NCBI RefSeq assembly: GCF_040954645.1
Contig: NC_092809.1
Coordinates: forward strand, 66,464,141-66,528,140
Origin: Diabrotica undecimpunctata
Taxonomy: Eukaryota > Arthropoda > Insecta > Coleoptera > Chrysomelidae
Length of the DNA: 64,000 nt
Direction of reading: 5' to 3'
Positions 1-64,000 of the stretch are shown in pieces (position 1 is the stretch's first letter; every line of letters starts with the position of its first letter). Position numbers and translations under genes: made by a program. A model generated the notes under the pieces. It was not told the origin of the DNA, made no database searches, and saw nothing but the letters and a program-made list of their open reading frames with translations.

Positions 1-212
1 TCCTCTTTGAAAGGCGGTTACCATATTTGGGAAAAAATATTTTGATCAAAAAATGTCGCTTAGGAGCTTGTACGCCTTTTAATTTTACGGAATTATAACA
101 AAAATGGAGAATAAATCTTTTCATTTTAAAGTATAACAATTAAGTAAAAATAATACAAAATAAACAATATACAATATATTTATGTATACTTATACTGTAT
201 ACTTATAAATAT

Positions 213-1409
213 ATCGAAATAAATGGATGTCAAGTCGAAGTAAGAAGATTAATTTCTCCAGGCCAGAGACTTCTAATATCTAATGCATGTCCTACAATCC
301 CGAACGAAATAATTGAACAAGAATTACAAAAACTTAGTATTCACACTGTATCCAAAATGACTTTTCTTCTAGTAGGTATGTCTGAAAGCGAGTATAGTCA
401 TGTTCTGAGCTTTAGAAGGCAATCATTCATTATACCCCTGGAAAATATGTCTATTCCTGACTCTTTTACCATAACTTATGATAATACTTCCTACCGGTTA
501 TTTCTCTTCATAGACGAATTCAGTTGCTCCAAATGTAAAACCATTGGTCATCAAGAATCAAAATGCGCTCACATTTCAAACCAAACTAATTCAACTACCC
601 TCTTAGATTCAACCCAAACCACATCATCATTATCTAAACCTCATAAACCTAATGATACCCCTTCAACTCCCCTCTCAGATTCAACTCAAACTACATCGTC
701 ATTATCCAAACCTAATGAACCTAATGATAAAATATATCAATCTACGAAAACCGACCTCATCCGAAACATATCTAAAGATAATCCAAATACTTCGTCTTCT
801 TCTTCCAAAACAACATCACCAGCTGTAAATAACACTGAAAATACTACAGAAATCGGCCTCATGCAAAACATGTCTAAAGATAATCCAAACACTTCGTCTT
901 CTTCTTCCAAAACAACAGCACCAGCTGTAAATAACACTGAAAATACTACGACACCAGAAACACCAATAACCTTAAATAATGCAGTCAATTCTAAACAGAT
1001 AAAAAGACATAACATATCATCTCCTGAAATTAACGAAGATAACCCAAAAACCGACTCATCCGTTTTTAATACCTCTAAACCATATAAACCAAAAAAGAAA
1101 CCCAAAACCTCTTCCAAAACCCCCCGCGAAGATGTCATTCACTCCCTAGAATCCATCAAAGACAAAATTGAAAATAGATCACCTCCATTTATACTAAATT
1201 TCAATGAAATATGTGATTTTATGGAAAATGTTTTAAACTCTCATAACCCTGAATTAACTTCGAAAGATTACTCCAATGAACCAGAGGAACTAATTCAGAT
1301 CCTTAATTTTATTTATTGTTACACACAAAATTCTAGGTTAAGAAATAATATCACCCGACTAGAGGAAAAAATATACCCTAACCCTTCTTCAGCTGACGAA
1401 ACTGACTAA
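213..1409 (+). CDS. Gag-like ORF1 of a non-LTR retrotransposon (LINE)
   Basis: This open frame reads as the ORF1 nucleocapsid-like protein of an I/Jockey-type LINE, which would bind the element RNA. The annotated ATG is at 357, but the same frame is open upstream and reads like ORF1 (an R-L-I-S-P-G-Q-R stretch near 250-280), so translation probably began further 5'. A single CCHC zinc knuckle, CSKCKTIGHQESKC, lies near 525-566. A long Ser/Thr/Asn/Lys-rich, low-complexity linker follows, with internal repeats, then a Lys-rich patch (KPKKKPKTSSK) and a C-terminal region that looks helical. The stop is at 1407-1409 and the element's RNase H end begins about 30 bp later. Length is ordinary for ORF1. 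The frame is intact over about 1.2 kb, unlike most of the window. Family assignment at clade level is an inference. Confidence 0.7.
   Translation: MEINGCQVEVRRLISPGQRLLISNACPTIPNEIIEQELQKLSIHTVSKMTFLLVGMSESEYSHVLSFRRQSFIIPLENMSIPDSFTITYDNTSYRLFLFIDEFSCSKCKTIGHQESKCAHISNQTNSTTLLDSTQTTSSLSKPHKPNDTPSTPLSDSTQTTSSLSKPNEPNDKIYQSTKTDLIRNISKDNPNTSSSSSKTTSPAVNNTENTTEIGLMQNMSKDNPNTSSSSSKTTAPAVNNTENTTTPETPITLNNAVNSKQIKRHNISSPEINEDNPKTDSSVFNTSKPYKPKKKPKTSSKTPREDVIHSLESIKDKIENRSPPFILNFNEICDFMENVLNSHNPELTSKDYSNEPEELIQILNFIYCYTQNSRLRNNITRLEEKIYPNPSSADETD
753..950 (+). repeat. Two 102-bp in-frame repeats inside ORF1
   Basis: Two consecutive units of about 34 codons each encode near-identical Ser-rich stretches containing MSKDNPNTSSSSSKTT (ISKDNPNTSSSSSKTT in the first) and AVNNTENTT. 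Unit starts are near 753 and 855. A shorter duplicated stretch (STQTTSSLSKP) lies just upstream near 618-720. The repeats lengthen the linker between the zinc knuckle and the basic C-terminal part without breaking the frame. Confidence 0.8.
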
Positions 1410-1419
1410 TCGTCACTAG

Positions 1420-2140
1420 TTGAGGGATAATCAAGGGATGATTTTCAGTAAACACTTGTACTCCGAAGTGATATCTCATTATCCTAATTATCTCCAAATT
1501 TTCAGTGATGCCTCTAAAGCTCATAACGGACACGCTGCTGCATACTACTGTAAATACACTACTCACACTATATCCATACCTACAAACTGCTGCAACCTCA
1601 CAGGCGAGCCCACAGTCATTTTGGAAGCCTTAATTTTCTTCAAAAGGCGTAGTGAGAATAAATGTATATAAACAAAATATACCCTACAAATCCAATATTT
1701 CAGGCTATAAAAAATGAGATAAATATAATTTAATCAATTCGAAAAGAAATAGCATTTATCTGGGTACCGTCGCATGTAGGAACATTGTATGAACATATGG
1801 CAAGACTACTGAAAAGATTCAGGAACCAAACTATATGAGATGTATCCCCTTGTGAAGACCATCTCGAATAATCCATCCAATAGAAGAGACCAAGAAATAA
1901 CTAACCAACTGAGAATTGGACTGACCCATAAATTTTTAATCAAAAAGGAATCTTCTCCAACCTGTCGAAACTGTTCTCTCCCATTGACGGTGAAGCATAT
2001 TCTGATTGACTGCCAGTACCACGAAGAAACAAGAAGAAAATATGGTATCTCAGATGACATCAAAACCACTTTAACCATAAACATTGACCATGTAATAAAT
2101 TATTTAAAAGATTTATTTTTATATACATCTATTTAATATA
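1420..2140 (+). pseudogene. RNase H domain and C-terminus of the same LINE, broken
   Basis: The reading frames here are the 3' end of a LINE pol: an RNase H domain, which would degrade template RNA, and the cysteine/histidine tail of I/Jockey pols. FSDASK near 1500 is the first catalytic Asp motif, a ..LEAL.. stretch near 1620 fits the Glu motif, and IWVPSHVGT near 1757-1783 is the W-P-S-H-V-G motif. The tail has CRNCSLPLTVKHILIDC (1957-2010), the usual C-x-x-C...H-I-L-x-x-C finger. At least two frame changes separate these blocks. The endonuclease and reverse transcriptase that should lie between ORF1 and RNase H (about 3 kb) are absent. The 3' UTR runs to an A-rich tail near 2215-2230. Confidence 0.7.
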
Positions 2141-2353
2141 AATAAAATGAACTCTTATGTACAGTACTCCACTAATAACACTGCGTGGTTGATCTGGATT
2201 ATATGTTCTTTATAAATAAAAAAAAACTAATAGAAACGAAGCAGCGATATAACAGGTAATTTTTTAAAACTAAAATACCTAATTGTTTTTAGAAAGAAAT
2301 AAAATAATAGAAGATAATATCTATATATTATATTATTATATAAATATTCTCTT

Positions 2354-4560
2354 CTATATCACTTTTAGGCAAAACATCAGGTACATATTTGCAAGTGCTA
2401 CATACTCTGCATGATATTGTTTTTTACTTTTTAGGTTTTGACAAAGATCTAAAAGATCTTTCAACTTTTTATTGATAATGGCTAATTCATTATTATAAGC
2501 CCGAGGAATAACTATTTTATTACGTTTCTCAATCCACTGGATTTCATGTAGAACCTCCATATCATAACTTGTAAAGGCAAAAAAAGTATTTTTATTGTTA
2601 TTACTTAAAAACTTAGTACGCCTAATATCAGATACCTTAATTTCTTGTACACTGGTTGTCTTTAGTTTTTTAGGAATTGAAACATCATTGGAACGATATC
2701 GTAGGGTTTTGGACGGCGCCTTGCATTTCGAATAACAGTTGTCCATTCAGATGGTGCCTCAATATTCATTTTTAATGCATATCTTATAATGACCCCATGT
2801 ATACTATCGACAGGCATATAAGTATGGCCAGCGACCAAATAAGTTATTGTAATTTCTTTTATCGACTTAGCATTTGACATAAAATAATGTAACATTGACA
2901 AAACAAACCTATTTTTGTTTTGTCCTGGACAATTATCACAGAAAAATGATAATAGTCTATAATGTCCATCGTTATCTAATTTTGAAAAATATGAATATAA
3001 ATTAGTGCATATTTCGTTAACACCTCTTCTTCCGTCCTTTTCTTCCTAAACATAACAAAAAGCGTTGTTGTATTTACTCTCATATACAGTAAAATTATAA
3101 ACAGCATACTTCCTACTAAATCCAAACATCATGCTAGGTCCATGTGGTGTTGCCAATACTTTTTGTAAATCAAAAGAAATTACAACAAACTCATCTTTAT
3201 CAGATTTACTCTGTTCTTTCAAAAATAATTGTATGGCTGTATCTTTATTTTTTTGATGCTCGAGGTATCTGTTTTTATTAAGATCTGTTCTTTCGGATTC
3301 TAGAATTTTTTCAAACTTTACACATGTGGAACATTTATCCCTTCTAGGTACATGAATACCAATATTATAATATTTTTTAAAATACTTTTTAAAAGTAGAT
3401 ATTTTAAAGGGAATGCCATTATTTTCATTTATTTTTATGGTGTACATTTTATAAAGATTTGAAATGCTTTTAGTATCTGCTGGTAGATACAATTTTTTAG
3501 TCTTTAAGAGTAAAGAAGAGGTAAAGTCTTTAAATATTGACATTTGTTTTGGAGTAATTTTATGTTTAGGTTCATGTTTCCCCTATTCTCACGGTTAACT
3601 TCAATTTTTTCTTTAATAGCATACCGTACCAATTTTTGACTAATATTTAGAGTATTTTTAAAGAATTGTAAGCAAACTCGTTTTTGTACATCATTTTTCA
3701 AAAGAAAGTATTGATAAAATAGATTACGACGTGAATCAGAAACTGTTCTTTTTCTCTTTACAGGTATGACATTAAGGCAACCAATAATGAAATTTTTCTT
3801 ATCTAAATTATTACCTAGAATTCAAAATTTTTAAAAAATACTATTTCTGTCCTCAGTGCTAAAGCTATTTCATTGATTGACACATTTTTTACGTAAACAT
3901 GGGTTAGGAAGCAAAACTTTTTCAGCAACGCTTTCGTTTTTATAATTACTTTTACTTTACTTTTTAATTTACTTTTCCCCAAGTTATGTAACTTTCGTTG
4001 ATTTAATAAAACACTTTCCTTCTGTTTTTTCTCTTGTGTCCTCTACCTTTAGGTTTAGTGCTTTGAGATGAACCACCTGATGTTTTACCAGAAGTTGAAC
4101 CAGTTGATAAGCTAGAACTAATGCTGTCAATTTCAGTCTCATTTTTAAGAAATACTGTCAAGGATGATGAATCTGATTCGGAGTTTAAAGAATCATTATA
4201 TTGTATAAAATCATTACAACCTATCTTATCATCAACTAATGAATTAAATACTATTGCGGCATTATTACTACTATCATCAGTATCATCACTATCTGAGTAA
4301 GGTGCTTTTTATCACAGGTTAATAAATCAGTCTCTTCTTCGGCAGTCTTATTAATATTCGAAAATAAACGGCTGTCAATATTCAAATTTGGATTTGAGGA
4401 AAACTGAAATCCACAATGGCATCATCATCTAGAACAGAACTAGGCATTTGGAGTTCTTGTTCATGGTCTTTTAGTATAGGCTCTAAAAGAATATCATGCT
4501 TTAGCGCTTCATTGAGGATCTCATTTTCAATGCAAAATAAACCATGGTTTTAATTATTTC
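2354..4560 (-). pseudogene. DUF7869-like gene, copy 1 (degraded)
   Basis: This is a member of a repetitive insect protein family of unknown function that I place near DUF7869 (placement from memory). Read 5' to 3' on the minus strand it has: an acidic/Ser-rich N-terminus (about 4560-4080); a basic stretch GRGHKRKNRRK; a Cys motif PCLRKKC near 3890; an N-domain block (FIIGCLNVIPVKRKRTVS, about 3755-3810); a PRRDKCSTC finger-like motif (3322-3345); ISFDLQKVL with Asp at 3169-3171; CDNCPGQNKN with Asp at 2935-2937; and GHTYMPVDSIHGVI with Asp at 2806-2808. The spacing resembles an RNase H-fold DDD/E triad. Lesions: frameshifts near 4380, 4290, 4040, 3860, 3575 and 2700, and a TAG at 3043-3045 where copy 2 has Trp. 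The residue after HGVI is Ile where copy 2 has Glu. Function is inferred, not shown. Confidence 0.65.
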
Positions 4561-4567
4561 CACTTTT

Positions 4568-4593
4568 GCAATGTGCTCCGAAAAGCACATTGC
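4568..4593. repeat. Perfect 10-bp hairpin
   Basis: GCAATGTGCT is followed by CCGAAA and then AGCACATTGC, a perfect inverted repeat with a 6-nt loop. It sits just outside the tandem repeat array, between copy 1 of the DUF7869-like gene and the duplicated 3' region. Its role is unknown. Confidence 0.8.
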
Positions 4594-4611
4594 TTTTCTG
4601 ATCCTTCAAAA

Positions 4612-6081
4612 TGAATTGCAATGTAAGATTTATTATTTTTTGCCCCCGAGAAACCATTCTAAAAACCATTAAAAAAAAGAAGTAAGCGCCATTCAAATGT
4701 TAATTTTTAAAAATAATATTACTACCAAAATATAACTTTAAAATTAAAAAAAAAGGAGACTATACAACGGAGTAAATGCATATTTTATTTAGGTTCAAAC
4801 CTTATTTAAGTCGGTTAAGTAGTAACTTTTCTATGGTAAATTTAAGTCATAGTGTATTTTAAATGGCCAAATGGCGGTTAGATAAACGACTTTTTTTCTG
4901 GAAAGGCGTAACCGACAGTCGGTAAAATTGTTAATTCTTATGGTATATTATGATTTTTCAATTATTGTTTACCTTATTGATATAACCACGTTTTCAGACG
5001 CAAGACGTAAGCACCACCTTAAACTACGGATCTTGTCGCTTACTGATTTCGGTGTCTCATGTTTTAAGAAACTCGATCGGCGGTTAGAAAATTGAAAGCT
5101 TGTTTTAGTTGAGTTGGAGTTTTTTACAGCTGCGTCTTTAATAGTCGATAAGACGTAAAATGTATTTTATTTTGATACCAAAACATAAATTTAGAAATTT
5201 TGGCGCTTATGGCTTTTTTTCGTGACTCCATCGATATCATTTTGAAGCTTATGCTAATGCTATAACGTGCGTAAAGAAAAAAAATATAAATATTTTGAAT
5301 GAGTTAAAAAATGGTGCATAGGATTTCGGTATATGAATTGCAATGCAAGATTTATTATTTTTTGCCCCTTAGAAACCATTCTAAAAACCATAAAAAAAAA
5401 GAAGTAAGCACCATTCAAATGTAAGTCTTTTAAAATAATATTACTACCAAAATATAACTTTAAAATTACAAAAAAAGGAGACTATACAACAGAGTAAATA
5501 CATATTTTATTAGGTTCAAACCTTATTTAAGTCGGTTGAGTAGTAACTTTTCTATGGCAAATTTAAGTCATAGTGTATTTTAAATGGCCAAATGGCGGTT
5601 AGATAAACGAATTTTTTTTCTGAAAAGGCGTAACTGACTGTCGGTAAAATTGTAAATTCTTATGGTATATTATGATTTTTCAATTATTGTTTACCTTATT
5701 GATATAAGCACGTTTTCAGACGCAAGACGTAAGCACCACCTTCCACTACGGATCTTGTCGCTTACTGATTTCGGTGTCTCATCTTTTAAGAAACTCGATT
5801 GGCGGTTAGAAAATTGAAAGCTTGTTTTAGTTGAGTTGGAATTTTTTTACAGCTGCGTCTTTAATAGTCGATAAGACGTAAAATGTATTTTATTTTGATA
5901 CCAAAACATAAATTTTGGCGCTTATGCCTTTTTGTCGTGACGCCATTGATATCATTTTGATGCTTTTGCTAATGCTACAACGTGCTACAAAATGCTATAA
6001 GACGATCAAACATTTTAAACCAAAGAAAAAAATATAAATATTTATAATGAGTTAAAAAATGGTGCATAGGATTTCGGTATA
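4612..6081. repeat. Two-unit tandem repeat (722 and 748 bp)
   Basis: Two direct copies, 4612-5333 and 5334-6081, share almost every base. The second has about 35 extra bases near 5970-6005, and there are scattered small indels. On the minus strand each unit begins with the last codons of the DUF7869-like copy 2 (IPKSYAPFFNSL then stop, about 6046-6081) and continues as its 3' untranslated region. The array is therefore a duplication of that gene's 3' end, not an independent satellite. No open frame of interest lies inside. It is AT-rich with T/A homopolymer runs. Confidence 0.85.
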
Positions 6082-7159
6082 ACATTTTTGTTTAATAAGT
6101 CAAGCAAATCAGTTTTTTTTGTTTTCAGAAATTCCTGGCTTGTGGTCGTAAGCTTTTTAACCACGATTTCTGGATTTTTTTCCTTTTGATTATTATAGCC
6201 TTTTAAAAATCTTTACCGTTATAAGAATGTGGTATGAAACCTGTCTTCACAAATTCAGTCCCATTTGTGTGCAAACGTCCTTCCAGTAAAAAAATCTCCA
6301 AATGACATTTCATGTACATTATATTATGGCATTCCATTTTTTCTTGTCGATTTAATTGCCGCAATGAATGAATCTGGTGTGTACATGAAAGTACTTTTTA
6401 ATTGTCTATACACCTGTCTTTCTATGAGCGAATGTGCAGAGTCAACCTCGTTTTTAGTGTGACCCTTAATTAAGTACTTATGTGTTATGGATTTGATGTT
6501 AGGAAATTTTTGTAAACAGTATAAGTAAACAGCCAACATTAATTTGTTCTTTTTTGTCCGGCGCAGTTGTCCGAGTAGAAAATAACATATTATGTCATTT
6601 ACTCCCACTGATTTTGCCTGCAAATAGTTAAAAATGCAGGTCCCTAAATCATTACCACCTCTATTTTCACTAGACTCATCCCATACAAAGCAATCGGGAG
6701 TATTTGAGTGCAAGTCGTAAACTGTAAAATTGAAAACATTTAATTTCGATTTATAGTAAAAAAGTGACACATTACCTTTCAAGCACTGAAAAACCACCTG
6801 TAGGTCGTAAACGGCAACTATTTTATTACTTTTTTCCTTATCGTCTATTTTCTGTAAATGTGACAGTTCTTTTTCTTTTAAATGCAGTTCGTAACATACT
6901 TTTTGGTTTTCTTTTTCTTCATTTGCGGAAATATTATAAATTCTACAAATATCGCAAAGATCCTTTTTAGGCTGAAAGAAGGAAGTATTACAATCCTCTG
7001 TAAAAATTTTGTAAAGAAGATTGCACTTGGCAACATATTCCTTGTAAATTTCTGCTATTGATTTACTGCCGTCAATAAAATGTTTTGAGGTGTTAGCTCT
7101 GGTGTAATGGCTTACGATTTTTGGGATCGAGTTGATATGATCTCTAATATCCTTATATA
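6046..7159 (-). pseudogene. DUF7869-like gene, copy 2 (nearly open)
   Basis: This is a second, diverged member of the same family. A long exon reads without interruption from about 7159 to 6327. In order it has: DIRDHINSIPKIVSHYTR (family-typical SHY-x-R); a YKEYV helix; FQPKKDLCDICRIYN (Cys pair); AVYDLQVVFQCLKGN (first Asp, about 6800); FVWDESSENRGGND (about 6675-6690); and KGHTKNEVDSAHSLIE (Asp and Glu, about 6415-6447). A TAA at 6324-6326 interrupts it, but family-like sequence (YNVHEMSFGDFF) follows immediately in frame. After further frame changes the C-terminus FLKTKKTDLLDLL...IPKSYAPFFNSL ends near 6046. The sequence at 7160 (CTATATAAG before GAT) is a plausible 3' splice site, so an upstream exon may exist. 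Its activity is unknown; the three acidic motifs are compatible with a metal-dependent nuclease or transposase core. Confidence 0.65.
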
Positions 7160-7555
7160 GAAATATAAAAATACAATACCTGTTAAAAAAATAATTATAA
7201 TTTGAAAATGACTTTTGCCAATTTGTTATATCATTATAATACTATATAATATTAATTAATATATACTGTCCTTAGTTATAACTGGAATAACATCTTAACA
7301 CTAAATAATACATACTAAGGAAAGCATTACAGAAATATTTCTACTATAATAACATCATAATCCAAAATGTTTGAAAACAACAATTCTTCTTTTACAGAAA
7401 TAAAGTCATATATCAAAATAAACAAAGCGGTATATTATTAGTTGTTTTCAAGAAGAGTGTCCTAACACAAAATCAGTCATTATAAAAAAAATATTTTAAC
7501 ATCAAATTGAACTTACCTTTTCAAGACTAACGTTTACTCACGAAATATGTCGTTC
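7160..7555. other. Intergenic or intronic AT-rich stretch
   Basis: No supported gene. On the minus strand this would be intron or upstream sequence for the DUF7869-like copy 2. Confidence 0.5.
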
Positions 7556-7576
7556 TTAACCTTCCGCTACCGGAGG

Positions 7577-7764
7577 GGGGTACAGATTGTACCCCAAATT
7601 CGATTTTTCATAAATAATTTTTTAAAATGTTGGAATTTTGTTTAACTGTTCTAGTTACTTCTCCATTGGGATGTGTAAAAGCATATCCAACCATTTGTTT
7701 TCAATTTGACATATTTTTACCTATGAAAAGTGCAGCACTGTGCTTGGGGTACAAGTTGTACCCC
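7577..7764. promoter_or_regulatory. Left-end palindromic sites of piggyBac A (candidate transposase-binding sites)
   Basis: Two perfect palindromes, GGGGTACA-NNN-TGTACCCC, lie at 7577-7595 and 7746-7764. A third copy is at 9729-9747 near the right end. The inner-left and right copies are both followed by CCTCCGTCAAC. Repeated subterminal motifs near both ends of a transposon usually bind its transposase; here that is an inference from position and symmetry. Confidence 0.6.
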
Positions 7765-7871
7765 CTCCGTCAACCGCGGTACAGTTCATTGCGGTCGACG
7801 CCACTGACTAAACCAGACGTTTTGCGCCCGGCATCAAACCTGTTGTTTGCAATAACACACAAATCAGTTCT

Positions 7872-9602
7872 GTGGATGACTTAGTGCTAACATACCGTTT
7901 TAGTTTATCCATTTTAGTTTATACACGATTTACCGATGTGTCGAAAAAACTAAAGTTAGACCTTCGGAAAGAACAGGATCGTGAAACTGCAGTGCAGTGG
8001 TTAGAGGAAAGTGATGATGATTACCTTTCTGAAAGAGATAGTTTATCGGATGATTCAGAATTAGATGATAATTTAGAAGTAGCGGAATATGAGCCTGATA
8101 TTCTGCAGGTAATTTTTCCTGATTCCACATTTATTTCCAAGAATGGTACAGTTTGGAAAAATCGTCCTTTACGACAAACTAGATGTCGCACAAAAAACTT
8201 GCTCGAAAAACCAGGGCTTACAGAAAAATCTAAAAATGTCGCTAAAATTAGTGATTGCTTCAAATTATTTGTAGATGAAAAAATTGTAGAGATCATCGTC
8301 AAATGTACACACCAGAAAGCGGAGAAATACTTTCAGAATTGGAATGGGAAAAATCCTAATAAAACAAGAACCTGGTTGCCCACTGATTTAGTGGAAATTT
8401 ATGTCTTGGGACTCTTGATTACGGCGGGTGCGCTAAAAGCCAATAGGGAACCAGTGCACTTTTTGTGGTGTCGAAACCCTTTGAGGTTGCTATGCCACGC
8501 GACCGATTTCTAGATTTAATTTCACTTATGCGATTCGATGATTTGAACACTAGAGAAGAACGTAGAAGTTCTGACAAACTAGCAGCTTTTAGGGAAGTGT
8601 TTGTTTACAAAGTTTGTAGAACAATGTAAAGAAAGTTTTAAGTGCCACTCTCATCTAACTATTGATGAACAACTTGTAAGTTTTAGAGGTAAGTGTCCAT
8701 TTAGAGTCTACATTAAATCAAAACCAGCCAAGTATGGCATCAAAATATGGGCTCTAGTTGATGCAACAATCACCTATGCTGCTAACCTTCAGATTTATAC
8801 TGGAAAAGATGGTAACAAACCAGAAAAAGACCAGGACAAAAGAGTAGTACTTGATTTGGTCTCATTTCTAAAAACTGGTTATGCCATCACTACTGATAAT
8901 TTCTTTACCAGTGTTCCCTTGGCAAAACAACTTCTAGATCGACAAATAACATTATGTGGAACACTTCGAAAAAACAAGCAGGATATCCCTCCAGCCCTAC
9001 TACCCAATATTTCTAGACAAGAAAAGTCCTCAGTTTTTGCCTTCACTGAGGAAATAACACTGGCGTCTTACGTTCCTAAAAAGAATAAGGCAGTAATTTT
9101 ATTGAGTACAGAACATAACGAGGATAAAATTAGCAGAGAAGAGACGGACTACAAGCCAGACATAATCTTGCATTACAATTCTACAAAAGGTGCCGTAGAT
9201 ACTATGGATAAGATGGTAAATGAATATTCTTGTAAAAGAGCCTCTAAGAGATGGCCATTTGTTTTGTTTCAAAATCTTCTAGACATTGCAGGTCTGAATG
9301 CATACGTACTGTGGACGACAAAGAATTCCATTCGTGCGTATGAAGCTTCTCACAGACGCAGAGAATTTTTACTAAACCTGGGTCAAGAACTTATAAAGCC
9401 CCATGTAGAGAATCGCGAAAACGACGCCACCATCTTGAAATCCTCAGGGCGATGTTTACTTTGTCCAATCAAGAAGGACCTCAAAAGCAGAAAAACGTGC
9501 AATTCTTGTAAATTCTTTGTTTGTGCTGAACATCAAACAACCACAACAATTCAAACAATAATATGTACAAAATGTAAAGCTAATCAAAAAAACGATAATT
9601 AA
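7872..9602 (+). pseudogene. piggyBac A transposase (DDE_Tnp_1_7), two frameshifts
   Basis: This is a cut-and-paste transposase of the PGBD family. The N-terminal part (7872 to about 8475) is acidic (ESDDDYLSERDSLSDD) and then enters the folded domain. Family-typical sequence continues in another frame (FEVAMPRDRFLDLISLMRFDD, about 8478-8540) and shifts again near 8600. The 333-codon C-terminal frame holds the catalytic Asp residues: LTIDEQ (residue 22), TTDNFFTS (99) and STKGAVDTMDKM (200, 203), all retained. It ends in a Cys-rich domain (CLLCPIKKD...CNSCKFFVCAEH...CTKC), the usual PGBD terminal zinc region. Repairing two single-frame changes would give the normal gene order, so inactivation looks fairly recent. 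The true start is uncertain; Met 7872 is the first in frame. Confidence 0.9.
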
Positions 9603-9794
9603 TTTTTTCAAGACACCATATATTTTTTTATTGTTACTTATATTCAATAAAAAATACTTGCATTTGTTTTAATTATGTTTTAACTAAAATTATTGCATTA
9701 TGTTAATATTTAATCTATAAAAATGCATGGGGTACATATTGTACCCCCTCCGTCAACTACAAAACAACTTGACCCTTCGGTAGCGAAAGGTTAA

Positions 9795-11099
9795 TAATAA
9801 TATGTGCAACCGTCTCTACAGAACACTGAAGCACAACTAAAATGCAACGTTATTGTAGCAAGTGGAATGCCCATACTGGATGGAGCTAGATCGACACAGT
9901 CGCTCTCTTTCCACAACCGAATGTAATTCTCATGTGTCGTTCTAGCAGCAATAAAATAACATAAATGTTGATACTGTGTAGAAAAAACTAAACAAACCTG
10001 AAATTTTAAATTATGTCGTTCTTGTCACAAATGAGCGACATATTAAAAATTACTAAGGAACACCAATAGTTGAAATTCTGTTCTCTACACATCAAATCAT
10101 GCCATAAAAATTAATCTGTTAATTGCACTATTTTTTTAAGGAATAAGTGACAGCACCTCAAATTCATACGATTAATTGCTATAAACGATAAAGAAAAAGT
10201 AATTCAAATTTTAATAGTCTATAAAAAATACTAAATTACTAAAACAAGATTATTAAACGCAATGATAGTCAGGGTGTGTAATGTGTGTAAATAACGAAGA
10301 TTTGTACAAAAATATTAAATAAATATAATTGAGTTGCTCAGAACCATAATGGCCTAAGTGTAAAATTGATGTTTTGAAATATGGCAACTAAAGAATTAAG
10401 CTAATAATGAAACTATGTAGTTTTTTTATTAACCCGTAATATTGTATTCACTTACAGAAACATTCCTGGAACTTTATAGATTATATGAGTTGAGTGAGCA
10501 AAAGATTAACAAAAAAAATCTTTTCTTATACAAAAAAAAGTCAGTTGGGCTAGTATGTCAAATATTAAGCTTGTACGAAAAAATCATACAACTTTCACTT
10601 GGGTCACCTATTTATCTATTTCCGATTTAAAATCATTATCTATTGCCTCCACGTTCTCTAGTTTTTCTGTACACTTAAAATTTTCAGAGGTAGTTTTAAA
10701 TACCTAAAATATCGTTTTTGTTTTTTGATCAATCCAAAGTCTCTGTCACATGGCAAATAGGAGTGACCGGAAACTAGAAACTTTGATGTACAACTATGGG
10801 ACCGAAAGTATTGGAAACAGTCATGTATGTACAAATAGATGCCAATTTAATATTTCGACTCTGACCTTCGCATTTATTGCTGTACAAAATCAAAACCGGT
10901 GTGTTAATACGTTTTTAGGAAGGGTAAAATGCAAGAAACAATTTCTTGTGGGCCACGTGTGGCTATGCCATACATACATGTGTATCTAACCTGTAATTAG
11001 ATTGTGGATGCCAAAACAATACGTCCACAACTATCTCTTGTAACAAGCCACTCCCGTAGAAATACTAGTTGTAGCTAGTTTTCATCAAATCAAATGTAA
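9795..11099. other. No gene seen
   Basis: AT-rich sequence with only short unsupported open frames. ATGTCG...CGACAT near 10014-10042 forms a loose inverted pair. Nothing else is recognisable. Confidence 0.5.
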
Positions 11100-11515
11100 T
11101 TACTGTTGTGGTATCTTATCCTTGGCTGCATCTTCCTTTACTCCATCTCGAGCTGCTTCTGTCTTCCGTAATCTAGGTAGGTGTAATCTTTTTCTGGATT
11201 TTCTTTTTATTTTCATGTTATAAGCGTCACATCGTTTGCAAGTATCAGTAAGAGGATAACGGAAATGAAGATTAAAATCTTGATTAAATATTTTCGAAAT
11301 GACGAATTTTGATACCTTCACTTCTGGTTCTTCACTTTGCATATACAAATCAAAAAGTTTTGAGATATTTAAAACAGGTGACAGACACTTTTGATTGGGA
11401 TTTGTGTTGCGGCTATAGTGCGATGTGTGTTTGGCAAATTTATTAATGAAATCTTTCATATTTTGAACATTAGTTTCCCTTGTCTTCTTATGTAAACTTG
11501 TTTTAATACTCTTTA
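11100..11515 (-). pseudogene. DUF7869-like gene, copy 3 (N-terminal fragment)
   Basis: This is a third fragment of the family seen at 2.4-7.2 kb. The 119-codon frame holds the SHYSR block (KHTSHYSRNTNPNQKCLSP), a helix LNISKLFDLYMQ, the block IFNQDFNLHFRYP and the Cys pair DTCKRCDAYN. Family-like sequence continues upstream in frame to about 11515 (SLHKKTRETNVQNMKDF). After the Cys pair it runs into a Lys/Arg-rich tail and a stop, so the acidic motifs of the putative core are missing. It is a truncated copy on the same strand as the other two. The subfamily differs, because the sequence around the Cys pair is clearly diverged from copies 1 and 2. Confidence 0.6.
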
Positions 11516-11969
11516 TTTAAAAAGAAAAAAGAACATATTTTATAAAGGTGCTCTCTATTATTTTAACAATGGATCGAAAATTCTTAGAACTAAAACACTT
11601 TAACAATGTAAGTGTTGGTTAATCTTAGGCATGGATGTTAAATCTTTGAATGCTTGTTTCTCTATATACACTTTTACACTAAGCAAATAGGCTCTTTTTC
11701 TAGCTACTGCCTCAGTTGTAGACTTTGGTAGTCAATATAATAAATTATGGTATTCATTAAAAATAAAAATACAGTAACAATTTAAGTAAAATGTAAGTAA
11801 TATTTCTATGGACAGACAAAACTGTTGCGATGTTTTTGAATGCCCAAATTCACCTTATATTTCGTGTAAGTCCATCTGGACTTGCACTTGCAGCCAATAT
11901 TCTTGCATCGTCCAAAAAGGGATACCACAGTGTGCTCAAGCATATGGTTTGTATTGTCTAATTATACAT

Positions 11970-12190
11970 CTTAGACAGGCCTTACTTTAGATCCTCATCA
12001 ATAATTATTTCCTCGATAGCATCATGGAACTCTTCTGGTTTATCCAGTATATCCTCCATGTCATCAGGTAAAGGATTTCCTATTTATCTTGGATTATTTA
12101 TTATATTTCATCGCTACAGTCACTTTCAAGGCCTTCTATATCAGAAAGGCCCTTTTTTAGCTGTTGAAGAAGGTCTTTTTTCGTTATAAA
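11970..12190 (-). pseudogene. Acidic N-terminal remnant, possibly piggyBac-like
   Basis: On the minus strand FITKKDLLQQLKKGLSDIEG is followed by LESDCSDE, a stop and frame change, and then DDMEDILDKPEEFHDAIEEI. An acidic N-terminus of this style precedes the folded domain in many piggyBac transposases, and the plus-strand piggyBac B begins just downstream with another acidic segment. It could be an inverted copy of that N-terminus or an unrelated acidic exon. Only weak evidence. Confidence 0.3.
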
Positions 12191-12339
12191 ATTTCCTTAG
12201 GGTAAAAAATTACAATGGAAATAAGGTCATTTTATGTGCGAATGACACAAGATCGTATGTTCGACTACATTTGAATGCAAATTTATACATTCTATTGACA
12301 TGCTGTTACATTTTGTTTTTTTTTTGTTTCAGATAGCGA

Positions 12340-13740
12340 TAAGTCACATAATCAAGATTCTTCAGGGAAAGAAGAAAATACAGGGGCTGATTGGGGATTA
12401 ATATTTGGCGAAATGAGAAATTTTAATTTTGAAGAAAATATAGTATTAACAGAAGAAATCCTAAACATGAAAAATGAAGAAGAATTCGACTACTTCAGAC
12501 TTTTTGTAGACGAATAAATTATCAGCATTATTGTCGAACAAACCAACATATACGCAAATCACGTGATTGTGCATAACATTGTTAAAGAAATCATTGCTCC
12601 ATCTTAAAGACTGCATAAATGGAAGGACACAGACGTGACTGAAATGTATTGCTTTTGAGGGGTACTGATTTGGATGGGTCTGGACCATAAACCTAAACTA
12701 CCTGATTATTGGAGAAATTCGGATTTATAATGGTCAAAAGTTGCAGGATATTTGCTCGAAATTTTGTTGCGTATGTGGCAATTCGCAAATAATGATTTAT
12801 GTCAAGCAGAAGACAAAATGGACAAAGTTCAGTCCCTGATAACGTTTGCTAAGTTCCAGATTTAAAAAGGTTATAGTACCAGACGAAAATATCTGCATAG
12901 ATGAAACGATGGTACCCTTTCGCGGGCGTTTAAAATTTCGCCAATATGTGAAAGGAAAAAAATATTAATTTGGTATCAAACTCTTTAAGCTCTGCCTCAA
13001 TGACGGGTATAAGTATCACTGCAAAATTTATTGTGGTGCAGACAAAATTGATGGCATGTCTGTGGCAACTAAAGTAGTATTTGAACTTATGGACGAATGT
13101 CTCGATAAAGGAATGACATTGTACACTGACAACTGTTACACCAGCGTAGAGCTAGCTAAAAAGTTACAAAGCAGACAAACGTATCTAGTAGAAACACTAC
13201 GAAAAAATCGGAAAGGTATTCCGAAAGAAGTACTGGTAAGCAAACTGAAGAAGGGTGAAATTGTAGGAAGAGAGAGAAACGGCATTGTTATTTTTAAATG
13301 GAAAGATAAGCGCGATGTCCTGATGCTTACCACCAAACATAAACTGAATTTTAGTGATGTTCCAGGTAGAATTGAGGTCAAAAAAAGCCGAAAGCTATTG
13401 TGGCTTATAATAATGCAAAAAGTTTCATTAATGTATCCAACCAATTGTCGTCTTATTATACCTCTATTAGACAGAGCATTAAATGGTACAGGAAGGTGGC
13501 AGTTGAACTACGTACTGTAACAAGCATAGTAAATGCTCATTATTTATATAATGAGAACAAAACTATACCAAAAAGAATAAGTTTAACATATTTCAAAGAA
13601 AAATTGTGCTTGAAACTACTTTTAAAGGGTAAACAAAGTTATACTCCCCACACGACACCGTCAGAACATAAATTTATTCATCTAGGTAAAAAAGTCGGTG
13701 CGTACTTTATTACCAACGAAAAAAGATGACCATGGACGAC
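12340..13740 (+). pseudogene. piggyBac B transposase, heavily mutated
   Basis: The sequence follows a plausible 3' splice site (T-rich then TTTCAG at about 12,331) with an acidic segment (DSDKSHNQDSSGKEEN). It then shows PGBD homology through many stops: YFRLFVDE, IISIIVEQTN, WMGLDHKPKLPDYW, ICIDETMVPFRGRLKF (first Asp, about 12,897-12,945), TLYTDNCYTSVELAKKL (second Asp) and TLRKNRKGIP. The 154-codon frame at 13056-13520 is the longest open piece. The third motif, read in the next frame, is AKSFINVSNQLSS: both Asp positions of the usual F-I-D-x-S-D-Q are Asn. The following SIRQSIKWYRKVAVEL matches the family. It is inactive by several independent lesions. Confidence 0.85.
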
Positions 13741-14089
13741 AGTATGCAATAAATAAAACTAAGCAAGTTACCACTAAATGCCAGGTCTGTGACCAAAAAG
13801 TTTTTTTTTTGATAAGCACAAAATTTTGCCAAAATGGTCATTTGAGTATAATTTAAAATATGTGTTATTATTTTATATTATAGTGTATTATTGTATCTAT
13901 TGTATCTATTATTAATTACAATAAACACTTTTACATCAAAATTACTTAGCGTTTAAGTTATAAAAAATCTACTATAATTCAATTGCTAATACAAAGTATT
14001 TTTTTCCCAGGCTAAGATCATTTTTAATTTGTCCCAGGCCACTCTAAGTTAAATCCTATTAGAAATACACGTGAAGTGTGTTAATGTGG

Positions 14090-14115
14090 AATACACATGG
14101 CAGTCAACGTGTTAA
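14090..14115 (+). repeat. Right terminus of piggyBac B with TTAA
   Basis: In reverse complement the end reads TTAACACGTTGACTGCCATG, the start seen at many insect piggyBac-like elements, and it closely resembles the ends of element D (38.56 kb). TTAA is at 14112-14115. I did not find a matching left end upstream of 12.3 kb. Confidence 0.6.
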
Positions 14116-14280
14116 AAAAATAAAACTTTTCTTTTATACATTTCGCTGGCTCATTATCACGAGGTTCTATGTTACATTTTGTATTTACGAAGAAAATTAA
14201 CTCTAAAAAACTTGATAATTTTTCTGGTTTTTGGAACTCAATATAACTTTTTTTTAAAACCAAACGGTTCAGTACACATT

Positions 14281-17200
14281 CTTCTTCTTCTGATGGCGCT
14301 ACAACCCTTTGTAAGTCTTGGCCTGCTTAACAATGTTCTTCCATTCTGCCCTGTCGGATACTTTCCTTCACCACTGCCTGATGTTCATGGTTTTAAGATC
14401 CCCCTCTACGTCGTCTATCCATCTTTTACGGGGCCTTCCTCTTGTTCTGTTTCCTTGGGGCTTCCATCTCTGGACTACTTTTACAACTCGAATATCTTAC
14501 ATTCTTTCTAGGTGACCAAGCCAGTTAAGTCTTTGTGACCTTACAAATCTGACAATATTTGCGCTCTGCATTAGTTCATCCAGCTCGTGGTTCATTTTAA
14601 TTCTCCACGAACCATCGCTGCATTGGGATGGTCCAAATATCTTCATAAGTATTTTGTGCTCAAATATTCTTAGTTGATTTTCATCAGTGGTTTAGAGGGT
14701 CCACGTTTCACATCCATATGTGACCACTGGTCTAATTAAAGTTTTGTAGATTCTCAGCTTAGACTCAGGATTCAGTAACTTACTTTTCATTAAGTCTTTG
14801 TATGCATAAAAGCACTTATTACCGCTAAGAATCCGTGCTTGTATTTCTTGACTGATGTTGTTGTCATTTATTATTGAGCCCAGGTAGGGAAAAGTGGAGG
14901 TATATTTGTTGGTATGGTTGTCTACCTTCAGATTCTCATGTTCATTCGATTTTGTGCACTCCATATATTTTGTTTTGTTTTCATTTATATACAGACCAAA
15001 CGTAGCAGCTTCTCGTTTCAGTTCTATAACTTTTTCGCTTAATACCCTTTTGTTGCGGCTTATTATGGCAACATCGTCCGCATATGCGCATATTTGCATT
15101 TATCTTGTATTAATACAGCCGTTTATATCCAGTTTTCTACCAACAACTTCTAAAGTTAGATTAAAAAGTGTTGTTGATAAGGCATCACTTTGTCTAACCC
15201 CATTTTCAATATCAAAGGCCTGCGTCATATCTCCATCTATTCTCACCATAGTTTTGGAACCCTCCAGAGTCATTCGTATAAGTTTAACCAACTTATTGGG
15301 TATCCCTAACATAGATAGTTGCTTTAACATCTTTTGTCGATCTACTCCATCAAACGCCTGTTTGAAATCGATACAAAAGTTGTAAATAGGTATGTTATAT
15401 TCAACACATTTTTCATGTATACCTCTTAACATATGTATTTGGTCTATAGTTGACCTCTTTGGTCTGAAGCCACATTGGTATTCACCAATAATCTCCTCCG
15501 AAAACGATTCCAGGCGGCTGTATATAATTCCTGATAATATCTTGTAAACGACGTTTAAAACTGTTATGCCCCTATAATTTTTCCATAGCGCATGTCCACT
15601 ATTCTTTATCAGTTCTGCAGTCATTCCATCTGTGTCAGGTGCGTTGTTATTTTTTAGATGTCTTAGGACGTTTATCGTTTCTTCCAATGTTGGTTGCTCA
15701 ACTAGTTGTTCTGCTGTGTGGTGAATTATTTCTTCATCTTTGTTTTGTTCTTTTTCTGGGTTTAACAGCTCTTGAAAATGCTCCTTCCACCTTTTCATTA
15801 TTTCCTCTTTCTCGCTGATAATTGCCCCATTTTTGTCCTTGCAAACTGTTGATCTTGTCATATATCCTTGGGTGCATTGCTTGATTTCCTTGTAAAATTT
15901 CGTTTTCTATTTTCTATTTTCTCTTCTGTTATTATAATCTGTAATTTGTTGTATTTTTCTATTCAACATTTCTGTCTATTTCCTTCTACATATTTTCTTT
16001 GCATTTTTGCTGAGCTCTTCATATGCCCTTCTATTCGATCGGGAATCCCTTTGTAGGCATTTCTGTCTAGCTATATTTTTGCTATTTATTACTTGTTGGC
16101 AATCTTGGTCAAACCATTCCTCGTTTCTTTTGCTTAAGGTTTCACCTAATGTTTTCTTTGCCATATTTGTAGTTGTCGTTTGGATGACATTCCATTCTTC
16201 TTAAATGTTGTTTTGTTTTCCTCTTTTATTTAATATTACTTTTAATTTCTGCTGGTACTCATTCTTATTTTTAAGATTTTTAAACATATATGTATTCCAT
16301 TTTCTTTGTTTGGTGCCTTTCTCTTTTCTTACCATTGATATTCTTTGTTTTATCTTCGATATAACCAAGAAATGGTCCGAATCGCAATTTGCGCCTCTAT
16401 AAGTTCTAACATCTGTTACGGAGTTTGCCCACCGCTTAGATATTAATATGTGATCAATTTGATTAAATTTATTAGTACCAGGTATTATCCAGGTTCCTTT
16501 ATGAATATTTTTATGCGGGAAACACGTACTAACAACTCTTAGTTTGTTTGCCATTGCCAACTGTGCCACTCTTATACCGTTGTTGCTGGTAATATCATGT
16601 AAACTATGCTAACCAAAGGATTCTGCATATATTGGCTCTACATTCTACTTGTAGTTGGTCATAGAATTGATCGGTTACTAGTTCATCTGCTGCTTCTGTT
16701 GGGGCATGGATATTAATAATTGTAATATTATGAAATTTTATCCTTAGACGTATTTTGCATATTCTTTTATTAACTGGAGTAAAACCCAAGACTGACCTGC
16801 GGCATTTATGGTTTACCATAAAATCCACTTCAAAGTCTCCTTGTCTTTCTGCCCCACATTAGTACATACTGTATTCTTTTTTATTTATCCAACCATGCCC
16901 TTTAAATCTGATTTCTTGGAGAGCTGCTATGTCTACTTCGTACTTCAATGGTTCCTGTGCAATACTTTGCATTTTGCCTACCTGCAGCATGGTTTGGACA
17001 TTCCAGGTTCCCAGTCGTAAATCCATCATTAAGTCCTTATTCCGTAGCTTTGGTCGTTATCCGTTGGTCCGTCCGGTTAGTTCATTTTTCGTAGCATTCG
17101 TGATAGCTGAGTTTAAGGTGAACAGGTTATCGGCCTATTGCACCCGAGTCCAGTGCCAGGGCTGCTGGCTATAGCTTCTGAACAAGCTATGTTTTCTCCC

Positions 17201-17430
17201 TTCCTCGTCCGCCCTGACCCTACTTTCCATTTGGGGTTGGTTACCCAATCTCCAATAGGGTTGCTCAGATTTACTGGGGTTCGCCCGTGTGATCAAGATC
17301 ACACTTCTTGGAGGTGAGGATAGGAATTGAGTAGGTGAGGCTAGAGATGTTATCTGGAAACAACATCTTGTATTGCGCCTCACTACTCCTTTGAACCCCG
17401 GTTTAGTACACACTAATAACTAAAAATAAT
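14281..17430 (-). mobile_element. RTE-like LINE, nearly full length
   Basis: This is a non-LTR retrotransposon on the minus strand, with the 5' end near 17,430 and the 3' end at about 14,281, where the tail reads (GAA)n in its own orientation. The order is 5' UTR, apurinic/apyrimidinic-type endonuclease, linker, reverse transcriptase and 3' UTR, with no ORF1, as in RTE-like elements. Smaller 3' pieces of related elements occur elsewhere in the window. The coding part is interrupted, so it is not autonomous. Confidence 0.75.
14692..17000 (-). pseudogene. RTE-like endonuclease-reverse transcriptase, interrupted
   Basis: The endonuclease part starts near 17,000 (TWNVQTMLQVGKMQSIAQEP) and continues through IINIHAPTEAADE (about 16,690) and the IDHILISKRW and SDHFLVISKI motifs (about 16,365-16,465), which carry the catalytic Asp and His of the EEP fold. 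After a linker the 253-codon frame (15861-15100) holds RT motifs: KNYRGITVLNVVYKI, GEYQCGFRPKRSTIDQIH, FCIDFKQAFD (catalytic Asp) and NGVRQSDALSTTLFN. The next frame (15099 down) has CAYADDVAII, the catalytic YADD, then the thumb region up to RPVVTYGCETWTL. Breaks are near 16,600, 16,200, 15,900 and 15,100. Some may be small indels: the stop between the last two RT frames separates blocks normally contiguous. The key catalytic residues are all retained. Confidence 0.8.
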
Positions 17431-17719
17431 CATAATCCTTGTCCTTCACACTGTCGTCACTATTATCTTCATAAAATAATTCTTCTATGTTTTAACTTAT
17501 TTGAAAACCATGACACTAAATAACATAAACTTATTCACTAATCGCTAGGTTATGATTCTGTTTACTACCTTTCTGACCACAAGGAAAGAGCAACAAAGTT
17601 CTATGTTTCAAACATACAACTTTATTACAGTGTACATTTTATATTACTTTCAAAGAAGGCTGTATGTGAATACATGCACCTATGATACTGAATTATGAAC
17701 TTTTGTTGACATACAATTA
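17431..17719. other. No gene seen
   Basis: AT-rich spacer between the 5' end of the RTE-like LINE and a short LINE tail. Confidence 0.5.
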
Positions 17720-17822
17720 TGTTTAACTGGATACCATATCGCAGAATATCGAGAATCCCTTGCAATGGTGATAGCCAACGTCGGATAACATTGATATGAC
17801 ACGTGAAGAAGAAGAAGAAGAA
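17720..17822 (+). repeat. LINE 3'-end fragment with (GAA)n tail
   Basis: About 100 bp, including CCAACGTCGGATAACATTGA and ending in repeated GAAGAA, matches in reverse the sequence at 36,645-36,745. Both are 5'-truncated 3' tails of the same RTE-like or SINE-like family, in opposite orientations. Confidence 0.6.
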
Positions 17823-17944
17823 TATACATAAATTGGTCCCCGAGAAGAACACGTACAGAATAAAAACTAGTAAATTCGTCTCCGTAAAAATAATTTATTA
17901 TCGTCATATTGTTCTGAATCAATTTTATTGTAGCATTTTAAAGT

Positions 17945-18110
17945 CATTATTATTTGAATGGGAATAAGCCGCAATTGAAGGTTAAAATAAGTTTATTGGC
18001 GTTTCAATTCCCACTTCAGAAACCGTTCTCAAAATAAGGTGTTATTAAACCTCAATAAGCTTATTTTAACCTTCAATTGTAGCTTATTCTCATTAAAATA
18101 GTAATTATCG
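17945..18110. repeat. Fold-back repeat (MITE-like), 54-bp arms
   Basis: The left arm (about 17,945-17,998) and right arm (about 18,053-18,106) are inverted copies containing CAATTGAAGGTTAAAATAAG in each. A roughly 54-bp centre separates them. The arms are about 85% identical by eye. No coding capacity. It could be a non-autonomous fold-back transposon. Confidence 0.7.
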
Positions 18111-18910
18111 TGATGATTTAAAAGCTTACGATTTTTGTATATTTTTTTATTAATTTATTTCATAAAAATAAATCATATTACTATATTATATATACAACAA
18201 AATCATAGTTATGTACAATAATATTATATTTATATGGGATTAGTCCCCAATTGATTGTAATAAAAATTACGTTTTTAAGGTTAGGTTAGGTTATGATAAC
18301 CTACTATACAACGTGATTCTTTCTTTCTTTCAACGTCTTCTGGCAACAGAAATAAATGTATTTAAAATATTAAAAAATAATTATTTCAAAATTATACCTA
18401 TGTAATTTAAGTTAATACTTATTTACAATAAGGTACTTATCCATTTTAAAAAGATCTTGTGGTAACAGCATACTATTTTTTAATTTTCTAACAGCACATG
18501 TGTGCCGTATTCCATATACGGTGAAAAAGGTAATTATTATATTGTAGAAATAGGCGGCTCCCAAAAGCACTATTAATGCTTTACGATTATGGTTTCCTTT
18601 ACACATATGAAGTATGATGCTTTTATGGACATTGCTTTTAAAGTTCATGTATATTTAAAATTATTTACACTGCTTTTGTACACCAATAACAAGATTAGTT
18701 ATGAATAGAATATCCCACAATGGTTATTGAGAAAAGATAATAAGTACGTATATAGACCGAAATTTTCTGTACTACATTACATTGTTTGATTTAACCATAC
18801 GGCGTCTTACGGTTACTTGTTGCCTTCGGGTACATTAAACGTCTTAGCCTTTTCGATAATATTGGATTTATACGTACCAAAGTATATTTCAATATAACTA
18901 AATCTTTATA
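18111..18910. other. AT-rich, no gene
   Basis: Only short chance frames are present. Three TTAGG-type units (GGTTAGGTTAGGTTA) occur at about 18,278-18,293. Confidence 0.5.
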
Positions 18911-18911
18911 A

Positions 18912-19395
18912 ATGTATTTAAAACATTTCAGATTAAAATGTTGGATATTTTCCAAAGATATTTTCACCAACGAAAAGCAACAAGAGAAACTTATAAGTAA
19001 CAAGTTACAACGAAAAAATCGTCAAGTACAGGGATCTGGAAATTCAAATACGAAGACAGTGGAGAATGGAAGGTACCCAGACCATACCTATTATGCTCTC
19101 TACTACTGGAGTCATTTCAAAGAACCTTCTAGAAAACATAAAAAAGCTAGGTCTGAATAAACATCTCTACAAGACCATGCAAAAATTTGTAATACTTTCA
19201 ACGTCCAGATGTGTACGAAAATTTTTGGGAGATACTTCAGCATAACAAGTCACCTAGGGCTCGATAACACGAAAAGAGTCCCACCAACGTACAATCCTTT
19301 TGATACCATAGGTATCTGGGATGAGTGAATTTTCCCCTTAGAGGGAGTATGAGTCGTATGACTGGATAATAATCTGGATAATAATAATAGTTCAA
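18912..19395 (+). pseudogene. R4/Dong-like LINE, C-terminal end and 3' UTR
   Basis: The C-terminal end of an R2/R4-group type reverse transcriptase is readable: IPIMLSTTGVISKNLLENI, then LGLNKHLYKTMQKFVILSTS and RCVRKFLG, ending at a stop near 19,232. A short 3' UTR ends in TGGATAATAATAATAG-like sequence (about 19,370-19,395). This block belongs at the end of the element, yet it lies upstream of the RT domain of the next fragment in the same orientation. Clade placement is by motif style and remains tentative. Confidence 0.55.
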
Positions 19396-19469
19396 AACTT
19401 CTGGCTAAAGAAGTTTTGGAGTGTACACGAGCTTTTAATAGTAATAATTAATCATGTTATTTCTGATCC

Positions 19470-20840
19470 GCAGGAAATACCACTATTTCTTACTCAAGAA
19501 ACCACTTATCTAACACCAAACTTTCAAAATAACATCCAAAATCCGGCAAGTACCCCCCAATTACTTGTCTTCCAACTTTGTATAAATTGGTCACATCTTG
19601 TGTAGTCCAGCGTATCTAGCAACACTGTTCTCTATACAATATCATAGAGCCCCAACAGAAAAGGTGCGCTAAGGGTTTCATGGGCTGCAAAGAACAACTT
19701 ATAATCGACTCAGTCATTTCCAACCAGGCGTACGCAAAAAAATGGAACCTTTTCACAGCCTTCATCGACTACAAGAAGGCTTTTGATTCAGTACCGCATG
19801 AATGGCTTCTAGATATATTGAAAATATATAAAGTCAATGATAATATAGTGACCTTTTTAAAGCATATAATAACGGAGTGGAAGACTAAAATTCACCTTTA
19901 AATACCCGGTGAAAACAACATCGAAACCGAAGATATCCCAATTAACCGGGGCCTTTTACGGGGGGACTCGTTGAGTCCTCTTTGGTTCTGTTTAGCGATG
20001 AACCCACTATCTCAGCTACTGAACTCCACTGACTCAGGTAGCATTAAAAATAACAATACTGTTGTGGCGAAGCATAATCATTTGTTGTATGATGATTTGA
20101 AATTAATGGCTTCCACTCGAAACAACTTAGATCAGATGCTAAAAACTGTAGAAAATTTCTCAAATGATATCAGTATGCATTTTGGACTAGACAAGTGCCG
20201 TATACTAAATATAGTAAGAGGAAAGGTTCAGCCCGGAAATTTCGACATGCAAGATGGCCAAAACATCAGGGAAATAGGTGAAAATAATATGCACAAATAT
20301 CTCGGAGTAAAACAAGCGTGGAAAATTGACTATAAACAAATAAAAACTAAACTAACTTCGGAGTTCGTGTGAAGAGTAAGACAACTAAATCGGTCATATC
20401 TTAATAGTAAAAATTTGTTTAAGGCATTAAATACGTACGCTTGTTCCGCGTTGAGCTATTCATTTGGTATTATAAAGTGGTCAAAAATGGATATAGAGGG
20501 TCTTCGGTGGAAAGTAAGAACACTTCTCACAAAGGGGCAAAAATATTATCCACGCAGTGCAGTAGAGAGAACAACATTACCGCAGTATCAAGGAGGAAGA
20601 GGACTTATGGATATAGGTGAGCAATTGGATAAACAAATTGATAATTTAAGAACTTATTTTCAGGTACAGGCTGCGAAATCTACTTTACATCGAGCAATTT
20701 GCGCAGTAGATGATACAACTCCGCTTAAACTGAGGGAACAAGAAATGTGCATAAACCACTTGACTCAGCAAGAAAAAATGCGCACCTGGATAAGTAAACA
20801 TCTGCATGGGCGACATCTCAATGCGACATCTCTATTTCCT
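19470..20840 (+). pseudogene. R4/Dong-like LINE reverse transcriptase, broken
   Basis: The reverse transcriptase domain reads: ITCLPTLYKLVTSC-type sequence in one frame (19,555-19,600), GCKEQLIIDSVISNQA (19,683), FTAFIDYKKAFDSVPHEWL (catalytic Asp, about 19,755-19,810), GDSLSPLWFCLAMNPLSQLL (19,965-20,025), then HNHLLYDDLKLMAS (about 20,072-20,113), which is the catalytic Y-x-D-D box with one position lost or shortened. Next come the thumb (CRILNIVRGKV, MHKYLGVKQ) and a C-terminal region with KWSKMDIEGLRWKVRTLLTK and SAVERTTLPQYQGGRGLMDI. Stops or frame changes are near 19,900, 19,960, 20,372 and 20,410. Homology stops abruptly at about 20,830 where a minus-strand LINE begins. It is 5'-truncated: the DNA-binding and endonuclease regions are absent. 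Confidence 0.7.
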
Positions 20841-22012
20841 TCTATTTTCCCTTCTAATATAAATAGTAGGATTCTGTATTTATTTTCATTTCTTACTATA
20901 TGTCCGAAGTATGCTAACTTTCTTTCTTTAATGGATTTCAAGACTTCAGATTCTTTTTGTAAACGTTGCATTACTACGTCGTTAGATATATATGATGTAC
21001 ATATGATATTCTGAGCAAGCGACGATAGCACCACATCTCGAAAGACTGTAACCGCCTGCAAGATGCATCAGTAAGTGTCCATGCCTCTGCTCCATACATA
21101 AGAATAGAAAACACATAACAATTAAGGATTTTGAGTCGGAGATGTAAGTTCAAGGTTAAATTTTAGAGAACTTTCTTCATCTGTTGGAAGGCACTCCTTG
21201 CTTTTTCGATCCTACATTTAATCTCGTATGAGTGATCCCCGCTGTCTCTGATGTTGCATCCTAGGTATGTTTTTTTCCCTTCTAATATAAATAGTAGGAT
21301 TCTGTATTTATTTTCATTTCTTACTATATGTCCGAAGTATGCTAACTTTCTTTCTTTAATGGATTTCAAGACTTCAGATTCTTTTTGTAAACGTTGCATT
21401 ACTACGTCGTTAGATATATATGATGTACATATGATATTCTGAGCAAGCGACGATAGCACCACATCTCGAAAGACTGTAACCGCCTGTAAGATGCATCAGT
21501 AAGTGTCCATGCCTCTGCTCCATACATAAGAATAGAAAACACATAACAATTAAGGATTTTGAGTCGGAGATGTAAGTTCAAGGTTAAATTTTAGAGAACT
21601 TTCTTCATCTGTTGGAAGGCACTCCTTGCTTTTTCGATCCTACATTTAATCTCGTATGAGTGATCCCCGCTGTCTCTGATGTTGCATCCTAGGTATGTTA
21701 TTTTTTCTGTTTTATCCAACCTCATTGTCTGCCATAAACTTTGCATCTGTATCTTGGTTTTTGCTTATGATCATAATTTTCTTCTTATTATTATTAAGTT
21801 TCATTCTATATTTTCTACCGATGTTAACTACTTGATCTATCAGTCTTTGTAATCCTTCAGCACTATTCGCAACAAGGACAGTGTCGTCTGCATAATTTAG
21901 ATTATTTATTACTTCACCGTTAACAATCACGCCATCAGTCGTTTCTCCCAAAGCTTCTTGAAATAGATGTTCAGAGTACGCATTAAACAGCAAAGGCGAG
22001 AGTACAATTTGC
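20832..22012 (-). pseudogene. LINE reverse transcriptase, 5'-truncated, with duplicated C-terminus
   Basis: On the minus strand the fragment starts abruptly within RT: VLSPLLFNAYSEHLFQEAL (palm), then VNGEVINNLNYADDTVLVAN with an intact YADD (about 21,885-21,930), the LQRLIDQVVNIGRKYRMKLN thumb, and the finger and C-terminal region YLGCNIRDSGDHSYEIKC and ERKLAYFGHIVRNENKYRI. The C-terminal part occurs twice because of the 428-bp tandem duplication. The family is the same as the fragments at 50.8-51.6, 53.9 and 61.0-61.3 kb (shared SPLLFN-YSE and KLGAFEMW-YRRML-type motifs). It is joined at about 22,012 to the gag-like ORF1 of another LINE. Confidence 0.7.
20845..21698. repeat. 428-bp tandem duplication inside a LINE
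   Basis: Two head-to-tail copies, about 20,845-21,272 and 21,273-21,698, are nearly identical: one C/T difference (GCCTGCAAG versus GCCTGTAAG) is visible over the stretch I compared. The segment is the thumb and C-terminal region of the minus-strand LINE (TYLGCNIRDSG ... LQKESEVLKSIKERKLAYFGH). The duplication is much younger than the LINE's inactivation. Confidence 0.9.
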
Positions 22013-22713
22013 TCCCTTGTCAGTAGGGCTATGTTTTCCTTTACACAATACACAAAATAAATTGTTCGGATTGGAACAATTTGATTTATTATGTTCTTCA
22101 CCGCTTCTTTCACACCTATTTTTTCCCCTACATTGAGCACATATATGCCCAAATCTCAAGCACTTTAAACATTGTAACATTCTGGGTGTGTAATTTTTAA
22201 CCTCCTATATCATTTTTTTATTACTACGTTTGTATGTATAATCTGACCTTTAAACTTTACTATTACATTTCCAGTTTTTACGTAGATATTAGATCCATTT
22301 TCTTGTACCACTTTCCGCATGCTTCTTTTTACATGTAAGACTTCAAACTTCTTTCCAAACCTAGGTTGAATTAATGATAACAAATCATCATCTTCTATCT
22401 CTTTATCTACAGATTTTATAACTCCTTTCCTTTGAGTGAAAAACGTTGGAATATATGCTGCATACTGTTTGCTTGTTAAATTTTCAGATTCAATTAATTT
22501 ACTAGTACTATGGATCAGAGTTGCATCGTTATCAAAATCAAATGGGTAACCTACCTTGTTAGTGCTAGTTGTTTGACTTTTTTCGTTTGTTACCTTATCA
22601 TTTACCCTAATTTTGCTATTTTTTTTTAATTCTTCAAATTCCATCATCCTATCTTCTCCTAATTCTATATAAAATTTCCCTATATCTGGAGGCTTCGGTA
22701 GAATTTATTCCAT
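22012..22713 (-). pseudogene. LINE ORF1 (gag-like) with zinc knuckles
   Basis: This is an ORF1 nucleocapsid protein of an I/Jockey-type LINE. The 145-codon frame begins at Met 22,647, but the family-like sequence KPPDIGKFYIELGEDRM lies in frame upstream, after an ATG at 22,711-22,713 whose third codon is a stop, so the original start was probably there. The RRM-like middle part (LLSLIQPRFGKKFEVLHVKR, NVIVKFKG) is followed, after a frame change near 22,200, by MLQCLKCLRFGHICAQCRGKNRC, CERSGEEHNKSNC (one knuckle Cys is Ser) and FCVLCKGKHSPTD. These are the two to three CCHC knuckles usual for Jockey/I ORF1. The rest of its own pol is missing; another LINE's RT follows directly. Confidence 0.7.
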
Positions 22714-25640
22714 GTCGATTTTTTAGAGATTTCACTTCCTACACACGAAATATACATTTTCTTACAGACCACTAGTTTAATGTGTCTTTACCACTACAAG
22801 TGATACCGTAAAAGATTTTATTGTAAATGGTTCTACCGTTGAAATAAATAAATAAAAAGTGAAGAAAAAACCTTTAAAATTGATATTTTTTGTAAGAGCA
22901 TCAAAATATGCGCCGTTTGATTTGACGTCTATTTGAAGGCCTATAATATTACTTATACTTACCCCAATCGCAATATTTCATACAGAAGATGGCTATAATC
23001 TAGTAAGAAGTTATACAATTTCGGCTTTATTAAAATTTTAATATGAATAATACAACAAAAGTCCCTTATACAAAAACCGGTCGGTAAATTCAGTATACAC
23101 GTATTGTTTTAACACTACCAAACACAAATATTTCATTTCATCAGATTTAAAATTAACAGTGACATCTTGTAACCAGCAGCAACACTAACAAATGTTCCAG
23201 ATTTGCAACATGACAGCTAATGAGTTAATAATATTAATTTACACAAACAATAATGTAAATAGTTGTATTTTATACAATAATTTTATTGCTAAAATCAACA
23301 TTTAAGGTCGTACGTATGCAGTAAAGACGCAAGCGTAAGACCTTGCGGGGATAGGTTTTATAGGAATTTTGTTTAATATCTCAAACATTTTCAAATTTTA
23401 GACAAAATGGTAAGGGTACGAGTTGTTGTAATTGCGATTTTCTACAGTTTCTACTTTACAAATTTTTTCGTGCAGACTATATTTTCTGAGTTAATGGGAA
23501 AAATAGTGGCTAGCTATAATTATTGAATTATCCTGTTTATTAGTAATTTTACGACATAAATGTATGTAGACAAAAGAGTTTTGAAAATTATGAGTGACAA
23601 CGTTAATTATTATTCTTATAAAATTAATAAAAACGGATTATCAAGTGCATGGCTTAATAATAAAAAGAATCATTATTAACAAAATCAATGACTAACCAGG
23701 AGGGGGCTTCAGTTCAGTTACGACTTGTGCACCTACACGAAAAAATCCTAAACTCGCCTATGCTATTATTAATTAGGTCGGACCAAAAAAAGGGCAACAA
23801 TTTTTTTTGCAAAACCTGAAACGGACTTGTAAATAAAACTTGTATGGTCATCCAAATACTGTGTACCAATCATAGGCCGAAATATACTATTTTTGACCCA
23901 ACCAGTAGGTCCTAAAAAAATTTTTTTTAATTTATTTTTAAGCGGACTAGTATCTAAAATAATTATATCGATGCTAATTCGTAACGTCAATAGAAATATA
24001 AAATTTATTTTTAATTACAATCAATTGTTATTAATCCTTATATAAAGTATTATTTAATTTGATATTCCTTAATTTCGCTGTTTTTATCAGTGCTTCTCTA
24101 AACCTTCAGGAGTTCTTTAAAATATTCAGCCCATATAGAACTTTTTATGGTGAACAATTCTTCAGTAAATTTAGCTGTCATGAAATGCGAGCCCGTCTTG
24201 TGTTATATTAGTTCATTATAGACTATTCATATTAACTTTAAGTTGTAGAATGGAAATAAACTTAATAAAGATAGAATATATTAAAATTTATATTTTTGCC
24301 TTTGCCACTTATATTCCCGCTTGTCTTAAGTATAATTTGATTATAATACACAACCACGAAGTAGATCTGCGACATATGCTTTGTGGTATGCAAATCTCCA
24401 TCTGCATCTCAGTCTGAAAATTATGCAACATATTTCTGATAGGAATCGTCGAAATACATGTTAACGTATGTGTAGCCAGGTGCCACTTGAATATATTTCT
24501 CTCCGTATTTGACTTACAGTCGGATAAGAACAAACACAAGACTATCTTGCATAATAAATATAAAATAAGATGCTCAGAAAGAATTTTAAAATAACTATCT
24601 AAAATCTGCCGACCGCAATACGATTTTGTAAGTATTGTTTAAGGTAAAGGAATAAAAATTATATACTAAATAAATTGGAAAATATCTTAACTCTCATCCC
24701 AAAATATTAAAAGTTAAACAACGTTGTTCGTTGTAAACTGTCTTTTTTCAAATTAACATGTGTGATAGTTTCATAGAAAATAGCTTTTAGCTAAGAAACC
24801 CGCTACTTAGCTAAGTGTCGCTTATTAGATTAAGGAAATTCAATGTCTTTGTCTTTTTTTATAAAACTGAAAAATCCAGCTTTCTAGACAATTTTTGAAC
24901 TTTTGGTTCTATAAAGCTAAACTTAGTTCAGTTTATTAGACTGCCTGTTTTCTATAAAGCTGAAATCGGAATTGTCAGTCTCTTGGGTATAACGCTAAAC
25001 TAATATTTTTTCTGTGTCGTTTAAACTGACAAGAACCACGTGTTCCAGTCGGGCAAGGAAGCATGTTGGTCTTTAAGTATTAACATTTACAACCCTTGTC
25101 ATCGACCTAGAGTCGCATTTTATTTTAAATTTTAATATGTAAACCATATATTGATGTCTCCACTGCAATTTTAGTGATAGCTACAAGTACTAACAGAATG
25201 CTCTGAGGATGATCTGATTCAGATTGAAAATGTTATGCATCTCTAATTTTTGGACGACAGTTTAAACAAGTTTTAATTAACAAGTTTTTATACCAAAATA
25301 CAAATTTTGAAGTTTTTTTACTTCTGTATTAGTTTTTTACCTATGGTTTACAGCCAACTTCTGAGATTTTCCCATCAATTTTATAGATGTAAATGTTGTA
25401 TATATTTGTAGATTATTAATTACGATATTTTCATTATGTCGAATAATCTTTTGTTATTTTTTAATGAATAAATCAAAAACCCTATGAGTTATAATTATGC
25501 ATATTATTTTAAAAAATACCAGATTAGATCGACCGAAATAGACTCACGCGTTGACCCTAAGGGATTCTAGGGGGATCATACGTAAGAAGAGTTTCTCAGC
25601 GGAGTATGGGAGAGTTGAGTAGACAGGCACTCAGACATGT
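22714..25640. other. No gene seen, AT-rich
   Basis: Only short chance frames with no recognisable domains. I saw no convincing repeats or RNA genes. Confidence 0.5.
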
Positions 25641-25715
25641 CGGTAAGCGTTGGATCTGGATTACTGGTAGAGCATGGTTCAGAACCTTCGTTAGGGTTCG
25701 AACCAATGACGTTAT
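25640..25715 (+). other. tRNA-like / SINE-head candidate
   Basis: TGGTAGAGCATGG (A-box-like) is followed about 34 bp later by GGTTCGAACC (B-box match). The stems do not close into a proper cloverleaf, so a functional tRNA is unlikely. A degenerate tRNA or a tRNA-derived SINE head is possible. It lies just upstream of a LINE tail. Confidence 0.25.
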
Positions 25716-25744
25716 AGTTCTATAACATCAGTTGCATTTTATTA

Positions 25745-28480
25745 CATTACATTACAAGAATATACAGTAACATTACAATCCTTAAAGATATATTATTATC
25801 AAATTCTAAACTACATTTCTTCTTCTAAATTTCCTGATAAAGCCTGGTTTCAAGGAGGAAATTAATAAGGTTATGGAATTAATCTGGCGAGCTGAAAATA
25901 TTTTGTAGGTTTCGACTTAAAAAATTCTTTTTTCTGTTGTTAAAATAGGGAAAGTCTACGAGAATATGTTTAACAGATAGAATATTACGACAATATGTAC
26001 ATGCAGGTGAATCTTGAGAAGTCATTAAATGTATATGAGTTAGTCTTGTATGGCCGATTCTAAATTGGCGAATTAAGATTTTGTTTTTTCGTGTCATAGA
26101 AGGAAACTCAAGCTTTTTATTGGTGGGATGGATATTACTTAGCTTTGAGGGGATTTTAATCCATTGTATATAATTGTATGTTTTTAGTCTCTATATTAGA
26201 AGATGCGGCTTGTTTTGCAAAGAGGTCGGCTATTTCTTTACCAGGGATTCCTACATGAGGCGGAATCCAGATCATGGTTGTGGATACTCCCAGTGAGATT
26301 AAAGTATCGAAAGAGTTTTGATTGGCTTGAACCAAAGGATTTACCGTATAAATACTTTTGAAAGAGTTGATAGACGCTAAAGAGTCTGTACATATTGCTA
26401 CTTTTTTATATTCTGGTGATAGTAAGTTTGTAACTTAACAATTCAGTAGTAAGTAGGCAGCACAAGAGCAGAAGATTACAAGATATGATATTTGTATTTG
26501 AAGTTACATCACATCCAACAGCTATACTCAACAGAACTCTTAGAAGTATCTGTGTATACTATCTATACTACTACTATCTATATTTGTCCAATCTGTTGTT
26601 AGCAATTAATTCTTTAAAGGTTTGCCTTAGAAATTTTGGATTTATTTGATGCTTATTATAATTAGTTAATGAGAGCTGAAAAATCTGCTTTCAATTTATT
26701 CCAGGGAGGCTTAGGTGAAATTAGTAAAGGAGTTGTGACTGAAAGATTGATGTTATTCAGATGTGTTGAGAGTTACTGTGGCATAGATTAAAGTTTAGTA
26801 GAAGGATAGTTTAAAAGGTCATTACTTAGTAATTTATTGGCCATATTTTCGGTATTAGCTGTGATTCGAGACGAATATTTTAAAAGAAGTTGACGGCGAC
26901 GTAGCCAGACCGAAAGTTCATTAGCTTTTTTGTATGAAATCCCTGCGAACCTCGACCTAAAGGCTCCAAGGCAGATTCGACGTGCAGTGTTGTGTACAAA
27001 ATTAGAAAATTTTAAATCCGTTGGGCTAGCTGACATATAAATAAAACTGCCGTAGTCTATTTTAGAACGAATAAGATATCTATAAATTTAAAGCAAGAAA
27101 TCTTCGTCTGCACCCCAATGATGATTGGACAGAGTTTTTAGTATGTTATGACATTTTCAAGTTAGTTTACTTTTGAATATGAGTCTTAAATCCGTATACT
27201 CTTTACTGCTGGTAAGTACCATTTATGGTAATTTAAGGATTTAGAGTACTGGCTGTCCTGCGAGAAAACTTAATGATTTTTATATTATTAACAGAAAGGT
27301 TAAATCCACTTACTGAAGTTCATTCAAACAATTGGTTAGGAGCATTCTGAAGCAGTTTGCAAGTGGCAAGAGTGTCTTTTTTCCGCAGAAAATTATTAAA
27401 ACATCGGCGTGGAGTGCAAAATTGACTGACAGCTAAATTTTTTACATATATCGTTTAAAACAAGTATAAAAAGTGTAGGACCTAATGGCGACCCTTGGGG
27501 AACTCCATTCGTTTGTTTGAAAGTCCCAGATATACTGTACTCCTCGAGTTTAGCTATAATAAGAGGCCTACACAGAGTATCGAATGCTTTTTTGATATCA
27601 AAGGAAACAGCTTTTACGTCTTGTTTGCACTGGAAGGCGTTGATGATTGATGTTTGAAGGACTGCTAGATTATCTGCTGTACTTCGATGTGATCTAAAAC
27701 CTGATTGTGCCAAATTTATTATTTTATATTTTTCTAGGTACCACACAGGAGTCTTTTATTGATCCATAAGTTGATTTTTTCCACAAGTTTGCACATTGTA
27801 TATGTGAGAAGAGAAATTGGTTTGTAGGAACTTGGATCAATTGCAGGTTTCCATTTTTTTAACAGGAATAATTATTAATTTTTGCCACAAGTTTGTAAAT
27901 GATTTTTTGGTCCATATTAAACTGTAAATTTCAAGCAGTTTAGCTAGAGTAGGCCTTTTAATAAAGATAAAGGGAATGCTATCTGGACCTGCAGCTAAAT
28001 TTTTGCAACAGTAGAATGTATCTTATAATTCTTGTAATGTAAACGGCATATTTAGAGAAATTTGATCTGGTTTTCTGCTATCAAATAAACTAGAGTTTAG
28101 ATTAGTAGACATGGAAAGCTGCCAATTTCACGTAAGTCTATTTGACGCTTTCTTATGAAAATGTTGCACCCAAGATGTTAACAATTTGTTGACTACAAGT
28201 GGCTGTGCTGTTTTTAGTAAGTATAGCAGAAATTTTTAAATAAGTTTTCTTTCCTGTGCTATGTTTTCCAAGTTTTTTTTTGCTTTGTTTAATTACATAC
28301 TTAGATTTGGCTCTCAGTTTTTTAAGTTGATTCGATTTGCTTTAGTATTATCTCCGCGGTATTTTTTTAATGCTGCCTTAATTTGAGTTTTAAATTTAAA
28401 CATCGTAGACGGCGATAGATTGCTCGAAATGCATTTCGAAATATTTGATTCCATCTCTTTAGCAAGATATTTGGTAACCA
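25745..28480 (-). pseudogene. I/Jockey-like LINE with RNase H, degraded
   Basis: Most of a LINE pol can be followed on the minus strand through many stops. In order: a linker (28,480-27,880); DPSSYKPISLLTY (about 27,830); GFRSHRSTADNLAVLQ and VSFDIKKAFDTL (catalytic Asp, 27,570-27,700); NGVPQGSPLGPTLFILVLND (27,450-27,510); then FALHADVLIIF where YADD is expected, so the catalytic pair is disrupted. Further on: a thumb and connection (ICLGAFRSRFAG, 26,930-26,990); RNase H with VAICTDS (26,380-26,400) and IWIPPHVGIPGKEIADLFAK (26,210-26,270); and a C-terminal finger CTYCRNILSVKHILVDF. The 3' end at about 25,745 carries ATTAC repeats, giving (GTAAT)n on its own strand. Endonuclease and ORF1 are absent. 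Confidence 0.75.
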
Positions 28481-29531
28481 TTTAACCTTGTCAAAATATT
28501 CTTCAAAAATGTTAAAACTTTTTATAGAATTGTAATTTATTTATTGGTTTTTTGAAAAAAAAATCAAACACATCACTAATCAAGGTATTTTTTTAACAAA
28601 AACTTGCAAATAACTTGAAAAAGAAGATTTTTTTTTTTTCGAAAAATTACCAAGTTAGACAAAGCATTTATTTCGATAAGATATGCCTAAAATAATTTTA
28701 CACGAAGCAATTCGGGAAATTGTTTTTTTTTTGGTAAAAAAAAGGTATTTGTTTCCTGTCCATAACAATTTCCGGTCCACTTGAAAAAAAAAATGCATTT
28801 GAACTTGAAAATATATATATAAAATTGAATAAAAAAGGTTTGGTGAGGTAGAAATATAAAAAAAATAGTCAGTTTATGCTAGCTTATAGGGATAAATCGC
28901 TCGCCTATTAAAATGATTAAAAAAAAGTTTTACAGGCAAAAAATTATTTTTTCACTTTTTATGATTGTTTAAACAAACAAAACAAAATTATCTGTACCTC
29001 TTCCAGGATTTATCATCAGCTATCTAGAACCTTCAAAAACGTGTATAATATATTTTGAGCTTTTTTTTTTCTTTACTGGCCTAATTCACATTATACAAAA
29101 CGTATTCCGATGCAACAATATTTTCTTTATGAATATATATTCTGTTTTCATTTGGAATTTTTCATCTACTCCTTCGTGCTTTTAAAAGGATTAAACTGTC
29201 ATGTAACTAGCATTACAGTGTTCCATTTACTAACCCATTTCAATGGTAATAAGGAGCTTTCTGTTTGTTGTAATTGATATTTACAAAAATAAAAATAATA
29301 AATTGCTTCGCACACTTCAAGCAGGCGTATCCCCAATTACTTCACAGTTTGGAAAAGAGTAATAGCGCTCTGGAAAAGACAGTTCTGCTTTATTTTATAC
29401 AGTAAATAAACCGGATGTTGTTTCGACGGAAGAAGTATAGTTAAAATAAAAGAAAATACAGTAGCGTTCCATTTCAATTTAATAAAAAAGAGAAATTTGT
29501 TCAAGGAGGCAAATAGGAAACATTTTCTTTT

Positions 29532-29536
<5 letters not shown>
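28481..29536. other. AT-rich spacer, no gene
   Basis: Long A/T homopolymer runs; no supported feature. Confidence 0.5.

Positions 29537-29612
<76 letters not shown>
29537..29612. repeat. (TA)n microsatellite
   Basis: An uninterrupted TA dinucleotide run of about 76 bp. Confidence 0.95.
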
Positions 29613-29614
<2 letters not shown>

Positions 29615-29689
29615 CTAGTTTTCTCAAATTTAGGGATTTTTTCATTAGATTCGTTGTAAATTCTAAATAAGAAGACAAACCTATTAAGG

Positions 29690-31060
29690 ACAGAGGTGGG
29701 ACAGTTCTAAGTAACAGAGATATAGAAAAGATGATTCAGGCTAGTTTCTTACTTAACAAATCGATATAAATAGACCTTTTAAAGTTGCTGTCTGTAAAAA
29801 TGCAAGACATTTTACAGAATGACGATACTGATTTGGCTGTTATTAGGAAGCAAGGGTTAAAGAGTTCGTATATAGAATAATACTACCGTCTTATCTACGA
29901 TACACAAGAGTAAATTAGATTCGGACCAGGATTTTATTTTAAGTAGATCAGAAGTTATAGTTGCATGAAGAGTTGCAATATTAGAGTTTTCATCAGCAAA
30001 AAGAAAAATTTTTCATCGATTTTTAAGTTAGTGGTGTCATTTTTAAAGACAAGGAAAAGTAGAGAACCCAATACTGAACCTTGTGGTACTCCACACACAA
30101 TTTATTTGTGACTAAGTCAGTACCATTTGCTCGAACCAGTTGTTTTCGAATCCTAAAGTAAGATTGGAACCAATTCAATAAAATACCTCGAATTCCGTAG
30201 AAATTTAGTTCTTTTATCAAAATGTCGTTATTTACACAATCAAAAGCTTTGACATTTGAGCTTGAGCATTTGACAAAAAACAGTGACGGTCTTAAGATTA
30301 TTGTTAAATGCTTGATAGACCTCATGTAGTACAGAAAACATAGCATTACTGGTACATTTATTAGATAAAAAGCCGAACTAACTTTGTGATAAAATGTTTT
30401 CAACGAGAAAGGACATAAGTCGGGCTTTTACAAGTCTCTTAATATTTTTGGATATGACCGATAGTAAAGCAATGGGTCTATAGTTGCAGACGTTCGATTT
30501 TTCATCACTGTTAAGAAAAGGAAAAATACCTTTTTCAAAGGAACAATAATTAGTGAGTAGATTAGGAAGTCCTTAGACTAGGACTTCCAACATATTTTTT
30601 GGGAGATTTAAGAAATTTGTTATGGACAGTACATCAGTACTACAATAAGATTTGCTTTTGATACTACTGATTGTTTGGATCAGTTCAGATTTATTAAGTT
30701 GTAAAGAATGAATTCAAGACCTTTTTTTTAATTGGGGAGATAGGAAATAGGATCTTGTTGTGGCAAACTAGTGGATGTTATATTTTTACTCATATTAACG
30801 AAGTATTCAATTAGATTTTCATGGTTTGGAAGAGAAAATATTTGAGCTGTGGTAGTTTTAGTTCGAAGATCGTTTATTATGGACAAATTTTCTTTTGCAA
30901 CACTTTTAAAACTTCCCAGACGATTTTGATAGCACATTGTTTTAGCTGTTTTGATAAGTTTTAGATAGGTTCCTTTGTACTTGAAGATTTTGTACTTTGT
31001 ATGATTTGAATCGATTGGGGTAGATTTGAATCTACTGGAATTGATTGAAATCAATTTGAA
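29690..31060 (-). pseudogene. Jockey/CR1-like LINE RT, degraded
   Basis: On the minus strand, in order: a pre-RT linker (TKYKIFKYKGTYLKLIKTAK, RLGSFKSVAKENLSIINDLR; 31,054-30,728); NYRPIALLSVISKNIKRLVK (about 30,420-30,480); AFDCVNNDILIKELNFYGIR and LLNWFQSYFRIRKQLV (30,110-30,250), with the catalytic Asp of the first RT motif lost or shifted; CGVPQGSVLGSLLF in a shifted frame (about 30,060-30,100); and FLFADENS where YADD is expected. At least four frame changes. The 3' part fades out near 29,690. No ORF1 or endonuclease is attached. Confidence 0.65.
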
Positions 31061-31258
31061 TCCATTAAAAGCATCTGATAACTTATAAAATAACCTCCCT
31101 AAATTAACAACATAATATCTAGGGCAGAAGGCTGTTTAAATTTTAATAAATTATGTTTGTGTTTTCATTATGTGCAGTCCAAAAAATGTAAATTTTATAA
31201 TCTTAAGTGAGTATAATCAGTTAAAACAAGTGATATTTTGTATTTTTGAATAGAAATA

Positions 31259-31382
31259 AGACTAACGTACCGTGGCCTGATGATGATGGGGCGTATATTG
31301 TAAGCCTTGAAACCGGTAGCCCACAATTTACCATCTCTAAATAATAAAAAGTACTTAAGATTTTGAGTATTGACTCATTTCC
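31259..31382 (+). repeat. Dispersed repeat, copy 1 (with CTGATGA...GAAAC core)
   Basis: About 124 bp starting AGACTAACG and including CCTTGAAACCGGTAGCCCA, TTTACCATC and GTACTTAAGATTTTGAGTAT. A diverged copy lies at 51,839-51,961 in the same orientation. The CTGATGA and GAAAC elements are reminiscent of hammerhead ribozyme boxes found in Penelope-like elements, but I could not draw a convincing stem II. Confidence 0.65.
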
Positions 31383-31585
31383 TTTATACTCGATTGGAAT
31401 CCATTGTAATCGATTAGCATCGATTAAAATAGATTGGTATCGAATCAAGTCGAATCGAATAGAATCGAATCAAACCGAATGCAATCGAATGCAATTGAAT
31501 TTAATCGAGTTGAATCGAATTGAATCGAATTGATTCGAATTGAATCGAATTGAATCGAATTAAATCGAATTGAATCGAATTAAAG
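31383..31585. repeat. 10-bp minisatellite (GAATCGAATT)n
   Basis: A degenerate tandem array of a 10-bp unit close to AATCGAATTG, most regular at 31,500-31,580. Less regular ATTGGAATC/ATCGATT variants occur before it. Related sequence is also visible at about 31,000-31,050. Confidence 0.85.
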
Positions 31586-31589
31586 CTAT

Positions 31590-32755
31590 TGTTCTGTGAT
31601 CCGAGCAGGATATTGCACTTGACTTTTTGGGTATTGCCACAAATGTCGATTGCAGCCATTGTCTGGGGATTTCTGAGGATTTTTAATGGCATAGATGACT
31701 TCTTCCCATAATATTGGTGGTTCAGTATCCTCTTTGGTTTCTAATGATATTTCTTCTCTTTCATCATTAAATAGCTTTTGGATGTAATGGGTCCAGTGAC
31801 ACAATCTTTCTTGTTATATTTGTTCTTGTGCTTTTATTAGAACCTGTCATTTCTTTGATATTGAATTAACGCAATCATACTTTTTATCTAGATCTTTTAT
31901 TTCCTTGCATCTGTTGAAAAACCACCTCTCTTTTGCCTCTTGAATATTCTTTCTGGTGTTTTTCTGAATTTCTTTGTATTTATTGAGGTCTTTTGCATTA
32001 TGTTTTCTTCGTTCTTCCATAAGTTCAAGAATTTTTACTGTCATCCAAGGTTTTGTGTTTTAACCAAGTGGTTTTGGGGTTTTTTCCAACTAAGATAAGA
32101 TCATGTTAAATTTTCCCCATTTTTAGCCAATAGTTAGAGTTTCTGCATTATCTTCTTTGACTTTTCTTAAGTTCTCGTTTATTTTAAATTTTGTTTCCGC
32201 ATCTGTGTTGTGGTATTTGAGCCGCATTGTATCCATGATTTTTGTTAGCTAGGGTGCTTTACATTTGCTAATTTTACTCTTATCGACAAATGTCTGGTCA
32301 TGGATAAGTTTTGAATGATATAGAATCTCTATTTCTTCTGTTGACGATACTACGAGTATAATCTACTTAATCTATATATAATCGTATAATCTAGTGTAAT
32401 CTATTTAGTTTCTGACTATTTTGTTGTATTTGTCAGTTGGTGACTTCTATGTGTATAATCTACGTTAAGGAAGTTTGAACAAGGTATTTGCAATTATGAG
32501 TTCCTCGTTAATACAGAAATTAACCAGCCGATAGCCACGTTCATTCCCCTCCCCAAGTCCATATCGTCCTACGGCCCACACTATTCTCCACTTCTCCTTG
32601 GACCACTTTAGCGTTTAAATCTCCCAATATAATATTTATATTGTGTCTTTTAGGCAGCTTTAAGACATTGCCAATTTGTTCATAAAAGTTCTCTATGGAG
32701 TCTTTATCCTTGTCTGTAGTGGGTGTATATACTTTTTCGTACAATTTCCTAATTC
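31590..32755 (-). pseudogene. LINE endonuclease and linker, degraded
   Basis: The minus-strand fragment starts in the endonuclease domain: YTPTTDKDKDSIENFYEQI, then NINIILGDLNAKVVQGE (the G-D-x-N motif of EEP nucleases, about 32,600-32,640) and ERGYRLVNFC-like sequence. It continues into a Lys/Glu-rich linker (RRKHNAKDLNKYKEIQKNTR, EAKERWFFNRCKEIKDLD; 32,044-31,847) and a pre-RT segment (WTHYIQKLFNDERE, EEVIYAIKNPQKSPDN; 31,804-31,640). The RT is missing because the fragment ends in the 10-bp minisatellite. Frame changes are near 32,520, 32,050 and 31,830. It resembles the RTE-like elements in style. Confidence 0.65.
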
Positions 32756-33296
32756 AGGTCATTATTGTATATCGTACGTCGTGTATAAATTCTAGTTAGT
32801 TATAATACAAGGTAGTTTTATACGAAGAAGAAAAAAACATATATAAAAAATATTAACCCTTTCACTATCACTTCCCTTTAAAGTGATTAAAAAATTCTAA
32901 TTTTTGGTATACAAAGTATTGTTGCACTATAGATTATTTTTTTTACATAAAAAAAATTTATCTACCCCCACCCTTCAAGTACAGGATGTCCATCACAGTG
33001 GATAAAAAAAGTTCATGGAAATAAAAAAAAAACCATTGAGTGTTATTTTTTTTATTAGAAACTCTTATAAATCAGGTTATTGTCAAAAGTAATATAAATA
33101 TTAAAATTTACTTTGAATGAAATATGGAAAAACAATTTCTTTCCTTTAAAATACATAAATGAACTTTGCATGTTTGACAAAATAAATGTGTCCTGCTCTT
33201 ACACCCCTCATTTTTTTATCTTGGGGATTCCTTTTTGTCATCATACTGTGGAAGATGATGGTATCCATCAAATCTAAGGTCTTTTATAGGCCTTAT

Positions 33297-34440
33297 TTAA
33301 GTTTTTTTCTTTTTGGAGGGACCTGGATCCTCGAAGTTTGTTGAAGGCCTGCCTCTTTTAGGAGCACGTCTACTGCAGATTAGATTTTCGGGCACTTCTT
33401 GGCGAAAAGCTAACAAATCAAGAATTTCTTTCTTCTTAACTCCCAAAAGAACAGCTTGAGTGCTATACTCAAGCCTTGAATTTACCAGGGCTAAATCAAT
33501 GGCATGAGTGATCATTCTCACAGTCCATTTCTTTGATCTGACATAGGATCGGTATAGACTTAGTAAGAAGTCCAACTTGTCGACTTCGCCCATATTACTG
33601 TTGTATCGTCTTATAGCTTCAGGCCTGGGAATCTGCACATATTCTTTTCTTGTTTTGTCCCATCTTTTATATTCATCCGACTCTCCAATTCCAACGAAAT
33701 TGGAATGCTTCTAATTGCTTGTTACTGTTACTGTACTGACTTGTTATTATACCATTTTGTGATGATAATACTGTCCTTGCTAATTGAGGTAGCAGCAAAA
33801 CCGCGCACATTTTTTTTTCATTTCTTTATCGCTGGGTAACTTTTGATTGGCAAACCAGTTAGCTCTTATGGTTCCTATACAGTATATAGATATGGAGTCC
33901 AGATATTGGATCAAATTATAGGTACTAAAGAAATTCTCAAAAAATAGGCCGTGGTTTTCTCAGATATTCTTTCACTAAGTTACATAACTATCGGCGTTGT
34001 TGAACCTTGATAAATCAAGAAATCATATATCAGTCTACTCTGGCCAGCCAAGATGTAGATTTTGATATCCCATTTGTTAGGTTTGTTTTTCATATATTAT
34101 TTTATATTTATTTGTCCCTTGAATGCGACTATTTGCTCATCGACACACAAGTTATTTTCTAGTGGTAGCTGCTGTCAATATTTTGCTTACTGACTCGTAC
34201 AGAAATCTGACTTTGCACAATCTGTAACAAACCAATATAAATAAAATGCAACTTTTTCATTGCGACTCAAAATATCGACCAAATATATTGTCTGTCGCAA
34301 CTTGTAGAATCTAGACAGACTTAAAGAATCTTTTACTAATGGTATTACCATACTACGGTGCCAATACATGCAGATTTTAGGAAATTGTAAGTTTTCCATA
34401 ACAATATGGACCCTAATAAAAGTCTTGATTTCATCCAAGT
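33297..34440 (-). pseudogene. piggyBac C transposase, degraded
   Basis: N-terminal PGBD-type sequence (MDEIKTFIRVHIVMENLQFP, YWHRSMVIPLV, SLSRFYKLRQTI) is at 34,438-34,240. NNLCVDEQIVAFKGQINIK, holding the first catalytic Asp, follows in another frame (about 34,100-34,150), then NKPNKWDIKIYILAG. The second motif reads FENFFS (about 33,925), that is Glu for the usual Asp. FANQKLPSDKEMKK is family-typical. The open 113-codon C-terminal frame (33,638-33,297) has PEAIRRYNSNMGEVDKLDFL, with the third Asp region intact, and KKWTVRMITHAIDLALVNS, ending in a basic tail (GPSKKKKT) that could act in nuclear import. Multiple stops make it inactive. Confidence 0.85.
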
Positions 34441-34448
34441 TTGTCGGT

Positions 34449-34505
34449 GGAAATCTAGCAATATAATAATCTAATATATAATAATAATCTAATATAATAA
34501 TCTAA
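34449..34505. repeat. Short tandem AT repeat
   Basis: A unit close to AATATAATAATCTAAT is repeated about three times. It lies inside piggyBac C. Confidence 0.7.
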
Positions 34506-34948
34506 TTCTCGCGTCTCCACCATACCGACACTACTAATACAAAATAGAAATAAAATTTATAACTTGCAAAAACATGGTCTAATATATTGTCCACAAACTG
34601 CGTTTATCCGTGCTAATATACATACTTATTCAAACTACATATGTGGACTTTGTATTATATAAAGCATTATAAATCATAAAACTTCTAATTTTAATAGATT
34701 TACAAGAAAACGTAAAATATATGATATAACTAAAATGCACCTGTTTGCACAACACGCCACTCACGTTTAAAATGTTGCCTAACGTCTATTGTCAAACTTT
34801 ATCGCATTAACTACTAACCTAAAAACTTTAAAATAGGTTTTACTTTTTGATGTACAAATGTAGATTAGAAGGTAAATAATTCTGAATTTCATATAAGGAA
34901 ATACAATTCAATCTACATGGTAATGTACAAAAATAGTGAAAGGGTTAA

Positions 34949-36160
34949 CTTTGAACGACTTAAGTGACGTCGGTAAGAGCTCTGTACAAAGTTAATAAAA
35001 CTGTTATAACAGTTTTTATTTGATATAGAAACAAAAACCAAGTACACAGTAACGATTTACCAAAGAAACATCGTCAAAAACGTCATAGAACCTAAAACAG
35101 AAATTAAATGAGTAAATTGTAAAATTAAGCAATTCATAAAATCCTTTAAAGACAATATTAAATAAAATTTAAGATTTATAGGAAAACTATTAAACGTGAT
35201 ATATACATAATTTCAGTAGGTAAGGGCATTGTTGAGTTAAGTGAACTGTTGAATAATTTGCGCCTGGCTCCGCTACTGCGAGAAATGCATCTCCGTCGGC
35301 TTGTTAAAAAATATGTTTCCTCAAATTCTTTATCTACAGACCCGGAAAGACCTTCAGCGTTAGGTAATTGTTTTTCGTTGTGAAAGATTCATCCCAGGAA
35401 GCTTAGTTCTGGAAAAAGAAGTTCTAATGGTCATTAGCGCTGTTGGGTCAAATACGGTTGTTTGGAGAAAAGGATGAGAAGTTTTTTGCGAATTCATGTT
35501 GTCGTTTATCATTGCTGAAACGTACACGAAGCAAAAAAACAGAAACCCTGAGTTAAATTATACTAATTTTTATTACAGACACGGGTCTGCTTTTGACCAT
35601 AGTTGCGCAATTTGAATACTAATGTGCATGTGAATTGTATATTTCAACCGGTCATGCTCCAAAAATTTCATTGAAAGGATCCTATTTCATCAATGCAATT
35701 TGCAGAAATCTCTAAAGTATATTAAAATATAAATTCACCAATAATTTTAATATTCACGAAAGATATTAGTCACTTATATAATACAAGAAATTTACCTATA
35801 AATTTAATCACACTTCCTTGACTAGTATTACGACTATTTCAGTTATTTCTTTAAAATTAACAGATTGCAGGAAACCTGTAATAGCTATTTGTATAACAAG
35901 GGAGCAACGTGTTACTTTTCCTCCCGAGAATGAAGTTTACTGTCCGACGCGTAGCGTAGTGCAGTAGTTTTTCAAAGAAAGAGAATGCACTTTACTCCCA
36001 TGTGATACATATGATTTTTCCACCTCCCTCAAATAACAAGTCATTTTTTCATTTTTAAATATTTTATTTATATGTATAACTAACTAACAAAATTTATTAC
36101 AGAAATAAAACTAACAGGTAGGTGTAGTATAACTCTATTTTCATAATTGCATCCTAAATA
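34949..36160. other. No gene seen
   Basis: Moderately AT-rich. A slightly GC-richer patch at 35,920-36,030 is conserved-looking but not recognisable. It could be the 3' flank of the recombinase remnant that follows. Confidence 0.4.
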
Positions 36161-36163
36161 CGT

Positions 36164-36640
36164 TTAATTTGTGGTTGGGCAATTATTTATATTAATGTTA
36201 CATGTGCACTTTTGAGCAGTAGTTATTTGAAGAGCACTAGAAGTGAGAGCTGGAGCCAACGTAGTTTTCATGGTATTTTCACTAACACTTTTATTATACA
36301 TTTTGTATCCCCCGAAAGTACTCGTATTTGGCTGATTACAATCTACATCTTTAACTTCAGTGACTCCCATAATTTGGTCTGAAATTTTTCGTTTTTTTGT
36401 AAGAAATTGCTCTACATACCCTTTAGCAATAATCGCAGACTTCCAACGTCCGTGTTTCTTTAAAGAAAGAATATCTGCTTCAGAATTTATATGTAAACTT
36501 GATGTATGAGGTTCTTCTAAAACAATGCTCGGTATTATTAATGGAATTGGTCAGTTTTTTTCCGAACAGATCTTGCGCCTCAGAGCACGCTATCAAAATA
36601 TCGATATCTTGGCCAAAAATAACCCTCAAAGCTCAAAATG
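36164..36640 (-). pseudogene. Crypton-like tyrosine recombinase, C-terminal half
   Basis: Tyrosine recombinases cut and rejoin DNA through a Tyr nucleophile; Cryptons are eukaryotic transposons built on them. On the minus strand: LRRKICSEKKLTNSINNTEH, then HCFRRTS (the H-x-x-R box, about 36,510-36,527); after one frame change ADILSLKKHGRWKSAIIAKG (G-x-W-K-S, about 36,435-36,470) and GYVEQF with the candidate catalytic Tyr (about 36,411). The tail continues as an open frame to 36,164 (TKKRKISDQIMGVTEV, a Ser/Thr-rich part and CTCNININNC). The first Arg box and N-terminal SAM-like domain are missing; a LINE tail sits where they should be. Ngaro/DIRS recombinases share these boxes, but no RT or RNase H lies nearby. 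Family assignment is by motif reading only. Confidence 0.6.
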
Positions 36641-36644
36641 TTCT

Positions 36645-36745
36645 TTTTAATTTCTTCTATCTTCATCTTCACGTGCCATATCAGAAATATCCGACGTTGG
36701 CCATCATCAGTGAAAAGGCTTCTCGATCTTCTGCCACATGGAACA
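36645..36745 (-). repeat. LINE 3'-end fragment with (GAA)-type tail
   Basis: In minus orientation it matches the fragment at 17,720-17,822 (shared CGACGTTGGCCATCA-type core). It cuts off the upstream part of the Crypton-like frame and may be an insertion into it. Confidence 0.55.
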
Positions 36746-36904
36746 ATTGTTCTGCATTTGACAGCTGAGTTTATTTACAAAAATGTTTTTTAACCAAAAA
36801 ACCTTTTTTTTTTTCTACTTCTCTATGGCCTTCTATTATTTTCACTTTAAGGTTTTGTCGTTAGATTCGTTTTAACCGTAGTTGTATATCTGCCACAAGG
36901 GGTT

Positions 36905-37320
36905 ATTGATCCGATCTAATATTTAATCCGACCTAATTGCTCCTGGGAATGTACTGACTTTGTGCAGCATTTTGGAAGTGCTCACTTACAAGTATATAAT
37001 CTATTTGGTTTCTCGAAGACCCAGAGTTGCTGTCATGATTAAATGGGTCTTTCCAAATATATAGTCGTCGCTTTGGTAGTTTATATCAGGTGTTTGCAGT
37101 GACCATGTCGCTATCTTTACAAAATTCATACAATCTCTGTCCTCGATCGAAAGGTTGAGCAAGACCATCAGAACCTACAGTTTGGCCTAGTCGACTTTCC
37201 CCAATTTTTGCACTGAAGTCGCCTATAATATATAAAATTTCATGTTTATTAAACTTCTGTAAGATGTCTAGGATTTGATCATACAGCGTTCTTCTATCAT
37301 TACTGTTAATTTAATTTTTT
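36905..37320 (-). pseudogene. LINE endonuclease domain fragment
   Basis: The minus strand reads through as an EEP-type endonuclease C-terminal half: NSNDRRTLYDQILDIL, LYIIGDFSAKIGESR (G-D-F-x-A motif, about 37,190-37,240), GQRLYEFCKDSDMVTANT, a stop, KLPKRRLYIWKDP and RNQIDYILVSEHF (catalytic Asp, about 36,985-37,020). Only one stop interrupts about 130 codons. No RT follows on this strand, and the next LINE piece upstream is a pre-RT linker, so the order is not that of one intact element. Confidence 0.65.
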
Positions 37321-37779
37321 TGCTCTAATTTGTTTAAAATCCTAATAAACAAATTATTTTACAATTTTTTTAAGAAAATTATAACTTCAAATGGATATAA
37401 CTTTAATACAACTAAAGATAAAGTAATTTAACAAATTTAAAGATATTTTGTTTAGAACTCTAAAAAATATGCTTTAAAATTGTAAGAAAAGACTTTGTAA
37501 ATCTCATTTTCATAAGAAGCCGAGTTATGAGGAAAAAAGCTTTTAAAAAAACCACCCATTTTGCACTAATTTTACAATATGTCGAGTTTTAATTATTGTA
37601 TTAAAGTTTAATTACAGTCATTTTCTCCTTTTTTAAGAAAAAAAATTAATAAAAAAATCCAGTACTTCAATTTACCAGCTAGAGCCTTAAAAACAATTAA
37701 ATTGTTTTTAACACTTTTTTCACCACTAAGATCGAAATACACCCTCGATACTCGTAATCATCGGCCAAAAATATATAAA
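37321..37779. other. AT-rich, no gene
   Basis: Homopolymer-rich sequence without supported features. Confidence 0.5.
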
Positions 37780-38400
37780 GTCAAACTTGGATGGACCCAT
37801 CAGATTTGAAAAAACCACGGTGGCTCTTAGCTGACCTCTAGACAATTCGTTGTTCCTCTTTCTTCAAGAATCGTCGGTGATTTCTCTTCCCTCCCGTCTG
37901 TTCCACTTTGCTAATCTCATAATTTCCTTATTGTTAGCAGGTCACCATTACGACTTCCATATTGGTTTGTTGATGTCTTGATTTATTTTCTGTTGGTATT
38001 AAATTTCTTATAGATTGCTTCGAATTCTCTCTCCGTGTTAAAGTTTTCTAAGTATATATTTAAGTTCTGTATTTAATTAGTTTCGTTTCTTTCTTTTACG
38101 TATCTCCTTTTTTCTCTTCCCTTTGTCAGGTAATCCTATACAGTTGTTCTAATTGATCGTGTAAGTATTTTTCTGAAGGCGCAATTTTTTAGGTCAATCC
38201 AATGATTTTTACGGGCACAAGTTTTTGTTTACATTTCATCCTTTGCTGCTGTTTCAAGATCATCCTTTATTCTGGTCCAATATGAGTCTATATCTCCTTC
38301 TTCATTTCCATTTTGATTCCTTAGCTTGTTGGTGGTTTTTCGAGTACAGTTCTTTAAGTGTAGCATCTCTAAGGGTTTGCACATTCCATTTCATTGTCTA
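37780..38400 (-). pseudogene. LINE linker fragment (between endonuclease and RT)
   Basis: The minus strand shows Lys/Arg/Glu-rich, LINE-linker-like sequence: KNCTRKTTNKLRNQNGNEEG, DIDSYWTRIKDDLETAAKDE (about 38,230-38,320), then KNHWIDLKNCAFRK and REKKEIRKRKKRN. It stops near 37,800. There are many stops. Assignment rests on style and the characteristic W-x-x-I-K-D-D...A-A-K-D-E segment, so confidence is limited. Confidence 0.4.
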
Positions 38401-38557
38401 ATTACAGATATATAATTTATGTCCAAACAAGAAGAAATTTCAATATCCTCCTTAATAAATGTTTAAGCGTACTGTCTTTGTATTTATGTTGAGGTTATGT
38501 TGCATATTATTAAGAAATAAAATATAATAGCGTTCTAGTGTTACCTGTAATATTTGT

Positions 38558-41159
38558 TAACACTGTAACTGCCACGTGTATTATATGTGGACACAGGCAA
38601 TTTTAGTTCTGTCATGTGTACATAATATAATGGACACAGGTGTTATCAGCGTTTTAGCCATGAGTCCGTGGCTGGTACACATTTACCGTGTATTTTAATA
38701 GAAATATCATTGAGTCTAGCGTAGAACTATGACATTTTAAAATATCCTGAGATTTTTTTAATTTTTAAAGGTATAAGGAATAATAAAATGAAAATTATGT
38801 ATACACCAACTTTTTTTATGTGTATTACAGTACAAATATTATATAATCAAAAGTAACATAGAATGTAGTATTTTTTAACTTGAAAATTAAGTACTGAGAG
38901 TCAGTTTTGTTGTACATGTTTTAGTTATTTTTTGTGAAAACATGGTTGGCAAAAAAACATTCTAAATATATAAAAGGGCTGTCGTCGCATCCGTTGCATT
39001 CACATATTACTCGTTTTGTGTTTTTTACAGCATAAATTCGACTATGTAGGTCAGAGTTTTTTTTTAACAAATCGTGCATCTGCCTATTTTATTCAAAGTA
39101 TTTTGAATAAGTTCATGTTTGATTTGAACTTGTATAGGAAGAAGTAGATTACTACAGTGAAGCATTTGCATGCACACATTTTCTTTGAATATTGTAACTG
39201 ACATTTTGCTTTGGTTGATGTTATTAAAAATAATCATTGACCAGTGAAGTACCAGAAATCATCTTAAAAGGCACTTTTCAGTATCATTTGACCGACTTTG
39301 GTAAGCAGTTTAACTAAGCTGTTTTTGATTTGTCATATCTACAAACGCTTTTGTGTTATTGTACTCGACAATGGCTGCAAGTTTTCTTTTAGGACCTTTC
39401 CTACGCGTTACCTCTATCATATCGTCTTTATATTTTTTAGACAAAAAAAGTATGTCTCTCTTGTCATGCCATTTCATAACTACAATATCATTTTGGTTTT
39501 TTTTTGACAATGATCTCCCATTTCTTGAATTTGGCTTCTACAGCATCTTTTGGAAGATTTTTTCGGTTTTTTTCTCAATGTTCCAATAAGATAAGTGGAT
39601 CTGGTTTTTAAAATTTCAGCAAGGTTAACTGATGTATACCAGTTGTCCGTAATAAGAGTCCTACCCTGATCCAATAAAGATTTAATCATTTCCATAACTA
39701 CCCTTTCAGCAACCCGTTGTCCATTCATTTTTTTTACTGCAATATATTTTAATTATATGGGTATGGCTTTCTAACAAACAAATTTTAAACAGCTTTATTC
39801 CAAACTTATGACATTTTTCTTCACGTACTGTTGAAAAGATAACTTGCCTCTAAATGGGATTATAGTTCAAACGTCAGTGCAAACAGTTGAGCCTGGAATC
39901 ATACATCAATGAAAATTAGCGTTTATTTCATTGACCAGACATTGAATTTTATGAAGTCTGCCATTTTCAGAACACTCGTCATTGTTTGCTAAATGAAATA
40001 TAGGCAAGAGCAACTTGAACCGATTTCGGGGATGTGTTTAGCAATATTACTTTTATATAATGTAATCAGCTAATGACGGCTTTGAGTCTAGTCCCATCCA
40101 AAGAAGGAGCGCTATTAATGTACTCATTTCAATGTAGTTAGTCTCTTTCCAATAATTAAAACGTGACTCTTTCGTAATTGTTTTATTTACTATTCCAGTA
40201 AAAATTTGTTGCTCTGCATACCTATTTGTTTCGAGGACAATCATATTTATAACATCTTCAGATAAACAGTTCAAAGAATAGCAGTTCATTCTTACCAGCC
40301 ATTTCGATTTTCAAATGTTCAGGAAGAATACCAAAGTTCAAAAGACAATCGAAAATTGGAAAATCTCCGGAAACAATTCCCCAGTTTAAATCTTGTAAAT
40401 CTGCCAAAAAATCATAATCTTGAGTCAAACAACTGTCTGATTCTTCCTTCATTACTCAACATGACTGAACACGGGATGGTCCTGCAGAAGTATTGGGTTT
40501 GGTGTCAATTTAAATGATATATTTATAATACGTATAACAAGCGTAAATTTATTTGTGTGCAGCCAATATAAAAGAAAAAAAAATCAGATTATACAAACTA
40601 AAATTTTATTAAGATTTTAGTGAACAAACCACTTATTAAATTTGTTTTTTTGCTACAAATTCATTGTCGGATTCACTCGTTCTCGCAGCATCTATATTAT
40701 ATGTAGGATTCAAAGCCGAATGGACTTTTTTTCCACCGGCAGCCTTTTCTGCTTCTAATTCCAACTCTAAAAATAACGGAGTTGTTTGTTATTGTGCACC
40801 ATGTTAACATTTTTCAATCGTGAAGTCGACGGTACGCTCCCGGAAGTAAATAACAAACTGAAACATCTTACATGTTTCACTCTCTTACTGGAAAGATAAC
40901 AGACTATTTGAACTTCAGTGTCCATCTGTGGTACACATGACCTGCAACTAGACATTAGTAACAATTTCACAATCACAGGCAGCGTGCACCATATGAGGAC
41001 ACAGTAATTTTTACAAAATTAACCAAAAACAAATCTGACTTGCTGATGATTTTTACTAAAAACAAACACAAATAAAGTAGTTACGAAGAAAAAAATATTT
41101 TGGCCCAGAAGACCCGGTACAAAATTTACTTTGAATTTACCTGGCAGTTAAAGTGTTAA
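38558..41159 (-). mobile_element. piggyBac-type DNA transposon D, both ends present
   Basis: TTAA at 38,558-38,561 and 41,156-41,159 enclose 2,594 bp. The ends read CACTGTAACTGCCA (left) and, reverse complemented, CACTTTAACTGCCA (right), 13 of 14 identical. They resemble the right end of element B (CACGTTGACTGCCA), so B and D are related subfamilies. Transposase remnants lie on the minus strand. Confidence 0.88.
39310..40452 (-). pseudogene. piggyBac D transposase, degraded
   Basis: The N-terminal acidic and entry regions are in two frames (40,452-40,053): EESDSCLTQDYDFLADLQDL, then FFELFLSEDVINMIV-type sequence across a frame change, EQQIFTGIVNKTI and MSTLIALLLWMGLDSKPSLA. The first catalytic block reads VCTDV-stop-TIIPFRGKLSFQQYVKK (about 39,830-39,880): Asp is kept but the context is damaged. 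The second, GRTLITDNWYTSVNLAEIL, is intact (39,600-39,660). The third, in a shifted frame, is NNTKAFVDMTNQK: the first Asp is present and the second is Asn. Frame breaks are near 40,270, 39,850, 39,730 and 39,500. It is most similar in motif style to element B. Confidence 0.85.
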
Positions 41160-42297
41160 CAACCGTACTCACTGTGTTACTAAAAGACTATCAATTGTTA
41201 TCCTGAATGAAAAGTTTAACGTCTACCTTCTATTAAATAGATTTAAATGTAATAACATATAATAGCCGCTTATATGCATAGAATATTTTATTAATTATAT
41301 CTTATACGCTACATGTATGCTACGCAAGATTATCGTTGCTTATTATGTATTCCTTCCTTGTCTTTCTTGTTGCAGATTACCGTGTCATTACCGGCTGGGA
41401 GACATACAAATTAGAACAGGTAATCAGTGTAATTATCTACCGCAAGTCGAGGGAACGACTTCTTAGATTTTTGCCGGGAAGTAACTATTGCAGTAGTTAA
41501 TATTTGAAGCTTTAATTATTATTTATATACAAGTTGTTTCTACCATTCAACATTAAACGAGTGTATATAGTGGTAAATGGTTTCGTTGAACAAATTAAAC
41601 TTAATTGAACTAGTAATGAAAAGAACGGTGTGAAGCTTGAAGAAAATCGCAACAAGGAAACTCAAAGGAAACGAACGTTTATTGCAGTTATGCGATCGTA
41701 GAGAATATCTTATTTTAGAATATTTACATACTACTTTGCTTTCTTAATGGCAACATTTTAATAAACAGTCAGCGGCGGCCGGCCAGGGAAAGTAGGTGAA
41801 GGTGAGGTTCACGAAAAAACTATAATTAAATTGAGACAAATAAGTAAAAAATGAAAGCAACATTATTATATCTAAATTCTGAAATCAATTATTTATTCTC
41901 TTTTAATTATTCTAAAATTAAAAAAGACAACAAGCTTTATTAGCGGTACGTACTTGACGGTCAAGTCCTGACCTGTTTCACTAGCCGTGTAGGATTCAGG
42001 AATAGGTAAATATCATTTTTGAAATGCAAAATCCATCTGCATGAACGACAATAAGCGTTCACGGTGAGAAAACTGGTGAGTGCAGTTCCGTCTAAAAATA
42101 TATTATCCGTCTATATTTTTTATATAGTATAGTGTATAGTGTAGTATTTATTAGTTTAGTTTAGTCACAGTATTAATTTTATTTGTTTAGTGCGCTTTAT
42201 TAATACATTTCTCTGTGGTTTGTTTCGGATTGCGGATATAAAGTGTTCTCGTGGATTTCGTTTGGACAAAAATAATTTTAGACAGACATGAATCTAA
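41160..42297. other. No gene seen
   Basis: AT-rich with one GC-rich spot near 41,770 (GTCAGCGGCGGCCGGCCAGG). No frames or RNAs supported. Confidence 0.5.
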
Positions 42298-42510
42298 TTA
42301 ATGACTTCTTCTTCTTCTTCCTATGCCGTCTCCATTAACGGAGGTTGGCGACCACATTTCTAAAAGTTTCTCTGTCTTTTGCAAAGTGGAATAATTCGTC
42401 TACAGTCATGTTTGTCCAGTCTCGAATATTTCGCAGCCATGTTTTCCTCTTTCTACCTATTCCTTTTTTGCCATCGACTCTACCCTGCATGATGACCTGC
42501 AGAATACTAT
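42298..42510 (-). pseudogene. LINE C-terminal tail and 3' end
   Basis: The minus strand reads VIMQGRVDGKKGIGRKRKTW, then LRNIRDWTNMTVDELFHFAK and RETFRNVVANLR before a TAA at 42,335-42,337 and a 3' tail of GAAGAAGAAG. This is the usual C-terminal end (basic GRxRxxW block followed by a helical segment) of the insect LINE family seen repeatedly in this window. The whole readable part is open, but the fragment is 5'-truncated. Confidence 0.7.
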
Positions 42511-42633
42511 ATTAAATGGTGGCTAAATTAATGACTTGGTGTGTAATATATTAGAGACTCCGTTTAGGCATTGGAAAATGAAGATAAAAGGGATGTTCTT
42601 TTACATGGTCGGCCAACCAGTATTTTAAACATC

Positions 42634-42690
42634 TGCGTCTGATCCAGAGTGGTCGGCTGCAATCAGCATCTGACTCAGAGTGGGCGGCTG
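42634..42690. repeat. Two-unit imperfect tandem repeat, ~31 bp
   Basis: CTGATCCAGAGTGGTCGGCTG and CTGACTCAGAGTGGGCGGCTG follow each other with a spacer, two units of about 31 bp. Confidence 0.7.
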
Positions 42691-42989
42691 AATCGAAACA
42701 CACCAACCCGTTTTAGCAGGCGTGGTGTTTTAATCGCCAAAAAACCCTCATTGAAATGTCAAGGTTCAAAACTAAAATACCCCAGGCAAGCAGAACGAAT
42801 CGTATGTAGTATAAGTGGCCTAAAAAACTATTTTCAAGTTATTAGGGCCCTAAACTCTATACAGTTTTTTAACGAATTTTTAATGAGGTTTGGGCGTGAA
42901 GTAGGTACCAAAACTCCTTTTGGCTCCGGCAAGCTTTCCTCATCTTCGCCATTTTTTTAGGCCACAAGCCGCCGCTGTAACCAGTTCTT

Positions 42990-43153
42990 TATATCACACC
43001 TTTTTAGAGGTAAATTTGACCATGTCGATATGAAATGAGGTTAAATGTGATAATACTTCTCATCTTATAGAATTCATTGTAAAATAAGAACTCTCATATT
43101 TTATTTCATTTCATATTGACATGGTCAATTTTACCCCTAAATAGATGTGATAT
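42990..43153. repeat. Fold-back repeat (MITE-like), 164 bp
   Basis: Arms starting TATATCACACCTTTTTAGAG (left) and ending ATAGATGTGATATA (right) are inverted copies, including GACCATGTCGATATGAAATG versus its complement. Arms are about 50 bp around a 60-bp centre. No coding sequence. Confidence 0.75.
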
Positions 43154-43581
43154 AAAAATCAGTTTTAAATGTCTCATTAAAATCTCTTCGCCCAACTATA
43201 AAAAAGATTTCCAATGTAGTGGGAATATTCTACATATTTCCAAACGACCCCACAATTTTTTTTTTGTTATTAACTATCTCAAATTGGTGGCTTATCTTAA
43301 TAATTTTTTATACAAACTCACCTTGGAAAACATATAAATCCGGAGTAGTTTCACTCAGCCAGTCATATTACATTACTTCATTTGAACAAGGTTTTCCAAT
43401 ATATTAATAAATAACATATTTACTAAAACAAATAACATCATCCGAACTGGAATATGCCATTAAGATATCCAACAACACAGCCCCAGATCCAGGTTCAAAT
43501 GGCCAAAAGATTACTAGGTACTGTAACTGTATCTTCCAAACTGGAATACTTCCTTACAAATTTAATGATCGCTTTGTTATA

Positions 43582-45070
43582 TTAACCTATTAGTGCCTAG
43601 ATTATTTTTTCGCAGTTTTTAATGTGATGCTAATATTTTTTGGGAACAGTTGTATTAAAAAACATAAAAATAAATGAATGAATGAATGAAATAAATGATT
43701 TTACGCATTCGGATTTATAAATTACTCAGTATATGATGTCACATGTAACGCTAGGAGCTAATGGGTGCAAAAATACAAAATATATCTGTAAACAATTCTA
43801 TATATTTAAAAACTGAAAATAATGAAAAAGAAATTTAAACATTTTGGTTTGTGTGATAAGTAACAAAAAAATCAATACATAGACCTAAGTTACATTTTTT
43901 ACACATCGTGTGTGTTGAACTTTTGCAAAATCTTCCATCACAACGTCTTCTTTCGTCGTTTTAAATTTTATCCATTAGGTGTTACATCCTATCATATCTA
44001 ACTTCATCGGCTAATATTTGTTCATTAGAAGATGGAGATGGAGTCCTGCCAGTACCTTTGGGAGATGACGAATAAACTTGCACGATAGCCCTTCGATAGC
44101 CTATTTGGGACATCTGAGCGTTATTGACTGAAACATAAAGAATCCATGTAAACAATACCCAGTATCATTTTCTGTTTCTAATTTGAATCCTGTACTGTCC
44201 AAAATTTTGATCCAATCGCTCAGTACCACCAATTTTTTTGTTATACTCTGCAAGTATTGCTAGTCTTCTAACTTGTATGTGTATTTTTTCTTCTGTGAAT
44301 AACGTCTAACATTTGTTATTGGATTGATGCCATATATATTTGAAGCAATGCAAACTACGGAATTATCGACCCACTTAGCTACTAGTACAGCATCCGTCCT
44401 ACTAATAGTACTTTCATAGTATCCCCTTTCTTTTTCTTAATATCTTTTTTAGCCAATAAACGACAGCTCCTAGATAAACGGTTTTCCCTTATAGTCCCCG
44501 TGCCTCCGTATCCTTTCAAACGTAATTAAGACAATAAACTGAAGATAGTAAATAAATTGTCAAAATAAAATAAGAATGAAGTGGTGTTGTCACCTTTTCA
44601 AAGTTTCTTTCTATGTCAATATCAGGAGTAACAGATTTTTCTTGATATATCTAGAATTCAATCAAATAGCCCATTACTGTATGTAGGCACCAGGCTTTAT
44701 AACCAAATCGTATAGGTTTTGGCTGTTAAAAATTGCTTGCAGCTATCTTTACGGTAGTATTTGACCATACTTTCGTTAAAAGCCAGATCTTTTTCAGGAA
44801 CAAAATACTTTCTGAATATGTCCTTCACTTTATAAATGACCGTATTTTCCAGAGCTTATCACCCTTATCAATATTTGCGTTAGAATTCAAGTGAATTAGC
44901 TTCAAAATTTGCTCAAATCTGTTGAGAAAGATATAGAAATAACAGGAAATTGTTTCTTGTTTTATCTTAAATCTCCCGAAATCTAATTTTGGGATTCAAA
45001 ATCTTTTGGAGATACCATAATAAGGTGTAATATCGACATCATTTGCCAAAAAAATATTAGCTTCATGGTT
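43582..45070 (-). mobile_element. piggyBac-type element E, right end not found
   Basis: TTAA at 43,582-43,585 followed by CCTATTAGTGCCTAG is a candidate end downstream of the transposase stop. CTAGGAGCTAATGGG at 43,753-43,767 is a partial inverted copy of that end, so it may be a subterminal repeat. No convincing partner end was found near 45,070. The coding remnant is clear. Confidence 0.5.
43850..45070 (-). pseudogene. piggyBac E transposase (PGBD), degraded
   Basis: From the N-terminus on the minus strand: RFEQILKLIHLNSNANIDKG and DKLWKIRSFI (about 44,860-44,930); VPEKDLAFNESMVKYYRKDS, in which the usual catalytic Asp of D-E-S-M is Asn (about 44,760-44,800); IRFGYKAWCLHTVMGYLIEF after a frame change; a degraded middle part; GYGGTGTIRENRL (44,470-44,520); and DAVLVAKWVDNSVVCIASNI with the third Asp retained (44,345-44,400). 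Then SQIGYRRAIVQVY and DEVRYDRM, and a C-terminal cysteine domain CDGRFCKSSTHTMCKKC (about 43,885-43,950) ending near 43,850. Several stops and shifts. The C-x-x-x-F-C...C-x-x-C domain is typical of PGBD4-like proteins. Confidence 0.8.
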
Positions 45071-45179
45071 TCTGCATGGTTTCAAAACTCGACTGGTTTC
45101 GGGAGGGGAGGTGAGTGGGAAATATAAATATTGCCTCCGTAGTACAAAGCACCGTCATTTTCAGGTTACAAGCGAAGCA

Positions 45180-45290
45180 GTAACATCACCAGAAGATGCC
45201 AACGCCTAGTGTTGGCGAAACGTCGAGAACTAATCTCATAAGACAGCGGCTTAACAGCCCGAACAAACAGTTTAACGCGTTAGACGATGG
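45180..45290 (+). promoter_or_regulatory. Hairpin followed by CGAAACGTC (retroelement-type motif)
   Basis: AGAAGATGCCAACGC is followed by CTA, GTGTTGGC and CGAAACGTCG. The stem GCCAACGC/GTGTTGGC is flanked by AGAAGATG and GAAAC. This arrangement recurs at the ends of many insect retroelements and partly fits hammerhead ribozyme boxes (C-U-G-A-N-G-A and G-A-A-A). The first box has one mismatch. Function is not shown. Confidence 0.4.
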
Positions 45291-45294
45291 CCGT

Positions 45295-47795
45295 GAAAGC
45301 CTAACGCAGTTTGTCATACCAATTGTTTCGGAATTCAAATACCTTGATGTAATGTTTGATAAAAATTGCTTTGGACTCAACATATTAACTACACAAGTAG
45401 TCGCTGCGAAAAAGGTATTAACATATTTAAAATGCTATTTAAGAGATTGTAGTATGCAAATCAAAATATTGCATTGAATTTTTATCGAGCATATAATATA
45501 AGATGTATTATATATTACAACTATTTCTTATATGGGTAAGCTAGTATAACTAATTTACATAACCTTGATAGAATCCAATTTAAAGCTTTGAAAATTATGT
45601 AAGGGTTGATGAAAAGCATTTCAAATAAAGCCACATTGGTTCTAGCCTCTGAAGACCCACTCTCATTACGCAGAGAATATCTGGCAAGCAAATACTTCAT
45701 AATCCAACATTATCGGTGTACCCATAATGCTAAAATAATTAATTAAATAAATACAGCTGATTTAACATCTACATTCTTCTTAAAAAAGAATTCCCACACC
45801 ACTTGCAAAAGCATTTGTAACTTGCAATGAACTTCTTCTTCTTCTTTTACTTTTTGAAGATCTTTCAATCTGTTTAATTCTGAAGCTGCCTCTGGTTAAT
45901 TTCCTGGGAGGTAGATTGCCAACTATCCCTCCATCTTTTAGGTGGTCTTCCGGGAGGTCTTGAACTGGGCGAATTGTTTTCTAGGGCAATTTTTTGGGAG
46001 TCTATTCTCATCCATTCGTCTTACATGATTTACCACATCCTCTTACTCTGCCTTCCCTATTTTACAATATCCTGAATTTTGCACTGCTCTCTGACGTTTG
46101 TTTTTCTCACCCTGTCTCTTCTTGTTTTTGACCACTATTGTTCTTAGGGTTTTCATTTTGGCAACCCTTAGCATCTGTTTCGTTTTGTTACTATCTGTGC
46201 GCATATACAGATTTGAACAGACTATCTCCCGCAGACATCCCGACAATGCGGATGCTTTGTTGATTTGACTCCTTAGGTCCTTTACTGGATCGTGTCTGCT
46301 TGATATATTTATGCCCAGATATCTGAATTGCATCACCTGTTCTATGGGGTTGTTCTCAACCACTAACTTACATCTGAGCGGATCTTTTGCTTTTGTCATA
46401 CATTTAGTTTTGTCAGTAGAAATGGTCATATTTAGTTGGCGGCTTATTTGAAAGAACTGGAAGAGCTGTCTCTAAATATCATCTTCTGATTCGGCAATAA
46501 TTACTGCATCATCTGCGTAACACACCATACCAATTCTTTTGTTGCCATTCTGTATCCGAGATTAAGAGATGTTACTTTATTTATAATTTTGCATATGAGT
46601 AGGTTAAACAAGAAGGGGCTTAAACTGTCGCCTTGTCTAATTCCTTCCGGTGTTGGAATATTTTCAGTGAATTGGTCTCTTGCTCTAATTTTAGTTACAT
46701 TGTTGATATTTAGGTTATGGACTATTTTTGTTATGTTGGTCGGTGTTTTATTTTCTACTAACATATTTAGAATGTCTCCCAGGTGAACCCTGTCAAACGC
46801 CTTCGTCAAATTAATGAAGCAAATATACGCTGGCGTGCCGAACTCTATAGCTTTTTCTTCTATTGATTTTATTAAAAATCCTGCATTTGTTATAGACCGC
46901 CCTCTTGTAAAACCTTGTTGTTCTTCAGCATTAGTGATCTGCCTTTCCAATTTGTCCTTAAGAATACTCGTGAAAAGTTTCATTCCACTGGTGTTTCTGT
47001 GTCGTTTAAGATTTTGTTAAATAGTTGTGACAATTTACTTGCATGTTCAGAGCCTCCATATTTTAAGAGTTTATTGGGTATACCTTCTGTTCCAGTTGAT
47101 TTTCTGTTTTTAGCTTCTTGATCTTTGCTTCTATCTCTTCGTCATTGATTGTAGCACTTATATCAGCTTCGTATTCGTTTATATTCAGCGTTTGAACAAT
47201 TCTGTAAACTTAAGTTAATAAATTCTCCTTATAATCCTATTTGGAAATCATTGGATATACCACACCTGTCAAGTGTTTTATCTACAAGCAATATTATTCC
47301 TAATATCAAACTGAATTTTGTCATAAAACTTTCAAGGGGATCTTAAATAACTATTCAGATTACATTGCAATCTATAAAAATGGGTCAATATTAAAAACAT
47401 GTACAACCAGTGCTGACTTTGTACCAAAAATTAAGACTAAATTTGTTTAAATTGCGATTAACAGTGGCTCCAAACCAATTTTACAAAGTTGTCGCACTAA
47501 GTAGAAATACAGTATCCACCATCCTAAGATTAGAACCTAAGTAAATTATGTATATTTTCCGAAGCATCTGTACGAAATCGGAGTTCTCCCAATAGACAGA
47601 TGTGAGTGTAGAACTAGTAATGCTGAACCAAATCATATATTTTTTAACTATCCCGTACATGGTAATACAAATACGTGGCTGCTTCAAGAATTGCCGAAAG
47701 CAGGTTTAAATGTGCTATTAAATTTAAGTGAAGATAACACAAAAATTTTTAAATTGATGATATTTCTGCAAAAAATTAAACTAAAGGTGTGAATG
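45295..47795 (+). pseudogene. I/Jockey-like LINE pol (plus strand), split by another LINE
   Basis: First part (45,295-45,800): RT thumb and connection, VSEFKYLDVMFDKNCFGLNI, LDRIQFKALKIM, KATLVLASEDPLSLRREYLA and SKYFIIQHYR. Second part (47,215-47,795): RNase H and C-terminus, DYIAIYKNGS (usual Asp of the first RNase H motif is Asn here), IGVLPIDRCECRTSNAEPNH and a long helical end WLLQELPKAGLNVLLNLSED, NTKIFKLMIFLQKIKLKV stop. The two parts are collinear pieces of one element in the same orientation, separated by a minus-strand LINE. Stops occur in both. The palm and everything 5' of it are missing. Confidence 0.65.
45826..47205 (-). pseudogene. LINE reverse transcriptase nested in the plus-strand LINE
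   Basis: A minus-strand, 5'-truncated LINE. The 160-codon frame (46,983-46,501) begins MKLFTSILKDKLERQITNAE and holds EEQQGFTRGRSITNAGFLIK, YICFINLTKAFDRVH (Asn at the usual first catalytic Asp) and GIRQGDSLSPFLFNLLIC. VCYADDAVIIAESEDD follows in another frame (about 46,495-46,530), so the YADD box survives. Then TISTDKTKCMT, QFRYLGINIS, KASALSGCLREIVCSNLYMR and MKTLRTIVVKNKKRQGEKNK (46,429-46,043). The 3' end at about 45,826 has the GAA-rich tail. The family resembles RTE/L2-type insect elements. Confidence 0.7.
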
Positions 47796-48224
47796 AAAAA
47801 TTTGATCGTTTGAATGGACATTTCCTTTATATGTGTACCCATTTATTACACACCTATCTAACCGAGGTTTATGTCTTGTGTGATATAATGAAGTCGCTCT
47901 GATGAACCACTGAGAGTGAAAAGTGTAGTCTCTGTACAATCCCAAATGAATGAAAACTAATTTTTGTATATAATTACGTATCTAAAAGTTCTAAACCAAG
48001 GTTAAAATATAAAAAAAAATAATAACACATACTTTTTAATTTATAACTCCACAATAAATAAATAAAAATAATAAAAAGTATAACATCATTTACAGTTTGA
48101 CAAAAATCTCATTTTCCTCAAGAAACACTCCAAAATTTTTGATGTGCAATAAAACTGATGACACTTAGACAACAGCCTAACATACTCTTTTAAACTATAC
48201 ATACATATTACTAGTTTTCTTCTG
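47796..48224. other. No gene seen
   Basis: AT-rich spacer between LINE fragments. Confidence 0.5.
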
Positions 48225-48470
48225 CTTGGCCTTCGCATGTCTATTTTTGGGCATAGGCCTCTCCCAACTCCTTCCATCGATCTCTATCCTGCGCAACATA
48301 CTTCCAATTTGTTTCGCCTATTCTTTTGATGTCGTCCACCCATCTTATATGTGTTGTTCCTCTTCTCGTCTACCATTGTAAGATTTCCAATGTTGTATTA
48401 TGCGTTCCAAGGTTGGTCTTTTTGTCTAGCAGTGTGACCTGCGACGCTCCATTTGAGTTTGGTAATGTTC

Positions 48471-48742
48471 TGTAGCGAGATTAAATAAAACGAGCGGTTC
48501 GAATTTATATAAATATATGTATTTATAGTTTACAGTTCGGTACTCTCTTATCAACTAAACTCACTCCTAACAACCTTACATATATAACAAAGTTACTATT
48601 TTCTAGAACATTCCCACCTCTAATTCGACTCATCGAGATCATCCGTCCGAAAGACGGGCGCTATTGACATGCCGATTCTTACGTTTTCTAGATTCATCCT
48701 TCTAAGAATTATGACATATCGGAGAAGGGCTATTTTGTTACA
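48471..48742 (-). repeat. 3' LTR of the gypsy element
   Basis: 272 bp starting TGTAGCGAGATT and ending TTTTGTTACA on the plus strand, so TGTA...TACA at the termini. On the element strand it is immediately preceded by AGAGGGGAGCAA, a polypurine tract that primes plus-strand synthesis. The inner end matches the short LTR remnant at 50,764-50,800. Confidence 0.8.
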
Positions 48743-48756
48743 TTGCTCCCCTCTTA
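48743..48756 (-). promoter_or_regulatory. Polypurine tract
   Basis: AAGAGGGGAGCAA on the minus strand lies directly against the LTR boundary and directly after the stop of the macro/CCCH reading frame. Confidence 0.7.
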
Positions 48757-49206
48757 GATCTGAGCGTTCCGATCAGCAACTCCAGATGTAGGCCCAGGAT
48801 GGCGGAATCTACAGAGCTCTCCAGCTCTACATGAACCCCTCAAGAAGAAATAACAGTCTACAGACTTTGAAGGACACGATATCTTCGGATTAGTGCAACA
48901 CACAGTAATTCTTACGCCGGTTTCTCGAAAGATCACTTCAAGCATGCTTCTGACAATCTCCCAGTCCAGATTATCTAGTGCGTGGCCTATCTTGGGTAAG
49001 GCCAAATTCTTAATGTCATAACTGCAGACGATTTTCTTCAAATTAGTTAGAGCACGTCATATATCCTCGTAGGTTGCCCTGTCTGTATACGACTTTCTGG
49101 TTACCATATACAGCAAAGATCGAGAACCATCTTCTAATCTCAGTACTCTTGGGCAACACAGTGGGCTAGAGAGACGTTATGCGGAACACTAAGAATATCC
49201 TGCTGA
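48754..49206 (-). pseudogene. TARG1/OARD1-like macro domain plus CCCH zinc finger, C-terminal to gypsy integrase
   Basis: Macro domains bind ADP-ribose; the TARG1/OARD1 branch removes ADP-ribose from proteins. The reading begins in the integrase frame with DILSVPHNVSLAHCVAQEY (49,205-49,140), which matches the start of this branch (S-L-A-H-C-V). A short segment is then missing and the frame changes. It continues LEDGSRSLLYMVTRKSY and TYEDI, a TGA (49,057-49,059), then RALTNLKKIVCSYDIKNLAL, PKIGHALDNLDWEIVRSMLE and FRETGVRITVCC. The family Lys in (I/V)-T-K appears as Arg here if aligned as I read it, while the Asp in the L-D-x-L-x-W motif is kept. A zinc finger follows: CYFFLRGSCRAGELCRFRH, CX7CX5CX3H, as in RNA-binding CCCH proteins. 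The frame stops just before the polypurine tract. Its normal role would be in the element's polyprotein. This copy is inactive. Confidence 0.75.
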
Positions 49207-50637
49207 ACTTCTGTGGTCACGCCGAATCTAGCACTCTTTCTCTCTGAGTAATTTGACATAAATTCATTAAAGCTCGGTCGCCGGTTATCTTTGATCTCAT
49301 GTTGAAGGGTTCGTGCTTCTCCTTTTTCATTTGAGCCAGCATATGGTGCAAGACGATTTATGTGAACTACTTTTGGTTTACCTTTCGGCAACTTCTTAAT
49401 TCGGTATATGATTTATTCTCTTTTTAATTCCATACGGACCTTCCCATTGTCTTTGCAGTTTAGGAGACAAGCCTCGACGATGTTGTGGATTGTAAAGCCA
49501 AACAAGATCACCTACTTCATAGCTTTCATTCTTGCATCGAGAATCGTATTGATCTTTCGTTCTGTCACTGGCTAACTGGATGTGTTGTCGGGCAAGTTCA
49601 TGAAGGTTGTTCATTCTTAACTTCAGGCGTTCGACATAATCTTCGCTTGCAAAATGTTCTTTGGAAAGTCTGCAGCCAAACTCTAGATCTCAGGGCAAAC
49701 GAACTTCACAACCTAACATCAGGCAGGTTGGAGTCTGGCCTGTAGTTTTATTCACGGCCGAGCGGTAGGCCATTAGGAATAAATGAATGTGCTGGTCCCA
49801 ATCTCTTTGATGTTCTGATACAACTTTGGACAGGTGTTTACCCATTGTTCGGTTTATTCTCTCGACCATTTCATTTGATTGAGGATGCAGGGGTGTCGTT
49901 CTGGTCTTATTGACACTTCTGTGGTCACGCCGAATCTAGCACTCTTTCTCTCTGAGTAATTTGACATAAATTCATTAAAGCTCGGTCGCCGGTCATCTTT
50001 GATCTCATGTTGAAGGGTTCGTGCTTCTCCTTTTTCATTTGAGCCAGCATATGGTGCAAGACGATTTATGTGAACTACTTCTGGTTTACCTTTCGGCAAC
50101 TTCTTAATTTGGTATATGATTTATTCTCTTTTTAATTTCATACGGACCTTCCCATTGTCTTTGCAGTTTAGGAGACAAGCCTCGACGACGTTGTGGATTG
50201 TAAAGCCAAACAAGATCACCTACTTCATAGCTTTCATTCTTGCATCGAGAATCGTATTGATCTTTCATTCTGTCACTGGCTAACTGGATGTGTTGTCGGG
50301 CAAGTTCATGAAGGTTGTTCATTCTTAACTTCAGGCGGTCGACATAATCTTCGTTTGCAACATGTTCTTCGGAAAGTCTGCAGCCAAACTCTAGATCTCA
50401 GGGCAAACGAACTTCACGACCTAACATCAGGCAGGTTGGAGTCTGGCCTGTAGTTCACGGCCTTCACGGCCTACTGTAAGGCCTTCACGGCCATTAGGAC
50501 TAAATGAATGTGCTGGTCCCAATCTCTTTGATGTTCTGATACAACCTTGGACAGGTGTTTACCCATTGTTCGGTTCACTCTCTCGACCATTTCATTTGAT
50601 TGAGGATGCAGGATTGTCGTTCTGGTCTTATTGACAC
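49207..50637. repeat. 708-bp tandem duplication within gypsy integrase
   Basis: Copy 1 is 49,207-49,914 and copy 2 is 49,915-50,637. They differ by scattered substitutions and by an extra CACGGCCTTCACGGCC-type insertion in copy 2 near 50,455-50,495. Junctions fall in the integrase core (V-N-K-T-R-T) and the segment after the GPF/Y tail (T-T-E-V). Confidence 0.9.
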
Positions 50638-50752
50638 CAATCAATTTACAAACGTTTTGGAAAAGGGTTGACTCGAAGTTTCGCCCTTGGTCGGAGTGGA
50701 TCTCCAAGGGAACACCAAATCGGCTAAAGAATTCTTTAACAAGTACCTCTGT
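49207..50752 (-). pseudogene. Gypsy integrase C-terminal region, tandemly duplicated
   Basis: The 5' part (50,707-50,471) is the end of the integrase catalytic core: EIHSDQGRNFESTLFQNVCK (second catalytic Asp in H-S-D-Q-G), TRTTILHPQSNEMVERVNRT (Glu of the D,D35E triad in M-V-E-R) and WDQHIHLVLMA. Then MNNLHELARQHIQLASDRMK, YEVGDLVWLYNPQRRRGLSP and LQRQWEGPYEIKKRI form the GPF/Y module, with KPEVVHINRLAPYAGSNEKG after a stop. From within the core to TTEV everything is repeated once more at 49,914-49,207 (708-bp unit). Two-base and small differences separate the copies. The N-terminal HHCC domain and the first catalytic Asp are deleted. Confidence 0.88.
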
Positions 50753-50832
50753 AACGGTAGCAAGAATTATGACGTATCGGAGGTGGGCTATTTCGTTACA
50801 GTTCGTTGTGATATCCTCAACTTTTGTTTTTG

Positions 50833-51630
50833 ATCTTCTTCTTCTTAATGTGCCTATCCGTTACGAATGTTGGCAATCATCATGGCAATCTTTATCTTAT
50901 CTGCAGCAGCGCGGAAAAGCTGCACAGATGTTGTATTGAACCAGATTCTAAGGTTCTTTAATCAAGATGTTCTTCTTCCTGGACCACATTTTCCAAATAT
51001 ATTCCTTGCAGGATGGCTTGAAGGAGAGCATATCTAGATTCATTTCGCGTAATATATCTGAAGAACTGTAACTTTCGAGAATTGGTGGTGGTCAGTCCTT
51101 CTCGATTCTTATTCATTCCTTCTCATTTGTGACTCGGTCAGTCCACGGGATCTTAAGCATTCTCCGGTATAGCCACATCTCAAATGCTCCCAGTTTTCTG
51201 CACATATCTTTGTTCGAGGTCGACGATTCAACACCATAAAAAAGGACAGAGAAGACGTAGCATCGCAGCATTCTTACTTTTGATCTTACCCAGTTGTTTC
51301 TCTTTTTATCTAAAAGTCGTATCCCTAACCATTGCCCTTTCTGTTGTGGCTAGTTTATTTCTGTTTGTCTTAGTTAGACAAATCTTGATTCATATGCCAT
51401 GATAGGAAGAATGCATTAGTGGAACACTTTGCTCTACAACTATTGAGGTATTTTGCGGTTCTTCAAATTGAGTATTCCAAATCCTGCCCATGCCAGTCTT
51501 GCTCTTCTAGTGATTTCCGTACTTTGGTTTTCTTTGTCAAGTTACAGAATTTGGCTTCTGAAGTTATATTCCTGGACTTGTTCTATCTAGTTATACGTTC
51601 TAGTTATACGTCTGAGACATTTACGGAGAC
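50833..51630 (-). pseudogene. LINE C-terminal region and 3' end
   Basis: On the minus strand: VESSTSNKDMCRKLGAFEMW, LYRRMLKIPWTDRVTNEKE (about 51,120-51,230), DMLSFKPSCKEYIWKMWSRK and TTSVQLFRAAADKIKIAMMI, then ANIRNG stop near 50,870 and a GAA tail at 50,833. This order, E-M-W-x-Y-R-R-M-L then a basic segment, then L-F-R-A-A-x-D-K, is the standard C-terminus of the same LINE family as the 20.8, 53.9 and 61.0 kb fragments. There are several stops. It is 5'-truncated. Confidence 0.7.
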
Positions 51631-52985
51631 CTGATAATAAACAGCAATTTTTTTGCTGTTTTGCAAAAACAGTCTTTTTGTGGACAAAATTTTGTCAATC
51701 TTACTCTTAATAAATTAATGTTATAATTCTTCTGCTTATTCTTATTTTTATTCTGCTATTAGTTATAATCATTTTATTAGATTTAGTTGTTTATTGTTTG
51801 TTTTGTGTTGTTTTTAGCTTGTAGTTTTTACTAAACAAAGACTAACGTAACGACTAACTCCGATAATTTAATACATATTGTAATCCTTGAAACCAGTAGC
51901 CCAAATTTACCATCGATAAAGAATAAAAACTACTTAAGATTGTGAGTATTGATCTCTTTCCCATAATATGTAATGTATAATCATTAAAATAAAAAATAGT
52001 TTGAATTATAAATCAATATGATATATCAATCATAAACCTATTAAAAATATGTGTTTTATGATCGATTAAGATACGTGTTTTAATGTTTTACAAGAAATTA
52101 AAAAGTTATGTGTCTATCATCATCATAAACCTTTGAACTTAATTGTGTCAACATTTTTATTGTTGTGTTTAATTTGTTGAGTAAAGTTTATTACTCTTTA
52201 TCTGACAATAACGTTTTATGAAGATATTAATTCTTTAAAGTTTACAAACATCCATGTAACATGAAATATAAACCAAGTTATTATTTTTAATGATCTTTTT
52301 GATTAAAAGGTCACTTCACTATTTTTATTGCGTGAGGGCATTGGCAATGGGATATCATGTACAGGGAAGATAGTTTTAAACTAACAATTAAGTCATTGTT
52401 TTTCTTTCAATTTCTTTTATATTATAACAGGGGATATCTGTTAACAAAGTTAATATCAAATAATATACATCATATATATTTTATACAAACATTCGTAATC
52501 ACAGAGCCAAATATATTAGTGTTTTTCGCGGAACAAGTATGTCTAAATAAAAAGAAATATTTACTTCAATGCTATTTCCGAGCTCCTTACTATTAAGACG
52601 TCACACCCAGATGTCAAAATAAGGTCACTAATGGAGCAAACAAATCAAAAATATCTTAAAGTATTATTATTTTTTAATATTTTGAAAAAGTGTAAGTGTT
52701 GATGAGCAAATGTTTAGGTACTGCGGTTATCATTATTTCATTAGATATCTGCATTTCATTAGAGTAAAGCCTTTTAATTCAATTTGGATCTAAATAGTGA
52801 ACAATACAAGTAGCTGAGCACAAATGAAATAATATTAGCTAAGAGATGATTTGTGAACGGGAAAAAATGTCTGAATATTGCTAAGCATCTGTTATAATAA
52901 AGGACATAACACTCTTTGAAAATCCTTCAAATTATATATTTTACTTCGATAATTTTTTCACCAATTTTTAACTAATGAAAAAATA
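51631..52985. other. No gene seen; contains a dispersed repeat copy
   Basis: AT-rich. The only recognisable part is copy 2 of the dispersed repeat at 51,839-51,961. Confidence 0.5.
51839..51961 (+). repeat. Dispersed repeat, copy 2
   Basis: Diverged copy of the repeat at 31,259-31,382, sharing GACTAACGTA, ATATTGTAA, CCTTGAAACC, GTAGCCCA and TACTTAAGATT. The CTGATGA box of copy 1 is not retained here. Confidence 0.65.
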
Positions 52986-52988
52986 AAA

Positions 52989-53144
<156 letters not shown>

Positions 53145-53238
53145 AGCAGCTTTAGAGTGGTATAAACAAATGTCCTATAAAATTAGACAATAACAAGGAA
53201 TTTTGCGGCAGTATAGATTACAGATTTAATGTAAATAT

Positions 53239-53285
<47 letters not shown>

Positions 53286-53289
53286 GAAA

Positions 53290-53600
53290 CGAACAAATAT
53301 GAAACGAAATGAAAATGGACCGAAATATCAATGATAACATAGAAAGGAAACAATTAATCTGGTTGGGATATGTCAAAAGAATGCCAGAGTACAGATGGCC
53401 TAGAAGAGTACTGGAATGGATCCCTCCTGAAAGAAGAAAGAAAGGACGACCATGAAGAAGTTGGCGCAACGATATTGATGAAGCAATTTTTTTTTTGGCA
53501 GATAAAGACAGAGCGTTTGGAACTCGTTCGTCTACTGATTCAGCATGGAATAGCATTACATATTTTCATTATTATAGGTACTTTAGTTACACATTACTCG
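53290..53600 (+). pseudogene. LINE C-terminal tail (plus strand)
   Basis: The plus strand reads IERKQLIWLGYVKRMPEYRW, PRRVLEWIPPERRKKGRP, a stop, RSWRNDIDEA and, after a T-run, DKDRAFGTRS. This is the common LINE C-terminal block (K-Q-L-x-W-x-G-H-V-x-R-M, then G-R-P-x-x-x-W). It directly follows a (TA)n tract. Only about 100 codons remain. Confidence 0.6.
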
Positions 53601-53904
53601 CTGTTTTCAACCAAACCTTTTCATGACGTGGCGTATGTGTCGAATTACGTCTTGTATATATAAATAATTGATTTATTTTCTCTCCTGTACTGTTTTACTT
53701 TCGTTAAATATTCCATTCGCCATATGCGTAGATAATGGGATTTCATAATTATCTGTCTTTTGTTTATTTTCTTAAACTTAAATTATATATGCGCTGCAAA
53801 CTCTTCCAAAAACTTCTTCTACAGCGAGTGTTATCTACACTGAGTTTATTAAGAAGACTGTAAAGTGTCAGAACCAATTTGTTCTTTATACATAGCGCAG
53901 ATCG

Positions 53905-54215
53905 TCTTCTTAGGGTTCCTGTCCGTTCCGAACGTTAGCGATCATTCTGGCTATGATGTCTTTGTTGGTTGCTATACGGAATAGCTCTGTTGAAGTCTTT
54001 CTATATCATGCTCTCAGGTTAGCAAGCCAGAATATTTTTCTTCGCCTTGTGGCCCCTTTTCCTTCAATGTTACCTTGCAAAATGCATTGGAGTAGCTCAT
54101 ATCTGCCTTATTCTCTCACTATATGTCCCAAATACTGCAGCTTATGGCCCTTCACGATGTTGATCAAATCCCTGGTTGTGTTCATCTTCCGTAGTACTTC
54201 TTCGTTGGTGACGTA
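53905..54215 (-). pseudogene. LINE C-terminal tail (minus strand)
   Basis: The minus strand reads VTNEEVLRKMNTTRDLINIV, KGHKLQYLGHIVRE, a stop, GRYELLQCILQGNIEGKGAT, RRKIFWLANLRA, a stop, STELFRIATNKDIIARMIAN and VRNGQEP. It is the same family as the fragment at 50.8-51.6 kb, with the 3' end near 53,905. Two in-frame stops. Confidence 0.7.
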
Positions 54216-55375
54216 AATAAAGTAACTAAATTCGGACCCCCGCCCTGAAGCGGACCGTTAGCCTTCCTGATTTTCCAATGTGCTATACTGTGTTGCGAAT
54301 GCCACTAAACATTAGTTTATGCTTTCGCCGCTATGTATTGGAGCACTTGCATCACTCGGTCAAACTATCGCACTATGATATTACAACAAACGTTTTGAGC
54401 GCCATCAAACACTTTCTAACCTACTTTTTAATTATTGACTCATTTTGCTCATAAACTTACAGATTAATCTTTAAACACTAGTTTCCTGAAACCTTTAAAA
54501 TTAAGTACCAAATTAAAATTCCTAAAATTTAGAACATTAAAAATTTGCAGAATTGTGTAATTATGATCTAATCCTGATAACTTACAAATTATCGTCAATA
54601 GAAGATTTATAAGGTAGCATCATTTTTTTTTACTTTACCATAATTTTTAAGAGGACGTTAGACTTTTTTAAGAAAGGCACTACATTTATGAACGTCCTTT
54701 ACATAGTTATATTGCTTACATACTACTGACCGTTATTTTGTAAAAAATTTTAACAAACAACGTAAATCAAAACCTTCAGTATTTATAACAAACGTTTTCT
54801 ATTAAAAGCGATGAAAGAGAATATTAGCTTTAATATTCCGCGAGAGTATCTGCAATTTCCTGTAGCATAAATAAAGTTTTAGTTGTGCAAAACGAGTAGA
54901 AAACAATCAACTGATAGGAATTGCAAGAAGTCTTGGCCAGCCAGGATGTACGTGATCAAACACTCCATTTAAATGACATGTGTTTTTGTTAGTTGTTATT
55001 TCAGGCTTCAAAATTAGATTTCGTGTAAACATTACAGGGTGGTTTGATGTAGATTATACATTAAGTGTTCTAGTTTTTTGCTTCTATAGATAACAGTAAT
55101 TATCTTCAACGAAAACATGTAAGAAACAAGAATACGTAATTGATTTTTTAATACTAAAGAAAAATTTATAGTTTATTTAATATTTCATTATAATAAAGCA
55201 AAAAAGTTCCAAAGCAATAAACAGGTGTTTCATTTGTATAACCAATTTTGTTCATGATCGGTTTAAAACAAACTTGTTGATGATTTATTTTCTGAATTAA
55301 AGAGATATATATTGTACATTTTTAGCAGTAAATAATTGGTATTCACTACTTTTTATCAATACTATTCCCATTTCT
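54216..55375. other. No gene seen
   Basis: AT-rich. A moderately GC-rich start (54,216-54,310) is not recognisable. Confidence 0.5.
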
Positions 55376-55379
55376 AGTC

Positions 55380-55620
55380 TGACAGATAGGAATAATGAAT
55401 GCAATTTTTATCTTTCTATTGGGGAATCGACTTTCGCCGTCTTTACCACTATATTTGTTTTTATTTGGCTGATATGATCGTTCCATTCTATTCTTCTTTT
55501 TCTTCTCCAGTCCTTGATGTTTTCCATTTTGCATCTAATTCGTATATCTATACTTCTGGCTCTGTCCCATGGTGTCTTACCATCAATTGTTCTAATCAGT
55601 ATCAAATATTTAAATATATA
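55380..55620 (-). pseudogene. LINE C-terminal fragment
   Basis: The minus strand reads ILIRTIDGKTPWDRARSIDI, RIRCKMENIKDWRRKRRIEW and NDHISQIKTNIVVKTAKVDS, then P-I-E-R before the frame ends. The R-x-x-W-N-x-H-I block followed by a basic tail is a common LINE C-terminus. Only about 75 codons remain. Confidence 0.5.
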
Positions 55621-55776
55621 AAAATAATTTATTTAATACGCCCCTGACTGATAGGTAACAGTAATCTAAAGTTGTCTACCTAAACGCCCCTAGCTAATAC
55701 GTCACAGAGAACTGAAGTTTGTTTATCCAAGTGATCTGTAAATCCAAGTGATCTGAGAAATCCAGATTAATTATAA

Positions 55777-56860
55777 TTAAAAACTAGTACGGAAAGACAA
55801 GTTTAACAGGGGATGTGTAGCAGTCGAGGTCGACAGAAAAAGTAAAGGGAACAAATTGGGGTCAAAACGAGAAAACATATTTCCCGTAGAGTTTCGAAAA
55901 CCGGCAATTTGGCTTAGTTCGATGAGTTTTGGTTCGATGAGCGTATGTTTTTTCTGATATACCCATCCTCTCATGGTATTTCCCATTTTGCAATTCCTTG
56001 TTTATCTGTAATTGCTCTGTCTTTCCCCAGAAAAAACTCAGAAATTTATTTTCAAATTCTTGCCAATTTTCAAATTCCTCCACTTTGCTGTCGAACCATA
56101 GACACGCCTCATCTTTGAGATGATTTCTGATCATTTTCGTTAGCTGTCTTAAAGTTTCCCATGTATTGTATCTTCTTCTTTAGATTATTCATGAACGGTA
56201 CGGGGTGAAGTTTTCTTACATCCCCGCCAAACTGTAATTTTACCTCGCTTGTTCCATGGACGATAACGTCTTTTCTCTCTGCTCCTCTTAGTTCAATTTC
56301 TGCCATTTGTTTTTCATTTTGCTTAAGTTTCCTTTCCATTTCTTTCCTGTCTTCTTGTAACGCCATTTCAAATTTTGTTTCTGTATTAATTGTTTTAATT
56401 TCTTTTTCTGTACAGTCTTAATATCTTTCATTTTAGTTTCTATTTCTTCTCTCTGCATCTCTAGTTTCCTCTCTGTTTCTTCTCTGACTTTTTCTAAACA
56501 GTCTTTTACCTCATTTTCATATTTGTCCAAACGCTTTTCCATTTTCCTATCATTTTCTTCTAATTTTTGTTCATAGTTTTCCAAACGCTCCTCTATATTT
56601 CTGTTATTTAGTTCTATTGCTTGCCTTGTTTCCCGTTGGTTTTCTTCCATTGTCTGTTTTGTTTCAATTTGGTTTTTCTCTATTGTTTGTGTCTGTATTT
56701 GCATCATTGCTAATAATTTTTCCAGCATCCCTGTTTCTTTTCTTTCCTCCATTATTGTAGCATTTCCTTCATTATCCGATCCTTCATTAATAATTGTTTC
56801 CTCTTCTATCTTATCCTCTTTCCTTTCTTGCGTTTTGCTTTGACTCCTTGTGGTCGACAT
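55777..56860 (-). pseudogene. Ty3/gypsy Gag, frameshifted
   Basis: The likely start is Met at 56,858-56,860 (MSTTRSQSKTQERKEDKIEE). The frame continues upstream without a better start, and the untranslated leader to the PBS is about 350 bp. The N-terminal half is a long charged coiled coil (heptad-like runs of Glu/Lys/Gln; NNRNIEERLENYEQKLEEND and similar), after frame changes near 56,370 and 56,130. The capsid-like core follows: VRKLHPVPFMNNLKKKI, IRNHLKDEACLWFDSKVEEF and FENKFLSFFWGKTEQLQINK, then ELQNGKYHERMGISEKTYAH. This is the retrotransposon-gag fold style (A-x-x-W-F, F-x-x-x-F-W). No zinc knuckle or protease is visible before the fragment ends at 55,777. Confidence 0.7.
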
Positions 56861-57210
56861 GTTCGTTAGATTATTTATCCCCGCCAAATATGAAGCTTTG
56901 AAATTTGTGCAAGAATATCCTCGCCAAATATGAAATTCGAGTAATGTTGCAAAGACGAAAACTTTTCCTCTTATCCCAAATGCAATAAATTCAAATAAAT
57001 GCAATAAAACTTTAAAACTTTTGTCAGTTGTAAAAATCATTCAAATATCATAAATTATATCATGTAAAAATTTGTACCTAGAGAAATTTGAAATGTAATG
57101 CCATAAAAGCAAATATTATAAACTTTAACCATCGGCAAATAAATTTTCAATCAATCTGCTTTCTTTCTCTATCCGTTTAAATTTTAACTAGAAATACTTT
57201 CTACGCCTTA

Positions 57211-57224
57211 CACGTTGGGGGCCA
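57211..57224 (-). promoter_or_regulatory. Primer-binding site of the gypsy element
   Basis: TGGCCCCCAACGTG on the minus strand lies two bases after the candidate LTR end. A TGG start is expected for a tRNA 3' end. The matching tRNA was not assigned. Confidence 0.55.
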
Positions 57225-57226
57225 TT

Positions 57227-58622
<1,396 letters not shown>

Positions 58623-58639
58623 AACTATATAAGGTTTCA

Positions 58640-59520
58640 AAACATCCCGTATTCAACAGTTTATATATTGCTGGAGATACTTAGACGATGTACTAGTATG
58701 TTTTAGAGGAACCAACTGGAAACTTGGCCAATTCTTGTCGTATATTAATTTAGTCTATAGTGATATTGAATTTACAATAAAAACAGAACAGAATCAATCC
58801 ATAAATTTTTTAGATATAAAAGATATCAGAGTTGAAAACAAACATGAGTTCTTCGTATTTCATAAACCTACTCATACTGACACTACTATACAATCTATAC
58901 CATACAATCCCATACAAAATAAAATGACAGTGTACCATAGCGTGTTATCTAGATTATTAGAAATTCCCATGGCAAAAAACCACTTGGTGATAGACTTAAA
59001 TATCGTTAAGCAAAAAGCAGTAAATAATGTGTACAACCAACAAACTATAATTAAAATTTTAAATAAAAAACTACATAAGAAAGCCCTAAAATTAGAATTT
59101 TCACCACCAGAGAAAAAACGCAGTACCTTCTGCTCGATTACATATACAGCCAAGATATCAACAAAAATAGACAAATAGAAAAAAAAACACCAGTTTTTAG
59201 AACAAACAACAACTGAGGTAAATATATAAAGAACAACAAGAGAGCCAAAAGAAAAAGCACCCTCACAGAGGTGTATACAAACTTAAATGGGGCGACTGCC
59301 CAAAAACTTACATTGGTCGAACTGGTAGAACTTTAACAAATGTATATCTGAACATAAAAGGGCTTATAAAAATAAGAACACAGATTCTACGTATGCCCTT
59401 CACCTTTTAGAAACTAATCATTCTTTTAATGACGAATTTCAAATTCTTCGTATTCAAAATAAAGACCTTAATCTATTTTAGAATCTATGGAAATTAACAA
59501 ATTAAAAAATACAAAGACAT
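58640..59520 (+). pseudogene. Penelope-like element: RT end and GIY-YIG endonuclease
   Basis: Penelope-like elements pair an RT with a GIY-YIG endonuclease. The plus strand starts in the RT palm with YWRYLDDVLVCFRGTNWKLG (catalytic Y-L-D-D at about 58,675-58,690). It continues in frame to 59,178 with FLSYINLVYSDIEFTIKTEQ, INFLDIKDIRVENK and FHKPTHTDTTIQSIPYNPIQ, all typical of the family. After a stop, SGVYKLKWGDCPKTYIGRTG (G-V-Y...Y-I-G core, about 59,265-59,325) and ISEHKRAYKNKN with TYALHLLETNHSF form the endonuclease, in another frame. The 5' half is missing, with the (TA)n tract at the truncation. An Arg follows the Y-I-G core as expected. It is inactive because of stops. Confidence 0.85.
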
Positions 59521-59789
59521 AATTCTGAATAACCAACTTGAGACAAACAATTCTTTCAAGAAAACTTTAATAAAAATTAAAAAAATTACAATAATCAAAG
59601 TAATATTTCCCCGATATAGTAAATAATTTCATTTGTCATTTTTAAAAATATTTATTGTTGTTTATTTTTAGTACAGTATCATATGTTTATTCTTTTGATG
59701 TAGATTAAATCTTACCACAATGCTAAGCGCTCATTAAGACACAGCGAACACATAATACGGAATGACAGATACGATTTCCAAAATGGTAA

Positions 59790-60000
59790 GCAAAGAAATA
59801 CCTGTAGACAGAAGAAGCAGAGACTGAACGCGAATTAGTTGGTTAGAAAGAGTTATAAACGACTTAGGGATATTAGAGATTAGAAGATGGCAGAACAGAT
59901 CGCCAGAAACTGAACAGAATGGCGACGAATCTTACAGCAATCTAGGATCCACAAAGGATTGCCCAGCCAATGATGATGATAATGAATGACTATGCAAAGT
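59790..60000 (+). pseudogene. LINE C-terminal tail with (ATG)n end
   Basis: RRSRD, a stop and RISWLERVINDLGILEIRRW are followed by ERNRxxW-like sequence in shifted frames and a tail of ATGATGATGATAATGAA. This matches the 3' end of a widespread insect LINE group whose proteins end in N-W-R-x-x-A-x-D-R-x-x-W-R and whose tails are (ATG)n-like. Only about 60 codons remain. Confidence 0.5.
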
Positions 60001-60603
60001 ACATTTTTTTTACTTAAGAGTAAAATTTTTGAACTCTTTTCAACCTTTTATAAATTTCTTAAATTCAGCGCGAGCATTTTTAATACACAGCTTTATATAT
60101 AGTTAGGAAGTCCGCCCTGTATCGAGACCGTGCCATAGGTCAACTTGAGTAGATGCACGTCTCGTATGAGACCATCCATATGTTCAAATATTTTCTTCCT
60201 GAACACATTAATCTTGTCAACGTGAGAAATTTGGGCCACATAGTTTTCTACTTATTGATTTTAGATAAGTAGCGAGTGGTTTGTTTGACTGATACCATAT
60301 AGTTTTTGTCAGTTGGGCATCGATAATATTTTATAGAGATTTTTGTTTCTATCGCATAGGCACTGCAAAGTGAATAGATAAGATAAAAGGGCAATAACCT
60401 ATAATATGAACGTTTTCAATTGCACAATAGATTGGTTAATTGATTAAATCCTAGAATGTACTTTTTTCTTTATAGTATCACAATTAAACTCACAGTTAGA
60501 TTTATTTTACACTATTTTTTTATTTTTAAAGCAAAACTAAGCGCGTTCTCTTTTTATATGCATAAAAACTATACGAGAAACTTGTAGCATAGAATAGAAA
60601 TTA

Positions 60604-60936
60604 TTATTGTTGATTGTTGTTTATCGTTAACTTCATTTTGTTCAATAACTCTTCTCCTGCAATTTCATCGGACTCTGGGTACAATGGTGTCCTTATAATT
60701 ATAATGGCATCAATATTCACCAAACGTTTTAAAAAAGTGCTAAGTCGAAATTTCGCCATTGTTTTTAATAGGTTTCTAACTTCAATAGAACCATTCCTAA
60801 ACCTTTTCTGAAGTCTTCGTAATGCAAAAATTTCCACCTGAAGCAGCATCATGAAACAGACAATATTTCGGACATGTTTCTGATGAATACATATAATACA
60901 AAAATGAATAGGCCTCACACGGGCAGTATTTGGCAA
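60604..60936 (-). CDS. Unidentified 110-codon frame
   Basis: The open frame MPNTARVRPIHFCIICIHQK ... RTPLYPESDEIAGEELLNKM has a protein-like composition: a hydrophobic N-terminal third, then Arg-rich RRLQKRFRNGSIEVRNLLK and an acidic end. I do not recognise a family. No element ends, introns or neighbours suggest a role. It could be the degraded C-terminus of an unidentified transposon or a chance frame. Confidence 0.2.
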   Translation of the reverse strand: MPNTARVRPIHFCIICIHQKHVRNIVCFMMLLQVEIFALRRLQKRFRNGSIEVRNLLKTMAKFRLSTFLKRLVNIDAIIIIRTPLYPESDEIAGEELLNKMKLTINNNQQ

Positions 60937-60952
60937 ACTAATCCAAATTTTT

Positions 60953-61330
60953 GTTCTTCTTGTAGTGCCTATCCCTTTCGGATGTTGGTGACCATCATGG
61001 CAATCTGTACTTTGTATATTGCTGCTCTGAAAAAAAATTGTAATTGTTTTGTTAAACTACATAGTATGTAGATTTTTTAGCCAGAAAATCCTTCGCCTTC
61101 CTAGTCCTCGTTTTTTTTTCTTTTCGCTACTTACGCACTTAACATTCTCCGTTAATTCAAATTCCGACTTCAACATACTCTACTGCTTCTTGAAAGATTA
61201 CCCTCAGAGTATATGTTGAACAGCAGGGGTGATAGTAGACATTCTTCTCGGACCACATTTTTGATTTGGATATCATCGGAGTGTCCTGCCTCTATACCTA
61301 TAGACAATGTTTGATTACTGTATATATTTC
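60953..61330 (-). pseudogene. LINE RT and C-terminal scraps
   Basis: On the minus strand, RT palm sequence ECLLSPLLFNIYSEG and VIFQEAVEYVEVGI (61,195-61,290) is followed after a deletion by AAIYKVQIAMMVTNIRKG and a stop (60,980-61,040), with the 3' end near 60,953. The family is the same as the 20.8-22.0 kb fragment. The YADD, thumb and most of the C-terminus are lost. Confidence 0.6.
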
Positions 61331-61522
61331 TAATAGTTATTAAATCACAGGTGTTTATTCTAATATTTGTTAATATATCCGCTCACTCTACTATATACTC
61401 TATACTAATTTGTTGTTCTTTGACTTTCTTCTTTCTTTCACAATTTGCAGAATATTGTCATTCATCCAACTTTTCATGTTCTCTTTGTTTCTATTAGATG
61501 TTTTTCTCTGATCTTATCAACC

Positions 61523-63105
61523 CTGCGGCAGTTGCGTCGGGGAACAGAGGTCCGCACTGTTGATACATTTTGAAATTGTTTACATATTCATCATTATATC
61601 GAATGATGTCCCTAGGTATGCTTTCCTGACGATGGTGGGCACCACTTTATACCGACATCGCCCGACTAAAAAATTGCCTTCAGTGTGTATCAGTCTTTGA
61701 TACAGAGTAGTACGTTTTTTCGGACCTCTGTTTCCTTGTGCGACTGATCATGTAAGTGATTTTAGTTATTTTTATATGACCGTATTTTTAGTGAAACGAA
61801 GCAAAGTTTTACGTCAGAATAAGCTGGAAGAAATAGCAGCATATATATCGAGTGATGACGAAGAAGAAATAGTGGATTTTAGTGATGAAAGCGACGGTGA
61901 AGAGGAGCACATTGATCATATTTCTGATAAGAGCGAGTCTGAGCTACCTAAAATTGAATTTGAATAGGAAGTTATGGAGATAGATATGGACATGAGATCG
62001 AATGAGGTAGACGATAAAAACAACAGATTTTATATAGGTAAAAATAATGACAAAATATGGAGTAATAACTAGAAATATTGTCAAAATATCCCCTAGGCCA
62101 ACTATACATGTCAGAGACATATTCAAAGATGGAAGCATTTTTAAAATTCATTTCTCTTAAAATGATTGACAAAATTGTTACATCAACTAACTTATTTATT
62201 CAGGAAAAAGTAGTTATAAGGTATTCAAGATCGAGAGATGGCAAACCTACCAATCGAGATGAAATACTAGCCCTTTTTGGTGTACTTTTTTTAATTTCTA
62301 TAAAAAAGGGAAACCATGTCAAGGTTTTAGAGCTATGGGCAAAAGACGGTACAGGAATGATGATACTTAGAGCCATCTTTAGTTATAAAAGGTTTTTATT
62401 TCTATTACGGTCTCTGCGATTTGACGATTTTAGGACAAGAAGAGACCGTAAAACGTAAGACGAACTTGCCGCCATTAGAGACATTTACAGTAAATTTGTC
62501 GAAAAATGACAAAAAAACTATTGTGTTGGAGAATTTATTACCATAGACGAAATGTTACATCCCTTTAGAGGACGGTGTGGATTTATCCAATATATGCCAA
62601 AGAAACCGGCAAAATATGGGCTTAAATTATACGCATTGGTTGACAGCAAAACATTTTACACTTGGACTTTTGAGCTATACTGCACCACACAAAAACTTGG
62701 ACCATATGTGACGTCCAATAAACCATTTGACATAGTAATGAGACTAATTGATTCATTACTAAAATCAAATAGAAATATGACTACTAACAATTTTCATACA
62801 AGCTGTCGCAAAAGTTACTAGAAAATGGAATTACTACTATTGATACTTTAAAAAAAAAAATAAAAAATAAAGCTGACATACCGATAGAATTTCTCCAAAC
62901 TGCAAGTAAACCAGTTGGTTCTTCCCTTTTTGGATATGAATATGATACCACTATTGTGTCCGATGTTCCTAAAAAAAATAAGTTAGTTGTTTTCCTGTCA
63001 ACAATGCATGACTCTGGAAAAATTGATCCTGAAACTAACAAACTGGAAATAATCTTAGATTGCAATAGTACCAAAGGTGCTGTCGACACAGTTGACCAAA
63101 TGTGT
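61523..63105 (+). mobile_element. piggyBac-type element F, 3' end missing
   Basis: The left end is CCCTGCGGCAGTTGCGTCGG at about 61,523, preceded by TCAA, presumably a mutated TTAA. GGGAACAGAGGTCCGCA (61,539-61,555) recurs inverted at about 61,717-61,733 as TTCGGACCTCTGTTTCC, a subterminal inverted pair. The transposase breaks off at about 63,105, and no right end was found. Confidence 0.6.
61776..63105 (+). pseudogene. piggyBac F transposase, truncated, second Asp lost
   Basis: N-terminal acidic region (KLEEIAAYISSDDEEEIVDF, SDESDGEEEHIDHISDKSES; 61,776-61,967). After a gap comes MEAFLKFISLKMIDKIVTST, RDEILALFGVLFLISIKKGN and LFLLRSLRFDDFRTRRDRKT (62,078-62,458). Then [20 protein letters not shown] holds the first catalytic Asp (about 62,529-62,580), and [20 protein letters not shown] follows. 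The second motif is MTTNNFHTS: Asn replaces the usual Asp (about 62,775-62,800). In another frame FLQTASKPVGSSLFGYEY, VPKKNKLVVFLSTMHDSGKI and NSTKGAVDTVDQMCS hold the third Asp pair (about 63,068-63,100), after which homology ends. Missing: the C-terminal third and cysteine domain. Motif style is closest to element A. Confidence 0.85.
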
Positions 63106-63320
63106 TCATCATCTACAACATAAGGATCATATGACTAAATATTACACAAAAAATTAGAAAATATAAAGAAATAAACACAAGGAAAATAGAGACCAATAAC
63201 GCTAAAAATTTCAAACAACAAACTGAGTTTCGCTTTATTTCTGACATTTTTACAAAATCATGTCACAAAATCAATCTAAAGAGTCACACTCCGATTAATT
63301 TAAATCGATAATTAAAGGAT
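63106..63320. other. No gene seen
   Basis: AT-rich junction between piggyBac F and the DDE_3 element. Confidence 0.4.
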
Positions 63321-63329
63321 ATAAATTAT

Positions 63330-64000
63330 GTGGCTTGTATCAAACCTTTTGCTGTCTTCCAATATTCATTAATTAGTTTTTCTGCATGCCTAACATATTT
63401 CCTTCACTTTTTTGGTGAAAAGTTAATAGGTACCTAAGAATAAAAAATATTAATTTGCCTGTTGTAATGACTTTTTCGAAACATTTAATATTGTGCCGTC
63501 ATTTGTAACGCCAGCAGAAGTTATATTAGAATCATAATACCTTTTTCAGTCAGATCAAACATTCTCTATTGGCTTGAATTGACAATGATATGAAGACAGT
63601 CTCAAGATACGATGGCTTTATTAAAACGCCAGTCTATGCAATATGTAAAACAAAATATATAAAAATACCATTTACGTAAATTCTAATACGTACTTAAATA
63701 CTTTATCTAGTAGATGCTTTTTTACAATATCCATTAACTCAAAAATTCATCATAGTGAATAAACAATTAATACGTCGGTTTGTGAACCATTATATTAAAG
63801 AATGTTTGGCCCAACTTGCATTTGACATTTTTTCCACTAAAGTTAAATTATATGATGCATTGTCCATTATATTTAATGATGCTTCTTGTAAATTTGGAAA
63901 AAAAACTGATGCTCAAACCATTTTTTAAAATTATTAGAATTCATTGTCACCAGATTTTCTTCCACTTTTGAAAATCGATTCACAATAATTATCATTAAAC
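63330..64000 (-). pseudogene. DDE_3 (IS630/Tc1-mariner superfamily) transposase, partial
   Basis: The minus strand enters from beyond the window end: NFKKWFEHQFF, a frame change, PNLQEASLNIMDNASYNLTL (second catalytic Asp in M-D-N-A, about 63,860), VEKMSNASWAKHSLI, a stop and WFTNRRINCLF. Further on is LRLSSYHCQFKPIENV, the usual L-R-L-P-P-Y-H-C-x-x-N-P-I-E block with the third acidic residue kept (about 63,560-63,605). Then a V-P-I-N-F-S-P-K-K-like stretch and HAEKLINEYWKTAKGL end near 63,330. Several stops. The first Asp lies outside the window. This DDE_3 subfamily is widespread in insects. Confidence 0.65.

What the first reader, a model, noticed from the sequence alone, without database searches (positions are those of the whole stretch)
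48754..49206. Gypsy retrotransposon Pol ending in a TARG1/OARD1-like macro domain and a CCCH zinc finger
Directly after the integrase GPF/Y region, and in the same frame at first, the element encodes D-I-L-S-V-P-H-N-V-S-L-A-H-C-V, then Y-M-V-T-R-K, T-Y-E-D-I, P-K-I-G-H-A-L-D-N-L-D-W and R-I-T-V. This is the motif order of TARG1/OARD1-type macro domains, which remove ADP-ribose from proteins. A CX7CX5CX3H finger follows, and the frame stops at the polypurine tract. Macro domains counter host ADP-ribosylation in several RNA viruses, so a retrotransposon carrying one could protect its particles or integration complexes from PARPs. I do not know of this architecture being described. The copy is dead (TGA, frame change, Lys to Arg).
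Basis: partly seen in the sequence, partly recalled or inferred. Interest (0 to 1): 0.92.

Follow-up and report, generated by a model that had tools for sequence, protein, structure and literature searches.

The report
Beetle retrotransposons carrying an ADP-ribose-eraser domain
A family of mobile DNA elements in beetles has taken a cellular domain that recognises or removes ADP-ribose marks and fused it to the end of its integrase protein, suggesting that these marks affect how such elements insert into genomes.

The parts
48471..50800 (-). whole insertion: internally deleted and rearranged Ty3/Gypsy-type LTR element, family A
   Evidence: TGTAAC...CTACA ends flanked by GAAC on both sides; blastn to L031/L033/L038
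50801..50804 (.). target-site duplication GAAC (5' side of element)
48467..48470 (.). target-site duplication GAAC (3' side of element)
50762..50800 (-). remnant (39 bp) of the 5' LTR
   Evidence: 90% match to 48704-48742, read
49911..50762 (-). integrase segment, first of two overlapping copies (duplication)
   Evidence: 93.6% to L031 5292-6134; rve E=4e-6 (50471-50860) and p58_C E=4e-5 (49854-50120), both under the Pfam cut-offs; repeats D2/D3
49137..49916 (-). integrase core/C-terminus, second copy, running into the macro domain N-terminus
   Evidence: 94.7% to L031 5417-6200; Integrase_p58_C E=5e-6, 27.1 bits, cut-off 27
49149..49208 (-). N-terminal piece of the OARD1-type macro domain (VQQDILSVPHNVSLAHCVAQ), in frame with integrase
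   Evidence: the same part of an intact copy aligns to OARD1
49060..49150 (-). middle piece of the macro domain (other frame), with Arg at the position of TARG1 Lys84; TGA at 49057-49059 after it
   Evidence: position assigned
48898..49056 (-). C-terminal piece of the macro domain (PKIGHALDNLDW...RITV)
   Evidence: OARD1 E=5e-6
48799..48855 (-). CCCH zinc finger, CX7CX5CX3H
   Evidence: Pfam PF00642 24.4 bits, cut-off 20.5; CPSF30 fingers
48743..48755 (-). polypurine tract AAGAGGGGAGCAA, overlapping the TAA stop at 48754-48756
   Evidence: same place in L031, L032, L033
48471..48742 (-). 3' LTR
   Evidence: blastn to LTRs of L031/L033/L038 over 48471-48613 and match over 48704-48742

Best explanation
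SHOWN: a lineage of Ty3/Gypsy-type LTR retrotransposons in Diabrotica, with relatives in other beetles, encodes, as the last part of Pol after the integrase C-terminal (p58) domain, a macrodomain of the OARD1/TARG1 family, often followed by one CCCH finger. The window holds a dead copy; complete copies with near-identical LTRs exist in the same genome. The domain evolves under constraint. INFERRED: being a tail of integrase, it enters the particle and the integration complex. In the ancestor and in other beetles, where Lys84 and Asp125 are kept, it removes ADP-ribose that host PARPs put on integrase, on the cDNA ends or on chromatin at the insertion site, clearing the way for insertion or its repair. 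The CCCH finger probably binds RNA. In the two Diabrotica families the chemistry is probably lost or weak (Lys84 to Arg in A; loss of the GxGxD loop in B). There the domain most likely persists as a binding or tethering module, placed where chromoviruses carry a chromodomain.
Against: No biochemical or mobility data. In Diabrotica, where the elements are abundant and many frames are open (58 of 150 listed places at 1400 aa or more), the active site is altered in both families, so enzymatic removal seems not to be needed there. Family B also changed the His-Cys loop and the phosphate loop, so even binding of ADP-ribose is doubtful for B. With 25 copies instead of 12 the family-A macro pN/pS is 0.30, and 0.41 among the 13 shorter ones. 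Nothing here shows that PARPs act on these elements. The full CCCH motif is present in 17 of 27 proteins examined, and the pN/pS intervals of the finger tail include 1.
Confidence: 0.5

Rival explanations
1. One reading: the macrodomain binds ADP-ribosylated chromatin and steers integration, as chromodomains on integrase are thought to steer chromoviruses; catalysis is incidental.
For: Position at the integrase C-terminus, the hallmark place of the chromodomain (abstract start of PMC3605345 in the listing); family A kept the fold under constraint although Lys84 is Arg in 42 of 42 loci read.
Against: Outside Diabrotica Lys84 and Asp125 are kept in every protein examined with a letter there, which a pure reader would not need; family B changed pocket loops too.
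Confidence: 0.25
2. Structural spacer: the domain was captured once and now only serves folding, processing or solubility of the Pol C-terminus, with no role for ADP-ribose.
For: Active-site changes by different routes in two abundant Diabrotica families.
Against: Conservation of the catalytic pair in the other beetle elements; three other integrase-bearing proteins hold an OARD1 domain in another place.
Confidence: 0.2
3. Fortuitous juxtaposition or assembly artefact: a host OARD1 gene lying beside a gypsy fragment.
For: The window copy is broken and rearranged.
Against: Unbroken Pol frames with the domain between LTRs with TSDs at several places; 150 of 150 scored places match; other beetle genera.
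Confidence: 0.01

Closest known systems
OARD1/TARG1 (C6orf130), terminal ADP-ribose glycohydrolase
   Different: Fused to a retrotransposon integrase and often a CCCH finger; family A has Arg for Lys84 and mostly GHAL(D/E) for GCGLD, family B lost the GxGxD loop
Chromoviruses (Ty3/Gypsy with a chromodomain at the integrase C-terminus)
   Same: Ty3/Gypsy-type Pol with an extra module after the integrase C-terminal domain
   Different: Module is a macrodomain plus CCCH finger; no chromodomain match in the Pfam scans
Orchid Ty3/Gypsy elements with an AlkB m6A demethylase (PMC9289625, abstract)
   Same: Gypsy element that acquired a host-type eraser domain
   Different: There an additional ORF in 25-kb plant elements and an RNA mark; here part of Pol and ADP-ribose
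[quoted passage not shown] 2009, as cited in PMC4977317)
   Same: Macro domain in an LTR retroelement
   Different: Extra ORF in vertebrate retroviruses, macro subtype not stated in the passage; here in Pol after integrase, insects, TARG1 type
Macrodomains of RNA viruses (alphavirus nsP3, rubella p150, Kadipiro virus VP8 by fold)
   Same: Macrodomain used by a parasite

Membership tests
Ty3/Gypsy LTR retrotransposon | Pol order protease-RT-RNaseH-integrase with gag upstream | tested here: met
   Pfam scans of L031 and L066 frames
Ty3/Gypsy LTR retrotransposon | two LTRs, polypurine tract, 4-bp target duplication | tested here: met
   (L066); window copy. No LTR pair was seen in the 6.2 kb of L065
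Ty3/Gypsy LTR retrotransposon | placement of RT in a tree of known Metaviridae lineages | not tested
   no reference set of named elements at hand
OARD1/TARG1-type macrodomain | macro fold closest to TARG1 | tested here: met
   (family A, L031; the alignment given to AF2 held OARD1 proteins)
OARD1/TARG1-type macrodomain | pattern TKx(30,35)Px[IL]GxGxD with catalytic K84 and D125 (PMC6397177), in Diabrotica families A and B | tested here: not met
   A: R at K84 in 42 of 42, D125 is D 12/E 30; B: K kept in 9 of 9 loci where seen, GxGxD replaced by ECRQ, DCRQ or ECGQ in 8 of 8
OARD1/TARG1-type macrodomain | catalytic K84 and D125 in relatives from other beetles and unnamed sources | tested here: met
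   K84 28 of 28, D125 29 of 29; full pattern (script allowed 28-40 residues between) in 10 of 29; near-copies included
OARD1/TARG1-type macrodomain | ADP-ribosyl hydrolase activity | not testable with these tools
   needs an assay
Pfam Macro PF01661 | score above gathering cut-off | tested here: inconclusive
   not listed for L031 (E up to 0.1) or L066 (E up to 0.01); reached by related P0033 with Integrase_p58_C in the same protein
zf-CCCH | Pfam PF00642 above cut-off with C, C, C, H ligands | tested here: met
   24.4 (window), 21.9 (L031), 24.5 (L066) vs 20.5; ligands C 41, C 42, C 42, H 41 of 42 family-A loci
Chromovirus | chromodomain after integrase | tested here: not met
   no chromodomain family among the matches listed

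The most novel reading that the evidence does not exclude
LTR retrotransposons have repeatedly captured OARD1/TARG1-type ADP-ribose erasers at different points of Pol (after integrase in beetles; before integrase in P0039, P0043, P0109; possibly beside the protease in P0081). Host ADP-ribosylation would then be a general barrier to, or guide for, retrotransposon integration, and TARG1-type macrodomains its recurrent counter-measure.
Probability: 0.35. Interest if true: 0.92.

Novelty: new variant of a known kind. Interest (0 to 1): 0.8.

Why it matters
Macrodomains are a known tool by which some RNA viruses undo host ADP-ribosylation (recalled); PARPs act at DNA breaks and on chromatin, where retroelements integrate. 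A macrodomain fused to integrase, kept under constraint and found across several beetle genera, makes a link between ADP-ribosylation and retrotransposon integration directly testable. The change of catalytic residues in two abundant Diabrotica families offers a natural eraser-to-non-eraser comparison. It also likely explains why some beetle gene models are named 'ADP-ribose glycohydrolase OARD1-like' (P0002-P0004, P0035): they look like pieces of a retrotransposon Pol.

Tried and rejected
Chance match or juxtaposition: rejected. Decay as the cause of the Lys-to-Arg change: rejected. A protein search with the Pol C-terminus, which takes only candidates of Pol-like length, found nothing (318 candidates, none passing); the domain alone (8 proteins) and an alignment (585 proteins, 120 listed) did find relatives. 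Viral contigs: 12 loci, 23-33% identity, not followed. Phage records: 12, all under 60% identity. NCBIfam gave only a sub-threshold DarG match. One joint origin of the after-integrase and before-integrase captures is not rejected (AU p=0.376), so separate capture rests on position and on the tree drawn. A first pN/pS run (25 loci) was set aside for integrase because I judged frame-shifted pieces to be misaligned; its macro value (0.30) is told in the Against line; one search replaced it. Model parts outside the macro region were not tested by fold search.

Literature: asked for macro or OARD1 terms with retroelements or Diabrotica; searches had other aims. In one search only 25 of 122 papers were listed, none of those 25 holding 'macro domain'. 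No Gypsy/Ty3 element with a macro domain turned up. Papers: passages of PMC8501950, PMC6397177, PMC4695847, PMC6338049, PMC4977317, PMC11102865; outline and abstract of PMC9289625; listing only for PMC3605345. PMC3642678 (Sharifi 2013) is not held. Basta et al. 2009 not seen, only cited.

Full report
What is there. The finding's stretch lies on the minus strand of the window. The integrase C-terminus (ORF 49140-49412) runs into DILSVPHNVSLAHCVAQ. After a net deletion of about 92 bp (my arithmetic) the reading continues in another frame with LLYMVTRK, TYEDI, a TGA, PKIGHALDNLDW, RITV and the finger CYFFLRGSCRAGELCRFRH, and stops (TAA) at the polypurine tract next to the LTR. The insertion as a whole is 48471-50800: its ends are TGTAAC...CTACA, with GAAC on both sides. 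Joining the flanks with one GAAC gives a frame that runs on through the target sequence, which reads like the end of a non-LTR retrotransposon protein (recalled resemblance). Inside, the 5' LTR is reduced to 39 bp, everything up to the integrase is missing and part of the integrase is present twice.

The genome. The window lies in G000, contig 7. A protein annotated as OARD1-like in Diabrotica undecimpunctata (P0003) sits on a contig of 145,884,717 bases, exactly the length of G000 contig 8. So the host is taken to be that beetle.

Complete elements. A search of the genome with the window's 100-residue piece scored 150 of 5001 candidates, and all 150 matched with E of 1.2e-53 or better (counts are lower bounds). 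Of these, 30 came with 3.3-kb loci (the first is the window copy) and I fetched 12 more as 8-kb stretches, chosen for long open frames. All twelve have a 3' LTR and another LTR upstream, 96.8-100% identical. L031 and L032 have an unbroken Gag frame (419 aa) and Pol frame (1414 aa); L033 has an unbroken Pol frame but a short Gag frame; the other nine have shorter Pol frames. Of seven examined for target duplications, four bases are repeated at L031, L033, L034 and L037, at L032 and L041 once the LTR end is corrected by two and six bases, and at L039 inside an AT tract, where it says little. Pfam on L031 gives SAP, Retrotrans_gag and CCHC in Gag. Pol gives protease, RVT_1, RNase H, Integrase_H2C2, rve, Integrase_p58_C at 1155-1188 and zf-CCCH at 1378-1401, with no Pfam match in the space between. 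That space is the macrodomain.

A second family. A search with a fly OARD1 (P0059) scored 150 of 4830 candidates. By my own count of the listing, 58 of the 150 lie in an open frame of 1400 aa or more; it was 3 of 150. Some of the 58 are family A (L064, 1413 aa, has the family-A sequence). The loci read at 38% identity to the fly protein belong to a different family B. L066 has a single Gag-Pol frame of 1829 aa, LTRs 98% identical, target duplication CTTA, and Pfam SAP, gag, protease, RT, RNase H, H2C2, rve, p58_C and zf-CCCH; its domain matches OARD1 at 2e-22. L065 has a 1422-aa Pol frame, but no LTR pair in the 6.2 kb fetched. The best single hit, L055, is a 760-aa frame with one OARD1 domain that keeps Lys and GCGLD; no integrase is seen and Pfam lists nothing for the part scanned. 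I take it for a host gene.

Active site. Numbering follows human TARG1 as given in PMC6397177 (passages): T83, K84 and D125 line the distal ribose, and K84 is the nucleophile. In 42 of 42 family-A loci read (window copy included) the K84 position is R. D125 is D in 12 and E in 30. G123 is A in 39, V in 2 and P in 1. The query did not contain the K84 position, so the loci were not picked for it. The five Diabrotica proteins of the database, from three species, also have R. Family B keeps the Lys in 9 of 9 loci where it is seen, but has LT or HT for the HC of loop 1, and ECRQ, DCRQ or ECGQ where GCGLD should be in 8 of 8. In contrast, of 29 proteins assigned to the same group outside Diabrotica, K84 is kept in 28 of 28 with a letter there, and D125 and G123 in 29 of 29; G121 varies. 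P0009 was too short for the tree and is assigned by similarity. Several are near-copies from one species, so the independent number is smaller. TARG1 K84A does not rescue from DarT (PMC8501950) and does not remove ADP-ribose from telomere DNA (PMC11102865). I know of no test of K84R.

Constraint. Among the 12 long family-A loci, chosen for long open frames, pN/pS is 0.19 for the macrodomain (bootstrap over codons 0.08-0.44), 0.19 for the integrase core and 0.26 for its C-terminal domain (9 copies each), 0.33 for RT (5 copies), 1.14 (0.93-1.49) for the linker and 0.39 (0.13-1.82) for the CCCH tail. Pairs of copies are not independent. A run with 25 loci gave 0.30 for the macrodomain, and 0.41 among the 13 shorter ones. 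In family B (up to 10 copies) the macrodomain gives 0.36 (0.22-0.61), the integrase core 0.21, the linker 0.65 (0.28-2.04) and the CCCH tail 0.47 (0.18-1.54). So the macrodomain is constrained about as strongly as integrase in A and somewhat less in B. For the finger tail the intervals include 1.

Other organisms. The alignment search found 585 proteins at E<=0.001, of which the best 120 are listed. Relatives of the Diabrotica type come from Brassicogethes, Aromia, Gonioctena, Molorchus, Leptinotarsa, Acanthoscelides, Callosobruchus and Pyrocoelia (beetles, recalled), from D. virgifera and D. balteata, and from contigs without a name. Nine listed proteins carry precomputed integrase C-terminal Pfam domains, among the named ones those of Molorchus, Leptinotarsa, Aromia and Callosobruchus; for the other four genera the assignment rests on the clade. 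These are gene-model pieces, not complete elements. The CCCH motif is complete in 17 of 27 examined and absent in P0031-P0033. In a tree of 58 rows chosen from 119, the 23 retrotransposon-type domains form one side of a branch with support 97/91. In the tree of all 119 rows a clade of 33 rows (SH-aLRT 93) holds the 30 labelled so beforehand and P0008, P0045 and P0112. With family B added it is 94/92, not starred.

A second architecture. P0039, P0043 and P0109 have an OARD1-type domain directly before Integrase_H2C2. Both Pfam cut-offs are reached in P0039; in P0043 only that of H2C2, in P0109 only that of Macro. The model of P0043 has the macro strands and helices at 51-188, pLDDT 90-98, then a helical domain. 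They form their own clade (100/99). Holding them together with the beetle clade is not rejected (p-AU 0.376). Their full elements could not be fetched, so it is not shown that they are LTR elements rather than integrase-derived genes.

How it may work. By position the domain is a tail of integrase. The best reading is a captured ADP-ribose eraser that acts on the integration complex or its target, still catalytic in other beetles by residue conservation, and probably reduced to a binding or structural module in Diabrotica. Every step after 'OARD1-type, constrained, fused to integrase' is inference. The CCCH finger resembles those of CPSF30; RNA binding is inferred from the family.

What is known. 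Accessory domains in LTR elements are a known kind: chromodomain (PMC3605345, listing; PMC6338049, passages), AlkB demethylase in orchid Gypsy elements (PMC9289625, outline and abstract). A review states that some epsilon-like endogenous retroviruses of ray-finned fish carry extra ORFs for macro domain proteins (PMC4977317, passage, citing Basta et al. 2009, not seen). None of the searches named under Tried and rejected turned up a macro domain in a Gypsy Pol. The library lacks most subscription journals, so this is not proof of absence.

Verdict.

Noticed in passing
P0039, P0043, P0109 (contigs without organism name): OARD1-type macrodomain directly N-terminal to the integrase H2C2 zinc-binding domain: a second, probably separate capture.
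   Followed up: partly
P0081: OARD1-type macrodomain followed by a stretch with LIDTGA, which looks like the start of a retroviral-type protease (no Pfam match); possibly a third arrangement.
   Followed up: no
L055 (G000:C3:100934203-100934619): 760-aa frame with an intact-looking OARD1 domain and, by eye, a second, more diverged macro-like stretch after it; probably a host gene.
   Followed up: partly
G000, family B (L066 and places): A second macro-carrying Gypsy family; in L066 Gag and Pol lie in one 1829-aa frame, and many listed places have frames of similar length.
   Followed up: partly
window 46501-47016, minus strand: Non-LTR-type reverse transcriptase fragment (by eye); the Gypsy insertion at 48471-50800 also seems to sit in the end of such an element.
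   Followed up: partly
window 52983-53145 and 58520-58632: Long AT-rich simple-repeat tracts (seen).
   Followed up: no
P0034, P0036, P0052 (aphids, as far as named): Macro proteins that fall next to the beetle retrotransposon clade in two trees (support 82; 95/76) but not in a third; origin unclear.
   Followed up: no
BFVD A0A8E0KJF2: Kadipiro virus putative VP8 is the closest viral-library match of the model (E=6e-16, 35% identity): a virus protein with a TARG1-like domain.
   Followed up: no
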